Part shown: in pieces, positions 1-61,199 of the stretch
How positions within the stretch are numbered: position 1 is the first letter of the stretch
Layout of the letters: every line of letters begins with the position of its first letter
Assembly: GCA_900299425.1 (NCBI GenBank)
Contig: OMJU01000080.1
Coordinates: 1-61,199, forward strand
Source of the DNA: Candidatus Rokuibacteriota bacterium
GTDB taxonomy: Bacteria; Bacteroidota; Bacteroidia; Flavobacteriales; Flavobacteriaceae
DNA length: 61,199 bases
Direction of reading: 5' to 3'
Notes under the pieces: model-generated
What the model was told of the DNA's origin: nothing
The model's input: only the letters and a program-made list of their open reading frames with translations
The model's database searches: none
Position numbers and translations under genes: made by a program

Positions 1-85
1 TATCATACTTCTGTTTTGCTCGTACTGAGCAGGGTCTTGAAACTTTTGTAACACAAGCCTGAACACGCGCGCTCACTTCAGGGCA

Positions 86-116
86 TAAAAAACCCAGAAG
101 CAATGCTTCTGGGTTT
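86..116 (-). terminator. Rho-independent terminator behind the tRNA fragment
   Basis: A 13-base perfect inverted repeat (90-102 with 104-116) is followed on the minus strand by six T. It lies directly after the copy of the tRNA 3' end at 122-138, just as the terminator at 263-297 lies after the intact tRNA. Bases 1-85 hold no gene I can support; a 19-codon open stretch ending in TGA at 60-62 on the plus strand could be the end of a gene outside the window. Confidence 0.7.
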
Positions 117-118
117 CG

Positions 119-138
119 TTGTAGCGGGAACAGGATTC
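119..138 (-). repeat. Copy of the 3' end of the initiator tRNA
   Basis: Bases 119-135 repeat 300-316 exactly (17 nt), and the match continues to 138 with one mismatch. This covers the acceptor 3' strand and half of the T arm of the tRNA at 303-375. The rest of a tRNA is absent. It may be the remnant of a decayed duplicate tRNA gene or one side of an integration site. Between it and the next terminator is a stem-loop (183-191 with 222-230, inner stem 198-203 with 208-213). Confidence 0.65.
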
Positions 139-262
139 ATTTTCTCGCTTCGCTCGAATATGGACCTTAATAAGAAGCTATACAATGAAAACCCCCTCTT
201 CGCTTACGCGAAGGTCGACTTTTTTCATTGTCCGCAAGCTCGAGCGAGCTCGGCTTACTCCC

Positions 263-297
263 AAAGAAAAAAGCCACCGACGTTTGTCGGTGGCTTT
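263..297 (-). terminator. Terminator of the initiator tRNA gene
   Basis: A 12-base perfect stem (270-281 with 286-297) with a 4-base loop is followed on the minus strand by six T. It begins five bases downstream of the tRNA 3' end, so it is the natural end of that transcript. Confidence 0.85.
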
Positions 298-302
298 CCT
301 TG

Positions 303-375
<73 letters not shown>

Positions 376-460
376 ATATGAGGCAAAAGTACAAACAAAA
401 CATGATACCTTGCAAGTATATTCAACTTTAATTAATTCACGAATAATTTCAAATAAGGTC

Positions 461-492
461 AAAAAAAAAGCCGCTCCAGAGAGCGGCCTTTT
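461..492 (-). terminator. Terminator of the proteorhodopsin gene
   Basis: A 7-base GC-rich stem (470-476 with 481-487) with a 4-base loop is followed on the minus strand by nine T (469-461). It starts about 20 bases after the proteorhodopsin stop codon, so proteorhodopsin appears to be a single-gene transcript. Confidence 0.85.
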
Positions 493-508
493 TCAATCAT
501 ATCGACGC

Positions 509-1237
509 TTAGGCTTCGTTTTGCTTGGCTACGGCTAATCCGTAAACAATCAATCCAAATCCGATTTTGTTAACGGCATCTCCGATGTTGTAAATGACAT
601 CAAGATTCAATCCGCCGAAGATACCTTCGTACCATCCTGGTGTTCCGGCCATATATCCAATTGGATAAATTGCCCATCCCACAAGGACAAACCAGCTAAG
701 CATTTTGTGCGCTGAAAGAGTTGCCCCTCCAGCTGCTTCAGCAAGTTTTTTAGCAGCACCCATCCAAATATCGTAAACGATAACGAAATATGCGATCCCT
801 GAAATAAGACCCCATACTTGGGCGTTTGCTTGATCTACAGCCTCTCCGAAATATCCTGTAACTAACATGACAACCGATAGGAAAATCATGCGCCACATGA
901 GCGACTTTTTAGCACCAGCCACTCTGAGGATAAGATAAAACTCTACGCACATGAGTGGTACAGTAAGTACCCAGTCTACGTAGCGGAAAAAGGTTGGGGA
1001 TTCTCCAAAAGAAGCCCAGTAATCACGCATGTACCAATAGTGTACTGCTGCGATGAAGGTGATCAAACCTGAAACAAGGATCGAAGTCCTCCATTTTGAG
1101 TCAAATCCATTCATCGAAAGGAAAAAGAAGGCAGAAGCTGCCATCATGGCCATACATCCTACAAAGAATGTAAAACCAACATAATCATCCGGCGCCATTT
1201 TGGACGCCATAGTTAATGTAGTTAATAATGCTGTCAT
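509..1237 (-). CDS. Green-tuned proteorhodopsin, light-driven outward proton pump
   Basis: This 242-residue, seven-helix retinal protein pumps protons out across the inner membrane in light. Helix C carries RYVDWVLTVPLMCVEF, giving the proton acceptor D88, T92 and donor E99 (the DTE motif of proton pumps, unlike the NDQ motif of sodium pumps). The counter-ion partner His is H66, and the retinal Schiff-base lysine is K224 in helix G (DAVNKIGFG). The spectral tuning position (105 in the reference proteorhodopsin) is Met96, which in flavobacterial pumps goes with green absorption. The gene is divergent from blh, which makes retinal, and ends at its own terminator. A candidate promoter is at 1269-1298. 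Family assignment is certain; the absorbance class is inferred from one residue. Confidence 0.97.
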   Translation of the reverse strand: MTALLTTLTMASKMAPDDYVGFTFFVGCMAMMAASAFFFLSMNGFDSKWRTSILVSGLITFIAAVHYWYMRDYWASFGESPTFFRYVDWVLTVPLMCVEFYLILRVAGAKKSLMWRMIFLSVVMLVTGYFGEAVDQANAQVWGLISGIAYFVIVYDIWMGAAKKLAEAAGGATLSAHKMLSWFVLVGWAIYPIGYMAGTPGWYEGIFGGLNLDVIYNIGDAVNKIGFGLIVYGLAVAKQNEA

Positions 1238-1268
1238 GGTTAATTAAATTTGTTTAACATAATTTTAT

Positions 1269-1298
1269 TAAAGTTAAACATTTTTTTCTGCCTGACAA
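1269..1298 (-). promoter_or_regulatory. Candidate promoter of proteorhodopsin
   Basis: On the minus strand TTG (1298-1296) and TAACTTTA (1276-1269) are separated by 19 bases. This fits the Bacteroidota sigma-ABfr consensus TTG-N19-TAnnTTTG except for the last base. It lies about 30 bases upstream of the start codon in the region shared with divergent blh. I found no equally good match for blh. Confidence 0.4.
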
Positions 1299-1342
1299 AT
1301 AAAAATTACATTTTTCGTAAATTTACTTGATCAATAATACCA

Positions 1343-2236
1343 ATGAATAAAAATTTTAACATAATAATTACGGCATTTGTAATTTGGATTTCTCTTTATA
1401 CAAATGCCCAAATAGAGCTCTTTACCTCGGGAGTTTTCGTTTTATCACTCGGCCTTATGCACGGTGCAAACGACATAAACTTGCTTCAAGAATTATTGAT
1501 CAAAAACAAAACTCATAAATGGCAGTTGATCACCGTATATGTAGGCCTGGGTCTTGTGGTGTTCACCCTTGCCTTCTATTGGCGCATCCTAGGGCTAATT
1601 ATTTTTATGCTATTTAGTAGCTATCATTTTGGGGAGCAGCATTTACACAACAGATTGTCGGATTCAAAAATTAAAGCCTGGGATTACACTCTGTACGGTT
1701 TAGTGATTTTTTTCATGTTGTTCAGCACCCACCAGAAAGAGGTCCAATACCTCATTTTACATATGACAGGATGGAATATTGCAGGCGTTCCGTTGAATAC
1801 ATTAAGTATTGGTTTGGTAGCTGCCTTAATACTCTCATGGGTGTGGCAATTCCAATTGTTTCAAAAAGAGCTTTTCGAAGAACTCTTTTATTTATTGATG
1901 TTCTATGTGGTTTTTTACAACACTGAACTCTCTTTATCCTTTGCAGTATATTTTGTGATTTGGCATGCCATACCGTCGATAAAGGATCAGATCCTTATTG
2001 AGGGCCAAAAGCTAGGCTATCGGTCGGCTTTGCGCTATTTCAAGCAAAGTTATCGCTATTGGCTGGTCTCAGTTTTTGGTATTTTTCTCATGGCCAAAGG
2101 ATACGACTATTTGGGCACCGGGCTCTTCCCAATTCTCTTTGCAGCCTTGGTGGCCATAACCTTTCCTCATATATTACTCATTACAGGACTTTTCCAAAAA
2201 ATGGATAAATCATCTGGTTCTAAAGCGGAACATTGA
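1343..2236 (+). CDS. blh: Brp/Blh family beta-carotene 15,15'-dioxygenase
   Basis: This 297-residue integral membrane protein belongs to the Brp/Blh family, which splits beta-carotene into two retinal molecules, the chromophore of proteorhodopsin. The conserved histidine motifs are visible: GLMHGANDI near residue 40, SSYHFGEQH near 95 and IWHAIPS near 210; these are the expected iron ligands. Several hydrophobic helices run through the whole length. The gene is transcribed away from proteorhodopsin across a 105-base shared region, the usual arrangement in marine flavobacteria. Its 3' end overlaps the convergent outer-membrane efflux gene by 17 bases. Beta-carotene synthesis genes are not in this window. 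Confidence 0.93.
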   Translation: MNKNFNIIITAFVIWISLYTNAQIELFTSGVFVLSLGLMHGANDINLLQELLIKNKTHKWQLITVYVGLGLVVFTLAFYWRILGLIIFMLFSSYHFGEQHLHNRLSDSKIKAWDYTLYGLVIFFMLFSTHQKEVQYLILHMTGWNIAGVPLNTLSIGLVAALILSWVWQFQLFQKELFEELFYLLMFYVVFYNTELSLSFAVYFVIWHAIPSIKDQILIEGQKLGYRSALRYFKQSYRYWLVSVFGIFLMAKGYDYLGTGLFPILFAALVAITFPHILLITGLFQKMDKSSGSKAEH

Positions 2237-3554
2237 GTAATTGACCGCAAGCCTGCAAATAAGTCAGCTCAGAGAGTTTCGCTTGATACTTAGCCATGTT
2301 GGCATTCATTTTTGCGTTGAGCAGATTTATTTGCGCTTGTCGCAACTCCAGTGACGTCAGTTGTCCTAATCTATAACGATCCAGCGAACGATCGTAGTTG
2401 TTTTGAGCCGTGAGAATAGAACGCCTTAGCAGCTGATAGGCTCTTTTCCTATTTAAAAAATCCCCATATGCATTGGCCACATCGCGATCAACTTGCATTT
2501 TGACTTCTTCCAAAGCCAATTCCTGATTCTCTAGACTGATTTTGGAGTTTTTCAAAGCAGTACGATTCGACCCACCATCAAAAATGTTCCAGCTGAGTTG
2601 AAGCCCTGCTGAAAATCCAGAACTGATATTCTTTGTCGCAAATCCTGTGGCTGGAAAAATTCCTTCATTCCAACCATAGGCCCCTGTGAGACCCAATCTC
2701 GGCAATTCAAGCGAGCGCTGAAACTTAACCCCAAAGGCACTGAGTTGCTTGTTTGATTCGGCGATAAGCACGCGAACATTGTCTGTATGAGACTTTTCGC
2801 TAAACGCATCTAGAGACAATTCATCTAAAAAGGCCACTGAAGTGTCTACTGCAAATTCCTTATTTAAATCATCGTTGAGCAAAACCGCCAAATCTCTTCT
2901 AGTATTAACTAGCTGTTGCGCATTATTGTTTAGTGCGATACTATCATTGACCAAGTCCACCTCCGCATTGAGCACATCGAGTTTTGTATTTTGGCCAAAG
3001 TCAAAACTATATTTTGCCCTATTCAATCGATCTTGGGTGTTGTTTAAGACCTGCTTTAAAACAGTTTGATTTTCACTCAAACGGGCTAACTCAAAATAAA
3101 CGGTAAACAATTGCAATAGTGTCGATTCAATGGTGGCACGCACCTGTAATCCGCTGAGTTTTTCTGTCTGCTTTAGTCTTTGATAATTGTAATAGCGCCC
3201 CATTCCATCAAATAAGGTGTAGTTTAGATTCAGCGCAGCGTTTAAGCGTTTGGTCTCTGCACCATCCACTACATTGAGTGATCCATCGCGAAAGGTCACC
3301 TCTTGATCCTGCAAATCATAACTAGCTCCTGAAGCAACAGAAATGCCAGGTAAATATCCCGAATTCAAGACTGAAGCATTATTTCCTGCCTGTGACTGTT
3401 CATTTTGAGCCATTTGAATGCCAAAATTTGCTGACAACATTTGGGCCATGGCCTGATCCTTTGTTAAAACAGTAACCTGTTGAGCATGCACAAACCATGT
3501 CCCATTAAGGACCAAAGTCAATAGGCCTGTAATAAATGATACACTAAGCTTCAT
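2220..3554 (-). CDS. TolC-family outer membrane efflux protein
   Basis: A 444-residue outer membrane factor with a signal peptide (residues 1-24, ending at HAQQ) and two long coiled-coil repeats typical of the OEP/TolC family. It should form the trimeric exit duct of the RND pump encoded directly upstream. Its start overlaps the end of the pump gene by 11 bases, indicating translational coupling as the third gene of the operon (adaptor, pump, duct). The 3' end overlaps blh tail to tail. The exported substrate cannot be told from sequence. Confidence 0.9.
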   Translation of the reverse strand: MKLSVSFITGLLTLVLNGTWFVHAQQVTVLTKDQAMAQMLSANFGIQMAQNEQSQAGNNASVLNSGYLPGISVASGASYDLQDQEVTFRDGSLNVVDGAETKRLNAALNLNYTLFDGMGRYYNYQRLKQTEKLSGLQVRATIESTLLQLFTVYFELARLSENQTVLKQVLNNTQDRLNRAKYSFDFGQNTKLDVLNAEVDLVNDSIALNNNAQQLVNTRRDLAVLLNDDLNKEFAVDTSVAFLDELSLDAFSEKSHTDNVRVLIAESNKQLSAFGVKFQRSLELPRLGLTGAYGWNEGIFPATGFATKNISSGFSAGLQLSWNIFDGGSNRTALKNSKISLENQELALEEVKMQVDRDVANAYGDFLNRKRAYQLLRRSILTAQNNYDRSLDRYRLGQLTSLELRQAQINLLNAKMNANMAKYQAKLSELTYLQACGQLLNVPL

Positions 3555-6500
3555 CTTGAGAAATTTGTTTTATTGAGGCATGCTCCTCAGTCCACTGCTC
3601 ATCGAATTCTTTTTCTTTAATGACACGCTCAAATTGCTCTCTAGGCAACAACTGACCATGAATTACCCAATGTATGCGCCTTTTGACATCATTGGTAAAG
3701 GACAATAAAATCGGCAGCATGATTAGGGTCAGTACGGTAGCAATGGCAATGCCATAGGCTATGGAGATCGCCATAGGAATTAAAAATTGCGCTTGACGAC
3801 TCTTCTCCAACAATAATGGTGCAATCCCGGCAATTGTCGTTAATGACGTCAAAAAGATTGCCCGAAAACGCATGTGTCCCGCCTTGGTTAAGGCCTGATC
3901 AAGGCTCAGACCTTCGCGCAAATAGCTATTGAATTTTCCGATGAGCACTAATCCATCATTAACCATAATTCCAATCAGGGCAATTATTCCAAGCGCAGAG
4001 AGGATGTTTATGGGCAAATCATGAATCCAATGACCCCATGCCACAGCAATAAAACTAAATGGAATCATTAACAGCAACAAAATTGGCTGGCTGTAGCTCC
4101 TAAAAGTAAAGGCAATGGTCATATAGATCAGCAGTATAATAATAGGAACTACCGTTTGCGCAGAGCGCGTTAACTTATTGGCCTCTCTGTTTTGACCTTC
4201 ATAGGAAACACTTACCGATGGGTACTTAGATAAAATCGCTGGCATAACGTTATCTTGTATGTCTAACAAAATATCGGTGGCACTACCCTTTGGGTTTTTC
4301 AAATCAGCCGTGAGTTGAATTTCACGCAAACCATTAAGGTGGCTAATGCTTTCATCACCACGGCGAATGCTGTAGTTAGCAATCTCTCCAAAAGGAACTC
4401 TCGTGCCGCTGGGGGTAATGAGCCTCATTTGGTCCAAGTCGTTAATGGATTCTCGATTCGATCGATCATAACGCACCCAGACCCGAATTTCATCCTGACC
4501 CCTCTGGAAACGTTGCGCCTGTAACCCAAAAAAACCAGCACGCACCTGACTCATAACATCTTGCAAGGTTAACCCCAAAGCATAAGCAGATTCATTGAGC
4601 TGAATATTAATTTCCTTTATGCCCTCGGGATCTGTATCTGCCACATCAACCAATAAAGGATTCTCTAACATTATTTCTAAAAGCTCGTCTTTAGCAGACT
4701 TTAACTCAGCCGTATTGGCTCCAAGCAAAGACACGGAAACAGGACTGCCTCCAAAGTTTCCTCCCGAGCCAAAAGTCAATCGTTCTACACCATAAACAGG
4801 TCCCGTGGCTTCACGAATCGCATTATTGATCTCAGGAGCGCCAAAATCGCGCTGTTCCCCGGGTAATAAATTAATGTCTAATGAGGCCTTATTGTTACCA
4901 GGCCCAACATTTTTAATAATGTTTTGGACCACTTGAAAACCGCCGGTTTGTTTGGCCGTATAGACGTTATTGACCTCCCATGCAGCAGCTTCTATTCGAC
5001 TAATGATAGAATCTGTAATCATCGGGTTGGTCCCCTCAGGCATCAGTAAATTAATTTGAACCTGGTCGCTTGCGATCATCGGAAAGAATGCCCCTCGTAT
5101 TATGCCGCCTCGAACTGAACCGATAGTGATGATCAATAGCCCAAGAAATATCGAAAAGGTGATAAAACGCTGGCGCAGTGCAAAAGCCAATACGGGGCCG
5201 TAAATACGATCGCGCAGATAGCTCATAAAGCGATCACCATATTGATTGAATTCACGCAATTTCAAAAATACCCGTCCAAAAATAGTTTTTTTGGCCTCGA
5301 GGGACTGAGTCTTCACCAGAGCCTTGGAATGGGCAATATGCGCCGGCAATATAATCAGCGCTTCTATGAGGGAAACCGTCAAAGTCAGAATCACTATGAT
5401 GCTGACTTCCCCAAAAAAAGCCCCGATCTGGCCGTCGAGAAATAGAAAAGTCGAAAACGCCAATACAGTGGTAATGATTGCCGACAATATCGGGGGAATC
5501 ACTTCTATGGTACCATCTATAGCTGCCTGAATGCGCGATTTTCCTCGCTCATATTGCTGATATATATTTTCACTGATAACGATCCCATCATCCACAAGTA
5601 TACCGATGACAATGATCATCCCAAACAAGCTCAAAACGTTAATGGTAACCCCAAATTGATTGGCGAAAATAAACATCCCTAAAAATGATATCGGCAAACC
5701 AAAAGCCACCCAAAACGCCAAACGCGTATTGAGAAATAGAGACAAGAAAAACAGGACCAAAAAGATACCCATTGCCCCGTTTTCCAGAAGGAGCTGTGTG
5801 CGTTGCTCTAGGGTTACGGCAGCATCATTAATTACATCGAGTTGAACCCCAATATGGGTTTGGTTATACTGTTCTATATACTGCTTTACTTTAGTTGAGG
5901 TACTGATCAGATCCTCGTTATTGGTATTTGTAATTTCTATAATAACAGCCTTATTGCCGTTAAAGTAAGTCGCATTTGGTGATTCGGAAAAACGATCTCT
6001 CACCTGCGCAACATCTTGTAAGCGCACCACACTACCATCACTTTTTGAGCGGACAATAAGTCCATTTAGAGCCACTCCGTAATAGGCGCGATTATTGGCA
6101 CGAATTAAATAGTCCTCTGCCTGAGTTTTAACGTTCCCACCTGTACTCAATATATTGGCGCGCGCTACAGCCGAAGCGACCTCCGAAAAACTCAAACCAT
6201 AGGCTAAAAGATCAGCCTCCCGAACTGCAATTTCTATTTCTTGCTCTGGATAACCGCTGACAGCAATCTGAGAAATTCCATCAACCTGTCTTAAATCATT
6301 TTCGATTTGTCTGCCAATATCCTTCAAAGCAACCAGAGGCACATCCTGCCCAGAAATGGCAAACTCTATCGTGCGTCTGACATTTTCGCGTTTGGCTACT
6401 ACTAAAGGCTCCATGCCTGAGGGAAAATTAGGCACCCGATCCACAGCGTTTTTGACTTCTGCCAGAAGCACATCTATATCGCGTCCTGTTTCAATCTCAA

Positions 6501-6780
6501 TAGTAATACTGCCTCCGTTCTCACGAGAAATAGACGTCACCCGATCTATCCCGATGAGCCCTTTTAAATTGTCCTCTATTTTTAAAACAATCCCCTCTTC
6601 AATTTCTTGAGGTGCTGCGCCCGGATACGCAATATTGATGTTGATTATTTCAGGATCTTGAAGTGGGAAAAAGGAAGACTTTAGTTGTTTTGCACCGGCA
6701 ATCCCAAGAACGACAAAAGCCAAGATGATCACATTAACCGCGACCTCGTAACGAATAAAATAAGTAATCAGTTTACGCAT
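3544..6780 (-). CDS. RND efflux pump, inner membrane subunit (HAE1-like)
   Basis: A 1078-residue AcrB-type transporter: an N-terminal membrane helix, a large periplasmic porter region, a block of five to six helices around residues 335-490, a second periplasmic region, and a final helix block around 875-1030. The GILVDDGIVISENIY segment holds the paired acidic residues of TM4 that relay protons in hydrophobe and drug (HAE) RND pumps. It uses proton import to drive extrusion through the adaptor and TolC-like partner of the same operon. The length is normal and no defect is seen. A heavy-metal (CzcA) role is less likely but not excluded. Confidence 0.92.
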   Translation of the reverse strand: MRKLITYFIRYEVAVNVIILAFVVLGIAGAKQLKSSFFPLQDPEIININIAYPGAAPQEIEEGIVLKIEDNLKGLIGIDRVTSISRENGGSITIEIETGRDIDVLLAEVKNAVDRVPNFPSGMEPLVVAKRENVRRTIEFAISGQDVPLVALKDIGRQIENDLRQVDGISQIAVSGYPEQEIEIAVREADLLAYGLSFSEVASAVARANILSTGGNVKTQAEDYLIRANNRAYYGVALNGLIVRSKSDGSVVRLQDVAQVRDRFSESPNATYFNGNKAVIIEITNTNNEDLISTSTKVKQYIEQYNQTHIGVQLDVINDAAVTLEQRTQLLLENGAMGIFLVLFFLSLFLNTRLAFWVAFGLPISFLGMFIFANQFGVTINVLSLFGMIIVIGILVDDGIVISENIYQQYERGKSRIQAAIDGTIEVIPPILSAIITTVLAFSTFLFLDGQIGAFFGEVSIIVILTLTVSLIEALIILPAHIAHSKALVKTQSLEAKKTIFGRVFLKLREFNQYGDRFMSYLRDRIYGPVLAFALRQRFITFSIFLGLLIITIGSVRGGIIRGAFFPMIASDQVQINLLMPEGTNPMITDSIISRIEAAAWEVNNVYTAKQTGGFQVVQNIIKNVGPGNNKASLDINLLPGEQRDFGAPEINNAIREATGPVYGVERLTFGSGGNFGGSPVSVSLLGANTAELKSAKDELLEIMLENPLLVDVADTDPEGIKEINIQLNESAYALGLTLQDVMSQVRAGFFGLQAQRFQRGQDEIRVWVRYDRSNRESINDLDQMRLITPSGTRVPFGEIANYSIRRGDESISHLNGLREIQLTADLKNPKGSATDILLDIQDNVMPAILSKYPSVSVSYEGQNREANKLTRSAQTVVPIIILLIYMTIAFTFRSYSQPILLLLMIPFSFIAVAWGHWIHDLPINILSALGIIALIGIMVNDGLVLIGKFNSYLREGLSLDQALTKAGHMRFRAIFLTSLTTIAGIAPLLLEKSRQAQFLIPMAISIAYGIAIATVLTLIMLPILLSFTNDVKRRIHWVIHGQLLPREQFERVIKEKEFDEQWTEEHASIKQISQDEA

Positions 6781-6800
6781 GATGTCTGTTGAAGTGCAGG

Positions 6801-7970
6801 TTATTTTTGAGAAGCTCCATCCTGGTTTGAGGTATCCTCTTGTGCTTGATCCTGCTCATTGTTCTGGCCAAAGATTTGAACCATCATTCCGGAGTGGGCT
6901 CCTGCCACAGGCTGGGTTAAAATTACAGCTCCATCGGGCACACCCTTTACGACCATAGTATTTGGCATAAAATAAACAGCTTGTACCTCCAATAATTCCA
7001 ATAATCCGTCTTTAACCGCGTAAATGGATGTTTCATCCACCAGAAGTTTACGCGACAATAAAATGGCGTTTTCAATAGTTCCTGCACTGATATCTGCTTC
7101 CAAGTACATGCCCTCCTTGAGCGCAGGGTCATTGGTCTCCACGAATACTTGAACCATTTGTGTTGATGGATCTACACGTTTATTGATTCTAGTAATTTCA
7201 CCCTTAAAGGTGCCATCGCCAGTGCGGGCTTTTAAAACTACAGCGTCTCCTATGGACAAATAATTGCTGGCATCAGGCGCAATACTCAAGGCTAATTCAA
7301 AGGCCTCGGTAGAAATAAAGGCGCCGAGATTCTGTCCCTGACGCACCAAAGTTCCTTCTGTTACTGTAGCACTGGTCAACACGCCATCATATGGAGCTCT
7401 TATACTGTACTTTACCAAACGCTCTTCCAAATTTTTAATGCTGTAATAGGCCGAAATCACACCGCGTCCAGCAATAAAAAACTCAGCTTTATTATCGTTG
7501 ATTTCAGGTAAGTCGGGCAGTGGTTTTTCTAGGTCAAAATTATTGAGGAAAAGATTCCATTGTTCATAAGCCTGCGGGTAGTCTAGCTTTAAATCCGCCA
7601 TCATCCCCGCAATAGTATTTTGAAAGTTACTGCGCGAGGACACCAATGAGGCCCTAAACTCTTGCGCATCGATATTGATCAGCACATCACCTTTTTTAAA
7701 CGCTTGACCCGGTTTAAATTCACGCATCCCATTTTTGAGCACCCCCTGAACTTCGGCAAATAATTCAAATCTATTTTTGGCCGACAATAGACCACTGGTA
7801 GTCATAGAAATAGGGACCTGAGTATTTTGCGCCGAGTCGGCAAAAACCGTTTTAATCACCTTTTTGGCAGGCGGCTTAACACGGCTGTTACTGCTTACTA
7901 GATGGTTAGCATACATAACGGCTCCTACAATGATCACAAGCGCGATGACGGTGTTTATTATTTTGCGCAC
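6801..7970 (-). CDS. RND efflux periplasmic adaptor (membrane fusion protein)
   Basis: A 389-residue HlyD/AcrA-type adaptor and the first gene of the efflux operon, 20 bases before the pump gene. It has an N-terminal membrane anchor (residues 4-26), a biotinyl-lipoyl-like half (around 70-100), a helical hairpin region (100-175), the second lipoyl half with the typical IRAPYDGVL motif near 190, and a beta-barrel domain. The C-terminal 25 residues are acidic and Gln-rich. The start codon is GTG. It links the inner membrane pump to the TolC-like duct. Confidence 0.9.
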   Translation of the reverse strand: MRKIINTVIALVIIVGAVMYANHLVSSNSRVKPPAKKVIKTVFADSAQNTQVPISMTTSGLLSAKNRFELFAEVQGVLKNGMREFKPGQAFKKGDVLINIDAQEFRASLVSSRSNFQNTIAGMMADLKLDYPQAYEQWNLFLNNFDLEKPLPDLPEINDNKAEFFIAGRGVISAYYSIKNLEERLVKYSIRAPYDGVLTSATVTEGTLVRQGQNLGAFISTEAFELALSIAPDASNYLSIGDAVVLKARTGDGTFKGEITRINKRVDPSTQMVQVFVETNDPALKEGMYLEADISAGTIENAILLSRKLLVDETSIYAVKDGLLELLEVQAVYFMPNTMVVKGVPDGAVILTQPVAGAHSGMMVQIFGQNNEQDQAQEDTSNQDGASQK

Positions 7971-8061
7971 AATTAAAAGCTTGAATTAGATTATTCTCAG
8001 TTAGTTAATATTAAAATTAAAGGCTTTGGTTCATGATAACGTTAAACATATCATAAAAAAA

Positions 8062-9981
8062 TTAGTATTGCTCGAGCTCAGAGCTCATCAATTCCCAATC
8101 AGACATCAAAGTCTCAAGTTTTGATTTTTTTAGCGAATATTTCTTATAAAAATCCTCTTGTGTACTGAGAAATTCAGGGTCATTGGCCAAATCGTTATCG
8201 AGTTCATCCAGCTCTGATTCTAAAATCTGGATTTCTCGTTCAAGCTGACCGAGTTTGTTGGTCAGTGCCTTTTTCTTTTTCTGTTGCTCAAAACTCAATC
8301 CGGGCTCACTTTTTTTTACTTGTCCACCTTTGGGTTCTGCCTGAATTGTGCGTTTTTCTGCATCGCGCAAATGACTCAAATTGCGCTGCTCAAGGAAAAA
8401 GTCTATATCACCGAGGTATTCTTTTAGATGACCCTCTTTAAATTCATAGACAACCTGTGTCAAGCCTTGAAGAAAATCTCTATCGTGTGATACCAAAATT
8501 AATGTCCCCTGAAAGCGCATCAGCGCTTCTTTCAAAACATTTTTTGATTTAATGTCCAAATGGTTGGTGGGTTCATCCATCACCAGAACATTGATCGGCT
8601 GGAGTAATAGTTTAGCCAAAGCTAATCGATTGCGTTCCCCTCCCGAAAGCACCCTTACATATTTATCGACTTCTTCGCCGCGAAACAAAAAGGCTCCGAG
8701 AATATCGCGCACCTTCGGACGGGTATTTTGGTCCGCCGCGTCAATCATGGTTTCCTCTACTGTTTTATTTCCATCCAAATATTCCGCCTGATTCTGGGCA
8801 AAATAACCGATATCAACGTTATGGCCTGGAGTCAATATCCCTTGATAGGAAATCGCCTCGACCATGATTTTTGCTAAAGTTGATTTACCCTGACCATTTT
8901 GTCCAACAAAGGCAACTTTATCCCCTCTAGAAATTCTTAAATCCACACTATTGAGTACAGACTTATCGCCGTATTTTTTGGCAATTTGCTCTAGAATAAA
9001 AACCACTTTCCCCGGGTCTCGAGACACCGGAAAGTTTAAACTCATTACTGCATTATCATCCTCATCAACCTCTATTAAATCCATACGATCAAGTTTTTTG
9101 ATCAAGGACTGCGCCATGGAGGCCTTTGAGGCCTTAGCGCGAAATTTTTCAATCAATCTCTCGGTCTGCTCAATTTGCTTTTGCTGATTTTTTTGAATCG
9201 AAAGCTGCTGGGTTCGACGCTCTTCTCGAGCCACCGAATACTTAGTGTACGGCAATTTCAAATCGTACATTCTACCAGTGGAGAGTTCAATGGTTCGATT
9301 GGTTACATGATCTAAAAACATCTTATCGTGACTCACCAAGACAACGGCTCCGGGATAACTGTTGAGAAAATCCTCTAACCAAAGTATTGATTCAATATCG
9401 AGGTGATTCGTCGGTTCATCCAAAAGTAAAATATCGTGCTGCTGAAGCAGTAATTTAGCCAGTTCAATACGCATACGCCACCCCCCGGAAAAAGTATCGG
9501 TCATCTGATCAAAATCCTCGCAGGTAAAACCCAAACCTATCAAAATGCGCTCGGTCTCTCCTTGATACAGATAGCCCCCGTGAATTTCGTACTGATGTTG
9601 CACCTCGCTCAGGGCCTCAATTAAATCAGCATAACCTTGGCTTTCGTAGTCCGTTCTATGGGCCAATTCGGTATTGATCTGCTCGAGTTTCTGTTCAAAT
9701 CCTTGCAACAATTCAAAGGCCTTGTATGCCTCTTGAAGCACTGTACATCCTTGTTCAAAGTCAATGTCTTGTCTGAGGTAACCCACGGATATCTCCTTAT
9801 CAGTGGCGATTTGACCAGTGTCATACTCTTGAGCACCGGCGATAATTTTTAAAAGTGTCGATTTGCCTGCACCGTTTTTTCCGATAAGACCCACGCGATC
9901 GCCACCTCTCAACTGAAAGGTAATCCCTTCAAACAGAGGCGTTCCTTGAAAAGAAACAGATAAATTATGAATATTCAGCAT
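8062..9981 (-). CDS. ABC-F family ATPase (Uup/EttA-like ribosome-associated)
   Basis: A soluble ATPase of about 639 residues with two ABC domains and no membrane part. The first has Walker A GKNGAGKST and signature FSGGWRMR; the second has GQNGQGKST and LSGGERNRL, each followed by a DEPTNHLD Walker B. The linker between domains is charged and helical, and the C-terminal 90 residues are predicted coiled coil as in Uup. ABC-F proteins act on the ribosome rather than in transport. An ATG 33 bases upstream is in frame, but the conserved protein begins at MLNIHNLSVSF, so I use 9981; this also leaves room for promoters of the divergent gene. Confidence 0.9.
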   Translation of the reverse strand: MLNIHNLSVSFQGTPLFEGITFQLRGGDRVGLIGKNGAGKSTLLKIIAGAQEYDTGQIATDKEISVGYLRQDIDFEQGCTVLQEAYKAFELLQGFEQKLEQINTELAHRTDYESQGYADLIEALSEVQHQYEIHGGYLYQGETERILIGLGFTCEDFDQMTDTFSGGWRMRIELAKLLLQQHDILLLDEPTNHLDIESILWLEDFLNSYPGAVVLVSHDKMFLDHVTNRTIELSTGRMYDLKLPYTKYSVAREERRTQQLSIQKNQQKQIEQTERLIEKFRAKASKASMAQSLIKKLDRMDLIEVDEDDNAVMSLNFPVSRDPGKVVFILEQIAKKYGDKSVLNSVDLRISRGDKVAFVGQNGQGKSTLAKIMVEAISYQGILTPGHNVDIGYFAQNQAEYLDGNKTVEETMIDAADQNTRPKVRDILGAFLFRGEEVDKYVRVLSGGERNRLALAKLLLQPINVLVMDEPTNHLDIKSKNVLKEALMRFQGTLILVSHDRDFLQGLTQVVYEFKEGHLKEYLGDIDFFLEQRNLSHLRDAEKRTIQAEPKGGQVKKSEPGLSFEQQKKKKALTNKLGQLEREIQILESELDELDNDLANDPEFLSTQEDFYKKYSLKKSKLETLMSDWELMSSELEQY

Positions 9982-10049
9982 TCGGGTAACAAAGGTAACA
10001 TTTGAGTCGTGCAAAGATGCTTAAATTTGTCAAGGCAAAAAAACAGAAA

Positions 10050-10442
10050 ATGAATCTATTCAAAGGCACTAAACTCATTAGTATTTTTACAGGAAAATGC
10101 CCTGTTTGTCACAGTGGGCCTATGTATCAAAGCACAAAAGCATACCAGCCTACAAAGACTTTACTCATGCATGAACATTGTCCGAATTGCGGGGTTAAAT
10201 ACAAAATTGAGCCCTCATTTTTCTATGGCGCTATGTATGTCAGTTATGCCGTGGGCGTCGCTTTTGCTATTGCCACTTTTATCATCAGTTATTTTTGGCT
10301 TTCGCTGGACCGTTTGCAAACTTTTATCGCCATTTCAGCTATACTGGTCCTGAGCTTACCTATCATTTTGCGTCTTTCACGCAATATTTGGATCAACCTA
10401 TTCTTCCGCTTCGACCCGTCCAGGGTTAAAAAAAGCGATTGA
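10050..10442 (+). CDS. DUF983 family membrane protein with zinc-ribbon-like cysteines
   Basis: A 130-residue protein of the DUF983 family, function unknown. Near the N terminus it has two Cys pairs (CPVC and CPNC) that could bind a metal, followed by two membrane helices (roughly residues 55-80 and 85-105) and a basic tail. Family members usually begin at the MxxFKGTKL segment, so I chose the ATG at 10050; in-frame ATGs at 10002 and 10017 would overlap or crowd the divergent ABC-F gene. Its 3' end overlaps the convergent FAD oxidoreductase gene by 17 bases. Confidence 0.8.
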   Translation: MNLFKGTKLISIFTGKCPVCHSGPMYQSTKAYQPTKTLLMHEHCPNCGVKYKIEPSFFYGAMYVSYAVGVAFAIATFIISYFWLSLDRLQTFIAISAILVLSLPIILRLSRNIWINLFFRFDPSRVKKSD

Positions 10443-11475
10443 TTGAAACCTCAGGGGGGAGTACTTTGTTCTCTAGCATAAAGTCAGCCAACCAAAAGGA
10501 AAGTAGAGGCGCCATCAGCAGACCTCGAGAATTTAGCCCGTTGAATACGCAAATCTTTGCGGTTTGATCAAAAGCACCCAAAATCGGTTTGCGGTCCTTT
10601 GTTACCGGTCGTGTGCCCGTCCAATAGTCTATAATTCGGTAAGGCAACTCAAGAAATGTATCCAAGTCCGAAAATACACGCTTTTGCGTTTTTTCAATAT
10701 CACTCTGTTCCTGGGCTCTAGGGTAAGTTGCCCCAACCTGATACCGGTCTGCACCTAAGGGTATTACAAAAAATTTAGACTTCAATACGCGTGTTAATTT
10801 TAAACCAGGGCATTCGATAATTACATATTGACCTTGCTTGGCCTGAATTGGACTTTCTTGAATTAAGCCAGGCCAAAAATCTTGTTGATGCCCTTGCGCA
10901 AGCACAATGCGCTCTGTCTTATAACCTAAAGCGTCAATTTGTCTAAACAGGGACTCTTGAGAATCAAAACTTAACTTAGCTGTTATATATTGATCGGTTT
11001 CTTTGAGTTTATTCCGATATGTACTGAGTAAAAACGCAGGGTCAAAGCGCCAAAAGTCCTCAATGCTGCCATAGCCATAAGGCGCATTGATCTGTGACAA
11101 ATCCTCAGCCTGTTCCTCTATAAGTGGCCTTAAATACTGTTGCCAAAAAGCATCCTTTCGCTTTTCTATCCATTGATTAGGTTCATTGGCGGAATCAAAA
11201 ATGCGTACTAATCCTTTTGATTTGATTAGTGAAACCTGCAATTCTCTTTCCCAACTTTGATAAAATGATTTTGCTATTGGCCAAAATTCATCGGCACGCC
11301 AAACCTTATTATAATAACGCAGTACGGCAGGGTGGATGGTCCCTCCAGCAATGGCTGTAGCAGTTTTCTCCCCAGAATCAATCACGAGAATGCGCGCGCC
11401 ACGTTCTGCTAGTTCTCGCGTGATTGTGGCACCGGCAATGCCGAATCCTAATATGACAAAGTCAAATTGCTTCAT
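10426..11475 (-). CDS. FAD-dependent oxidoreductase (DAO family)
   Basis: A 349-residue protein with an N-terminal Rossmann dinucleotide motif (GFGIAGATI, residues 10-18) and the overall layout of the D-amino-acid oxidase/glycine oxidase-like family, including a C-terminal GLNSRGLLMAPL segment that closes the FAD site. The substrate is unknown. It follows gldN on the same strand with only 52 bases between, and a terminator-like hairpin occupies that gap, ending three bases before the ATG (see the terminator entry). It is therefore either expressed by read-through or controlled by that hairpin. Confidence 0.85.
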   Translation of the reverse strand: MKQFDFVILGFGIAGATITRELAERGARILVIDSGEKTATAIAGGTIHPAVLRYYNKVWRADEFWPIAKSFYQSWERELQVSLIKSKGLVRIFDSANEPNQWIEKRKDAFWQQYLRPLIEEQAEDLSQINAPYGYGSIEDFWRFDPAFLLSTYRNKLKETDQYITAKLSFDSQESLFRQIDALGYKTERIVLAQGHQQDFWPGLIQESPIQAKQGQYVIIECPGLKLTRVLKSKFFVIPLGADRYQVGATYPRAQEQSDIEKTQKRVFSDLDTFLELPYRIIDYWTGTRPVTKDRKPILGAFDQTAKICVFNGLNSRGLLMAPLLSFWLADFMLENKVLPPEVSINRFF

Positions 11476-11477
11476 AC

Positions 11478-11508
11478 AAAAAACCCTCCTGTTTGGACAG
11501 GAGGGTTT
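11478..11508 (-). terminator. Terminator or attenuator between gldN and the FAD oxidoreductase
   Basis: A 12-base perfect stem (11481-11492 with 11497-11508) with loop TTGG is followed on the minus strand by six T at 11483-11478. It lies 20 bases after the gldN stop and its T tract ends three bases before the ATG of the next gene (11475-11473). It should end the gldKLMN transcript; its contact with the next start codon makes attenuation a possibility. Confidence 0.8.
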
Positions 11509-11527
11509 GAATACTTAAAAATACTTA

Positions 11528-12427
11528 TTAGTAATTCCAAAGATCGATTTCAATATTGCGAATTTGATCTTTGATACGATCTGATTCCAAGAGCTGCATC
11601 AATGCATTGTCATTGATATAATCCGCTACACCGCGATCACCTTGTACGTTATCATCTTTGTAGATTATGGCATTAAACCTACGTGAGTTCAATAAATGAT
11701 CAAAGGAAATCGGTTGCGAGGTATTTTTACGGTTAAAGGCCTTGGCCTTGTGCAGTATCTCGCGCGCTCCAGGGTACCAAACCCAAAACAATTCTACTTT
11801 AGCATCGACTCCATCGTCAGGGAAAGCCTTAGATCGCGCTTCATTGGCCACAGGGCAAATCGCGAGTAAACGATAGCGTAATTCTCCTTGACGCTTATCT
11901 AAATACCAAACACCACGAATACGCCATTCTTCAATATCACCTGCATCCAAAGTAAATCGTCTGACGTACTCTGGATCTACTCGGCCCACCGCGTTAAACT
12001 GCTCAATTCCTAAATCAGTGGTATCACTATAAACGAGTGATCCTTCTATGTCTCTCAAGGTTCTTTTCTCAGAGAAATAAGAGTCTGCATAAACCTCTGA
12101 AATATTACCATTCTTAATGTTCTTAACCAAAACGTCATACAAAGAACGGCGCTCCGAACCAATATTATTGGTGTCTATTGGATAATAAAGCGGGAAGTTA
12201 ACTCGCTCATCCAAATCAACAATTTCCCAAGTAGTTTTTGACCATAAAATATCTCGGTCATCTACATAACCATAAGGCAGCGGGTTATCATTGTCGTAAG
12301 CGATCTGAGCATCTGTCTTTAGCCCAATTTCATCTGGAGTTTTAGCATTGAGTATGTTTAACTGGGCCTGCAGACTGGGGCTCAGCAACATCAATGCAAT
12401 TCCAAGAACTACTTGTGTTAAACGCAT
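11528..12427 (-). CDS. gldN: Gliding motility / type IX secretion protein GldN
   Basis: A 299-residue periplasmic protein with a signal peptide (residues 1-21, cleaved after LQA). GldN (PorN) forms the periplasmic ring with GldK under the outer membrane and is needed for type IX secretion and gliding. It is the last gene of the gldK-gldL-gldM-gldN order, 9 bases after gldM. The length agrees with the family (about 300). The strong hairpin at 11478-11508 closes the operon. Confidence 0.95.
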   Translation of the reverse strand: MRLTQVVLGIALMLLSPSLQAQLNILNAKTPDEIGLKTDAQIAYDNDNPLPYGYVDDRDILWSKTTWEIVDLDERVNFPLYYPIDTNNIGSERRSLYDVLVKNIKNGNISEVYADSYFSEKRTLRDIEGSLVYSDTTDLGIEQFNAVGRVDPEYVRRFTLDAGDIEEWRIRGVWYLDKRQGELRYRLLAICPVANEARSKAFPDDGVDAKVELFWVWYPGAREILHKAKAFNRKNTSQPISFDHLLNSRRFNAIIYKDDNVQGDRGVADYINDNALMQLLESDRIKDQIRNIEIDLWNY

Positions 12428-12436
12428 GGTATCTTA

Positions 12437-14014
12437 TTAATTTGTTAGTTCAATACAAACAGGAGAAATCTTCTTCAATTTGTACGAAGAGTTACCAACT
12501 AAGTTGGCGTTAATATCAAAAATCTGAACAGTCTCTCCACGACGCGCACGATTCAAAGCACTTTTCGCGGCAGCATTTAATTTATTTCCTTGAACCATAA
12601 CGGTAGGTTGCCCAGAAACCTTAAAACTAAAGCCGGTCACTTTAAGTCCAAGATCGAAATCAAAATCTTCCAAAGCGGCACCTACACTCGCGATTTCTAG
12701 ACCCTGACGCTGCATACGTACGCAGGCCCCATCACCCGTTTCTCCACGAATAGAACCAACAGGGCGAGGAATGTCCTTAATGCGGAATTCGGCAGGTGTA
12801 TTCACCTTTTGACCATCAGGCAAAACCCCAGATGCGTTAATGGTTACCGTTGTACCACTCGCTGGCTCAAAAGAATAGTTAGTGCCTGAAAGTTTTTTCC
12901 AAGTTCCACTAGAGGCCGTTGCAGTTACTTTATTATCTGGAATACCAGGAATCGATACAGTCATTGGGTTTTCGACACCGCGATAGACCACATTCATCTT
13001 GTCCGCAGCGATAACTGCAGAATTTGGTTTGGTAATGGTCGCAAAAGAGACATCAACAGGAATCTCGACTTCCTTACCGTCTTGTAAGAAAATCAAATTA
13101 CCTTCCACTTTATGGTCACCGGCTGCTCCGGCGTTAATATTTAGCTTTACCTTACCACTCTCAATAGTGTATTGAGACGCTGAAAGTGGTTTGCCATCTA
13201 GAGTCAATTCAACACGATTCGGCTTGGTATTCGGATCTTTACGGCCCAAAACAATACCCCCATCAAAAGCTTCACCAGCGTAAAACGCAGATTTCGACTG
13301 CTCTAACAAGGTGTTATACTGAGTAAAGGAAAGTGCCGCCTCTTGCTGGCTCCCGAGCATCTTCGAAAGTATCTCGCTCTGAGTGGTCTTAACATCAGCT
13401 TGAATTTGACTCAATTTAGTTTTTGAGGCAATAAGCGGAAATCCTTCAAATTGATAATTCAGCCATGGCTTCTTCACATTATCACTGCGCTGGCGCACAT
13501 CTTCAGTCGAAAATTTCTTTTCGATATCTGTGGCAATACTAGGATAGTCTTCACCCACTAAGGCCAAAACCCCAGTGCGGTAGGCGTCCATCTTGGCAAG
13601 AAATTCCTTGCCTACAGGCGAAATATTGTCCCCATTAAACAAGGTTTGATCTAAAAAATCTGGTTTGTCCTGTACCTCGTAATTGTCCTGTTCGTCAGCC
13701 TTCAGTGTGGCCATCATTTGACCTTTAAGGTTTTCAATAAAACTGTTTAAATCCGCGCCCAAAACATTGATTTGATCTGCTTTTTCTTTAACCGCAGAAT
13801 ATTGCTCAGGTTGCTCAGATGCCTTTGTGGCCAAATTCTCCATAAAGGCATCGTTTCGAGCCGTAGAAGCCTCGTTTGCATCAATCAAACGTTCATCCAT
13901 CACGCCAAAAGCGGTTAAAACTTCTTTGGACATATTAAGGGCAAGCATCGCGATGAACACCAGATACATCAGGTTAATCATCTTTTGTCTTGCGGATTGT
14001 TTTCCTCCTGCCAT
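12437..14014 (-). CDS. gldM: Type IX secretion motor protein GldM
   Basis: A 525-residue inner membrane protein: a short cytoplasmic N terminus, one membrane helix (about residues 12-30, MINLMYLVFIAMLALNM), then a long periplasmic part of a helical domain (30-220) and beta-rich domains. GldM and GldL form the proton-driven rotary motor of the type IX system; GldM transmits the motion to the GldK-GldN ring. It sits between gldL and gldN and its size is normal. Confidence 0.95.
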   Translation of the reverse strand: MAGGKQSARQKMINLMYLVFIAMLALNMSKEVLTAFGVMDERLIDANEASTARNDAFMENLATKASEQPEQYSAVKEKADQINVLGADLNSFIENLKGQMMATLKADEQDNYEVQDKPDFLDQTLFNGDNISPVGKEFLAKMDAYRTGVLALVGEDYPSIATDIEKKFSTEDVRQRSDNVKKPWLNYQFEGFPLIASKTKLSQIQADVKTTQSEILSKMLGSQQEAALSFTQYNTLLEQSKSAFYAGEAFDGGIVLGRKDPNTKPNRVELTLDGKPLSASQYTIESGKVKLNINAGAAGDHKVEGNLIFLQDGKEVEIPVDVSFATITKPNSAVIAADKMNVVYRGVENPMTVSIPGIPDNKVTATASSGTWKKLSGTNYSFEPASGTTVTINASGVLPDGQKVNTPAEFRIKDIPRPVGSIRGETGDGACVRMQRQGLEIASVGAALEDFDFDLGLKVTGFSFKVSGQPTVMVQGNKLNAAAKSALNRARRGETVQIFDINANLVGNSSYKLKKISPVCIELTN

Positions 14015-14059
14015 GCTAATACTTTTTAATTATGAATTGTTATAGAGTTGAAAAACAAA

Positions 14060-14707
14060 TTACTTTTTATTCATTGCAGACAACATACCTCCATAAACGC
14101 TGTTCAATGAGGCTAAATTGTTTGCCATTTCTTCCATTTGATTTTTTAGTTGTTCGGCATTTGCAGCAACACTTTCGTTCAATGCAGTTTGACGGTTTGC
14201 CGCTTCCATTTGCATCTGATATATGCCATTAAGCGATTCCATCTGAGCAGCAGCGCTTGCAATTTGCTCACCGTATTTTTTAGTTGATTCTAATGCGTCC
14301 GCAGTAGGAGACATGCTCTGTGCAGCAGCACCAAAAGAACGAATACTCTCTCCAAGATCGCTCATTAGTTTAGCATCTAACTGAGCTTCACGTAAAATTC
14401 CATCAAGCTTTTTTGAGAGCAATCCTTCAGGATCTTGATTTTTTGACTCACCCCCAGCAAGCTCTGGATAAACCAGTGACCAATCTGGACCATTGTCTAC
14501 TTTTTCAAAAGCGGAAATAGCAAAAATTATAGCTTCAGTAATCAAACCAACAGCGAGTAATACACTACCGTTTAACGGGCCTAATTCCCAGTGAAGGATT
14601 TTAAATAGCGCTCCAAGGATTACAATGGATGCTCCAAGACCATAGGCCAAGTTAAGGTTTTGCGGAGTCAATAAAGATTTTTTGTTGGTTTTAGACTTTG
14701 CTGCCAT
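14060..14707 (-). CDS. gldL: Type IX secretion motor protein GldL
   Basis: A 215-residue inner membrane protein with two close N-terminal helices (about 17-37 and 45-67) and a long cytoplasmic coiled-coil tail. The second helix contains the conserved glutamate in LITEAIIFAIS, which known GldL proteins need for proton use. It surrounds the GldM dimer to form the motor that powers secretion and gliding. The gaps to gldK and gldM are 60 and 45 bases. Confidence 0.94.
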   Translation of the reverse strand: MAAKSKTNKKSLLTPQNLNLAYGLGASIVILGALFKILHWELGPLNGSVLLAVGLITEAIIFAISAFEKVDNGPDWSLVYPELAGGESKNQDPEGLLSKKLDGILREAQLDAKLMSDLGESIRSFGAAAQSMSPTADALESTKKYGEQIASAAAQMESLNGIYQMQMEAANRQTALNESVAANAEQLKNQMEEMANNLASLNSVYGGMLSAMNKK

Positions 14708-14767
14708 GATAAATTAAAGTTTCGTTAAGTAAAACAGAATTAATGTGATTGTGACGATACACAGGGT

Positions 14768-16144
14768 TTAGCGTGCATCACCGAAATTGTTATTTAAAAT
14801 AATATTGGTGCCCATGTAGTCTTGAACGGTTCTAAAGCCGATATAGCTACGGGCAGAATCAGCATACTCATAGTCTCGTGTGCTGACTTGGAGGAAATAA
14901 GTGAAATCCTTCCATGAACCTCCGCGCACTACCTTACGCTTATTGGCAGGGTCATTAACACTTGGATTCATTGATGAAGAATACTCGTAAGATCCTGGAT
15001 CATATGAAGAATCAATCCATTCACTCACGTTTCCTGCCATGTTGTAAAGGTTGTAGTCATTTGGTTCGTAGGAATCAGCCTCAACAGTATACAAAGCCTG
15101 GTCAGCGGCGTAATCTCCACGCAAAGGTTTAAAGTTTGCCATAAAACATCCACGATCGTTTTTAGCATAAGGACCACCCCATGGATAGGTCGCAGATTCT
15201 AAACCACCGCGTGCTGCATATTCCCATTCAGCCTCACTTGGCAATCTAAAAGTATTCACATAGGGCTTACCCTTAGATTTCTGGTAGGCATTCTTGTAAA
15301 GAGTTCTCCAAGCGCAGAAGGCTTTAGCTTGTTTCCAGTTAACGCCAACTACGGGATAGTCTCCATAAGCCTCATGCCAGAAATAATCGTTGTGCATCGG
15401 CTCGTTGTACGAATAATTGAAATCTTTAATCCAAACCGTAGTGTCAGGATAGATGTTAATGTCTTCTTTGATGATAAAATCTTTACGGCGCTTGCCCTTG
15501 GCGCGTGCCGCAGCTTGAATATCCATGTAAGTGTATTGGAAGTTCAATTTACTCACATCAATAGTGCGCTGACCATTATAAGCTTCTTCAGCTGGGATAT
15601 ACATGGTATCCATGACCTCAGAATAGTACTCATCAGGATATTCTCCAGGCTCCCAAATCAAATCAACGTCGTTATTTATTTTACGACCGGCATAGAAATC
15701 ATCCCCCATACCGTAATAATTATCGTAATTGTATTGCTCCCAAGGCGTCATCTCTTGGTTCTCCTGATCAACAAAAGCAAACTCGCCAATACCTCCTTCA
15801 CCCGGTACTGCGCCAACTTCATCGGCCAAAATAGCCAATCGTAGACGTACCGTAGAGTCCTTTACCCAGTTCACAAACTGTCGGTATTCTGCATTCGTGA
15901 TTTCAGTTTCATCCATGTAAAATGAACGGACAGTGACTGTTCTTGTCGGTGCATCGTTCACCGCGACAAAATCGTCATCGGCTTTACCCATCAAAAAAGA
16001 ACCACCAGGAACTAGGGTCATTCCATAAGGTTTTTCAGGGTACCATTTTTTGCCTTTTGCGCCAACCAATTCGCCGCGATCTCGATTTGAGCTACAGCTT
16101 GCAACAAGGGCGGTGATCGCAAAAATTGCAATTAACTTTTTCAT
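14768..16144 (-). CDS. gldK: Gliding motility lipoprotein GldK
   Basis: A 458-residue outer membrane lipoprotein with lipobox VASC (Cys17) and a formylglycine-generating-enzyme-like sulfatase-modifying fold (GGSFLMG near residue 50, RLPSEAEWEYAARGG near 300, GNVSEW near 370, VVRGGSW near 405). In GldK this fold is structural, not catalytic. It forms the ring with GldN. An upstream in-frame ATG at 16195 would add 17 residues and destroy the lipoprotein signal, so 16144 is the better start; the promoter at 16214-16243 supports this. First gene of the gld operon. Confidence 0.95.
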   Translation of the reverse strand: MKKLIAIFAITALVASCSSNRDRGELVGAKGKKWYPEKPYGMTLVPGGSFLMGKADDDFVAVNDAPTRTVTVRSFYMDETEITNAEYRQFVNWVKDSTVRLRLAILADEVGAVPGEGGIGEFAFVDQENQEMTPWEQYNYDNYYGMGDDFYAGRKINNDVDLIWEPGEYPDEYYSEVMDTMYIPAEEAYNGQRTIDVSKLNFQYTYMDIQAAARAKGKRRKDFIIKEDINIYPDTTVWIKDFNYSYNEPMHNDYFWHEAYGDYPVVGVNWKQAKAFCAWRTLYKNAYQKSKGKPYVNTFRLPSEAEWEYAARGGLESATYPWGGPYAKNDRGCFMANFKPLRGDYAADQALYTVEADSYEPNDYNLYNMAGNVSEWIDSSYDPGSYEYSSSMNPSVNDPANKRKVVRGGSWKDFTYFLQVSTRDYEYADSARSYIGFRTVQDYMGTNIILNNNFGDAR

Positions 16145-16213
16145 AGATGATTCGGTTAAGAAATTACTGAGATTTAAGGGCGTAAACCTATCCATAAATT
16201 TTCAGAAAAGCAA

Positions 16214-16243
16214 CAAATTTATAGAAAAAACCCCCTAAATCAA
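16214..16243 (-). promoter_or_regulatory. Promoter of the gldKLMN operon
   Basis: On the minus strand TTG (16243-16241) and TAAATTTG (16221-16214) are separated by 19 bases, a full match to the Bacteroidota consensus TTG-N19-TAnnTTTG. The expected start of transcription would be about 16208, giving a 5' leader of about 60 bases before the GldK ATG at 16144. Confidence 0.6.
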
Positions 16244-16259
16244 ATACACACATTTATTG

Positions 16260-17423
16260 TTAAACTTTGTTTCTCAAACGGGCTTTTAGCCAACGATCAG
16301 GAATATTTTGTTCCGTGGCACTTAGATAATCGTCGTAAGTGCAGGGTAATAACGCAGTAGTTGATAAATTATTATGCGAAGAATTATTATTTGGCAATTC
16401 TATCCACCATCTTCCGGTGCGCTTACTTTTTTTGAAAACCAATACCATATCGTCCACAGGCACAGAGTACACAATAAAATGATTTGGATTCAAAAAATCA
16501 CCATCACTGACCCGAAATGAAACGCCCTCAATAAAATACCACATCATTTGAGCCACAAGATTCGGAGCGCTTTCGTGTTTATCAAAGGACTTGAGCTCGT
16601 AAATCCCAAAAGATTTTACATCATTACTGATGCCTGCATAACGCGATAAGGCACAAATTTCTCTACTGTCAAATCCGTTAGGACTCTTGTGATAACGAAA
16701 ACTCATCGCACTGCTTTTGACGCTAGAGACATCGACCGCCACTAGTTGTGCCTGTCTCATAATCGGCTCGGCAAGGGTAATATCTTGAATTAAATTTCCC
16801 AATCGATAGGCCTCAAAGTGTAATTTTTCCATCAGGTCAATTTCTTCTGGAGGGTTTAAATAAGACTGGTAACCCAAAACTCCATAATTCATCAAATTAT
16901 AGGGCTTCTCAGCGATCATTTTTCCCACATATGCCTTATTTGACAAAGGTTTCTGATGATCACCTAGGTCAAATCGATGATCGACATTGACCACATTAAT
17001 CATGTCTTGAACCCCATCAAATGCCCTGTAATGCGCATAAAGAAGATCTTGACTACCTCCTAAAACAATGGGCAATAAGCCCAAATGCAAGAGTTCATTG
17101 ATGACTTCTCGCATCGCAAAATCAGTATCACTTACAGACGCCCCAGGAATAATATCACCAAGATCGACCATGGACCATTGCCAATTGCCCGGATATAGGC
17201 CATAAAACGCCATGCGTACGGAGTCAAATTCTATGGATGCTCCCATATAATCTTCATCCCGCCTGTGCTCGGGAACACCTAATAACGCAAATTTAAATTT
17301 GGAAACCTCAGGAAACTCTTCCTCGTTTTGATACAGACCTATTTGCTTACCCAATACTCCTGCAGGAAGTATTTCTCTGTGGGCACAAGCTGCCTTTGAA
17401 ACCGGTCTGAGGTATTGTTTCAT
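16260..17423 (-). CDS. Arginase/formimidoylglutamase-fold protein with degraded metal site
   Basis: A 387-residue protein of the ureohydrolase (arginase/agmatinase/formimidoylglutamase) fold. Such enzymes use a two-manganese site built from GGDHS, DAHxD and DxD motifs. Here the matching segments read GGSQD, VDHRFD and VDVSS: by my alignment two histidines (to Gln and Arg) and one aspartate (to Ser) are missing, leaving three of six ligands. It is therefore likely inactive as a hydrolase or has another role. Databases often label this gene formimidoylglutamase. Its ATG overlaps the topA stop by one base (TAATG), so the two are translationally coupled; gldK follows with its own promoter. Confidence 0.8.
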   Translation of the reverse strand: MKQYLRPVSKAACAHREILPAGVLGKQIGLYQNEEEFPEVSKFKFALLGVPEHRRDEDYMGASIEFDSVRMAFYGLYPGNWQWSMVDLGDIIPGASVSDTDFAMREVINELLHLGLLPIVLGGSQDLLYAHYRAFDGVQDMINVVNVDHRFDLGDHQKPLSNKAYVGKMIAEKPYNLMNYGVLGYQSYLNPPEEIDLMEKLHFEAYRLGNLIQDITLAEPIMRQAQLVAVDVSSVKSSAMSFRYHKSPNGFDSREICALSRYAGISNDVKSFGIYELKSFDKHESAPNLVAQMMWYFIEGVSFRVSDGDFLNPNHFIVYSVPVDDMVLVFKKSKRTGRWWIELPNNNSSHNNLSTTALLPCTYDDYLSATEQNIPDRWLKARLRNKV

Positions 17424-19915
17424 TATTGCTTGCTCTTGGCTTTAGTCCTACCCTTTGGTTTTTTTGCCGTTTCTGCCGCGATGATTTCTTGCGCCTGGGC
17501 CAAAGTAATTTTATCGGCTTTGGTAGTTTTCGGCAATTCAATTTTGAGTTTACCTTTAATCAGGTTAAACCTACCCCAGCGGGCTTTTTCAATACGAATG
17601 TTTTCTTCAGGCCAAAAAGCAATTAGCTTGTCTTTCTCCTTTTGTTTTTTATCCTCAATTAGCGCTAAGATATCCGCATGGCTTAAGTTATCAAAATCAT
17701 ATTTCTTGCTGACGTTGATAAACATTTCATTCCACTTGATAAAAGGACCAAAACGCCCCTTACCTTTTTGGACAGGAAGATTTTCATATACATAAATTGG
17801 GGCATCAGCCTGCTGTTTCGCTTGAATTAACTGCCCTGCTACCGCCATGTCTACCTCCAGTGGATCCATTCCTGTGGGCAATGAAATGAATTGTTTTCCC
17901 CAACGCACATAAGGACCAAAGCGCCCATTAGCCACCTCAACCTCTTGTTCTTCAAAGCGACCCAATACCTTGGGCAGTTTAAACAGATCCATGGCCTGTT
18001 CAAAATCAATTAAATGCAATTGTTGGTCTGGGCGTAGACTCGCAAATTTCTTATCTGGATCGTCTGCATCACCCACCTGGGCTATTGGACCAAATTTTCC
18101 TAAACGCACTAAAACAGTCTTTCCGGAAACAGGATCGGTGCCCAAAATTCGTTCTCCGCTCTCGCGTTCAGCATTTTTATTGACCTGTTCTACGTTAGGA
18201 TGAAACTTTCCGTAAAAACCTTTAAGCATCTCTCTCCATTGCTCCTTACCCTCGGCAATATCGTCAAAGTCTGCCTCAACTTTGGCTGTAAAATTCAGAT
18301 CGACTATATCCGAAAAATGAGCGACCAAGAAATCTGTCACAATGATACCAATATCAGTAGGTACCAGTTTGCCTTTATCGCTGCCCACTTGTTCACTTAA
18401 CCCCTTTTGGGTTATCTGATCGCGTTGGAGTTTCATCCATTGATAAGCTCTTGGCTGCCCTTCAACGGTACCTTTTTCAACGTACTTGCGCTGAATAATG
18501 GTCGAAATTGTCGGGGCATAGGTCGATGGACGCCCGATACCCAATTCCTCAAGTTGCTTGACCAAAGAAGCCTCTGTGTAACGATAAGGTGGTCGGGTAA
18601 ATCGTTCGGTAGCCGTTATGTGATCACAATCAAGGGCCTCTCCCTGTGTTAATGGTGGCAGCATACCTTCTTGCTCTTCCTCATCAAAATCTGTTCCCTC
18701 GAGGTACACTTTTAAAAATCCATCAAAGGTCAATATCTCGCCGTTAGCCACAAAGGTGTGCTCTATATTGCTCGTGGTATTTATATCGATTTTGACCTGA
18801 GTTCTCTCAAGTTTCGCTTCGCTCATTTGCGAGGCAATAGTGCGTTTCCAAATCAGTTCATAAAGACGCCTCTGGTCGCGATCGCCTTCGATATGGGTGC
18901 GGCTTAAATCCGTAGGACGTATGGCTTCGTGGGCCTCCTGGGCACCTTTTGATTTTCCCTTAAATTGACGTGGCTTGCTGTATTCGGACCCATAACTCTT
19001 GGTGATGGCATCTTGCGCCGCTTGCTGTGCTTCTTGAGATAGATTAACACTATCTGTTCTCATATAGGTAATGAGTCCAGATTCGTAAAGTCGTTGGGCC
19101 ACAGTCATGGTGCGGCTTACAGAAAAATAAAGTTTTCTTGCTGCCTCTTGTTGTAATGTAGATGTAGTAAATGGAGGAGCAGGTGATTTTTTGGCTGGCT
19201 TTTTATTGAGCTCAGAAATTACGTACTGCGCATTTTTATTGGCCTGGAGAAATTCCAGGGCTTCTTGAGCGCTATCCAAATTCTTTGCCAGTTTTGCTCT
19301 AAACTTTGCCCCATCGCCGGTTATGAACTCTGCATCCACCCTGTAGGAAGCCACGGGATCGAAAGCCTCGATTTCCCGTTCACGGTCCACTATGAGTCGT
19401 ACTGCAACACTTTGGACACGACCTGCAGACAAACCACCTTTTACTTTCTTCCACAATACGGGTGAAAGCTCGTAACCCACCAATCGATCCAGTACTCTTC
19501 GCGCTTGCTGGGCATTGACTAAATTATAATCAATTCCTCTTGGATTGTCAATTGCCTTGAGGATGGCTGACTTTGTGATTTCATGAAATACTATACGCTT
19601 GGTTTTATTTTCAGGCAATTCTAGAGATTCTGATAAATGCCAGGCTATAGCTTCTCCTTCACGGTCCTCATCACTAGCTAGCCAAACCATTTGTGCTTTA
19701 CCAGCCATTGACTTTAAATCATTGACCAAGGCTTTTTTATCCTTGGAGACACGATATTTAGGACTAAAATCCCCCTGTACGTCTACGCCTAATTCTTTTG
19801 AGGGTAAGTCTGCAATATGACCAAAGCTCGAAGCTACCTTAAACTCTTTACCTAGGAATTTCTCAATGGTTTTGGCCTTAGCCGGGGACTCAACAATCAC
19901 TAAATTCTTTGCCAT
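17423..19915 (-). CDS. topA: DNA topoisomerase I
   Basis: A type IA topoisomerase of 830 residues that relaxes negative supercoils. The Toprim domain starts at once (VIVESPAKAKTIEKFLG), the catalytic tyrosine lies in GLITYMRTDS near residue 290, and SAGRVQSVAVRLI is the conserved segment near 170. The C-terminal third holds repeated topoisomerase C-terminal domains without zinc cysteines and ends in a Lys-rich tail. An upstream in-frame ATG at 19993 would add 26 unrelated residues; the conserved start is MAKNLVIVES at 19915. A TACTTTTG box at 19943-19936 may be its -7 element. Confidence 0.96.
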   Translation of the reverse strand: MAKNLVIVESPAKAKTIEKFLGKEFKVASSFGHIADLPSKELGVDVQGDFSPKYRVSKDKKALVNDLKSMAGKAQMVWLASDEDREGEAIAWHLSESLELPENKTKRIVFHEITKSAILKAIDNPRGIDYNLVNAQQARRVLDRLVGYELSPVLWKKVKGGLSAGRVQSVAVRLIVDREREIEAFDPVASYRVDAEFITGDGAKFRAKLAKNLDSAQEALEFLQANKNAQYVISELNKKPAKKSPAPPFTTSTLQQEAARKLYFSVSRTMTVAQRLYESGLITYMRTDSVNLSQEAQQAAQDAITKSYGSEYSKPRQFKGKSKGAQEAHEAIRPTDLSRTHIEGDRDQRRLYELIWKRTIASQMSEAKLERTQVKIDINTTSNIEHTFVANGEILTFDGFLKVYLEGTDFDEEEQEGMLPPLTQGEALDCDHITATERFTRPPYRYTEASLVKQLEELGIGRPSTYAPTISTIIQRKYVEKGTVEGQPRAYQWMKLQRDQITQKGLSEQVGSDKGKLVPTDIGIIVTDFLVAHFSDIVDLNFTAKVEADFDDIAEGKEQWREMLKGFYGKFHPNVEQVNKNAERESGERILGTDPVSGKTVLVRLGKFGPIAQVGDADDPDKKFASLRPDQQLHLIDFEQAMDLFKLPKVLGRFEEQEVEVANGRFGPYVRWGKQFISLPTGMDPLEVDMAVAGQLIQAKQQADAPIYVYENLPVQKGKGRFGPFIKWNEMFINVSKKYDFDNLSHADILALIEDKKQKEKDKLIAFWPEENIRIEKARWGRFNLIKGKLKIELPKTTKADKITLAQAQEIIAAETAKKPKGRTKAKSKQ

Positions 19916-20242
19916 AAGCGCCGTATTTTGGTGTACAAAAGTAGACGAATTTTTTAATTCACTATCGCGAAGGTAAAATTTGAACACCGTCAAGACCCCC
20001 TTAACCTAAAGGTTAAAAAAAATGTCTGATCGATAATTTGGTTGTTGAAGATTGAATTAAAGATTTGCAAACCGCCCAAAGCATTTGCACTGTATTGCTG
20101 CTTTAAGTCCATTTACCGGCAGTAGACCTATATAAACGCACATCTCAATAATTGCTGACATTTTGACAGATTGTTGTATATTTGTCCACTTAATTTTGTG
20201 AGGCATCACTTTTGTGGACTCACAAGAAAAGCCACGAGGAGC
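19916..20242. promoter_or_regulatory. Divergent topA-miaB intergenic region
   Basis: This stretch of 327 bases has no gene. It contains a -7-like box for topA (19936-19943, minus), a perfect inverted repeat TTAACC-TAAA-GGTTAA near 20000-20015, and a -7 box for miaB at 20177-20184. Open frames across it are extensions of topA and miaB beyond their conserved starts. Confidence 0.5.
20177..20184 (+). promoter_or_regulatory. Candidate -7 element of the miaB operon
   Basis: TATATTTG matches the Bacteroidota TAnnTTTG box exactly. A clear TTG at the ideal N19 distance is missing (CTG is there; a TTG occurs at N22). Its position argues that miaB starts at 20243, not at the more upstream in-frame ATG at 20171. 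Confidence 0.35.
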
Positions 20243-21685
20243 ATGGAAAAAATTATCGATGAACAACGTCAGGGCACTGCCCTTGAGCGACCTGATCGAT
20301 TAGGAAACACTAAGAAATTGTATATCGAAAGTTACGGATGTCAAATGAATTTTAGCGACAGTGAAATTGTCGCTTCTATTTTGGCAAAAGAAGGTTATGA
20401 CACCACCACTGACCTGAATCAGGCGGACTTGGTGCTGGTCAACACATGTTCGATTAGAGAAAAGGCAGAGCAAACAGTCAGAAAACGCCTAGAAACTTAC
20501 AATGCGGTCAAAAAAACTAACCCATCGATGAAAGTAGGTGTACTCGGTTGTATGGCTGAACGCCTTAAAAGTAAGTTTTTGGAGGAGGAAAAAATTGTGG
20601 ATTTGGTGGTTGGTCCGGATGCCTATAAGGATTTGCCCAATCTTCTGGATGAAGTTGAAGCCGGGCGCGAGGCGGTTAATGTAATTCTTTCAAAAGACGA
20701 AACTTATGGCGACGTAGCTCCCGTGCGTCTGGGTGGCAATGGCGTGACGGCGTTTGTGAGCATTACACGAGGATGTGATAATATGTGCACTTTTTGCGTG
20801 GTTCCATTCACCCGAGGGCGAGAGCGTTCAAGAGACCCACAAAGCATTATTGAAGAAATTAATGACCTTGCCAATAAAGGATATAAAGAAGTGACGCTTT
20901 TGGGACAAAACGTCGATAGTTATTTATGGTATGGGGGCGGACTAAAAAAAGACTTTAAAAATGCCTCTGAAATGGCTCAGGCCACATCAGTGGATTTTGC
21001 GCAGTTGTTAGACATGGTTGCTCTGGCCCAACCAAAAATGCGATTTCGGTTTTCAACCAGCAATCCTCAAGACATGACCCGTTCGGTATTACACGTCATG
21101 GCTAAACATCCCAATATTTGTAACTATATCCATCTTCCAGTCCAAAGCGGTAGCAGCAAAATTCTTGAGGCGATGAACCGACAGCACACGCGCGAGGAGT
21201 ATATGGCCTTGATTGACGATATCAAACGTATCATTCCTGATTGCGGCATTTCTCATGATATGATTTCTGGTTTTCCTACCGAAACGGAAGAAGATCATCA
21301 GGATACACTGAGCCTAATGGAGTATGTGCAATACGATTTTGGTTTCATGTTCATGTATTCAGAGCGCCCAGGAACCATGGCCGCAAGAAAAATGGTGGAT
21401 GACGTGCCCGATGAAGTCAAAAAAAGACGACTTACAGAAATCATTGAGCTGCAACAAAAACACAGCGCCTTGCGTACCAAGAACTTCGTGGGCAAGACCG
21501 TCGAGGTATTGATAGAGAAAGAAAGTAAAAAAGACCCGAATTTTTGGAGTGGCCGAACCCCTCAGAATACGGTGGTGGTATTCCCAAAAGAATCCTTTAA
21601 GACAGGTGATTTTGTTATGGTGCAAATACAAGACTGTACCAGTGCCACGCTCATAGGAAAAGCGGTTGAGGCCGTACTCGCTTAA
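20243..21685 (+). CDS. miaB: tRNA-2-methylthio-N6-isopentenyladenosine synthase MiaB
   Basis: A radical SAM methylthiotransferase of 480 residues that adds the 2-methylthio group to i6A37 in tRNAs. The N-terminal domain has the three cluster cysteines (YGCQMN, VNTCS, LGCMAE); the radical SAM motif is [10 protein letters not shown] (CxxxCxxC); a TRAM domain closes the protein. It heads a group of genes on the plus strand with 12 bases to the next gene. The chosen ATG is preceded by GAGGAGC. Confidence 0.96.
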
Positions 21686-21697
21686 AAAACACAAACC

Positions 21698-22972
21698 ATG
21701 GAAACCATTCAGTCGGTTAAACAACGTTTTGAGATCATCGGTAACGATGCAAAACTCAATCGCGCCATTGAGAAAGCAATTCAAGTGGCCCCTACTGATA
21801 TTTCAGTCCTAGTCACTGGAGAAAGTGGTGTGGGAAAGGAAAATATTCCACGAATCATTCATGCCCTCTCCCACAGAAAACACAATAAATATATCGCCGT
21901 TAACTGCGGCGCAATACCTGAAGGGACTATTGACAGTGAGCTTTTTGGTCACGAAAAAGGTGCTTTTACCGGAGCAACCGCCACAAGAAGTGGTTATTTT
22001 GAAGTTGCCGATGGAGGAACTATTTTTTTAGACGAAGTTGGAGAACTCCCCTTGCCCACTCAAGTACGTCTATTGCGCGTTTTAGAAAATGGTGAGTTCA
22101 TGAAAGTGGGGTCCTCCCAGATTCAAAAAACTAATGTCCGTATTGTGGCAGCGACTAATGTCAACATGGCCACCGCCATTGAAAAAGGGCGATTTAGAGA
22201 AGATTTGTACTATCGACTCAGTACCGTAGAGATTGGTTTGCCCGCGCTCAGAGAGCGCGGCGAAGACATCCACCTGCTCTTTCGCAAATTTGCCTCAGAC
22301 TTTGCTCAGAAGTACAAGATGCGAACGATTCGACTGGACCATGAAGCGGTTGGATTGTTGCTCAAATACCATTGGGGCGGTAATATTCGACAATTGCGCA
22401 ACATCACCGAGCAACTTTCTGTTTTGGAACAAAAAAGAGAAATTGGTTATCAAAAACTCAAAGAATACTTACCACACGTAGGGAGTCATCTGCCGGCAAT
22501 TATCCCCTCACGTAAGGAGACTTCTGATTTTAGCAGTGAGCGAGAAATACTATACAAGGTTTTATTTGACATGCAAAAAGACCTCAACGACCTGAAGAAA
22601 CTGACCTTGGAGCTCATGAACTCAGGCAATACCACCAAAGTCAAAGCGGAGCAAGCACAACTCATCAAACAAATTTATGCCTCCGAGGAGCAAACTACTG
22701 CCCTGGCCACTTTGGATGATGAATATGAGCAAGACCCACAAGCCCATGACGTGGAATTAATTGATTTTGAGGATTCGCATGACAGCACATCGGACAAGTA
22801 CCATTTTGCTGAAGATATTGAGGAAGAAGAGAGTTTGTCCCTACATGACAAAGAATTAGAATTGATCAGGAAGTCATTAGAGAAATACGATGGCAAACGC
22901 AAAGAAGCGGCTCAAGAACTTGGTATAAGTGAACGCACTCTGTATCGTAAAATAAAACAATTTAATCTCTAA
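21698..22972 (+). CDS. Sigma-54-interaction type AAA+ transcription regulator
   Basis: A 424-residue enhancer-binding-protein type regulator without receiver or sensor domain. The AAA+ domain begins near residue 10 with Walker A GESGVGKE (near 45), the sigma-54 contact loop GAFTGA (near 90) and Walker B GGTIFLDE (near 107). A Fis-type helix-turn-helix ends the protein (GISERTLYRKIKQF), separated by an acidic, probably unstructured stretch of about 120 residues. It should activate transcription with RpoN by ATP hydrolysis; targets unknown. It is followed 4 bases later by lptE. Confidence 0.92.
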   Translation: METIQSVKQRFEIIGNDAKLNRAIEKAIQVAPTDISVLVTGESGVGKENIPRIIHALSHRKHNKYIAVNCGAIPEGTIDSELFGHEKGAFTGATATRSGYFEVADGGTIFLDEVGELPLPTQVRLLRVLENGEFMKVGSSQIQKTNVRIVAATNVNMATAIEKGRFREDLYYRLSTVEIGLPALRERGEDIHLLFRKFASDFAQKYKMRTIRLDHEAVGLLLKYHWGGNIRQLRNITEQLSVLEQKREIGYQKLKEYLPHVGSHLPAIIPSRKETSDFSSEREILYKVLFDMQKDLNDLKKLTLELMNSGNTTKVKAEQAQLIKQIYASEEQTTALATLDDEYEQDPQAHDVELIDFEDSHDSTSDKYHFAEDIEEEESLSLHDKELELIRKSLEKYDGKRKEAAQELGISERTLYRKIKQFNL

Positions 22973-22976
22973 GTCC

Positions 22977-23489
22977 ATGGCAAAGCTATTCAAGCCGGTT
23001 TTTTTGATCAGTATTCTATTGATTGCGGTCTCCTGCGGTGTTTACTCGTTTACGGGTGCAGACATAGACTACAGTACTACAAAATCGTTTCAAGTCAACA
23101 ATTTCACCAATAACGCACCGATAGTAGAACCAAAAGTAGCCCGTAATTTCACTTTGGCCCTACAAGATATTTTACTGAATCAAACCAACCTTAGTCTCAC
23201 AAACAACAATGGCGATCTGATTTATGAAGGGGAAATCGTCGATTATTATATCGCCCCGATCACCGCAACCTCGAGAAATACAGCCGCAGAAAACCGCCTC
23301 ACAATTGGGGTTAATGTGCGCTTTACCAATACTAAATCTCCTGAAAAAGACTTTGAACAAAAATTCAGCTTCTATTATGATTACTCAGGAAGTGCTCAAC
23401 TGATCGGAGGACAACTCGATACAGCGCTTTCCATTATCTTTGAACGATTGACCCAAGATATTTTTAATAAATCCCTGGCCAATTGGTAA
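22977..23489 (+). CDS. lptE: LPS assembly lipoprotein LptE
   Basis: A 170-residue lipoprotein with signal peptide and lipobox (AVSC, Cys20), followed by the GVYSFTG start common in Bacteroidota LptE. LptE plugs the LptD barrel and helps insert lipopolysaccharide in the outer membrane. It lies between the regulator gene (4-base gap) and the next gene (4-base gap), so the block is probably one transcript. The assignment rests on overall pattern and the gene neighbourhood. Confidence 0.85.
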   Translation: MAKLFKPVFLISILLIAVSCGVYSFTGADIDYSTTKSFQVNNFTNNAPIVEPKVARNFTLALQDILLNQTNLSLTNNNGDLIYEGEIVDYYIAPITATSRNTAAENRLTIGVNVRFTNTKSPEKDFEQKFSFYYDYSGSAQLIGGQLDTALSIIFERLTQDIFNKSLANW

Positions 23490-23493
23490 TTCT

Positions 23494-24366
23494 ATGAATT
23501 TAACCCACTACAATAAGCTCCTGACCCAGCCCAAAAACTTCGCTCCAGAGGATTTACAGGGCCTGGATGCTATTGTGGCTCAATTTCCTTTTTTTCAAAG
23601 TGCACAAGCCCTTCGATTAAAAATACTCAAACAACAAGAATCTCTGGGCTACAATCAGGCCTTGAAGAAAACGGCAGCGGCAACCACTGATCGAGATGTC
23701 TTGTTTGATTACATAACCTCAGCAGAATTTTCTCAACAAACCATATCAGAGACACTCATAGGTCATCAAGATCACGTCAAACAAATTGAAGTAAATTTAG
23801 ATCTTCAGGACAATGTCCAGAAAGCTCAAGCGGATGAATCATCCGCGATGCCATCTGAAGAGGATACCTTAGCGGTGGAAACAGAGCGCAAAGCTATTTC
23901 AGCTCTTGAAGAAAAACCCTTCGAATTCGATAAGTCTGAGCGTCATAGTTTTGAGCAGTGGCTTAAACTCACTTCAGCCCAACCGATTCGTCGCAGTAGT
24001 GACTCAAATAGTGTATTGGACCATGCAAACAATCAGGGCGAACAAGAGCAACACCCCTTAGATACTGAATTCAGCGAACCTGTCAAAGTTGATGAGTCTG
24101 TAGATAAATGGGAGAAAATCGATCGTTTTTTAGCGCAAAAAACAAGTATCAAACCGCAAGACGCCGAAGTGGGACAAAACAGAGCTGAGGCTTATTTACA
24201 GTCGCATGAAGAATTAATGACCGAGACTTTGGCGCGGGTTTATGCCCAACAAAAAAACTATCAAAAAGCAATTCAGGCATATAAAATTTTAATTTTGAAA
24301 TATCCCGAAAAAAGTGGTTTCTTTGCAGACCAAATTCAGGAATTAAAACGTTTGTTAAACGCATAG
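23494..24366 (+). CDS. Uncharacterised TPR-like protein between lptE and secG
   Basis: A 290-residue soluble protein with no signal peptide. The first 70 residues are helical, the middle (100-225) is acidic and low in complexity, and the last 60 residues form a tetratricopeptide-like helix pair (TLARVYAQQKNYQKAIQAYKI). I know no function. It sits 2 bases before secG and shares the transcript with lptE, so an envelope-related role is a guess from context only. It ends with TAG. Confidence 0.75.
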   Translation: MNLTHYNKLLTQPKNFAPEDLQGLDAIVAQFPFFQSAQALRLKILKQQESLGYNQALKKTAAATTDRDVLFDYITSAEFSQQTISETLIGHQDHVKQIEVNLDLQDNVQKAQADESSAMPSEEDTLAVETERKAISALEEKPFEFDKSERHSFEQWLKLTSAQPIRRSSDSNSVLDHANNQGEQEQHPLDTEFSEPVKVDESVDKWEKIDRFLAQKTSIKPQDAEVGQNRAEAYLQSHEELMTETLARVYAQQKNYQKAIQAYKILILKYPEKSGFFADQIQELKRLLNA

Positions 24367-24368
24367 AT

Positions 24369-24704
24369 ATGAGCACATTTTCAATTTTTTTGATTTTGAT
24401 CATCTTCATCGCTTTCTTGCTAGTGGTGGTCATCATGGTACAAAATCCAAAGGGTGGCGGATTAGCCTCATCATTCGGTGGTGGCGGAACTCAGCAATTA
24501 GGAGGCGTCAAAAAAACAACTGACTTTCTCGATAAGAGTACATGGACCTTATCGGCAATTTTACTCGGACTTATTTTGCTATCAAATATGTCCTTATTTG
24601 AAGGCACCACAAGTGGTGAATTCATGCAAGATGAAATCGAAAGTATTACGCTTCCCGAGGCCACAGATTTACCAGTGTCACCAGTGGCACCTGAGCAAGA
24701 ATAA
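24369..24704 (+). CDS. secG: Protein translocase subunit SecG
   Basis: A 111-residue small membrane subunit of the SecYEG channel, with two helices (about 5-25 and 55-75) around the conserved loop MVQNPKGGGLASSFGGGG. The C-terminal 30 residues are an acidic extension rich in Pro and Glu. It ends the plus-strand group at the terminator at 24745-24775. Confidence 0.94.
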   Translation: MSTFSIFLILIIFIAFLLVVVIMVQNPKGGGLASSFGGGGTQQLGGVKKTTDFLDKSTWTLSAILLGLILLSNMSLFEGTTSGEFMQDEIESITLPEATDLPVSPVAPEQE

Positions 24705-24744
24705 TCCATTGGGTTAAACCCTTGGCAATTATATTAAACCTCAC

Positions 24745-24775
24745 AAAACGGCACTCTATGAGTGCCGTTTTTTTT
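24745..24775 (+). terminator. Terminator after secG
   Basis: A 12-base perfect stem (24745-24756 with 24760-24771) with a three-base loop is followed by a run of T. It closes the miaB-secG group and lies just before the decayed gene at 24793. Confidence 0.9.
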
Positions 24776-24792
24776 GTCACAATTTATAAATC

Positions 24793-25914
24793 GTGACCAC
24801 AACCATATTGGTAGAATCAATTACAAAATCCACCCCATGTGAGTGGATCATTGGACAAGTGTGCATTAACGATTGGATCATCAATGCCATTGATCATGTG
24901 AATTCATTTATTCCCACGGTGAGTTCTCTAGGCATTAACGACCCAGATATGGATTGGACTGCGGCAATTGCAAAAAATTTAATTTGCCAGCAGGGGACTC
25001 CTTTTGATAGCTATTTCGGACCAAAGGATAATTAAAAACACACCTCCTTTACTGAGCAGAGTATTGCATGGCTATTGGAAGAATTAGCGGGCAATGCTCA
25101 AAGGCCCAGTGTATATCTCGACACAGATGATCTTCTGGGACCAGATGCGCTATGCATTTCAGGGCCAAACACTTTCTGGTTTGACACCTGTGTAGCCCCT
25201 GAAGTATTGGAATGGAATATTTCGAATAATTTAATTCTAATCGACTCAGATCAGCACAGTGTCACTGTGGAAGTAACAAATCCCACAAATGAGCAAGGTT
25301 ATATTGAAGCTGTTTTTCACGATCAAACCTTAAGAAAAACATTTTGGGTCGGAACCCCTGGACCTTCACCTGCACTTCAGGGCCCCGAGACTGTGCGCAC
25401 GGGTAGCACTGTAACCTACTCCGCAGACCAAGCTCCTGGAGCAAAAAGTTATCAATGGTACTTACCCTACCCTTTTGACATCCAAGCCCCATGTGACTAC
25501 ACTTCAACAAATTGGCAAGTACCCCCAGATGCCGGCCGCAACACCCAAGTATTTACCGGCTATGGCGGCTATAACGGACTTGTACAAGTCATGGGTGTTA
25601 ACGACTGCGGTGCAGGAGATGCCACAATTTTATCTGTTAGTCATAGCAACAATGGATCTGGCCAACAGCATTCCCCAGTATTTCCCTACCCAAATTCTTC
25701 TGACGATGCGTTTCATTTGGATTTCAGCAGTTTGAGTCCCGGAAACTATACCATTGATATTTATGACGCCATTGGCCAAAATGTATATTCCGGACAAAGC
25801 ACTAATGTTCAAAAAACAATAAATACACTCTCTATCGAAGGCGGTACATATTTCTTGCACGTCTCTGATTCAGAACAATTATGGCAATTTCAACTCATCA
25901 TTGATCATCATTGA
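24793..25914 (+). pseudogene. Decayed secreted protein gene with type IX sorting-like tail
   Basis: One reading frame of 374 codons, interrupted once by TAA at 25033-25035. Upstream the frame is closed by TAA at 24787-24789 and no signal peptide exists, so the 5' end is lost. After the stop the frame continues (GPDALCISGPNTFWF; a PKD-like segment PALQGPETVRTGSTVTY; GAKSYQWYLPYPF) into a C-terminal domain resembling the type IX secretion sorting tail (LSPGNYTIDIYDAIGQNVYSG ... GGTYFLHVSDS). Cargo of that system needs a Sec signal, which is missing. The original function cannot be told; the N-terminal 80 residues are unrecognised. Confidence 0.75.
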
Positions 25915-25943
25915 CAGATCCCATGAGCAAATAGAGTAAAAAA

Positions 25944-26000
25944 TGTCAATTTGACACGTTTGACAGGGCGCGCGCTGTCAAAAATGCCATGGCACAGTTT
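25944..26000 (+). promoter_or_regulatory. TGTCA/TGACA inverted repeats before groES
   Basis: Between the decayed gene and groES lie TGTCA-ATT-TGACA (25944-25956), TGACA (25961-25965) with TGTCA (25976-25980), and TGTCA-AAAA-TGCCA (25976-25989) followed at once by TGGCAC (25990-25995). No CIRCE element and no TAnnTTTG box are present. I infer a stress-response control site; similar TGnCA pairs before chaperone genes in Bacteroidota are from memory, not shown here. Confidence 0.5.
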
Positions 26001-26048
26001 ATGTCTTATGCAAGACACAAATAAAAATTTAACTTAAATCATTTACAT

Positions 26049-27975
<1,927 letters not shown>

Positions 27976-27996
27976 TCATCAATCGATTATTAAAAA

Positions 27997-28025
27997 AAAT
28001 CCCGCGGCCGTTGGCCGCGGGATTT
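27997..28025. terminator. Bidirectional terminator between groEL and the HMA protein gene
   Basis: A 13-base perfect stem (27997-28009 with 28013-28025), rich in GC in its core and flanked by A and T tracts, serves both convergent genes: groEL on the plus strand and the metal-binding protein on the minus strand. Confidence 0.92.
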
Positions 28026-28030
28026 TTTTG

Positions 28031-28381
28031 TTACTGGTGCGCCTTTACCACCTCTTCGTCGCGATACTTACAACATGGGTTAACCGCATTATAAGCCTCA
28101 TCTGTTGCGGTAAATTTCTTGGTGTCATGACCAGCAATGGCCACATACTTAGCGACACTGTCCAAATTAGTCTTACGCGCGTCATAAATCACGTCAAGCT
28201 TATGGGTTTCCACACTCCACTTAACAGATTTCACTCCTGTTATTTTAATCGCTGCTTTTTCAATTCGGGCTTTACACATATTACATACACCATCTACTTC
28301 TAGGCTGCCTTTCGCATTTTTATCCTGCGCCGAAAGGCTAATTGTCATAAAAAGAACTACAAGGGTCATTAATTTTTTCAT
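28031..28381 (-). CDS. Periplasmic heavy-metal-associated (HMA) domain protein
   Basis: A 116-residue exported protein: signal peptide (1-19, cleaved before QDKN) and an HMA fold with the metal-binding pair Cys33-x-x-Cys36 (GVCNMC). Further possible ligands are His85 (AGHDT) and a Cys103-Cys104 pair near the C terminus. HMA domains bind Cu(I) or similar soft metals. It is the last gene of a minus-strand metal cluster with a TonB-dependent receptor and a second HMA protein, from which it is separated by 104 bases without a recognisable site. A copper carrier in the periplasm is the likely role. Confidence 0.88.
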   Translation of the reverse strand: MKKLMTLVVLFMTISLSAQDKNAKGSLEVDGVCNMCKARIEKAAIKITGVKSVKWSVETHKLDVIYDARKTNLDSVAKYVAIAGHDTKKFTATDEAYNAVNPCCKYRDEEVVKAHQ

Positions 28382-28485
28382 CTTATTTGTTTTAATTATT
28401 GTTTACTATTTGTTTGTTTATCAATTTTTTATGTCAACACAGCATTGCTTGTTCGTAAATATTGCTACTCACTCATTATTGTCTA

Positions 28486-30801
28486 TTACTGAACTTTGTA
28501 TCGAATCCCAGTATACCACATGCGTCCGAAAATAGGTCCATAAACCATACTGCTATCAAAATTGGCGCTAAAGGGCTGATCCCCATTAACAATAGGATCC
28601 TCTTGCCGCAAGTCCCCTAAATTTTCTATCCCAAAATACCAATCAAAAACCGAGCCCCATTGTTTGGTGATTTGTCCATTTATAGTCGTTACTGAGGGCG
28701 TTGCCCCTTGACCGTACAAAGCCGCAGTCTCAGGTAATTCCGGCAATCGTTGGTTACCCAACCAATTTAGTGTTAAATCAAATTTTAATGGATGATCCTT
28801 ACGTCTGCCCTCAAGTGAATAGGCAAGATTAGCAAATACGCGATGGTCTGGAATCAATATGGGACGTTTATCCCCGGAATCAAAGGCCGTACTAAGATCA
28901 TAATACTTATAGGCCATTTGCAAATCAAAAAGACCCCACGGACTGTAGGCCAAATCAAATTGGTAGGACTGTACCCAACTCGGTCTTGAGTTATTGTAAA
29001 ATCTTATTTCCCCTACTTGTTCCCAATCCACAACTACCTGATTGGTAAAATCTGTTCTGTAATAATCCAAGCCTAAGGTCATTGAACGCGCACCCAATGC
29101 AACTTTTTGTTGCAGTGAAACACCGTAATTCCAGGCAATTTCAGGATCTAAACCATAGAAATTTCCCGAAGCTCCATAAGTACTATCCGAGGACCCCGCA
29201 TCCAGGCCTTCAACCATTATCTCACGGCCAGTGGCAAAAATGTTTAAATGCTCTGAAAAAATATTTGGAATACGCTTACCGCGTCCCACAGAACCACGGA
29301 GCGTTGTTTTTGGTAGTATTTGATACTTCAGATGCAATCGCGGGGTAAAAAACAAGCCCAATAAATTATGCTGGTCTAGGCGCATACCTAGAGTCACTCC
29401 GAGCTTATCCGTATCATTATATGCGTACTCAGAAAATAAACCCACACCGCGCTCTGTGCGCTCAAAGCTCTGCAAATTCAATCCAGGAGCATCAAAAGAC
29501 AGGCGCTCCTGGTAACTATCATAAGTGCCATTTAAGCCAAATTTAATTTTATGGCGCGTGTCCCCAATAATTGTGTTATAGAGCAAGGTCAGATAAGCGC
29601 TTTGATGCTCAATGTCATAGGGTCTTAATCCGAAGCTGCTTTTTTGATTATGTGCGCTCCACGCGCCTTGGATCCCTGCAGTCTGCCATGTGATATCTGG
29701 GTTGACATAACCCAGCTTTGCGGACAAATCCGCACGCTGCGTATCGATCAAACTACCCCAAGCATTTTGGGATTCAGGGGCCAAATCCGCACGAAAATCT
29801 CGCTGGCCTGAAACCCGATGATCCCTCAGCACACGCGCATTGATAAAACTGACCCATCCATGCTCTGTGTCTGTATATTGCCAACGATTCAAAATGTTTA
29901 TCTGCTCAGCCAAAGGGGTATCTAGATAACCATCACTGTTGCCATCTACAAGACGTTTTCGTTGATTCCCATGAAGGTAAAGTCCTGTGTCCCATTTATC
30001 ACTGACTGGAGTATTTAAATGAGCATTAAATTCTTGTCGGCCGTTACCCGCCAAAAAAGCGTTAAAGTAAAATGGCAGATCACTTACTGGCTTTTGTAGC
30101 TCCACATTAATTTGACCAGCAATACTCTCATAGCCATTAGTAACGCTTCCGGCGCCTTTGGTGATTTGCATGCTCTCAACCCATGTGCCCGGGACATAAC
30201 TGAGTCCCAAACTCTGAGCTGCACCGCGTACCACAGGAATGTTTTCTGCAGTAATTAAAATATAAGGACTTGTAAGGCCAAGCATTTTGATTTGCTTTGT
30301 ACCCGTAACCGCATCGGAAAAATTAACATCAATGGCAGGATTCGTCTCAAAACTCTCAGAGAGATTACAACAAGCGGCCTTTAGCAACTCATCACTGCTC
30401 ACTCGTATTATTTGCTCTGTACTAAAAGAAGAAATAAACTGTGAACTTCGTCTTGTTTTTACCACCACCTGTTCCAAATCGTTTTCAGGAGTGAGCCCAA
30501 ATGAAATAAAGGACGGGCTCAGGACCTCTAGTGTATCGGTTTTAAATCCAACATAACTCAATACAAGTTGTGTCGGCAATATTGAAACATCCAAAGTAAA
30601 GTTGCCGTTTTCATCGGTAATGGTCCCTGTTTTGCTTTTTAAATGATAAATATTTGCCCCAAATAGCGGCTGATTTTGCCCTGCTGCACCATCGTAAATT
30701 TTACCGGTCAACTGGACTTGCCCGCTCATAACTCCTGTGACAAAAACGGTGCAAAATAGGCCGAAAAATAGGCGTCGTCTATTGAACCAAACAAGCATCA
30801 T
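28486..30801 (-). CDS. TonB-dependent outer membrane receptor, probably for copper
   Basis: A 771-residue receptor: signal peptide (1-26), a carboxypeptidase-like regulatory domain (about 30-110), plug domain (about 115-235) and a 22-strand barrel ending with the aromatic-containing C terminus GIRYKVQ. It imports a ligand with energy from TonB. A CC pair lies in the plug (KAACCNLSES near residue 143), unusual for siderophore receptors and common in metal-linked ones. Its start overlaps the upstream HMA-MauE gene by four bases (ATGA), so the two are coupled. Copper or another soft metal is inferred from these neighbours. Confidence 0.88.
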   Translation of the reverse strand: MMLVWFNRRRLFFGLFCTVFVTGVMSGQVQLTGKIYDGAAGQNQPLFGANIYHLKSKTGTITDENGNFTLDVSILPTQLVLSYVGFKTDTLEVLSPSFISFGLTPENDLEQVVVKTRRSSQFISSFSTEQIIRVSSDELLKAACCNLSESFETNPAIDVNFSDAVTGTKQIKMLGLTSPYILITAENIPVVRGAAQSLGLSYVPGTWVESMQITKGAGSVTNGYESIAGQINVELQKPVSDLPFYFNAFLAGNGRQEFNAHLNTPVSDKWDTGLYLHGNQRKRLVDGNSDGYLDTPLAEQINILNRWQYTDTEHGWVSFINARVLRDHRVSGQRDFRADLAPESQNAWGSLIDTQRADLSAKLGYVNPDITWQTAGIQGAWSAHNQKSSFGLRPYDIEHQSAYLTLLYNTIIGDTRHKIKFGLNGTYDSYQERLSFDAPGLNLQSFERTERGVGLFSEYAYNDTDKLGVTLGMRLDQHNLLGLFFTPRLHLKYQILPKTTLRGSVGRGKRIPNIFSEHLNIFATGREIMVEGLDAGSSDSTYGASGNFYGLDPEIAWNYGVSLQQKVALGARSMTLGLDYYRTDFTNQVVVDWEQVGEIRFYNNSRPSWVQSYQFDLAYSPWGLFDLQMAYKYYDLSTAFDSGDKRPILIPDHRVFANLAYSLEGRRKDHPLKFDLTLNWLGNQRLPELPETAALYGQGATPSVTTINGQITKQWGSVFDWYFGIENLGDLRQEDPIVNGDQPFSANFDSSMVYGPIFGRMWYTGIRYKVQ

Positions 30802-31556
30802 CCGAGCAATAACATTGTGGCCATGATCAGCATCACCAGGTTTTCAATTAATGTTGCCTCAGTCATGGGCAAGTTTAAAACACTGCCCAGGCACGCACAA
30901 ACAATTTTATTGCGCCGGCGCAATTGGTCTATGACTCCTATGGTGGTCACACCTAATATAAATAGGGTGGCATATAGGGCATAATCCACAGCATAACTAG
31001 TCAGGAGCAATAGCCCTAACAGCAATTCCACAAATGGATACACCCAACCGTAGAAATTAATCCGCCCGGCAATTGGATCGTACCCAGAAAAAGCTTGAAC
31101 AAAGCCCTTTAAATCCAGTAATTTAAAAAAACTAAACACAAGAAAAAATCCAGCCATGAAGTCTAACATAAACTCCTGAAAACTCAAGTTATAAACCAAA
31201 GCGTTGAGGCCATTAACCCCCCAGAGAAAAGCAAAAATTAAAAACAATGGCCGCAATTGCTGCCACTTGGACACGGTGCTCTGGCTGATGGACAAGGATC
31301 CTGCTGTGCTGTCGGTTTGATTTTTGGTCGCCTTTTTTTTCTCTGAGTATTGTTCCTGGGTTAGAACTCCATACTTGGCGGGAATTAATTTTATAATCGA
31401 ATTTAGCTCGATGCCGGGAAGCAATGAAAATTCAAATCGACCGGTAGTTAAATCAAGATCAATAATGTGAATTCCTGCCACATCTGCCATAGCTTGGCGA
31501 ACACTGTTCACACAACCCATGCAGGTCAGTCCTTCTAAATATAAAATATGATACAT
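30798..31556 (-). CDS. HMA domain fused to a MauE/DoxX-like membrane domain
   Basis: A 252-residue fusion. Residues 1-65 form a heavy-metal-associated domain with Cys12-x-x-Cys15 (GLTCMGC). A polar linker (70-100) joins it to four membrane helices (about 103-122, 130-147, 170-205, 235-251) of the MauE/DoxX type. A Cys220-x-Cys222 pair (VCACLG) lies before the last helix, where MauE-like proteins carry redox or metal cysteines. It probably moves or reduces a metal at the inner membrane. It is translationally coupled to the TonB-dependent receptor. No signal peptide is seen, so the HMA domain should be cytoplasmic. Confidence 0.85.
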   Translation of the reverse strand: MYHILYLEGLTCMGCVNSVRQAMADVAGIHIIDLDLTTGRFEFSLLPGIELNSIIKLIPAKYGVLTQEQYSEKKKATKNQTDSTAGSLSISQSTVSKWQQLRPLFLIFAFLWGVNGLNALVYNLSFQEFMLDFMAGFFLVFSFFKLLDLKGFVQAFSGYDPIAGRINFYGWVYPFVELLLGLLLLTSYAVDYALYATLFILGVTTIGVIDQLRRRNKIVCACLGSVLNLPMTEATLIENLVMLIMATMLLLG

Positions 31557-31606
31557 AATGGATTATTTTGATAGAATTTAAAATCGTTTGAGCAAACGCT
31601 ATTTTA

Positions 31607-32017
31607 TCAAATTAACCATTGCTGGTAAACTATAAATAATTGTGATTCTCTGGGCGGGGGTTCCTGGGCGGTGTATCCTAATGGCTGAGTCAATGCTTCT
31701 GCCTCAATCAAAAAACTGACTTGGGCAAGAAAGGGCGAAAAGCCTAAAACAAACACATTGGGTGTAAAAACTAATCCTTGGGCAAGTAGATGTTGATCTA
31801 ATGAAAATTTATCAAATTCATTGTGGCAACAACCCGGTTTTTGCTCCATCGCTTCAGAACAGCCACTGCTCATGACCATACCACAATTTAAGTGGGCTAT
31901 TTCCAAACCTATATTTGCCTCAACAGGTCGTCCGAGACAATAATGAGTCGATTGAATCCATCCCAGGTTACTGGTTAGGATTAAAATACTCATAAATATA
32001 GCGGCCAACGACTTCAC
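31607..32017 (-). CDS. HYC_CC_PP family exported protein
   Basis: A 136-residue protein with signal peptide (about 1-22), starting with GTG. It shows the three marks of a Bacteroidota family named after them: HYC (25-27), a Cys-Cys-His group (63-65) and a proline run PPP (120-122), plus Cys45 and Cys53. Six Cys/His in 40 residues suggest binding of a soft metal in the periplasm. Function is not established. It heads the cluster with the HMA-MauE fusion, the receptor and the HMA protein, on the same strand. Confidence 0.82.
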   Translation of the reverse strand: MKSLAAIFMSILILTSNLGWIQSTHYCLGRPVEANIGLEIAHLNCGMVMSSGCSEAMEQKPGCCHNEFDKFSLDQHLLAQGLVFTPNVFVLGFSPFLAQVSFLIEAEALTQPLGYTAQEPPPRESQLFIVYQQWLI

Positions 32018-32096
32018 GATTCTAAATTAACGAAATATGTCTGTAAAATGTTTATTCTCTGTATTTTAAAATATTTTTTAACTCAAATAAAGGACA

Positions 32097-32513
32097 TTAC
32101 TCCCCTTTAGTGAGCTCCTGAGCCTTGTCAATGGCGCCAAGCATTTGATTTTTTAAACGATTAGCTGAGTCTTCATAACGATCTAGTAAAGACTGTTTTG
32201 CTTCATCAATCTGCGTTTTGCCCATGATTTCGTCAGTGGAGAAATCCTCGCTAAAATCCATCATCCATTGCATCATGACCCCGTTTGCCTGTTTTAAGTC
32301 TTCTACGGAGGACCCGAATTCAACAAGGGTGGAATCAGCCATAAACCTTGGCTCTAACTGGCCGATCAATCCACTGATTGTTCCCATCTCTGGCATCACT
32401 TCATCATGAACGGCAAGAATACGCTCCATTTGAGCATATTTTTCTGAGTCTTTTGGGTTTTGTTGACATGAAAGAGCTGCTGACAAAGCAACAAACAACA
32501 ATAAGATACGCAT
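32097..32513 (-). CDS. Uncharacterised small lipoprotein
   Basis: A 138-residue lipoprotein with a short signal peptide and lipobox ALSC (Cys16). The mature part is helical, rich in Met, Glu and Asp (HDEVMPEMGTI near residue 36; MMQWMMDF near 80), and probably forms a helical bundle in the periplasm. No function recognised. The Met and His content and the place between the metal cluster and the XrtF pair leave open a link to either. Confidence 0.75.
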   Translation of the reverse strand: MRILLLFVALSAALSCQQNPKDSEKYAQMERILAVHDEVMPEMGTISGLIGQLEPRFMADSTLVEFGSSVEDLKQANGVMMQWMMDFSEDFSTDEIMGKTQIDEAKQSLLDRYEDSANRLKNQMLGAIDKAQELTKGE

Positions 32514-32533
32514 GATTTGATTTTTAGGTAAAA

Positions 32534-32968
32534 TTAAGGCTTTTTTTGAGAGTTAGTAATGAAGAAACTCGGGATTAACAACAACAACAACAGCAAAGGG
32601 TGAATTAAAAAGCGACGCACATAAAACAAAGCGTGATAGTCCCCAGGAACGTATACATGTAGCAGTAAGATTAGCGTTGGCAATAAAATCCCCAGCAATA
32701 TGGCGTGCAGTATTGCGGAAAACTGAACAATAGTTTTTTTTCTAAAAATTGCATGCAACAATAGGAGTGCTAAAATGGAATTTAAAAAATATCGTCCCAT
32801 AAGGCTCAGTACCCATTTAGCTGTATTGATTTCAGGTAGGTCCTCAAGCTTATATGCTCCATTAAAAAAAGGCTTCAATGGGTCATAAAATAAATCTGTT
32901 TCAAAATGGCGCACGGCAAACAGGCCCATTACACTTAAAGCCATTATTGTGATGCGCCCTCTACTCAT
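32534..32968 (-). CDS. Exosortase F system-associated membrane protein
   Basis: A 144-residue inner membrane protein with four helices (about 8-25, 52-70, 80-105, 120-138). It matches the small protein that accompanies XrtF in flavobacteria by its size, topology, the FETDLFYDPL segment near residue 23 and its position directly after xrtF, overlapping it by eight bases. It probably assists XrtF; its mechanism is unknown. Confidence 0.82.
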   Translation of the reverse strand: MSRGRITIMALSVMGLFAVRHFETDLFYDPLKPFFNGAYKLEDLPEINTAKWVLSLMGRYFLNSILALLLLHAIFRKKTIVQFSAILHAILLGILLPTLILLLHVYVPGDYHALFYVRRFLIHPLLLLLLLIPSFFITNSQKKP

Positions 32969-33512
32969 CTTTGTTTAATTTCAATTTATAACGCCACATC
33001 CATAAAATCCATAACAGCAAAATCGTGCCGTAGATGATTCCAGGGAAGACTAAGTCATGCAGCACTTCCGACCAATTTGGCCATAAATAAATACCGATAC
33101 TGATCAGTGCGATACGCAGAATATTAATGCCATAAAGCAGGATACTCCCTAAAAAAACATAATTAAGAGTGTACTTTATACCCTGTGGTATGGCCAATAT
33201 GAATGCCGCAAATAAAATCATCACGCTTACGGCATTACACCCCTCAACGAGCTGGGCCACAGGTACGCCCATGACCCAAATTACAGTATCACCTGTGCCA
33301 TTCCATGGAGCTACATCAGCATCAAAGCCAAAAAACTCCAAAAGAATGAGCAGTTGCTGGCCCACAAAATTTGTAATGGGATCTACAATCATTCCTTGAG
33401 CGGCCCAATAATCCAGCAGATAAAAGTAAAGTCCGCTCAATACTCCGTACGTCCCGAAAAACAGAAGCAGGAACTGCCAAACCGGCCGATAAATCTTCCA
33501 TAAATTCATCAT
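32961..33512 (-). CDS. xrtF: Exosortase family protein XrtF
   Basis: A 183-residue membrane transpeptidase of the exosortase/archaeosortase family with five to six helices. The catalytic set is complete: Cys92 in LVEGCNAVSV, Arg133 in INILRIA and His152 in VLHDLVFP. Exosortases cut C-terminal sorting tails and pass the protein to a cell-surface anchor. No PEP-CTERM-like target gene is seen in the window. It is the first gene of a coupled pair and is divergent from the GAF gene. Confidence 0.92.
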   Translation of the reverse strand: MMNLWKIYRPVWQFLLLFFGTYGVLSGLYFYLLDYWAAQGMIVDPITNFVGQQLLILLEFFGFDADVAPWNGTGDTVIWVMGVPVAQLVEGCNAVSVMILFAAFILAIPQGIKYTLNYVFLGSILLYGINILRIALISIGIYLWPNWSEVLHDLVFPGIIYGTILLLWILWMWRYKLKLNKDE

Positions 33513-33600
33513 GAGTTCAAAGTTAATTTTTTATCTCTTAGTATTCCCGATCAATCCATAGCATTAACGCAATATTTAAATACCTTTACATAAAAATTCA

Positions 33601-34086
33601 ATGATGAATACCCTTAGGGAAAAGGTGACTCAAATCCTTGAAAATGAAACTGAACTCTTCAGTAAAAGACTTCAAAATTTATGCGATTTATTGCGCAACA
33701 GCTTAGACCGCTATACTTGGGTGGGTTTTTATTTTGCCAATGCTGAAAACAAAACCCTACACCTTGGACCTTTCAGTGGGACACCCACCGATCACACCTG
33801 CATCCCTTTTGGCAAAGGAATATGTGGACAAGTAGCAGTCTCTGATGATTATTTTTTAGTGCCTGATGTCACAGCGCAAGACAATTATATTGCCTGTAGT
33901 TTGAGTGTGAAATCTGAATTAGTCGTTCCCTTGTTTGTCAATGGAATGAATATTGGCCAAATAGATATTGACTCCGAAAAAATCGATGCCTTCAATGAGC
34001 AAGATGTCGATTTTTTAACATGGGTCAATGCCCAAATTGCTCAGTCTTGGCCCGTAGATTATATTCCAAAAGAGATAAATGGCTAA
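33601..34086 (+). CDS. GAF-domain protein, probable free methionine-(R)-sulfoxide reductase
   Basis: A 161-residue single GAF domain. Three cysteines fall where the catalytic and resolving cysteines of fRMsr enzymes lie: Cys67 (HTCIPFG), Cys75 (GICGQVA) and Cys99 (YIACSLS), followed by the typical SELVVPL and GQIDIDS segments. Such enzymes reduce free methionine-R-sulfoxide with thioredoxin in the cytoplasm. The motif pattern is seen; the activity is inferred. Its end overlaps the start of the GH13 gene by eight bases. Confidence 0.85.
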   Translation: MMNTLREKVTQILENETELFSKRLQNLCDLLRNSLDRYTWVGFYFANAENKTLHLGPFSGTPTDHTCIPFGKGICGQVAVSDDYFLVPDVTAQDNYIACSLSVKSELVVPLFVNGMNIGQIDIDSEKIDAFNEQDVDFLTWVNAQIAQSWPVDYIPKEING

Positions 34087-35788
34087 AGCACTCAATAAAA
34101 ATCAAATTCAACATGGGATTATCCTCAATGCCTATCCCGACAGTTTAGGCGGGCATATGGCCTATTTAATCGATCTTTTGTCCGGAGATCATTTCAAAGA
34201 CGTATTTCAAAGTATCTATCTACTCCCCACGCTGTTTAACTCGGACCTGGATCGTGGTTTTTCCATTATTGATTATAATTTGAATGACGCCTTAGTGCAA
34301 AAAGAGGATTTAGATAAGTTAAAATCTAAAGGAATCGGACTGAAACTCGATATTGTACTGAATCACCTCTCGGTAGGTGCCCAAGAATTCAAAAATCTGA
34401 TGATGCACGGTGATGCATCACCCTATGTTGACTTCTTTATAGACTGGAATCGCTTTTGGCAAGGAAAAGGAACACTCAACGAGCACGGGGTGATTGTGCC
34501 TGATCAAGAGTTCAAAGAAAAACTTTTTACACGCAAACCGGGTTTACCCATACTCCAAGTTCCATTTCCAGATCACAGTTTTCGGCCGTATTGGAACACC
34601 TTTTATCAAAAAGTAAAACTCCGTGAAACTTTTATCTCTGCCGCCTGTCAACAATTAAACTCAGAAAAAGCAGAGATAGAGGTACTTTATAATTCCATAG
34701 AGCAAGCGCTTATCAACGGCCATAACCCAACTAAAGCCATAGAGTCTCTTGGCTTTAGTACTGCAGATGTGGTGCCAATTATTAGAGAGCATCTTTTACT
34801 ATTGGGTCAAATGGACCTCAACGCTCAGCGTCCTGAAGTTTGGAGCTATTACCTAAATACTTTTAAAAAACTGAGTGATTACGGGGGACAGATCATACGT
34901 CTAGATGCATTCGCCTATTTACACAAAGCAGTTGGGGAGCCTAACTTTTTTAATCTGCCCGAGACTTGGGATTACTTGAATCGACTAAAAGAAATGGCTC
35001 AGGAATTCTCGCTTGTACTATTGCCTGAAATTCACACTCAATACGGCAAACATCTACACGATCAGGTCAGCGCAGAGGGTTTCCCTATTTACGATTTCTT
35101 CCTCCCAGGTTTAATCATCCACACCATTGAAAACAAGGACAAGCATGCACTGTTGGGTTGGGCTCAAGAAATTCAAGAAAAAGGATTTAAGCTGATCAAT
35201 ATGCTGGGCTGTCACGACGGTATTCCCCTTTTGGATTTAGACGGAGATCCGGATCAAAAAAACGCAGGACAAGGCCTGCTCAACACCACTCAAATAGAGG
35301 ACTTGATCGAAAAAATTGTTGGCAGAGGAGGTCGCGTTAAAAACCTTTTTGGCCCAGATGGGGAAAAAATAGCCTATTACCAAGTCAATGCAACCTATTT
35401 CAGTGCCCTAGGGGAGGATGCTGACAAAATGTTAATGGCCAGAGCGCTTCAGTTATTTATGCCTGGCACACCTCAAATTTGGTATTTGGATTTATTTGGT
35501 GGCACTAATGATTATAAAGCAGCCGACGCAGAAAAGGGCAATCATAAAGAAATAAACCGCACTAATTTGACCCATGATCAAATTCAATCTAGCCTCAATA
35601 ATTCACTAGTTAAACAACAACTAGAGCTCTTAAAGTTTCGGGCCCTGCATCCTGCCTTTAATGGCACGTTGACTATAGGCGACTGTGTTGAACATCACCT
35701 TATAGACATATGCTGGAGGTACCAGGACCAATGGGCACAACTTCAAGTCAATCTGCAGGAAAAAAGCATCAATCTCATGCATTCGTAG
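34079..35788 (+). CDS. GH13_18-type glycoside phosphorylase (sucrose-phosphorylase-like)
   Basis: A 569-residue alpha-amylase-superfamily enzyme without signal peptide. The GH13 regions are intact: DIVLNH (Asp91-His96), RLDAF (nucleophile Asp276), LLPEIH (acid/base Glu317) and CHD (His379-Asp380). The order of segments (GEPNFFNLPETW, IYDFFLPGLIIH) follows sucrose phosphorylases of subfamily GH13_18 closely. Residues about 178-240 form an extra helical insertion not found in the classic enzymes, which explains the length of 569 against about 490-500. The donor sugar (sucrose or a glucosyl-glycerate type) cannot be decided. No transporter gene is near. It ends with TAG. Confidence 0.85.
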   Translation: MAKALNKNQIQHGIILNAYPDSLGGHMAYLIDLLSGDHFKDVFQSIYLLPTLFNSDLDRGFSIIDYNLNDALVQKEDLDKLKSKGIGLKLDIVLNHLSVGAQEFKNLMMHGDASPYVDFFIDWNRFWQGKGTLNEHGVIVPDQEFKEKLFTRKPGLPILQVPFPDHSFRPYWNTFYQKVKLRETFISAACQQLNSEKAEIEVLYNSIEQALINGHNPTKAIESLGFSTADVVPIIREHLLLLGQMDLNAQRPEVWSYYLNTFKKLSDYGGQIIRLDAFAYLHKAVGEPNFFNLPETWDYLNRLKEMAQEFSLVLLPEIHTQYGKHLHDQVSAEGFPIYDFFLPGLIIHTIENKDKHALLGWAQEIQEKGFKLINMLGCHDGIPLLDLDGDPDQKNAGQGLLNTTQIEDLIEKIVGRGGRVKNLFGPDGEKIAYYQVNATYFSALGEDADKMLMARALQLFMPGTPQIWYLDLFGGTNDYKAADAEKGNHKEINRTNLTHDQIQSSLNNSLVKQQLELLKFRALHPAFNGTLTIGDCVEHHLIDICWRYQDQWAQLQVNLQEKSINLMHS

Positions 35789-35812
35789 ACATCATGGCCT
35801 TCTGAAAGTAAG

Positions 35813-37066
35813 CTACATGCCCGTACGGATGGCTTCTACAGGGTCGAGCTTAGAGGCTTTCAAAGCCGGTAAAATCCCAGAAATTAAGCCAATTATTGCA
35901 GCGACCACTGTCCCTATGAACATATTGAATGGGGAAAGGATGAACTCGAAATCACCCGTAAATTGGGAGGCAATAATTGAGGCAAAAAACACCAATATCA
36001 GACCAAAAATACCCCCGATAATGGCCAAAATCATGGCCTCAAATAAAAACTGATACAATATAAAGCGGCGCTTGGCACCCAACGATTTTTGAATACCGAT
36101 CAAATTTGTGCGCTCTTTTACACTGACAAACATAATGTTTGCAATCCCGAAGCCGCCCACTAAAAGAGAAAATGCGCTGATGATGATCCCAATTAAGTTC
36201 ATGGTCCCTGTTATGTCATCGATGGCGTCGGCAAAACCTTGTAGCTGATTGACAAAAAAATCATCCTCCTGTTCTGGTCGAAGTCCGCGTTTGAGGCGCA
36301 TTTTAAGTTTTAAATCAGCAATAAATGCTTCGTTATCTGTTCCTGAAAGAGGCTTCATGATGATAAATGGAAATAAATTGCGATTGTTCGCGCCAAAAAT
36401 ATTGCGAATCACATTTACAGGAACAAAGACAAAAGTGTCTTTCGAATCATTAAAAATAGACCCCTCTTTTTTGAGGACGCCGATGACCGTAAATTTCTTT
36501 CCGTAAAGGCGAACCTTCTTGCCCACGGCTTGCTCTGCCTGAGCAAACAAAGAAGTCGCAATCTCATGCCCAATGACAACCACTTGAGCCCCATTATTTG
36601 ATTCTAATTCATTGTAAAAGCGACCGTGGTCTAATTGAAGTGATTCTATATCATAGTATTCATGAGAAAATGCGCCAATATTGGCGTTTTCTATGGAGCG
36701 CTCTTCAAACTTTATGGTTTCATTACGGACATTGAGATTAAAAGCAACCGCTTGCGCTTGATTTAAATTTTTCTTGAGGTATTGATACTCTTCATAGGAA
36801 GCTACTGGAAATTGTTCCCACTTCCATCTCGGTACTTCAGTCGGCCCAAAAGAAAAATTGCCTAAATAAATCGTACTGTTGTCCAGTCCCTTGAGACTGT
36901 CCTGAATTTCTGATTTCAAGGAGTCCACCGCAGCGAGCACTGCAATAATTGAAAAAATTCCAATGGTCACTCCAAGAAGCGACAAAAAAGTTCTTAACTT
37001 ATTGTTTATCAATGCGTTAATTGCAAAATTAATGCCTTCTCTTAAAACGCGTAAATAAACAATCAT
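35813..37066 (-). CDS. MacB/FtsX-type ABC transporter permease
   Basis: A 417-residue permease: first helix (about 20-45), a periplasmic MacB-core domain (45-275) and three helices (about 285-310, 335-365, 380-400), ending with the usual LDPVEAIRTGM. Such proteins work by mechanotransmission with a separate ATPase, which is not encoded here. It stands alone, convergent to the GH13 gene (24-base gap) and divergent from purH. Substrate unknown. Confidence 0.88.
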   Translation of the reverse strand: MIVYLRVLREGINFAINALINNKLRTFLSLLGVTIGIFSIIAVLAAVDSLKSEIQDSLKGLDNSTIYLGNFSFGPTEVPRWKWEQFPVASYEEYQYLKKNLNQAQAVAFNLNVRNETIKFEERSIENANIGAFSHEYYDIESLQLDHGRFYNELESNNGAQVVVIGHEIATSLFAQAEQAVGKKVRLYGKKFTVIGVLKKEGSIFNDSKDTFVFVPVNVIRNIFGANNRNLFPFIIMKPLSGTDNEAFIADLKLKMRLKRGLRPEQEDDFFVNQLQGFADAIDDITGTMNLIGIIISAFSLLVGGFGIANIMFVSVKERTNLIGIQKSLGAKRRFILYQFLFEAMILAIIGGIFGLILVFFASIIASQFTGDFEFILSPFNMFIGTVVAAIIGLISGILPALKASKLDPVEAIRTGM

Positions 37067-37148
37067 TCTTGATTAGGGCTTTGATTTTAAAGCCTAAAGG
37101 TAGTGCTTTTTAAAGGAAAAATAGCCCGGTTTTTAGCGCATATTTCCT

Positions 37149-37156
37149 TATTTTTG
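37149..37156 (+). promoter_or_regulatory. Candidate -7 element of purH
   Basis: TATTTTTG matches TAnnTTTG, 25 bases before the purH ATG. No TTG at the ideal upstream distance, so support is weak. No purine riboswitch fold was recognised in the 115-base leader. Confidence 0.3.
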
Positions 37157-37181
37157 TGCCTTCAATTCACAAGAAAATCCC

Positions 37182-38720
37182 ATGGAACAAGCGCTCCCTA
37201 TTCGATCAGCTCTGATCTCTGTATTTCACAAAGACGGCCTAGCCCCAATTGTTCAAAAATTAAATGATCTCGGTGTTACTATTTATTCTACTGGAGGTAC
37301 CGAAGATTTCATTCGCGAATTGAACGTTCCTGTTGTTGCTGTAGAAGACTTAACCCAATATCCATCAATCCTCGGTGGGCGCGTCAAAACCCTGCACCCC
37401 AAAATATTTGGTGGTATTCTCAATCGACAAAATAATCCGAGTGACCAGCAGCAAATGAGCGAATTTGATATTCCTCAGATTGATTTAGTTATTGTAGATC
37501 TGTATCCTTTTGAACAAACAGTGGCCTCTGGAGCAGACACCCAGGCCATTATTGAAAAAATCGATATCGGTGGGATTTCTCTGATTCGTGCTGCTGCCAA
37601 AAACTTCGCAGATACTTTTTGCCTGTCCTCTGTGGCGGACTATGAAAGCTTCTTAGAGATCCTCAACACACAAGACGGAAGTACCACTTTAACGCAAAGA
37701 AAACTTTTTGCTGCTAAGGCCTTTGCTACTTCTTCACATTACGATACTGCTATATTTAATTATTTTAATAAGAACACAAGTCTAGAGCACTTAAAACTGA
37801 GTCTGACCCAGGGACAAACACTGCGATACGGCGAAAACCCACACCAAAAAGGAGAGTTTTTTGGCAATATGGATCAAATGTTTGACAAATTGCACGGAAA
37901 GGAATTGAGTTACAACAATTTACTTGATGTTGACGCCGCTGTACAACTCATGAATGAGTTTCAAGGCCCACAGCATCCTGCAAGTTTTGCCATCTTAAAA
38001 CACAACAACGCCTGCGGTATGGCTCAAGACGACACCCTCAGTGGCGCTTATAGCAAGGCTCTTGCTGGGGATCCCGTCTCTGCATTTGGCGGTGTTTTGA
38101 TTGCTAACCGCACTATTGACCGAGAAACAGCAGAGCAAATCCATGAACTTTTTTGTGAAGTAGTGATCGCTCCTGGATTCGATAAAGAAGCCTTTGAACT
38201 CCTGAACCAGAAGAAGAATCGAATTTTGTTGGTGCAAAAGTTGTTCAAAAGCCCGGATCACACAATACGCACATGTCTTAATGGAGTTTTGAGACAGGAA
38301 AGAGATGCAAAAACAGACGGTCAAGATGATTTGACTGTGGTTACGAATCAGGCTCCAACCCAAAAACAAATCAATGATTTGCTCTTTGCGTCAGTGATTT
38401 GCAAACACACTAAATCAAATACCATAGTCTTAGTTAAAGACGGCCAGCTCTATGCCAGTGGCACTGGACAAACCTCTCGCGTCGATGCATTAAGACAAGC
38501 TATTGAAAAAGCCAAGTCGTTTAATTTTGACCTTGACGGAGCTGTCATGGCCAGCGATGCATTTTTCCCCTTTCCGGATTGTGTTGAAATCGCAGATCAT
38601 GCAGGAATAAAAGCCGTTATTCAGCCCGGAGGGTCAATAAAAGATCAGCTGAGCATTGACTATTGTAATGCACATAAAATATCCATGGTATTTACAGGAA
38701 CGCGTCACTTTAAGCACTAA
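37182..38720 (+). CDS. purH: Bifunctional AICAR formyltransferase/IMP cyclohydrolase
   Basis: A 512-residue enzyme for the last two steps of IMP synthesis. The N-terminal MGS-like cyclohydrolase domain shows STGGTEDF near residue 37 and GGRVKTLHPKIFGG near 66; the formyltransferase domain shows LRYGENPHQ near 216 and KHNNACG near 273, both substrate-site motifs. Length is normal. It is cytoplasmic and separated from mreB by 55 bases. Confidence 0.97.
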   Translation: MEQALPIRSALISVFHKDGLAPIVQKLNDLGVTIYSTGGTEDFIRELNVPVVAVEDLTQYPSILGGRVKTLHPKIFGGILNRQNNPSDQQQMSEFDIPQIDLVIVDLYPFEQTVASGADTQAIIEKIDIGGISLIRAAAKNFADTFCLSSVADYESFLEILNTQDGSTTLTQRKLFAAKAFATSSHYDTAIFNYFNKNTSLEHLKLSLTQGQTLRYGENPHQKGEFFGNMDQMFDKLHGKELSYNNLLDVDAAVQLMNEFQGPQHPASFAILKHNNACGMAQDDTLSGAYSKALAGDPVSAFGGVLIANRTIDRETAEQIHELFCEVVIAPGFDKEAFELLNQKKNRILLVQKLFKSPDHTIRTCLNGVLRQERDAKTDGQDDLTVVTNQAPTQKQINDLLFASVICKHTKSNTIVLVKDGQLYASGTGQTSRVDALRQAIEKAKSFNFDLDGAVMASDAFFPFPDCVEIADHAGIKAVIQPGGSIKDQLSIDYCNAHKISMVFTGTRHFKH

Positions 38721-38727
38721 ATTTTAT

Positions 38728-38735
38728 TACATTTG
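38728..38735 (+). promoter_or_regulatory. Candidate -7 element of the mre-rodA operon
   Basis: TACATTTG matches the Bacteroidota TAnnTTTG box, 41 bases before the mreB ATG and just after the purH stop. No TTG stands at N19. It would let the rod-shape genes be read apart from purH. Confidence 0.35.
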
Positions 38736-38775
38736 TTAGGAATCGCCACCTTTTTACCAATACAAGCATATCAGC

Positions 38776-39804
38776 ATGGGATTTTTTGATTTTTTGACGG
38801 AAGAAATTGCCATCGATTTAGGCACGGCAAACACCTTGATCATACACAATGACAAGGTCGTAGTAGATGCCCCGAGTATTGTTGCTCGTGACCGCATGAG
38901 CAATAAAATTATTGCCGTGGGTCGAGAAGCTGCGCGCATGCAAGGAAAAACCCACGAAAACATAAAAACCATACGTCCCTTAAAGGATGGAGTAATAGCA
39001 GACTTTGATGCGAGTGAAAAAATGATCAATATGTTCATTAAAGACATTCCTGCACTCAAGAAAAAATTACTCACGCCATCCCTGCGCATGGTTATTTGTA
39101 TTCCAAGTGGCATCACCGAAGTTGAGATGCGCGCGGTAAAAGAAAGCGCTGAACGTGTCAACGGTAAAGAGGTCTATTTGATTCATGAGCCAATGGCTGC
39201 CGCCATAGGTATTGGAGTAGACATCATGCAACCTAAAGGCAATATGATCGTGGATATCGGTGGGGGAACCACAGAAATTGCCGTATTGGCCTTGGGGGGT
39301 ATCGTATGCGACAAATCGGTAAAGATTGCTGGGGATGTCTTCACGAATGACATCGTTTATTACATGCGCACTCAGCACAACTTATATGTGGGGGAACGCA
39401 CTGCAGAAAAAATAAAAATCCAAATTGGCGCCGCGACTGAAGACCTGGAATTACCGCCGGATGAAATGGCCGTTCAAGGACGTGATTTGCTCACTGGTAA
39501 GCCCAAACAAGTGCAAACCTCTTATCGTGAAATTGCCAAAGCTTTGGATAAATCTATTTTACGCATTGAAGATGCCGTAATGGAAACCTTATCACAGACG
39601 CCCCCTGAATTAGCTGCTGACATCTACAACACTGGGATATACCTTGCTGGAGGAGGTTCTATGTTGCGCGGTTTAGACAAGAGACTTTCGCAAAAAACAG
39701 ACTTGCCTGTTTATATCGCTGAAGACCCGCTACGTGCTGTGGTTCGAGGAACCGGGATTTGTCTTAAAAACTTAGCTAAATACAAAAGTGTATTGATCAA
39801 ATAA
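38776..39804 (+). CDS. mreB: Rod shape-determining protein MreB
   Basis: A 342-residue bacterial actin. The nucleotide-site motifs are present: IDLGTANTLI (phosphate 1, residues 14-23), VDIGGGTTEIAV (phosphate 2, near 160) and the adenosine motif GIYLAGGGSMLRG near 285. It forms membrane-bound filaments that guide the elongation synthase encoded downstream (PBP2 and RodA). First gene of mreB-mreC-mreD-mrdA-rodA. Confidence 0.97.
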   Translation: MGFFDFLTEEIAIDLGTANTLIIHNDKVVVDAPSIVARDRMSNKIIAVGREAARMQGKTHENIKTIRPLKDGVIADFDASEKMINMFIKDIPALKKKLLTPSLRMVICIPSGITEVEMRAVKESAERVNGKEVYLIHEPMAAAIGIGVDIMQPKGNMIVDIGGGTTEIAVLALGGIVCDKSVKIAGDVFTNDIVYYMRTQHNLYVGERTAEKIKIQIGAATEDLELPPDEMAVQGRDLLTGKPKQVQTSYREIAKALDKSILRIEDAVMETLSQTPPELAADIYNTGIYLAGGGSMLRGLDKRLSQKTDLPVYIAEDPLRAVVRGTGICLKNLAKYKSVLIK

Positions 39805-39822
39805 TAGAGCACATAAGCCGAC

Positions 39823-40686
39823 ATGCAGCAGATTATTGAATTTTTTATACGCAATAAAAATTTCCTGTTGTTTTTGGCGCTCTTTTCTCTGGGCTTATCC
39901 TTAACACAAAATGCCCATTCGGGCTTGTATACCAGAAATATTGCCTCTACAAACAAAGTCTCGGGAACCCTTTTTACATGGCTTTCAGACGTTCAAAGCT
40001 ATTTCGCCCTGCGCCATCAAAACGAAGAATTAAGCGCCACAAATGCCCGCTTATTGGCTCTAGTCAATGAATTGGAATCAATGCCCACGGACTCGATTCA
40101 GCCGCGTTTCAGTCTATTAAAAACTTCTGCCCCATCTCTGGACACTGCCCAATCTAATCATTTGACAATCTTTCAAGGGCATGTGATTAACAACGCCTAT
40201 CACAAAAGAAAAAACACTCTAACTATAGACAAAGGCAGTAAAGATGGAGTAACTCCAGATATGGGGGTCGCAAGTCCTATGGGTATTGTGGGCATAATCA
40301 CTCATGTCTCAGAACATTTTTCAGTCGCTCAATCCATCTTGAACACGAACAGTCGTGTGGTTGTAAAAAATAAAAATTCAGATCATTTTGGTACATTAAT
40401 TTGGGATGGTGTAAGTCCCGATCAATTGCTCTTGACCGAGATCCCCAAAATAGCCCCCATAAGTATTGGCGACTCACTTGTAACCGATGGAAAATCTACC
40501 ATATTTCCGCGGGGATGGCCCGTAGGAACGGTCTCAGACATCAAACCAGCCAAAGCCGAAGATTACCTCGAACTCATTGTGAAACCTCACACAGACATGC
40601 GCAGTCTGTATCACGTTTATTTGATCCAAAGGCCCGAAGCTAAAGAAATACGCGAACTCGAAAACCTCAGCCAAAATGAACTCTAG
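39823..40686 (+). CDS. mreC: Rod shape-determining protein MreC
   Basis: A 287-residue bitopic protein: one N-terminal membrane helix (about 12-28), a coiled coil (about 60-90) and a periplasmic double beta-barrel domain. It couples MreB with PBP2 in the periplasm. It starts 18 bases after mreB and overlaps mreD by 11 bases; it ends with TAG, showing TAG is a normal stop in this genome. Confidence 0.93.
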   Translation: MQQIIEFFIRNKNFLLFLALFSLGLSLTQNAHSGLYTRNIASTNKVSGTLFTWLSDVQSYFALRHQNEELSATNARLLALVNELESMPTDSIQPRFSLLKTSAPSLDTAQSNHLTIFQGHVINNAYHKRKNTLTIDKGSKDGVTPDMGVASPMGIVGIITHVSEHFSVAQSILNTNSRVVVKNKNSDHFGTLIWDGVSPDQLLLTEIPKIAPISIGDSLVTDGKSTIFPRGWPVGTVSDIKPAKAEDYLELIVKPHTDMRSLYHVYLIQRPEAKEIRELENLSQNEL

Positions 40687-41188
40687 TACACAGTGGCTTT
40701 CTATTATTGGACGCTTTATTGTCGTGATATTGATTCAAATTTTGTTTATGGATCGCATCCTTCTTTTTGGTTTTGTGAACCCACTTATTTATTGTTATTT
40801 CATTCTTTTATATCCCTTATCCGGGAGTCGGGTTTGGCTTATAATTTCGAGTTTTATACTTGGTTTAAGTATTGATATGTTCAATGATACCGGCGGGGCA
40901 CACGCAGCGGCTTCTGTGTTTTTGGCTTGGATACGCCCCACACTTTTAAACTTTTCATTTGGGGTCAGCTATCAATACAATACCACCAAAATTCCCAATG
41001 CCCCTATGGGTCAACAAATACTCTTTGTCTCTGCAGCAGTGCTTCTCCATCACTTGATGCTATTTAGCTTAGAAGCAGGCTCATGGAGCTACTGGTCTTT
41101 AGTACTTAAATCCACCCTAGTGACAAGTTTTTTAAGCGCGGTATTGCTACTGAGCGCATTTCAATTTTTTAGCCGAAAAACCACATGA
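40676..41188 (+). CDS. mreD: Rod shape-determining protein MreD
   Basis: A 170-residue inner membrane protein with five to six helices, divergent in sequence as MreD proteins are. It is identified mainly by its place between mreC (11-base overlap) and mrdA (4-base ATGA overlap), its size and the FILGLSIDMFNDTGG segment near residue 60 common in Bacteroidota MreD. Confidence 0.88.
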   Translation: MNSSTQWLSIIGRFIVVILIQILFMDRILLFGFVNPLIYCYFILLYPLSGSRVWLIISSFILGLSIDMFNDTGGAHAAASVFLAWIRPTLLNFSFGVSYQYNTTKIPNAPMGQQILFVSAAVLLHHLMLFSLEAGSWSYWSLVLKSTLVTSFLSAVLLLSAFQFFSRKTT

Positions 41189-43059
41189 GAAAAAGCTTGT
41201 TGTTTTTTCTGGTATTGATCGTTGGCTTGACTTTTGTCGGACGATTATTTTATTTACAGATTTACGACACAACTTATGCCCAACTTTCGGATAATAATGC
41301 CATAAGGGCGGTTTTCGATTATCCTCAACGCGGATATATTTTTGATCGAAATGGCGTCCTGCTGGTGGCCAATCAGCCCTCTTACGATGTCATGGTGATC
41401 CCTCGGAATATGAAACCTTTGGACACCCTCGAGTTTTGTGCCTTATTAAATCTGTCAAAAGAAAACTTCATCAAAGCCGTAGAACGGGCAAAAAGGTATT
41501 CACCAAACCTACCTTCGGTTCTCGCAGCACAATTGACGAAAAGCGAATTTGCGGGACTCTCAGAAAAAATGTACAAATTTCAGGGGTTCTACATACAAAA
41601 GCGCTCATTGAGGGATTATCAAGTGGATCATTCGGCGAATGTCCTAGGATATATATCGGAGGTAAATGACTACACCATCAAAATGAACCCGGACTATGAA
41701 ATGGGGGAACTCATCGGTACAGCCGGAGTTGAGAAACAATACGAAGCGGTCTTGCGCGGACAAAAGGGCATAAAGTACCTACAAAAAGACAACTTTAATA
41801 GAGATATAGGCCCTTATAAAGAGGGCACCTTTGACGTTACTTCTGTCCGCGGGACGGATATTACTTTAACCATTGATGCCAAACTCCAAGAATACGGTGA
41901 GGCGCTAATGGTCAACAAACGAGGTGGAATCGTTGCTCTAGATCCAAAAAACGGAGAAATACTGGCCCTTGTTGCTGCCCCAAATTATGACCCAGCACTG
42001 CTGGTGGGGCGCAAACGTTCGAAAAACTTTACTCAGCTCTATTACGATACTATTGCCAAACCGCTTTTCGATCGAGTGCTACAAGGAGAATACCCACCCG
42101 GTTCTCCATTCAAAACCCTAACCGCTCTTATTGCACTTCAAGAACAAGTCATAAGCCCAAGTGATTATGTCTCTTGTTACGGAGGTTATAATTATGGAGG
42201 GTCCAAACCTCTGGGCTGTCATGACCATCAAACACCACTAGCACTAATTGGTGGTATCGCCCACTCCTGTAATGCTTATTTTGCCAATGCTTATAGAAAA
42301 ACTATCGATAAATATCCGACCCCACAAGAAGGAATTGAACGATGGCGCCAACACCTGCGTAGTTTTGGTCTTGGGGATTATTTGGGTTATGACCTCCCTG
42401 CAGGAAACAAAGGATTAATTCCAGATGCCGAATTTTATAATCGATACTATCAATATCCAAAATATCGTTGGTATACCCCAGCCACCATTTCTAATGCCAT
42501 AGGCCAAGGTGAAGTGCTTTTAACCCCAATGCAAATGGTCCATTTCACCAGTATTATTGCCAATCGCGGTTACTTCTATACCCCACATATAATTAAGAAA
42601 ATTGGGGGGCGGGATTCAATACCCGAGGTATTCACAACGCGTCAAAACACTACCATAGACCCCAAATATTTTGAACCAGTGATTCAAGGTATGGCCGATG
42701 TTTATCGTTATGGAACGGCCTCAAAACCCTTTATTGGCATCCCTGGAATCGAAATTTGTGGCAAAACTGGGACGGCAGAAAATTATATCAAAATTGATGG
42801 CAAGCGCATGCAACTTACCGATCATTCGGTTTTCATTTCATTTGCCCCCAAGGACGATCCAAAAATTGCATTGGCCGTATTTGTAGAAAACGGTTATTGG
42901 GGTTCTCGCTGGGCGGGGCGTATCGCAGGTCTTATGACTGAAAAATATCTTCGTGACAGCATCAGTCGTAAAGATATGGAGCAATATGTGCTTAATGGCA
43001 GTTTGATGAGTGAATACGAAAAGCCCTACTCTGGCAAACCATTTAAAATCAACCAATGA
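41185..43059 (+). CDS. mrdA: Penicillin-binding protein 2
   Basis: A 624-residue class B PBP, the transpeptidase of the elongasome. It has an N-terminal membrane helix (4-22), a dimerisation/pedestal domain (about 45-215) and the transpeptidase domain with the three active-site motifs: SPFK (serine near 311), SCN (AHSCNAYF near 363) and KTGTAE near 530. It crosslinks peptidoglycan made by RodA. Overlaps mreD and rodA by four bases each. Confidence 0.95.
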   Translation: MRKSLLFFLVLIVGLTFVGRLFYLQIYDTTYAQLSDNNAIRAVFDYPQRGYIFDRNGVLLVANQPSYDVMVIPRNMKPLDTLEFCALLNLSKENFIKAVERAKRYSPNLPSVLAAQLTKSEFAGLSEKMYKFQGFYIQKRSLRDYQVDHSANVLGYISEVNDYTIKMNPDYEMGELIGTAGVEKQYEAVLRGQKGIKYLQKDNFNRDIGPYKEGTFDVTSVRGTDITLTIDAKLQEYGEALMVNKRGGIVALDPKNGEILALVAAPNYDPALLVGRKRSKNFTQLYYDTIAKPLFDRVLQGEYPPGSPFKTLTALIALQEQVISPSDYVSCYGGYNYGGSKPLGCHDHQTPLALIGGIAHSCNAYFANAYRKTIDKYPTPQEGIERWRQHLRSFGLGDYLGYDLPAGNKGLIPDAEFYNRYYQYPKYRWYTPATISNAIGQGEVLLTPMQMVHFTSIIANRGYFYTPHIIKKIGGRDSIPEVFTTRQNTTIDPKYFEPVIQGMADVYRYGTASKPFIGIPGIEICGKTGTAENYIKIDGKRMQLTDHSVFISFAPKDDPKIALAVFVENGYWGSRWAGRIAGLMTEKYLRDSISRKDMEQYVLNGSLMSEYEKPYSGKPFKINQ

Positions 43060-44321
43060 TGCGCTATTCAGAGAGAAAATCCAAAGTTGACTGGCTGATT
43101 GTACTGCTTTATTGCGCACTGGTAGGATTTGGCTGGCTGAATATCTATTCTGCCTCATTGAGTGAGGCCCAAAGCATTTGGGATCTGAATCAGATCTATG
43201 GCAAGCAATTGTTGTGGATTTTTTTGAGTGTCATACTCATAGTATTTATACTGGCGGTCGAAGCTAAATTTTACGAAAGGTTTTCCAGCCTTATTTACCT
43301 TTTTGCTTTATTGGCGTTACTGGGCTTGTACGCATTTGGGCAAACAGTAAATGGGGCAACCTCATGGTATGCCTTTGGCGGATTCAGTATTCAACCCAGT
43401 GAGTTTGCTAAAACCGCAACCGCTTTGGCCCTGGGTAAATTTGTTGGAGACATTCAAACCAATATTCGTTCATGGCAAGATCAATGGAAATCGCTAGTGA
43501 TTATGATCCTGCCTGCTTTTTTAATCATACCCCAGCCAGACCCAGGGAGTGCACTGGTTTATGCCGCATTTATATTGCCTCTTTATCGAGAAGGACTTAA
43601 TTATTTATTTTTGAGTTTTGCCACCGCTTTGGGCCTACTTTTTATCGGAACACTTTTGCTGGAAGTACAAGGCATGATCACACTCTTAGGACTGGTGCTT
43701 TGTATTTACTTATGGCGACAAAAGCGCAAACGCAAACGTATTGCCTGGGGCAAGTCCTTAATTACTTATGCTCTAGCCATTGGTTTTGTATACTCTGTAA
43801 ACTACGTCTTTTATTCGGTATTCGAACAAAGACACCGTGACCGCATCAACTTAGTGCTGGGTAAAACAGTGGACAGCAACTCTATTGGATACAACACTCA
43901 TCAAAGTGAAATTGCCATTGGTAGCGGAAGATGGTGGGGCAAAGGATGGCTTCAAGGCACCCAAACTAAAGGTAATTTTGTGCCCGCACAGCATACCGAT
44001 TATATTTTTTCAACTGTGGGGGAAGAATGGGGTTTTATGGGTTCACTTTTTCTCATTAGCCTTTTTGTAGCACTCATTCTGCGCGTCCTCTATAGAGCAG
44101 AAAAACAAAAATCAATCTTTGGTAGGGTGTACGGGTATTCTGTGGCCTCGATTATCTTCCTTCACTTTTTTGTCAATATAGGTATGGTTATTGGGCTTTT
44201 ACCCACAGTGGGCATACCCCTTCCATTTATCAGTTATGGTGGTTCTGGTCTTTGGGGCTTTACTATTTTGCTGTTTATTTTCGTGAAGCTCGACAGTGCA
44301 AACTACGTCAATATTTCTTGA
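43056..44321 (+). CDS. rodA: Peptidoglycan glycosyltransferase RodA
   Basis: A 421-residue SEDS-family enzyme with about ten helices. Motifs typical of RodA/FtsW are present: IQPSEFAK near residue 115, PDPGSALV near 160 and GIPLPFISYGGSG near 390. It polymerises lipid II for side-wall growth with PBP2. Last gene of the operon; the 51 bases after it hold only a weak AT-rich hairpin (about 44348-44374) towards the convergent permease gene. Confidence 0.96.
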   Translation: MMRYSERKSKVDWLIVLLYCALVGFGWLNIYSASLSEAQSIWDLNQIYGKQLLWIFLSVILIVFILAVEAKFYERFSSLIYLFALLALLGLYAFGQTVNGATSWYAFGGFSIQPSEFAKTATALALGKFVGDIQTNIRSWQDQWKSLVIMILPAFLIIPQPDPGSALVYAAFILPLYREGLNYLFLSFATALGLLFIGTLLLEVQGMITLLGLVLCIYLWRQKRKRKRIAWGKSLITYALAIGFVYSVNYVFYSVFEQRHRDRINLVLGKTVDSNSIGYNTHQSEIAIGSGRWWGKGWLQGTQTKGNFVPAQHTDYIFSTVGEEWGFMGSLFLISLFVALILRVLYRAEKQKSIFGRVYGYSVASIIFLHFFVNIGMVIGLLPTVGIPLPFISYGGSGLWGFTILLFIFVKLDSANYVNIS

Positions 44322-44372
44322 TGCGCTACCGCGATATTGATGCGTACAACTTTTTGTGCGACACAGAAAAAG

Positions 44373-45479
44373 TTACTGTTTAACGTCCAAGACATCCCTG
44401 AGAGAATTGCCCAGAAGCATAAAGGCCATCACTAAAATCATGATAGCAAAACCGGGCACTAGGGCCAAATAGGGTTTGCCCAGTACAATATAAGCGTAAT
44501 GGTCTTTAATGATGCTCCCCCAACTCGGTATGGGCGGTTGTGCCCCAATCCCAAGAAAACTCAAACCACTTTCTATCAAGATTGCTGAAGCAAAATTTGC
44601 TGCAGAAATAATAATTACTGGGGTTAGTGCATTGGGTAAAATATGACGCCAAATAATGCGACCATCGGAATATCCTAGGGCACGAGCAGCCGTTACAAAT
44701 TGCCTTTGCTTAACGCTCATTACTTGTCCCCGAACCACTCGGGCCACTTCAACCCACATGGTAAGGCCCACGGCAATAAACACTTGCCAAAAGCCCTTGC
44801 CCAGCGCTAGTGTAATGGCAATTACCAGCAGTAAGGTAGGAATGGACCAAGTCACATTAATCAGCCACATTATTATTTGATCGATACGTCCGCCAAAATA
44901 ACCTGAAATTGCCCCAAGGGTGATGCCAATTACTAGCGAAATCAATACCGCAATAAGACCCACAGATAAAGAAACCCTCAATCCTATAAGCATTCTACTG
45001 AGCAGATCTCTACCGTATTTATCGGTGCCCAACCAAAATGTTTTCGACTGAATCACTTGATCTAACTTGAACTTTTCTCCGTTAGAGACAAATCTGTCCA
45101 AGGTAAAAAATTTAGTTTGTGCTCCATCCGCATCAGCCTGTAATAAGGTCAGCTCTAGACCCTGATCTGTTAACGCATAATCAGCAATGGGGAATTCCAA
45201 AGCCCCTTTTGGTCTGCCGTATAAAAAAGCCTGCCATGCGGAGACTTTGGGGGCCTCAATATTGGGGATCACAAACATAAGTACCTTATATCCAGGGGGC
45301 TTTGCCGCAATGGATAAATGCATATTGTTGGCGTTGGGAGAGTCATCAGGAGCCAGGCAGTAAGCAAAAACAGCCAAAACCGTTGCAGTAATCAGCAAGG
45401 CAGCACTCAAAAGACCAAGCGGATTTTTAATGAATTTTAAAATCCGTGGTTCGACTTGGGCTGTTGCCTTAAACTGCAT
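44373..45479 (-). CDS. OppC/DppC-like ABC transporter permease
   Basis: A 368-residue permease of the oligopeptide/nickel type. One N-terminal helix (about 20-42) is followed by a long periplasmic segment (about 45-155) and a five-helix core with the ATPase-contact (EAA-like) loop TAARALGYSDGRIIWRHILPN-type segment near 265-285. The periplasmic segment is longer than in classical OppC (proteins of about 300). No partner permease, ATPase or binding protein is nearby, so they must be encoded elsewhere. It follows prc after three bases. Confidence 0.88.
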   Translation of the reverse strand: MQFKATAQVEPRILKFIKNPLGLLSAALLITATVLAVFAYCLAPDDSPNANNMHLSIAAKPPGYKVLMFVIPNIEAPKVSAWQAFLYGRPKGALEFPIADYALTDQGLELTLLQADADGAQTKFFTLDRFVSNGEKFKLDQVIQSKTFWLGTDKYGRDLLSRMLIGLRVSLSVGLIAVLISLVIGITLGAISGYFGGRIDQIIMWLINVTWSIPTLLLVIAITLALGKGFWQVFIAVGLTMWVEVARVVRGQVMSVKQRQFVTAARALGYSDGRIIWRHILPNALTPVIIISAANFASAILIESGLSFLGIGAQPPIPSWGSIIKDHYAYIVLGKPYLALVPGFAIMILVMAFMLLGNSLRDVLDVKQ

Positions 45480-45482
45480 AAA

Positions 45483-47651
45483 TTAATCCTGAATCTTGGC
45501 GACCTTATTGGGTCGAATATTATTCATTTTGAGGTCTGCCAAAATCTGAACAGCTTCCTCTACATAAACATCCTTCGCCAAGGCCTTGTGCCAACGTCTG
45601 TGCTGCTCGCGCATGGTGGTATCTTGATCCATAAGACGCAGGTCATCCTTTAATGAAGCGTAGTTCAATTGATTGTCATAATCCTTGATAGACTCAAATC
45701 GCTTGTTCTCCTCTTCGCGGCGTTGCATTTCAGCAGTATGTGCCTCAAGGGCCAGGCTGAGTTCTTGATCGTCTTGAGTGGATTTGATCCACTGCGCATT
45801 TTCCTCAATTAATTGGACTTGAGGATTTGAAGCCAATCGCTTTTTGCTGCGCTCTATAGTGCCCTGATAGTCGATATACCCTGGCCATAATTCATACTCG
45901 GCAGCAGTTATGTTATCATGCGGCAGCGGATTTTCATAATCGCGCTCACCAATTTCAATGTAACTGTATCGATCAGGCATTACCACATCACTTTTAACTC
46001 CTTCTAGTTGGGTCGAACCTCCATTCACGCGATAAAATTTTTGGGTGGTCATTTTTAGCGCACCCATATCCCCTAAATCGTTATTGCGCAACCATTGGTT
46101 CAGATCGATCATGTTTTGGACAGTTCCTTTACCATAAGATTGTGCGCTGCCCAAAATTATTCCTCGCTTATAATCTTGCATGGCCGCAGCCAAAATTTCA
46201 GAAGCGGAGGCAGAAAGCTCATTGATCATAAGCACCAGTGGACCGTCCCATACTATTGAATTGTCTCTGTCCTTGAGCACCTCTTTACGAGCGCCATTAC
46301 TAGCTACTTGCACCACTGGACCGTTTTTAATAAACAAGCCTGCGATATCTACAGCTGTGCGCAAAGAACCACCTCCGTTATTGCGCAAATCCATGATCAA
46401 CCCATCGATTTGCTCTGTTTTTAATTTTTCAATTTCTTGACGCACATCCGTTGCGGCATTGCGCTCGCCATAATCGGTCATATCGAAGTAAAAAGCCGGC
46501 AAATTGATCAGCCCATAGCGTTTACCCCCCTGCTCAATAATTGTAGATTTGGCATAGGTCTCGGCCAGCTCTACCACATCACGCTCAATAACCTCTTCGT
46601 CGATGGTTCCATCGACCCGCTTTACAGTCAAAGTGACTTTAGTACCTTTTGGACCTTTGATTAGTTTCACCGCATCATCAACACGCATGCCCACTAAACT
46701 CACGGCCTCATCTTCACCTTCTTGCTTAACTTTTATCAGGGCATCCCCAACCTCCAAATGTTCACCACGCCAAACTGGACCTCCGCTGATGACCTCAACA
46801 ATAGTGATGTAATCATTTTTCTTCTGCAAGCGTGCGCCAATGCCTTCGAGTTTACCGCTCATGCGCAAATCAAAACGATCGCGATCTGGAGGGGCAAAAT
46901 AATTGGTGTGTGGATCAAATTCAGAAACTATTGCATTGAGATAAACCGCAAAATAATCCTTGCGCTCTAGGTCATCCGTAAAGTCGTAATTATCCTCCAA
47001 TGTCGACAAAGTAGTTTCTCGAGCCTTTGCTTCGAGTTCTGTCATACTCATGTCGATGAGTGCTCTAATTTCTTCAGTAGGTATGCTATCGGCATTCATG
47101 GCACGGGCCTCCTTTTGCTCCTCAAGCAGATCGTACAAATTTGACAGGGCGGTATATTTGAGTTGTTTGCGCCAGTGCTCCTTCAGGTCTTGGGCGGTAG
47201 CCGCGTAAGTCAAATTTTCGTAATCCGTATCGATACTTTCCTCTAAAGTGTAGTCAAAAGGCTTGTCGAGTATGTCCCTGTAATAATACTTAGTGGCTTG
47301 TGATCTCTGCAGGTAAGTTTGGTAAACCACATCAAAAAAGCTCAGATCTTTCTCTCGGATTTGATCGTCAATGACCGTACTGTAGGCTCGAAAACTCCCA
47401 ATATCCTCGGCCAAAAAATATCGTTTCAGGGGGTCCAAAGACTCAATAAAGTTTTCCCAGACATGCGTTGAAAAGGTATCATCCAAGTCCTTTGGGTCGT
47501 AATGACCTCTCTCGAGCACATAACTGATTAGGTCAATAAGCAAACGATCTTTGCTGGGGTCATTAAATTCTTTGGCCGTAAAACTGCAGGAAGCCACAGC
47601 CACAAACACCCCGAGCAATAAAATTTTCCAGTTCCTTCTCAATATGCGCAT
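45483..47651 (-). CDS. prc: Tail-specific (carboxy-terminal processing) protease
   Basis: A 722-residue periplasmic S41A protease made as a lipoprotein (lipobox VASC, Cys22). Order: an N-terminal helical domain (25-235), a PDZ domain (about 240-330) for binding non-polar C-termini, the protease domain with the catalytic serine in NELSASASEIL near 455 and lysine in SYGKGTVQ near 480, and a C-terminal domain (about 560-722). It degrades or trims periplasmic proteins, in other bacteria including cell-wall enzymes. It shares a transcript with the OppC-like permease. Confidence 0.94.
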   Translation of the reverse strand: MRILRRNWKILLLGVFVAVASCSFTAKEFNDPSKDRLLIDLISYVLERGHYDPKDLDDTFSTHVWENFIESLDPLKRYFLAEDIGSFRAYSTVIDDQIREKDLSFFDVVYQTYLQRSQATKYYYRDILDKPFDYTLEESIDTDYENLTYAATAQDLKEHWRKQLKYTALSNLYDLLEEQKEARAMNADSIPTEEIRALIDMSMTELEAKARETTLSTLEDNYDFTDDLERKDYFAVYLNAIVSEFDPHTNYFAPPDRDRFDLRMSGKLEGIGARLQKKNDYITIVEVISGGPVWRGEHLEVGDALIKVKQEGEDEAVSLVGMRVDDAVKLIKGPKGTKVTLTVKRVDGTIDEEVIERDVVELAETYAKSTIIEQGGKRYGLINLPAFYFDMTDYGERNAATDVRQEIEKLKTEQIDGLIMDLRNNGGGSLRTAVDIAGLFIKNGPVVQVASNGARKEVLKDRDNSIVWDGPLVLMINELSASASEILAAAMQDYKRGIILGSAQSYGKGTVQNMIDLNQWLRNNDLGDMGALKMTTQKFYRVNGGSTQLEGVKSDVVMPDRYSYIEIGERDYENPLPHDNITAAEYELWPGYIDYQGTIERSKKRLASNPQVQLIEENAQWIKSTQDDQELSLALEAHTAEMQRREEENKRFESIKDYDNQLNYASLKDDLRLMDQDTTMREQHRRWHKALAKDVYVEEAVQILADLKMNNIRPNKVAKIQD

Positions 47652-47802
47652 GCTTCTGATTTTAGTCTTCTAAAATAGCTAAAAATTAAAGGGGAGCCTC
47701 AGAGTTTTGCTGCTAATTTTTTGTTAAACAAGGGGCTGTAAAAATTAAATTCAAATTGTGTAATCACCTCAGATAAGCGTATTTTTAACCCTAAATCACA
47801 CC

Positions 47803-48585
47803 ATGTCAAAAAAAAGACCGCTGATATTAGTCACAAATGACGATGGCATTACGGCCCCAGGAATCAGAACGCTAATTAAGGCCATGCTGCCCCTTGGGGA
47901 AGTTGTTGTGGTAGCTCCTGATGCACCACAGAGCGGCATGGGCCATGCCATTACTGTCAATGACACACTTTATTGCGATCCAATACAAGTTGATGAGTCG
48001 CTCGCCATTCAAGAATTCAGTTGTAGTGGAACCCCCGCTGATTGTGTGAAGATTGCTGTCAATGAGGTGCTACACCGCAAACCGGACTTGCTGGTCAGTG
48101 GTATCAATCACGGAAGCAATGCCTCCATTAATGTAATTTACAGCGGCACCATGAGCGCGGCAGTTGAAGCTGGCACTATGGGCATCCCGGCCATTGGATT
48201 CTCTCTGCTGGACTTCAGTTATAATGCAGATTTCAGTCATACTGTAGCCCCTATTCAACATTTAACCCGTCAATGCCTAGAGCACGGTATGCCGCAAGGT
48301 GTGGTTTTAAATGTAAATTTTCCGAAAATTGATCAAGGTCCTTTCAAAGGCATTAAAATTTGTCGACAAGCTAATGCCCAATGGGTTGAGCAGTTCGATA
48401 AACGCAAAAGCCCCTGGGGAAGGACATATTATTGGCTCTCTGGAGAATTTGTGAATTTGGACCAAGGCCAGGATACCGATCAATGGGCGCTTGACAACGG
48501 CTATATTTCTGTGGTCCCTGTTCAATATGACTTAACAGCCCATTACGCTATCCCGCTTATCAATCAATGGAATTTAAAATCATGA
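47803..48585 (+). CDS. surE: 5'/3'-nucleotidase SurE
   Basis: A 260-residue metal-dependent survival protein that removes phosphate from nucleoside monophosphates. The N-terminal metal motif VTNDDGITAPG is intact (Asp14-Asp15), as are APDAPQSGMG near 45 and SGINHGSNAS near 97. It is cytoplasmic. The stop TGA overlaps the ATG of the next gene (ATGA). The 151-base region to divergent prc holds no clear promoter. Confidence 0.95.
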   Translation: MSKKRPLILVTNDDGITAPGIRTLIKAMLPLGEVVVVAPDAPQSGMGHAITVNDTLYCDPIQVDESLAIQEFSCSGTPADCVKIAVNEVLHRKPDLLVSGINHGSNASINVIYSGTMSAAVEAGTMGIPAIGFSLLDFSYNADFSHTVAPIQHLTRQCLEHGMPQGVVLNVNFPKIDQGPFKGIKICRQANAQWVEQFDKRKSPWGRTYYWLSGEFVNLDQGQDTDQWALDNGYISVVPVQYDLTAHYAIPLINQWNLKS

Positions 48586-48869
48586 GCAAAAGAATATTTA
48601 AAGGCTTTGTGGTTGGGCTCATTTTTAACGGGCTAGGCATCTTGCTTTGTCTTTTTATTTTTAGCCTACTCAATAACACTACCGTTGAAACTATGTGGAC
48701 TGGATTCCTTGAAACTCATAGGCTTTGGATGTTGATTTCTCTGGGCGCTTTGCCAAATCTTTTGGCCTTTTTTGAATTTTTACGCCGCAATCAAGAATAC
48801 GAAGCGCGGGGGGTACTCTTAGCGACAATTGGTGCTGCGTTAACGACTTATTTCTTATATTTCTTTTGA
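48582..48869 (+). CDS. Small membrane protein between surE and lpxB
   Basis: A 95-residue protein with three predicted helices (about 6-28, 43-60, 75-93) and no known domain. I chose the ATG at 48582, which overlaps the surE stop in an ATGA, over an in-frame ATG 15 bases upstream. lpxB starts one base after its stop. The tight packing shows one transcript with surE and lpxB; function unknown. Confidence 0.75.
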   Translation: MSKRIFKGFVVGLIFNGLGILLCLFIFSLLNNTTVETMWTGFLETHRLWMLISLGALPNLLAFFEFLRRNQEYEARGVLLATIGAALTTYFLYFF

Positions 48870-48870
48870 C

Positions 48871-49983
48871 ATGAAATACTACGTCATTTCAGGAGAAGCC
48901 TCAGGCGATTTACACGGATCTAATTTAATTCGATCGCTAAAGCAAATAGACCCCCAGGCCGAAATTCGCGGTTGGGGTGGGGACCTGATGCAAGCCCAAG
49001 GGATGACTCTTGTTAAGCATTATCGGGACTTCGCCTTTATGGGATTCATTGAGGTTTTATTTAACCTCAAGACCATACTTGGCAATATTAAACGCTGTAA
49101 AAAAGATATTGAAGCCTATAAGCCTGATGTGCTGATTTTGATTGACTATCCCGGATTCAACATGCGCATCGCCCGATGGGCTAAACAGCAAAATATTCCA
49201 GTGCATTATTATATTGCACCTCAAGCTTGGGCTTGGAAAGAAAACCGGGTTAAAGCCATTGGTCGCGATGTTAGCGCCCTTTATGTTATTTTGCCTTTTG
49301 AAGAGGCGTTTTTTGGCCAGCGGGGTTGCCCAGTACATTTTGTGGGGCACCCACTTAGAGATGCGCTCGAAAACAAGCCCACAGTCGATGACGATGGATT
49401 TAGAGCTAAATACGCTTTAGACCAACGCCCGATAATCGCCTTACTGCCCGGGAGTCGTCGCCAAGAAATCTCAGCCATGCTTCCAGTGATGGCACAAATG
49501 GCAGATTCGTTCACAAATTATCAATTTGTTGTGGCTGGAGCCCCTTCGATGGAAATGAGTTTTTATCAGCAACTGATTGATGAATCCAAGATCAAAATCG
49601 TCACCCAAGACACCTATTCAATCTTAAGTGTTGCCCATGCCGCCATGGTCACTTCGGGGACAGCAACTCTGGAAACCGCCTTGCTAAAAGTGCCTCAAGT
49701 GGTCTGCTACAAGGGTCATTGGTTATCTTATGAAATCGCCAAACGCATCATCAAATTGTCCTATATTTCTTTGGTAAATCTAATCTTAGATGCGCCCGCT
49801 GTTCCTGAGCTCATCCAAAGTGACTTTAACACACAATCCCTCACCGATAATCTCGATTATATTCTCAGTGCTGAAGGTCGCAGCCAGCAACTGAAGGCTT
49901 ATGATCAATTGTTCGAAAAACTCGGGCCAAACGGGGCGAGCCAGCGTGTTGCGGCCCTGATATATGGCGCATCACAGCAGTAA
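48871..49983 (+). CDS. lpxB: Lipid-A-disaccharide synthase
   Basis: A 370-residue GT19 glycosyltransferase that joins UDP-diacylglucosamine and lipid X to the lipid A disaccharide at the inner membrane. Typical segments: ISGEASGDLHG (residues 5-15), IDYPGFNMR near 92, YIAPQAWAWKE near 115, FVGHPLRD near 155 and LLPGSRRQEI near 190. Length normal. With lptE it shows a lipid A-bearing outer membrane. Confidence 0.96.
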   Translation: MKYYVISGEASGDLHGSNLIRSLKQIDPQAEIRGWGGDLMQAQGMTLVKHYRDFAFMGFIEVLFNLKTILGNIKRCKKDIEAYKPDVLILIDYPGFNMRIARWAKQQNIPVHYYIAPQAWAWKENRVKAIGRDVSALYVILPFEEAFFGQRGCPVHFVGHPLRDALENKPTVDDDGFRAKYALDQRPIIALLPGSRRQEISAMLPVMAQMADSFTNYQFVVAGAPSMEMSFYQQLIDESKIKIVTQDTYSILSVAHAAMVTSGTATLETALLKVPQVVCYKGHWLSYEIAKRIIKLSYISLVNLILDAPAVPELIQSDFNTQSLTDNLDYILSAEGRSQQLKAYDQLFEKLGPNGASQRVAALIYGASQQ

Positions 49984-50133
49984 AAGCGCAATCCGTTAAG
50001 GCGCTCAGAAGCTTTGGCAGTAGTGACAATTGCTAGATTGTACGATCAATATTGAAAAAAGCACTTGTTTTTTGTACGGCCTCTGTTTTTAATTCCTAGC
50101 TTGCCTTAGACTCCCTCTAACTGCTACTGGGGA

Positions 50134-52065
50134 GTGTCACAACCCATCAACATAAGACTTTTTGAACTGGTCCTTGGGGTGAGTCTCGGGATAATGTTAG
50201 GACATTTCAGTGCAATCCCCATGCCTGATAGCAGACTTATCTATCTGAGCATTAGTTTAGTTTTAATCATCAGTTATTTGCTGAGTTTTTATTTAAATCC
50301 AAAACTATGGTGGATTTGTCGTATTTGGTTTTTTACCCTTTGGATTGCTTTGGGCTGCTTGCATTTTACATGGTCCAGGGCCCTGCCTGACTCAGCCTCG
50401 GCTGAACTTGATCAGCATCCTTTAAAAGCTAAGGACCTCAGCGGTGAAAAAGCGACACACTTAAATGCTGTAGTGATCAAACACCGCTTAAAACCCTGGG
50501 GGCAAACAACCAGGTATATGGCCCACTATTATCAAAAAAACAGCCATAAGCCTACCCGCATTGTTTTGCTTTGTCGTGACACCACACTTATCCAATTATT
50601 GGGGCCTGATAAAACACTTTGGACCAATAGTTCACCCAAGATCATCGAGCGCAACAAAAATCCTGGAGGCTTCGACCAAAAATCTTACTATTACAGTCAG
50701 GGTATTGAATTTGCAATGACCCTGAGTGCAAATCAAGTCTATTGTTGGCGCCTACATCCCTTGAGTTTAAGGGCTAAAGCCCAAAAAATCAATACAAAAC
50801 TGGCTCAATACTGGCGTGATGCCGCTATTTCAGCACAGGCACAGGCATTAGCTCTAGCCATAATTTTGGGACAAACCCAAGATCTGACTATTGAAGTCAA
50901 AAGCCAATTTGCCAGTGCTGGGGCCTTACATGTCTTGGCGCTTTCAGGCCTGCATGTGGGTTTGGTGGTGCTCCTGCTCCAATGGCTACTGCGACCGCTT
51001 AAAGCACTTCCATTTGGGATAAAAATTCAAGCCGTTATCCTTTTGGTGCTGCTATGGAGTTATGCATTTATTTGTGGACTCAGTCCTTCTATAACGCGAG
51101 CAGTTTGCATGTTTAGTATTTGGCAAATAGCACAAATTATTGGGCGTCCAGTATCCGGCAGTAACAGTGTATTGCTCTGTCTTATTCTGCTGCTTTGGTG
51201 GTCCCCGTATTGGCTTTTTTCAGTAGGATTTCAATTGAGTTTCAGTGCCGTGATGGCCTTGACTTACTTGCCGTCGCGCCTCAAAAAAATATGGCGTCCC
51301 CAAAACCGAATTTATCGCTATTTCATACAGCTCAGCACTGTAGGGGCAGCCGCACAGATCGGTGTCGGGCCACTGTCCATTTATTATTTCCATCAGTTCC
51401 CTTTAATGTTTTGGTTGAGTAATTTAATTGTCCTACCGCTGATGACTCCATTATTGATTTTGGGTTTATCCAACACCATGGGAAGTCTTATCACAGACAT
51501 ACCAAATATTTTTTTTGAGCTTTGGGATGAATTACTCCATGTAATTTTAAAGGCTGTTGTGTGGATTGCTTCACATGAGCATATGCTGTTAAAAGACCTG
51601 AATCTGAATCAATACACCCTTTGGAGCTATTACGCGATTGCCCTCTTGCTCTGGTGGGGGTTACAGCATCCATGGGTCCCTCGAAAAATTGTCTTTAGGA
51701 CCTTCTTGCCTTATCTATGTTGCATTTTATTAGCGGGCTATATCAGCAAAACACTATGGCGTCGCGATCCAGTGCCCCAATTGACAATTTTGCATCGCTT
51801 TGACAATACGCGCCTGATCGTACATGCTCCTGAGGGATTTAAAGAGCTTTTCAGAGGAAAGAATAAAATGAACCCAGACGGGTCAGATTGGTCCAGACAT
51901 TATGGAGTCAAACTTAAGGCTGAAAAACCATTGCCCACGGTGATGACTTTTGATGGATTGCCAGTAATTGTGGTGGACTCCACGGGCGTTTACCCACCGG
52001 TCAATAATGGCATTGTACTGCTCAGGGCCAATGCCAATATACATTTTGAAAAACTGGTTAATTAG
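50134..52065 (+). CDS. comEC: ComEC/Rec2 DNA-uptake channel, cut short by an in-frame TAG
   Basis: A 643-residue ComEC-type inner membrane protein. It has N-terminal helices and a DUF4131 region (1-230), the competence domain with the ALSGLHVGLV motif near 268 and many helices (240-530), then a soluble C-terminal part. It moves single-stranded DNA into the cytoplasm in natural transformation. The start is GTG after CTGGGGA. The frame is stopped by TAG at 52063-52065 but goes on without a further stop for 51 codons (52066-52218), including an ADGSN motif that belongs to ComEC C-termini in this group. So the last part of the protein is lost or made only by read-through. Confidence 0.88.
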   Translation: MSQPINIRLFELVLGVSLGIMLGHFSAIPMPDSRLIYLSISLVLIISYLLSFYLNPKLWWICRIWFFTLWIALGCLHFTWSRALPDSASAELDQHPLKAKDLSGEKATHLNAVVIKHRLKPWGQTTRYMAHYYQKNSHKPTRIVLLCRDTTLIQLLGPDKTLWTNSSPKIIERNKNPGGFDQKSYYYSQGIEFAMTLSANQVYCWRLHPLSLRAKAQKINTKLAQYWRDAAISAQAQALALAIILGQTQDLTIEVKSQFASAGALHVLALSGLHVGLVVLLLQWLLRPLKALPFGIKIQAVILLVLLWSYAFICGLSPSITRAVCMFSIWQIAQIIGRPVSGSNSVLLCLILLLWWSPYWLFSVGFQLSFSAVMALTYLPSRLKKIWRPQNRIYRYFIQLSTVGAAAQIGVGPLSIYYFHQFPLMFWLSNLIVLPLMTPLLILGLSNTMGSLITDIPNIFFELWDELLHVILKAVVWIASHEHMLLKDLNLNQYTLWSYYAIALLLWWGLQHPWVPRKIVFRTFLPYLCCILLAGYISKTLWRRDPVPQLTILHRFDNTRLIVHAPEGFKELFRGKNKMNPDGSDWSRHYGVKLKAEKPLPTVMTFDGLPVIVVDSTGVYPPVNNGIVLLRANANIHFEKLVN

Positions 52066-52221
52066 TTAACCCCATGCATCGTTCTGGCCGACGGGTCTAA
52101 TGCCCGGTATGTCATTGAACATTGGCGCGAACGGGCGCACTTTCTAAATCAAAAGTTTTTAGACACTTATAGTTCAGGTGCGATAGAAACTAGTGATGGC
52201 CAGTTTAAAAAGTACTTTTGA
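52066..52221 (+). pseudogene. Severed C-terminal tail of comEC
   Basis: Fifty-one codons in the same frame as comEC, directly after its TAG and ending in TGA at 52219-52221. The translation (LTPCIVLADGSNARYV, then HWRERAHFLNQKFLDTY) resembles the usual end of Bacteroidota ComEC, where an ADGSN/ADGTN motif follows. It has no start of its own. The end overlaps the convergent thioredoxin-like gene by 17 bases. Confidence 0.7.
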
Positions 52222-52801
52222 AGGCTGCTTGATATTCGGCCCACGCAGGCTCAGTGGTGATGTTTTTATAATCATCCGAGGCGACCATCTTTAAAAATAT
52301 TTCGAGTTCCTGGGCTGACTTGTAGCCCGGAAGCGCTTGAATCAATTCACCATTTTCGTCAAAAAACACCAGACTGGGATAGGCATTTATACGCAAGGCA
52401 TCGGCAAAAAAATGCTGGGCGTTGCGCCCCTTGCGCTCGGGTTGATGGTTTGGATTGGTGTATGTAAAATCCTTGTAGGTAATTGACTCAGTACCCTCTC
52501 CATTAAACTTAACGGCGTAATAATGCTTGTTTACATAGCGCACCAAACGCTTGTTGGAAAAGGTATTTTTATCCAGCATCTTGCAAGGCCCGCACCAGTC
52601 TGTATAAACGTCCATAAAGATCTTTTTGGGTTTTTGAGCCTGAGCCGCCAAAGCCTCATTCATGGTCATCCATTTAATCTGCGCCTGAGATTGAACAGTG
52701 CTCAAACTAAAAACAATCAGCAAACCCAGGGTTATTTTATACCCTACCAATTCTCGCCTGGTTCCCCGAGTCAAAGGCTCATCGGTAAGTAGTCGATTCA
52801 T
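52205..52801 (-). CDS. Exported thioredoxin-fold protein, copy 1
   Basis: A 198-residue thioredoxin-like protein with a long basic N-region and signal helix (about 24-41, cleaved near SQAQ). The active site WCGPC lies near residue 70 in a DVYTDWCGPCKMLDKNTFS-type context typical of DUF255-like/thioredoxin_7 proteins. It should reduce or exchange disulfides in the periplasm. It is a tandem paralog of the gene before it, joined by an ATGA overlap; the WMT/SMNEAL-A-AQ and NHY/NENFY-VKFNGEG segments correspond. Confidence 0.88.
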   Translation of the reverse strand: MNRLLTDEPLTRGTRRELVGYKITLGLLIVFSLSTVQSQAQIKWMTMNEALAAQAQKPKKIFMDVYTDWCGPCKMLDKNTFSNKRLVRYVNKHYYAVKFNGEGTESITYKDFTYTNPNHQPERKGRNAQHFFADALRINAYPSLVFFDENGELIQALPGYKSAQELEIFLKMVASDDYKNITTEPAWAEYQAAFKSTF

Positions 52802-53343
52802 TGAAAACTGGGTTTGAAATTAGCAACATAATTATCGTAAGCCTCTTGAGTGCGTACACTTTTCCATAAATCAGTGCCAAAAAATCTAAGGAATAACTCA
52901 AGCTGCGGGGGGGTCCTATAGCCCCGAACACTTTTGATTAGTCCCCCTGATTCATCCATAAATACAACCGTTGGGTAAGCGCGTATGCCCAAATAACTAG
53001 AAAACTCATGTACTGAATTTCGCCGTTTGGCCTTAGCGGGATCATATCGGGGATTGTCATAGGTTTTACCCTTGTATACGATGGTTTCATCCCCTTCTCC
53101 ATTGAACTTTACAGGATAAAAATTTTCATTGATAAAGGCGGCAAGTTGTGGATTGCTGAAGGTATTTCGGTCGTAGAGCTTACAGGGCCCACACCAAACG
53201 GTGTAAACATCCATAAAGATTTTTTTAGGATTTGATTTTTGTGCCGTGAGCGCCTCACTTAACGACATCCATTGAACCTCTTGGGCCACAACAGTTGAGC
53301 TCAACAATACCAAAATTATCAGTACAAATGATTTAAATCTCAT
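52798..53343 (-). CDS. Exported thioredoxin-fold protein, copy 2
   Basis: A 181-residue protein with signal peptide (1-20, MRFKSFVLIIL start, cleaved at VVAQ) and active site WCGPC near residue 50. It is closely similar to the following gene along its whole length and shows a recent or maintained tandem duplication. An in-frame ATG at 53379 would place 12 polar residues before the signal peptide, so 53343 is preferred. The transporter gene 45 bases upstream is on the same strand. Confidence 0.88.
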   Translation of the reverse strand: MRFKSFVLIILVLLSSTVVAQEVQWMSLSEALTAQKSNPKKIFMDVYTVWCGPCKLYDRNTFSNPQLAAFINENFYPVKFNGEGDETIVYKGKTYDNPRYDPAKAKRRNSVHEFSSYLGIRAYPTVVFMDESGGLIKSVRGYRTPPQLELFLRFFGTDLWKSVRTQEAYDNYVANFKPSFQ

Positions 53344-53388
53344 ATGCTTGTCGACACAAAAATCAAGCCATTTAGCCATACCGCCGAA

Positions 53389-55146
53389 TTAGCGCACTCC
53401 GTGCATTAATTTTTTAATGATCGGATACATCAGTGCAGAAAATACCGCTAAACCTACAGCCACAAAAGTAAGCATCCAGAAGAAGGTACTCAATCCTTCA
53501 GACTGGGCGATTTCCTCAGAAGCCTCTCCAAAGACCCCAGCGAGTTTCATCCCAATAGCGACGGCCAAATACCAAACACCAAACATCATGGCAATCATGC
53601 GTCCTGGTACAAGCTTACTGACATAAGAAAGGGCCACTGGTGAAATACATAACTCACCCATAGTGTGGAAGAAATAAACCAATATCAACCATATAATACT
53701 CACCGAAGCCGTTTCTGCACCCACTGGAATATCTGAGGCACCTACAGCAACACAGGCCATCCCCAATCCCAGTAGAAACATCCCTATAGCATATTTCATA
53801 TTGGCATTTGGGTTGAATTTACTTTCCCACCAGCGTGAGAACAAGGGCGCAAATGTGATGATAAACAAGGAATTCAAAATACCAAACCAAGAAGCGTCAA
53901 TTTCGGCAACGTCTTGACTGAATTTATCATTTAAGCGATAAAGTGCAATAGCCCAGATGATGATAAAACTCAATCCCAAAATAATATTCGACCACTTGTA
54001 GGTGGTAAAGGTCTTACCGAAGAGTTTGAAAAGCACCCAGGTAATAACCCCTAGCGGCACTATGGTCACCAATGCATCTACTACCTTAAAAATCATGGCA
54101 GAATTGCCCTCAAGCATGCGATCGGTATAATCCCGCGCAAAAATCGTTAAAGAACTCGGGGCTTGTTCAAAAATGGCCCAGAAGAAGATGGTAATGAAGG
54201 CAAAAAACATAACCGCTAACATACGGTCCTTCGTGATTTTGTCGTAGCGTGGCAAACGGATGGCCAGCAAAAGGATGAACAATCCTAGAGCGAGCAAAAT
54301 CATGAACGAAGACCCCCCTAAACCGGCGATGTCAAAATCAAATAAGTTGTAGGCCCCTTCTGAGATTTTGGACACGGGATCGTTGATCATCCAGGCTAAT
54401 CCAATAATCGCAGCCAAAGCGATAATGCCTAACTGAAAATTAGTAAATGGGTTTAACTTTGGCTCGTCTGGTCCGAGCTCAACTTGATCTTGAGCCTGCT
54501 TCTTTGGTTTGAGACCAATGCTACCAAAAATGTCTTGGGCCCACCAGAATTGCAACAATCCAAAAAGCATAAAAATACCTGCTAATCCAAAGCCCCAGGA
54601 CCAACCGACTTGTTCTCCCATATAGCCACAAAGCAAAATACCTAAAAATGCTCCTGCATTAACCCCCATGTAGAAAATCGTATAGGCTCCGTCCTTTTTT
54701 TCTGGGCGAGATGCGTACATGGCAGAGATAATCGAGGTCATATTTGGCTTAAAAAACCCACTACCAAAAACCAATAGAATAAGCCCTGTGTAGATAAAAA
54801 ACTCGGTTTCTAAGGCCATACAAGCATGGCCTAAAGTCATGAGTAATGCCCCAACCAAGATGGCGTATCTGAACCCTATTTTTCGATCTGAGACATAACC
54901 CCCGAGCAGTGTGGAGAGATAAACCATCGATGTATAAGTGCCAAAAATAGCAAAGGCATATTCACGCGGCCAGCCCCAGCCTTGATCCAATAGGGAAGCC
55001 GTGAAAAACATAACCAAAAGAGCCCGCATTCCATAATAAGAAAAACGCTCCCACATTTCGGTAAAAAACAATACAAAAAGTCCTGCTGGATGACCTAGTA
55101 CTTTGTCTTTGAATAAGTTTTCGATATCGGTATTCATAGTTGTCAA
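53389..55146 (-). CDS. POT family peptide transporter (longer copy)
   Basis: A 585-residue proton-coupled oligopeptide transporter of the MFS superfamily with about 14 helices. POT marks are FFTEMWERFSYYGMRA near residue 28 (the ExxER-like motif) and ELCISPVALSYVSKL near 500. It has an extra region between helices 6 and 8 (about 210-300) compared with its shorter neighbour. It imports di- and tripeptides. The neighbour is 4 bases away. Confidence 0.93.
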   Translation of the reverse strand: MTTMNTDIENLFKDKVLGHPAGLFVLFFTEMWERFSYYGMRALLVMFFTASLLDQGWGWPREYAFAIFGTYTSMVYLSTLLGGYVSDRKIGFRYAILVGALLMTLGHACMALETEFFIYTGLILLVFGSGFFKPNMTSIISAMYASRPEKKDGAYTIFYMGVNAGAFLGILLCGYMGEQVGWSWGFGLAGIFMLFGLLQFWWAQDIFGSIGLKPKKQAQDQVELGPDEPKLNPFTNFQLGIIALAAIIGLAWMINDPVSKISEGAYNLFDFDIAGLGGSSFMILLALGLFILLLAIRLPRYDKITKDRMLAVMFFAFITIFFWAIFEQAPSSLTIFARDYTDRMLEGNSAMIFKVVDALVTIVPLGVITWVLFKLFGKTFTTYKWSNIILGLSFIIIWAIALYRLNDKFSQDVAEIDASWFGILNSLFIITFAPLFSRWWESKFNPNANMKYAIGMFLLGLGMACVAVGASDIPVGAETASVSIIWLILVYFFHTMGELCISPVALSYVSKLVPGRMIAMMFGVWYLAVAIGMKLAGVFGEASEEIAQSEGLSTFFWMLTFVAVGLAVFSALMYPIIKKLMHGVR

Positions 55147-55150
55147 TATT

Positions 55151-56488
55151 TTAGTGTTCGGTATCTTCTATACCATGGGTTAAAACTTCTAATTTCTTTC
55201 TGAACAGCAATACGACCAATCCGAAGACCACGCAAAAGACGGCGATCCCAGTAAATATCGTAAACTCTCCATAAGTTGAGGCTGATTCGCCAAGTAGACC
55301 CGCGAGCTTATTGCCAAAACCAGTCATGGCAAAATAAACCCCCATCATCAGTGAGGCGTATTTAAGTGGTGCTAGTTTTGTGATGTACGACAGGGCTACT
55401 GGAGAGATACACAGCTCACCCACAGTATGGAATAAATAAGCCAAAACCAACCAATACATGGCTGATGATCCTGTGGTCTCAAATTCGGTTGAGGCAGCAG
55501 ACATAAAGAAAAATCCTGTACCCATAATGATCAATCCGATGATCATTTTGAATAGTGAAGTCGATAATTTTCCACGCAATTTGCGCTTAGCCCAATAAGC
55601 TGCTACAGTTGTTCCCAAGAAAATGATAAACATCGCATTTAAGGACTGAAACCAAGAGGCTGGCACTTCTAGACCAAAGAGCATACGATTAGTATTCTCC
55701 ATGGCGTAAATATTCATGAGTCCTCCTGCTTGCTCAAAAGCACCCCAAAAAACAATCACTAGGAAAAATGAAAGAAATAAGACGACAACACGGTCTTTTT
55801 CGATTTTGGTTAACGGTCTATTCATGGCCTCAATTTCGGCTTCGTCGGTAGAACTTCCCAAGTAATTACCGACATCTTTGAGGTATTTTTGACCAAGAAC
55901 ATACTGAATTAATCCCAGAGTCATCCCAATACCTGCGAGCCCAAAACCGTAATGCCAACCCATAACTTCACCTACATAACCCACAATCAGACTCGATAAA
56001 AATGCGCCGAGATTAATGCCGATATAAAAAATGGTAAACCCTTTATCACGACGAATGTCACCGGGCTTATAGAGCCCACCAACCATAGTGGAAATATTTG
56101 GCTTGAGCATCCCAACACCAGCGATGATTAAAGAAAGGCCCGAGTAAAACGCCCACATCTGTTCAATGGCTAGAATACTGTGTCCAAAAACTAAAAGGAT
56201 TCCACCGTAAAGAACGGATTTCTTTTGACCAAAAAATTTATCGGCCAACCACCCACCTGGTATTGAAGCCACATAAACCAGCATGGTATACCAACCGTAA
56301 AGTGCTAGGGCGCTTTCATTGGCCCAGCCCAATCCAGCATTAGTTGCATCAGTTTGTGAGACTAGATAAAGCACGAGAATCGCACGCATTCCATAATAAG
56401 AAAAGCGCTCCCACATTTCAGTAAAAAAGAGCACAAAAAGTCCCAGAGGATGTCCAAAAAATTCTTTGGTTGTGGTAGATGCTGTCAT
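55151..56488 (-). CDS. POT family peptide transporter (shorter copy)
   Basis: A 445-residue paralog of the next gene, about 140 residues shorter, with the same FFTEMWERFSYYGMRA and ELCISPVALSYITKL motifs and about 12 helices. It imports small peptides with protons. It lies between the DPP-IV peptidase gene (18-base gap) and the longer copy, forming a peptide-use module with them. Confidence 0.92.
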   Translation of the reverse strand: MTASTTTKEFFGHPLGLFVLFFTEMWERFSYYGMRAILVLYLVSQTDATNAGLGWANESALALYGWYTMLVYVASIPGGWLADKFFGQKKSVLYGGILLVFGHSILAIEQMWAFYSGLSLIIAGVGMLKPNISTMVGGLYKPGDIRRDKGFTIFYIGINLGAFLSSLIVGYVGEVMGWHYGFGLAGIGMTLGLIQYVLGQKYLKDVGNYLGSSTDEAEIEAMNRPLTKIEKDRVVVLFLSFFLVIVFWGAFEQAGGLMNIYAMENTNRMLFGLEVPASWFQSLNAMFIIFLGTTVAAYWAKRKLRGKLSTSLFKMIIGLIIMGTGFFFMSAASTEFETTGSSAMYWLVLAYLFHTVGELCISPVALSYITKLAPLKYASLMMGVYFAMTGFGNKLAGLLGESASTYGEFTIFTGIAVFCVVFGLVVLLFRKKLEVLTHGIEDTEH

Positions 56489-56506
56489 TTGAATTCGTTT
56501 TATGTA

Positions 56507-57094
56507 TTAATTATTGATTAGGTTATTTTGAATAAAATCGGTCATTTTTCGGTATAGATGATCACGGGTGTAACCCCCATAAATCCCGTGATTTTTATCG
56601 GGATAGATGAGCCAGTCAAAGGGCTTATTGGCCCTGACTAAAGCATCGATCAATCGCATAGAATTCTGTACATGTACATTATCGTCTGCCGTTCCGTGTA
56701 CCAAGAGTAAAGCACCAGACATGTTCGACACGTGATCTAGTGGCGCATAGGCGTCATAGCCCACTGCATTGTCTTGAGGCAGCCCCATATAACGCTCTGT
56801 ATAAATAGAGTCATAAAATCGCCATGAAGTTACCGGGGCTACGGAGATGGCTGTGGAAAAGACCCCCTGACCTTGAAAAAGACAGTTTGCAGACATAAAG
56901 CCCCCATAGCTCCATCCCCAAATTCCAATTTTCTCTGGATCCACATAAGACCACTGGGCGATCTTTTGTGCTGCCGCGATTTGATCTTGGACCTCATACA
57001 ATCCCAATTTACCCTGGGTCATTTTTTTAAAATCTCGCCCTTTAAGTCCCGTGCCTCGACCATCCACACATACGACGATCAAACCTTGATTCAC
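56507..57094 (-). pseudogene. DPP-IV type S9 peptidase, C-terminal half of a gene split by TAG
   Basis: This stretch encodes the alpha/beta-hydrolase domain of a prolyl oligopeptidase family (S9B) dipeptidyl peptidase. The catalytic serine is in GWSYGG, the aspartate in GTADDNVH and the histidine in DKNHGIYGG, so the whole triad is here. It is in the same frame as the upstream half at 57110-58699, with only TAG (57112-57110) and five sense codons (WHQYL) between. Read as one protein the gene has 729 residues, the usual size. A start from the GTG at 57094 would lack the propeller and signal peptide. Confidence 0.85.
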
Positions 57095-57109
57095 TAGATA
57101 TTGATGCCA

Positions 57110-58699
57110 CTAATCATTAGAACTATTCCATCGATCCGACACCTGTTGAGACCCTGGACCACTGTACTGATACATCAATACTGGATATTTTTTAGTAGTG
57201 TCAATAACGCGTGGCTTGATGGTATAGGTGTTGAGCCAATGCCCATTGATAAATAAGCTATCAAAAGTCTTGGGATTTAAGTCATAGTCCTTAATTAAGG
57301 CGCTCAGAGCCGAATTGTCTTCCAAAACACGCAGCTGGGTACCATCTAGACCTGAATGCAAGGTATACACATAAGGACTTGTACTGGAAGAATGGCTTTG
57401 GATATAATGACTGAAATCCGCACTAAAATCGGCGCTATTGGTGCCCTTATCTTGAGAAAAACGAACCATATTAGTACCGGAGATATTCATCGAATAGATG
57501 TCTCTGTAAATGCTTCCTCGCTTGGAGGATTGAAAATACAATCGACCGATTTTGGGGTTAAACCCATAATACGCAGTCACATCATAATTCCCCTGAGTAA
57601 GTTGACGAATCAATGCCCCTTGGGCATTGTAATGATATAAATGACGCCAGCCATCTTGCTCACTCGGCCAAATAAAACTATTGTCGTTTAAAAAGGTCAA
57701 ATCATCATGAATGTCCACATAAGCCGCGTCCGTCTCTCTGAGTAAAACTTGAATTTGATTTTCGCGCAGATCAACCTGAAGCATTACAAGCTCATTTTGA
57801 GCTCTATTGAGCAATTGTACGGCCAATTGATCCGGATTCTTGGTCCATTTAATGCGTGGAATATATTCATAGGGCAATTGTGATAAATCAACATCAGTGG
57901 TCACTTTTTCCTTTAGAGCATATACATGAAGGGAAACCTCAGCGTTCTTTTCCCCGGCCTTTGGATATTTAAACACACTCTGCTCAGGATATAGCCCTTG
58001 CCCATAAACGTCCATTGAAAATTCGGGCACATCGGATTCATCAAAACGCAAATAAGCCAAATAATCACCTTCACGACTCCACTGATACGCTTGTACAAAA
58101 CCAAACTCCTCCTCGTATACCCAGTCTGACAGGCCATTGATGATATGGTTCTGGATGCCATCGGTGGTCACCTGAACGCCTTTCTGTTCTGAAATGATCC
58201 AATAATATAAATTATTGGCTCGGACAAAGCCCAAAAGCCGGCCGTCTGGACTAAAAGTAACTTCTTGCAAATCCGGCCCTTCAACCTGCACCAATGAGTT
58301 ATCGGACAGATTGTACAAATAATGCTGGGCAAAATATGAATGTCTGTATTGTGCTTTGCGCTGGGTTTTGATCAAAATTTTCTGTTCATCAGGACTCAGT
58401 TCATAATCAAAAACACCCTGTAACTGCGGATAGTTATTGCTGCTGAATATCACCCCTAACTTTTGCCCGGAGCCATAGTCGTATTTATTGATTTCCATGG
58501 CCTTAGAGGTGTCGCTGCGCTCAAGAACAGTGAAATGTTCTCCGTCTGACATACTGCGAATAGATTGAGGTCCCGCAGCCGAAAATTGACCATTCCATAT
58601 TTCATCAAGGTTAAGGGAGCGTTCTTGAGCAAAAAGGGGCGCAGAGAAAAAAACACCAATCACAATGGCTAACAAAGCCCTCACATCGCGTCGTATCAT
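57110..58699 (-). pseudogene. DPP-IV type S9 peptidase, N-terminal half of a gene split by TAG
   Basis: The first 529 codons of the S9B peptidase: signal peptide (1-24) and the eight-bladed DPPIV N-terminal beta-propeller (about 60-480, with SDWVYEEEFG near 190, the loop holding the two glutamates that bind the peptide amino terminus), ending at VSDRWNSSND before TAG. Relatives have a tyrosine here (NDYW), so TAT or TAC to TAG is the likely change. Without the other half no active enzyme is possible unless the stop is read through. It removes N-terminal X-Pro dipeptides in the periplasm when intact. Confidence 0.85.
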
Positions 58700-58805
58700 T
58701 CGGTAGATATAGGTCGTTTCAAATTGAATTGAAATATAAGGCTTTTTGGGTAAATTTTGCTGGTCGGCTTAGACTAAAAGAACCTCTATTGCCTCACAAA
58801 AGACT

Positions 58806-58813
58806 TATATTTG
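58806..58813 (+). promoter_or_regulatory. Candidate -7 element of the HMG-CoA reductase operon
   Basis: TATATTTG matches TAnnTTTG, 20 bases before the ATG at 58834, in the 134-base region shared with the divergent peptidase gene. No TTG is seen at the ideal distance. Confidence 0.35.
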
Positions 58814-58833
58814 CAACTAAAGTGGTGTGACTC

Positions 58834-60156
58834 ATGAATAATAAAACCATTAATGGCTTTTCAAAACTTTCCAAAAAGGAAAAAATTAATTGGTTGTCCC
58901 AAACATTTTTAAAAGATAAACCTGAGGCCGAATATCTTTTGAGCTTATACTGGCATCAGGATTCTGCGCGACAGCAACGACACGATGAATTCATTGAAAA
59001 CGCGCTGTCTAACTTCTATCTTCCTTTTGCCGTTGCCCCAAATTTTAAAATTGATGATAGGATTTTCGCCATCCCTATGGTCATCGAAGAAAGCTCTGTG
59101 GTCGCCGCTGCCAGTAATGCCGCAAAATTTTGGTTGGATCGAGGGGGTTTTAAATCCGAAATTATCAGCACCGTAAAAAGTGGACAAATTCACTTGAATT
59201 ATTCAGGGGCGCCGTCTAATTTAATGCGCTTTTTTACTCAAACTAAGCAGGCACTAATCCGTAGTGTTGACATGCTTTCTGCCGGCATGAAAAAACGAGG
59301 TGGTGGCTTGATTGATTTAGATTTAATCGACGAATCAGAGGCTTTGAATGGATATTGCTACATCCATGCGCGTTTCGAGACTGCAGATGCGATGGGGGCT
59401 AATTATATCAATTCTTGTCTTGAAACCATTGCTGCAACTTTTGGGGCTTTTGCGGAAACTTACGAAGGATTTGGACCTGGACAACAACCTGAAGTGGTCA
59501 TGAGTATTCTATCGAATTATGTGCCCGAGTGTTTAGTGCGCGTTTGGGTCCAATGTCCCGTATCCGAACTGGCTCAAGAAGGTCTCAGTGGAAAGGAATT
59601 TGCTGATAAATTTATACGTGCAGTTGCTATTGCCCAAACAAACCCTTTGCGCGCAGTTACGCATAACAAAGGCATCATGAATGGTGTCGATGCTGTGGTG
59701 CTAGCCACAGGAAATGATTTTAGGGCCGTAGAAGCTGCAGTGCATGCTTACGCCTGTAAAGATGGACAATACCGCAGCCTCTCCAAGGCAAAAATTCAAA
59801 ATGATACGTTTGAATTTTCAATTGAACTCCCCCTGGCTTTGGGCACAGTAGGCGGTCTTACAAAGTTACATCCCATGGTAGGGGTGGCACTGGCCATACT
59901 TGAGGAACCCACTGCAGTGGAACTCATGAAAATCGTCGCTACTGCTGGGCTTGCGCAAAACTTTGCCGCTGTTCGCTCTTTGGTCACTACAGGAATTCAA
60001 AAAGGCCATATGAAAATGCACCTTTTAAATTTTTTGAGTCAAAATAATGCCGATGAGCCAACAAAAATGGCTGCTGTAGAACATTTTAAAAACAATGCCA
60101 TTTCGGCACGTAGTGTGGCTGAATTTGTCGCGTCATATAACTCAAATGACCACTAA
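58834..60156 (+). CDS. Hydroxymethylglutaryl-CoA reductase, class II type
   Basis: A 440-residue HMG-CoA reductase. Catalytic motifs: the glutamate in IEESSVVAAASNAAKF near residue 90, the lysine in HNKGIMNG near 285, the aspartate in ATGNDFRA near 303, and the histidine in GHMKMH near 392; DAMGAN near 190 binds substrate. The class II enzyme is called degradative in databases, but in flavobacteria with a mevalonate pathway it makes mevalonate for isoprenoids, thus for the carotenoid and retinal used by proteorhodopsin. Overlaps the next gene by 11 bases. Confidence 0.94.
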   Translation: MNNKTINGFSKLSKKEKINWLSQTFLKDKPEAEYLLSLYWHQDSARQQRHDEFIENALSNFYLPFAVAPNFKIDDRIFAIPMVIEESSVVAAASNAAKFWLDRGGFKSEIISTVKSGQIHLNYSGAPSNLMRFFTQTKQALIRSVDMLSAGMKKRGGGLIDLDLIDESEALNGYCYIHARFETADAMGANYINSCLETIAATFGAFAETYEGFGPGQQPEVVMSILSNYVPECLVRVWVQCPVSELAQEGLSGKEFADKFIRAVAIAQTNPLRAVTHNKGIMNGVDAVVLATGNDFRAVEAAVHAYACKDGQYRSLSKAKIQNDTFEFSIELPLALGTVGGLTKLHPMVGVALAILEEPTAVELMKIVATAGLAQNFAAVRSLVTTGIQKGHMKMHLLNFLSQNNADEPTKMAAVEHFKNNAISARSVAEFVASYNSNDH

Positions 60157-61108
60157 ACTTAAAAAAAACGGCAAATTATTGATCAGCGGGGAATACGCTG
60201 TTTTGGACGGCGCATTAGCTTTGGCCATGCCGACCCAGTTCGGACAAAAATTTCATATTGACCACCAGCAAAACTCGGAAGTACTTATTTGGCAGGCCCT
60301 TGATGAAACAAATCAGCTATGGTTTGAAGCCCATATAAATCTTGCAGTTGATAAAATACTGTCTACAAACAACCAAGAATTAGCCCAAGCCCTTTTAAAA
60401 GTTTTAATGGCAGCGGTGCGACTCAATCCAGATTTTTCAAATCAGACTAAAGGTGCGTGTATTACCAGTCGCTTAGACTTTCCTCGTTCGTGGGGATTAG
60501 GCAGTTCCTCCACATTGATTGCTGCAGTGGCTCAGTGGAGTCAAACCAATCCTTTTGACCTGTCGACTATGAGTTTTGGCGGCAGCGGTTATGATGTAGC
60601 GGCAGCCGATCAATCTGGGGCATTTACCTATAAGATTGGGACTACTGCGCCCCAGGTCACTCCAGTGGTCGTCAATTGGCCTTTTGATCACCATATTTAT
60701 TTTGTACACCGAAATAAAAAACAAAACAGCCGAGAATCAATTGCGCACTATCGCAAAACACAGCTAAATCATGGATGGATTCAAGAAATAAGCGCAATCA
60801 CCCAGGCGATGATCCATGTCTCTAGCCATCAGGAATTTGGGGTACTCCTAAAGCAGCATGAGCAACTGATTGCTCAAGGCTTGGCACTCACCCCTGTTCA
60901 AGAAGAATTTTTTAAAGACTTTCCGGGAACAATTAAAAGTTTAGGTGGATGGGGCGGCGATTTCATGATGGTCCTCGGCCCTGAATCAGAAAGCGACAAC
61001 AACGGCCCTTACCTACCAGGTACAAAGGCTAATTTTACCGCTAACTATTTTAAAGAAAAGGGGTTTAGCGCGATCATTCCTTACCACAATATGATTTTGG
61101 GATATTGA
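60146..61108 (+). CDS. GYDIA family GHMP kinase
   Basis: A 320-residue GHMP-superfamily kinase. The start KLLISGEYAVLDGALAL is typical of mevalonate-type kinases, the ATP loop is GLGSSSTLIAA near residue 118, and the family motif reads GGSGYDVAAADQSGA near 145-160 (usually GGSGYDIA). It always seems to follow HMG-CoA reductase in flavobacteria and is thought to phosphorylate mevalonate or a derivative; the exact substrate is open. I chose the ATG at 60146 (MTTKLKKNGKLL); an upstream ATG at 60095 lies within the reductase gene and adds unrelated residues. Confidence 0.88.
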   Translation: MTTKLKKNGKLLISGEYAVLDGALALAMPTQFGQKFHIDHQQNSEVLIWQALDETNQLWFEAHINLAVDKILSTNNQELAQALLKVLMAAVRLNPDFSNQTKGACITSRLDFPRSWGLGSSSTLIAAVAQWSQTNPFDLSTMSFGGSGYDVAAADQSGAFTYKIGTTAPQVTPVVVNWPFDHHIYFVHRNKKQNSRESIAHYRKTQLNHGWIQEISAITQAMIHVSSHQEFGVLLKQHEQLIAQGLALTPVQEEFFKDFPGTIKSLGGWGGDFMMVLGPESESDNNGPYLPGTKANFTANYFKEKGFSAIIPYHNMILGY

Positions 61109-61199
61109 TTTGTCTCGCTAAGAATAAGTGATAAAAAAATAAGCGGGCCTGTGGCCCGCTTATTTTTTTATCACTTATTCTTAGCGAGACAAATCAATA
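61103..61199. repeat. Perfect 47-base inverted repeat at the window end
   Basis: Bases 61103-61149 and 61153-61199 are exact reverse complements around the loop TGT (61150-61152). The inner part (about 61133-61169) is a normal terminator hairpin with A and T tracts for the GHMP kinase gene. The outer part repeats, on the other strand, the last codon and stop of that gene and stops exactly at the last base. This is most simply an assembly or amplification fold-back at a contig end. Confidence 0.9.
61133..61169 (+). terminator. Terminator of the HMG-CoA reductase-GHMP kinase operon
   Basis: A stem of AATAAGCGGGCC-type sequence with loop TGT and a run of seven T follows the GHMP kinase stop by about 25 bases. 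It is the core of the longer inverted repeat at the window end and is probably genuine even if the outer arms are not. Confidence 0.75.

Follow-up and report, generated by a model that had tools for sequence, protein, structure and literature searches.

The dpp4 locus and its gene block

The window, meaning the whole stretch of 61,199 nucleotides that was analysed, corresponds to contig C80 in a 1.79 Mb draft assembly. The assembly is 83% complete in 165 contigs, which suggests that it is metagenome-derived. Near one end of the window, a dpp4 gene and the genes that follow it are arranged on the minus strand as listed here.

56507-58699, minus strand: dpp4 (dipeptidyl peptidase IV) frame of 731 codons with one in-frame TAG (translation, Pfam, phmmer)
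57113-58699, minus strand: N-terminal 529 codons, with a signal-peptide-like start (judged by eye), the DPPIV_N propeller and the first hydrolase part (YQYSGPGSQ at residue 510)
57110-57112, minus strand: in-frame TAG at codon 530, where the 109 other loci compared all have a sense codon
56507-57109, minus strand: C-terminal 200 codons, the Peptidase_S9 part with GWSYGG (595), HGTADDNVH (668) and KNHGIYGG (702)
55151-56488, minus strand: POT-family peptide transporter, the next gene after dpp4 (TIGR00924, 357.3 bits; block in relatives)
53389-55146, minus strand: second POT-family peptide transporter (TIGR00924, 285.8 bits; block in relatives)
52798-53379, minus strand: thioredoxin-like protein (PF13098; block in relatives)
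52205-52801, minus strand: second thioredoxin-like protein (PF13098; block in relatives)

Translation gives one reading frame of 731 codons with stops solely at codon 530 (TAG) and codon 731 (TAA), in agreement with the initial annotation, which had described a frame of this length with a single TAG. The residues NSSND stand directly before the TAG and WHQYLV directly after it. With an X placed at the stop, the protein matches the full profile of PF00930 (DPPIV_N) with 335 bits over residues 102-443 and PF00326 (Peptidase_S9) with 199.9 bits over residues 531-727. The best match to a solved structure, found with phmmer, is 5olj, a dipeptidyl peptidase IV (621 bits, residues 9-727). The motifs GWSYGG, HGTADDNVH and KNHGIYGG are all present, and their roles as the catalytic Ser, Asp and His are presumed from the family. 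The propeller and the catalytic triad had been described as preserved, and these matches bear this out. The motif DWVYEEEF at residue 192 holds the Glu pair to which the N terminus of the substrate binds in this family, and it aligns with DWVYEEEFG of 5olj; such a pair is named for the DPP4 of Porphyromonas gingivalis in excerpts of PMC8048996.

The encoded protein is, as predicted from these matches, a dipeptidyl peptidase IV. The frame shares the propeller and Peptidase_S9 along its whole length with bacterial dipeptidyl peptidase IV (peptidase family S9B; PDB 5olj, 7y4f/7y4g), but it is broken by the TAG at codon 530, so that it is not one uninterrupted reading frame.

The dpp4 gene is the first gene of a conserved block. 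The order dpp4, two POT genes and two thioredoxin-like genes is complete in five relatives (G001, G002, G003, G004 and G005), and the same dpp4-POT-POT-thioredoxin-like block reaches the contig end in two more (G006 and G007). The claim that dpp4 adjoins two peptide transporters is thus correct, and the arrangement is found in relatives as well.

Codon 530 in related genes

The gene was compared across 110 homologous loci, including the window's own copy, and the comparison set therefore consists of the other 109. All aligned sequences (110) are mutually different. Across the family, 122 of the 149 genomes searched, the window's genome included, have a match at E values up to 1e-150, and of the 80 nearest loci listed, those with a named record are mostly Flavobacteriaceae. 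Column 530 is a sense codon in all 109 loci, coding for Tyr in 92, Met in nine, Phe in six and Leu in two, and from this spread it follows that Tyr is not the sole residue tolerated at this position. Tyr had been given as the residue of relatives (NDYW), and it is indeed the usual one. A comparison with close relatives, which had been proposed as a check, covered seven other same-genus species, each of which carries dpp4, and gave Tyr at codon 530 in every one; in G007, dpp4 is split over two contigs and present in two pieces.

Read residue by residue, the 109 loci are free of stops through aligned residue 725, and nine of them have a TAA at 728. The genome tables give one or two stops for many other species in the column stops_inside. 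Among the loci seen, the TAG at codon 530 is thus private to the window's assembly.

Integrity of the frame and predicted effect of the stop

No frameshift was found in dpp4, and the genes of three same-genus relatives (L003, L004 and L005) align with it in one piece over residues 1-730. The window copy has no deviations in the 119 columns that are at least 99% identical among the other loci, 63 of them before the stop and 56 after it, and two same-genus relatives likewise have none. The statement that no other damage is visible therefore holds for dpp4, which has no second stop, no frameshift and no change in any near-invariant column. Signs of an old pseudogene, namely further damage and changes at conserved positions, were looked for in dpp4 and none were found; a second frameshift or other decay, either of which according to the initial annotation would make the gene an ordinary pseudogene, was not seen in it.

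After the stop, dN is 0.051 between the window and L003, 0.072 between the window and L005, and 0.073 between L003 and L005, and is thus no larger than between intact relatives. A comparison of dN/dS before and after the stop is unusable because dS is saturated, being infinite or at least 1.45 for all pairs except L003-L004. With dS saturated, the intact frame leaves three readings: a stop that is young relative to the species split, a wrong base, or a gene still in use.

The TAG interrupts the hydrolase part: YQYSGPGSQ (starting at 510) precedes it, and the motifs at 595, 668 and 702 follow it. Since translation would end before the presumed catalytic triad, the product as written should be inactive and the allele should be null. 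The longest open reading frame of the C-terminal part has 195 codons and a GTG start at 57094. A dipeptidyl peptidase query gave one match in the 83% complete assembly, and a second copy of dipeptidyl peptidase IV was not found there. Strong S9 matches on C66 and C117 were considered as a spare dipeptidyl peptidase IV and rejected, their propeller being that of prolyl oligopeptidase (PF02897) and not DPPIV_N; two weak S9 matches are also present, on C71 and C110.

Decoding of TAG in the assembly

Release factor 1 (RF1) is present in the assembly, with 476.8 bits against a curated cut-off of 423.25. A CUA anticodon was not found among 26 tRNA matches, an incomplete set in which tRNA-Tyr was also not found. 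TAG terminates eight of the 49 window open reading frames counted, the early stop of the comEC-like gene being one of these eight; the 11 others of the 60 were left out, ten as overlapping larger open reading frames and one as the N-terminal dpp4 piece. Together, the presence of RF1, the lack of a CUA anticodon among the tRNAs found and the TAG-ended open reading frames argue against TAG recoding and make read-through unlikely.

Stray in-frame stops elsewhere

A sample of 614.6 kb, consisting of the window and 40 further stretches and amounting to 34% of 1,789 kb, was scanned for stray in-frame stops by codon usage and by comparison with open reading frames from parts of five same-genus assemblies. 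The thresholds of a first codon-usage scan (283.0 kb) overlooked even the dpp4 stop and were then loosened, after which 55 places were listed in 614.6 kb, most of them resembling ordinary neighbouring genes. Candidates from the codon-usage scan, which covered the assembly itself and not the controls, were chosen by eye and then checked against relatives. At least seven stray in-frame stops were identified in the sample, three TAG and four TAA, and three of them lie inside the window.

Stray stop 1, 57110-57112, minus strand: TAG in dpp4; mostly Tyr in relatives
Stray stop 2, 52063-52065, plus strand: TAG in a comEC-like gene (50134-52221); five relatives have Glu (two), Asp (two) or Gln (one)
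Stray stop 3, 25033-25035, plus strand: TAA in a secreted-protein remnant with Por_Secre_tail (24796-25914); Glu in two relatives
Stray stop 4, L171:9874-9876 (G000:C60:29874-29876), minus strand: TAG in an NAD-dependent epimerase gene (L171:9034-10065); of six same-genus relatives, three have Leu and three have Ile
Stray stop 5, L202:1621 (G000:C149), plus strand: TAA in an SLBB-domain polysaccharide-export-like gene (L202:1417-1929); Gln in two relatives
Stray stop 6, L194:12083 (G000:C100), plus strand: TAA in the gene of a protein that matches no Pfam family; Tyr in the single relative compared
Stray stop 7, L201:15099 (G000:C71), plus strand: TAA in an esterase gene (L201:14562-15296); Ser in four close relatives

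The two further stops of the window, at 52063-52065 (comEC) and 25033-25035 (remnant), are absent from the initial annotation. In the comEC-like gene, 51 more codons follow the TAG until the next stop. The remnant near 25 kb matches residues 649-1020 alone of a 1020-residue relative, and true gene decay therefore occurs in the assembly too. The epimerase gene is otherwise one frame, and its TAG is preceded by a GAT codon, like the dpp4 TAG. A frameshift is visible by eye in the SLBB-domain gene near position 1440, just upstream of its TAA. The esterase gene has an open stretch of 245 codons, as against 304-315 in four relatives, and is shorter at its 5' side, which points to possible damage upstream too; two distant relatives have Leu and Thr at the site of its stop.

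Stops 4, 5 and 7 were detected by the codon-usage scan alone. The homology scan, in which four stops were retained in 251.3 kb of the assembly itself, was also applied to two better-assembled relatives, where two were retained in 268.5 kb (G004) and none in 184.3 kb (G003); within this homology-covered sequence the excess over the two relatives is not significant (p = 0.20). Before selection, the scan gave seven, four and no places, respectively. Three places of the own sample were dropped, L175:15199 as a 61-residue match near a tRNA gene and L187:5586 and L198:5242 as gene boundaries by eye. In G004, L211:19636 was dropped because it lies just upstream of a start, and L212:15174 as a shadow frame. 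An earlier version of the scan had listed 23 places in the own sample, 11 in G004 and none in G003, mostly shadow frames. A search for frameshifts by homology listed none in the assembly itself, G004 or G003, and it overlooked the frameshift seen by eye in L202. G004, which belongs to the same genus and comprises about 20 contigs, has stray in-frame TAA codons at L257:3333 and L213:7394, both on the plus strand. Stray stops are thus not confined to the window's assembly, and within that assembly the dpp4 TAG is not exceptional.

Origin of the dpp4 stop

A nonsense mutation, a sequencing error and read-through had been offered as explanations of the TAG. This is the right list, but read-through is disfavoured, as none of the 109 other loci share the stop and as other stray TAG and TAA codons stand at sites with differing residues in relatives. 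Very probably, the TAG reflects a nonsense change confined to one codon, without special decoding, that stems from very recent mutation or from an error in the sequence, because the stop is private to this assembly, the frame is undecayed, at least seven stray stops occur in the sample, RF1 is present and TAG ends other open reading frames. Translation would end at codon 530 and yield a protein of 529 residues that lacks the Ser, Asp and His presumed to be catalytic. The source of the change would be a mutation that arose very recently in the sampled population or a base-calling or consensus error of the draft assembly, and these two are about equally likely. That it is purely such an error, the gene of the organism being intact, has a little less than an even chance; it fits the draft state of the assembly (165 contigs, 83% complete), the occurrence of stray stops in otherwise intact-looking genes (dpp4 and the epimerase gene), and the mixture of TAG and TAA at sites with mixed residues in relatives. 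At a stop share of 4.4% among random coding substitutions, however, seven errors would imply about 160 substitution errors in 614.6 kb, which is high for a consensus, and an error is therefore not preferred over a mutation. The real decay of the gene near 25 kb and the two such stops in a relative in fewer contigs (about 20) also weigh against an explanation by error alone.

The other readings keep some function for the sequence behind the stop. Functional read-through, in which enough ribosomes pass the TAG to make some active enzyme, possibly as a means of lowering its amount, is improbable. The undecayed frame after the stop favours it, since such a frame is also expected of a leaky gene that is still used, and a suppressor tRNA could lie in the missing part of the incomplete tRNA set. 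In the excerpted text of Belinky et al. 2021 (PMC7918605), it is argued that many in-frame stops of bacteria are frequently read through, and the dpp4 case resembles theirs as a single in-frame stop in an otherwise constrained gene. However, their set, according to the same excerpt, was kept to stops common to orthologues of at least two species to reduce artefacts, whereas the dpp4 stop recurs in none of the 109 relatives; RF1, the lack of CUA among the tRNAs seen and the termination of other open reading frames at TAG also speak against read-through. It is likewise quite improbable that the TAG is real and leaky, with an intact dpp4 frame maintained in a population behind a stop that limits peptidase output, and perhaps with comEC, epimerase and esterase held down by stray stops in the same way.

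That the enzyme is put together from two chains, the second restarted at the GTG at 57094, deserves very little credence. The 195-codon open reading frame with a GTG start shortly after the stop would allow it, but the cut falls inside the hydrolase part, between YQYSGPGSQ and the triad motifs, no signal peptide is visible by eye in the second piece, and none of the 109 relatives is split at codon 530. Recoding of TAG as an amino acid in this organism can practically be dismissed, even though TAG accounts for three of the seven stray stops and tRNA-Tyr is missing from the tRNAs found. The other four stray stops are TAA, and the three TAG sites have mostly Tyr, Glu/Gln/Asp and Leu/Ile in relatives, which one residue does not fit. 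Over all seven stops, the sites have Tyr, Glu/Gln/Asp, Glu, Leu/Ile, Gln, Tyr and Ser, and two kinds of stop at sites with at least five different residues cannot be explained by reassignment to a single residue. A reassigned TAG code was rejected on these mixed residues at TAG sites, together with the TAG-ended open reading frames, the presence of RF1 and the lack of CUA in the incomplete tRNA set.

Meaning of the finding

Under the preferred reading, a nonsense change without special decoding, the dpp4 TAG is an isolated nonsense codon of an ordinary sort within a conserved gene for a peptidase, and it is of little importance by itself. A lone stop in an otherwise clean gene should be weighed against how often stray stops occur in that assembly and in its relatives. 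The label of a peptide-use module, given to the dpp4 block in the initial annotation, seems a fair description when compared with the dipeptidyl peptidases and POT transporter of P. gingivalis. In that species, according to excerpts of PMC8048996, periplasmic dipeptidyl peptidases including DPP4 produce dipeptides that enter mainly via a POT transporter. In the window, dpp4 is the immediate neighbour of two POT genes and a thioredoxin-like pair, whereas the word "operon" is absent from the main text of the P. gingivalis paper (PMC8048996). The dpp4 gene, the two POT genes and the thioredoxin-like pair form a block that is kept in this genus.
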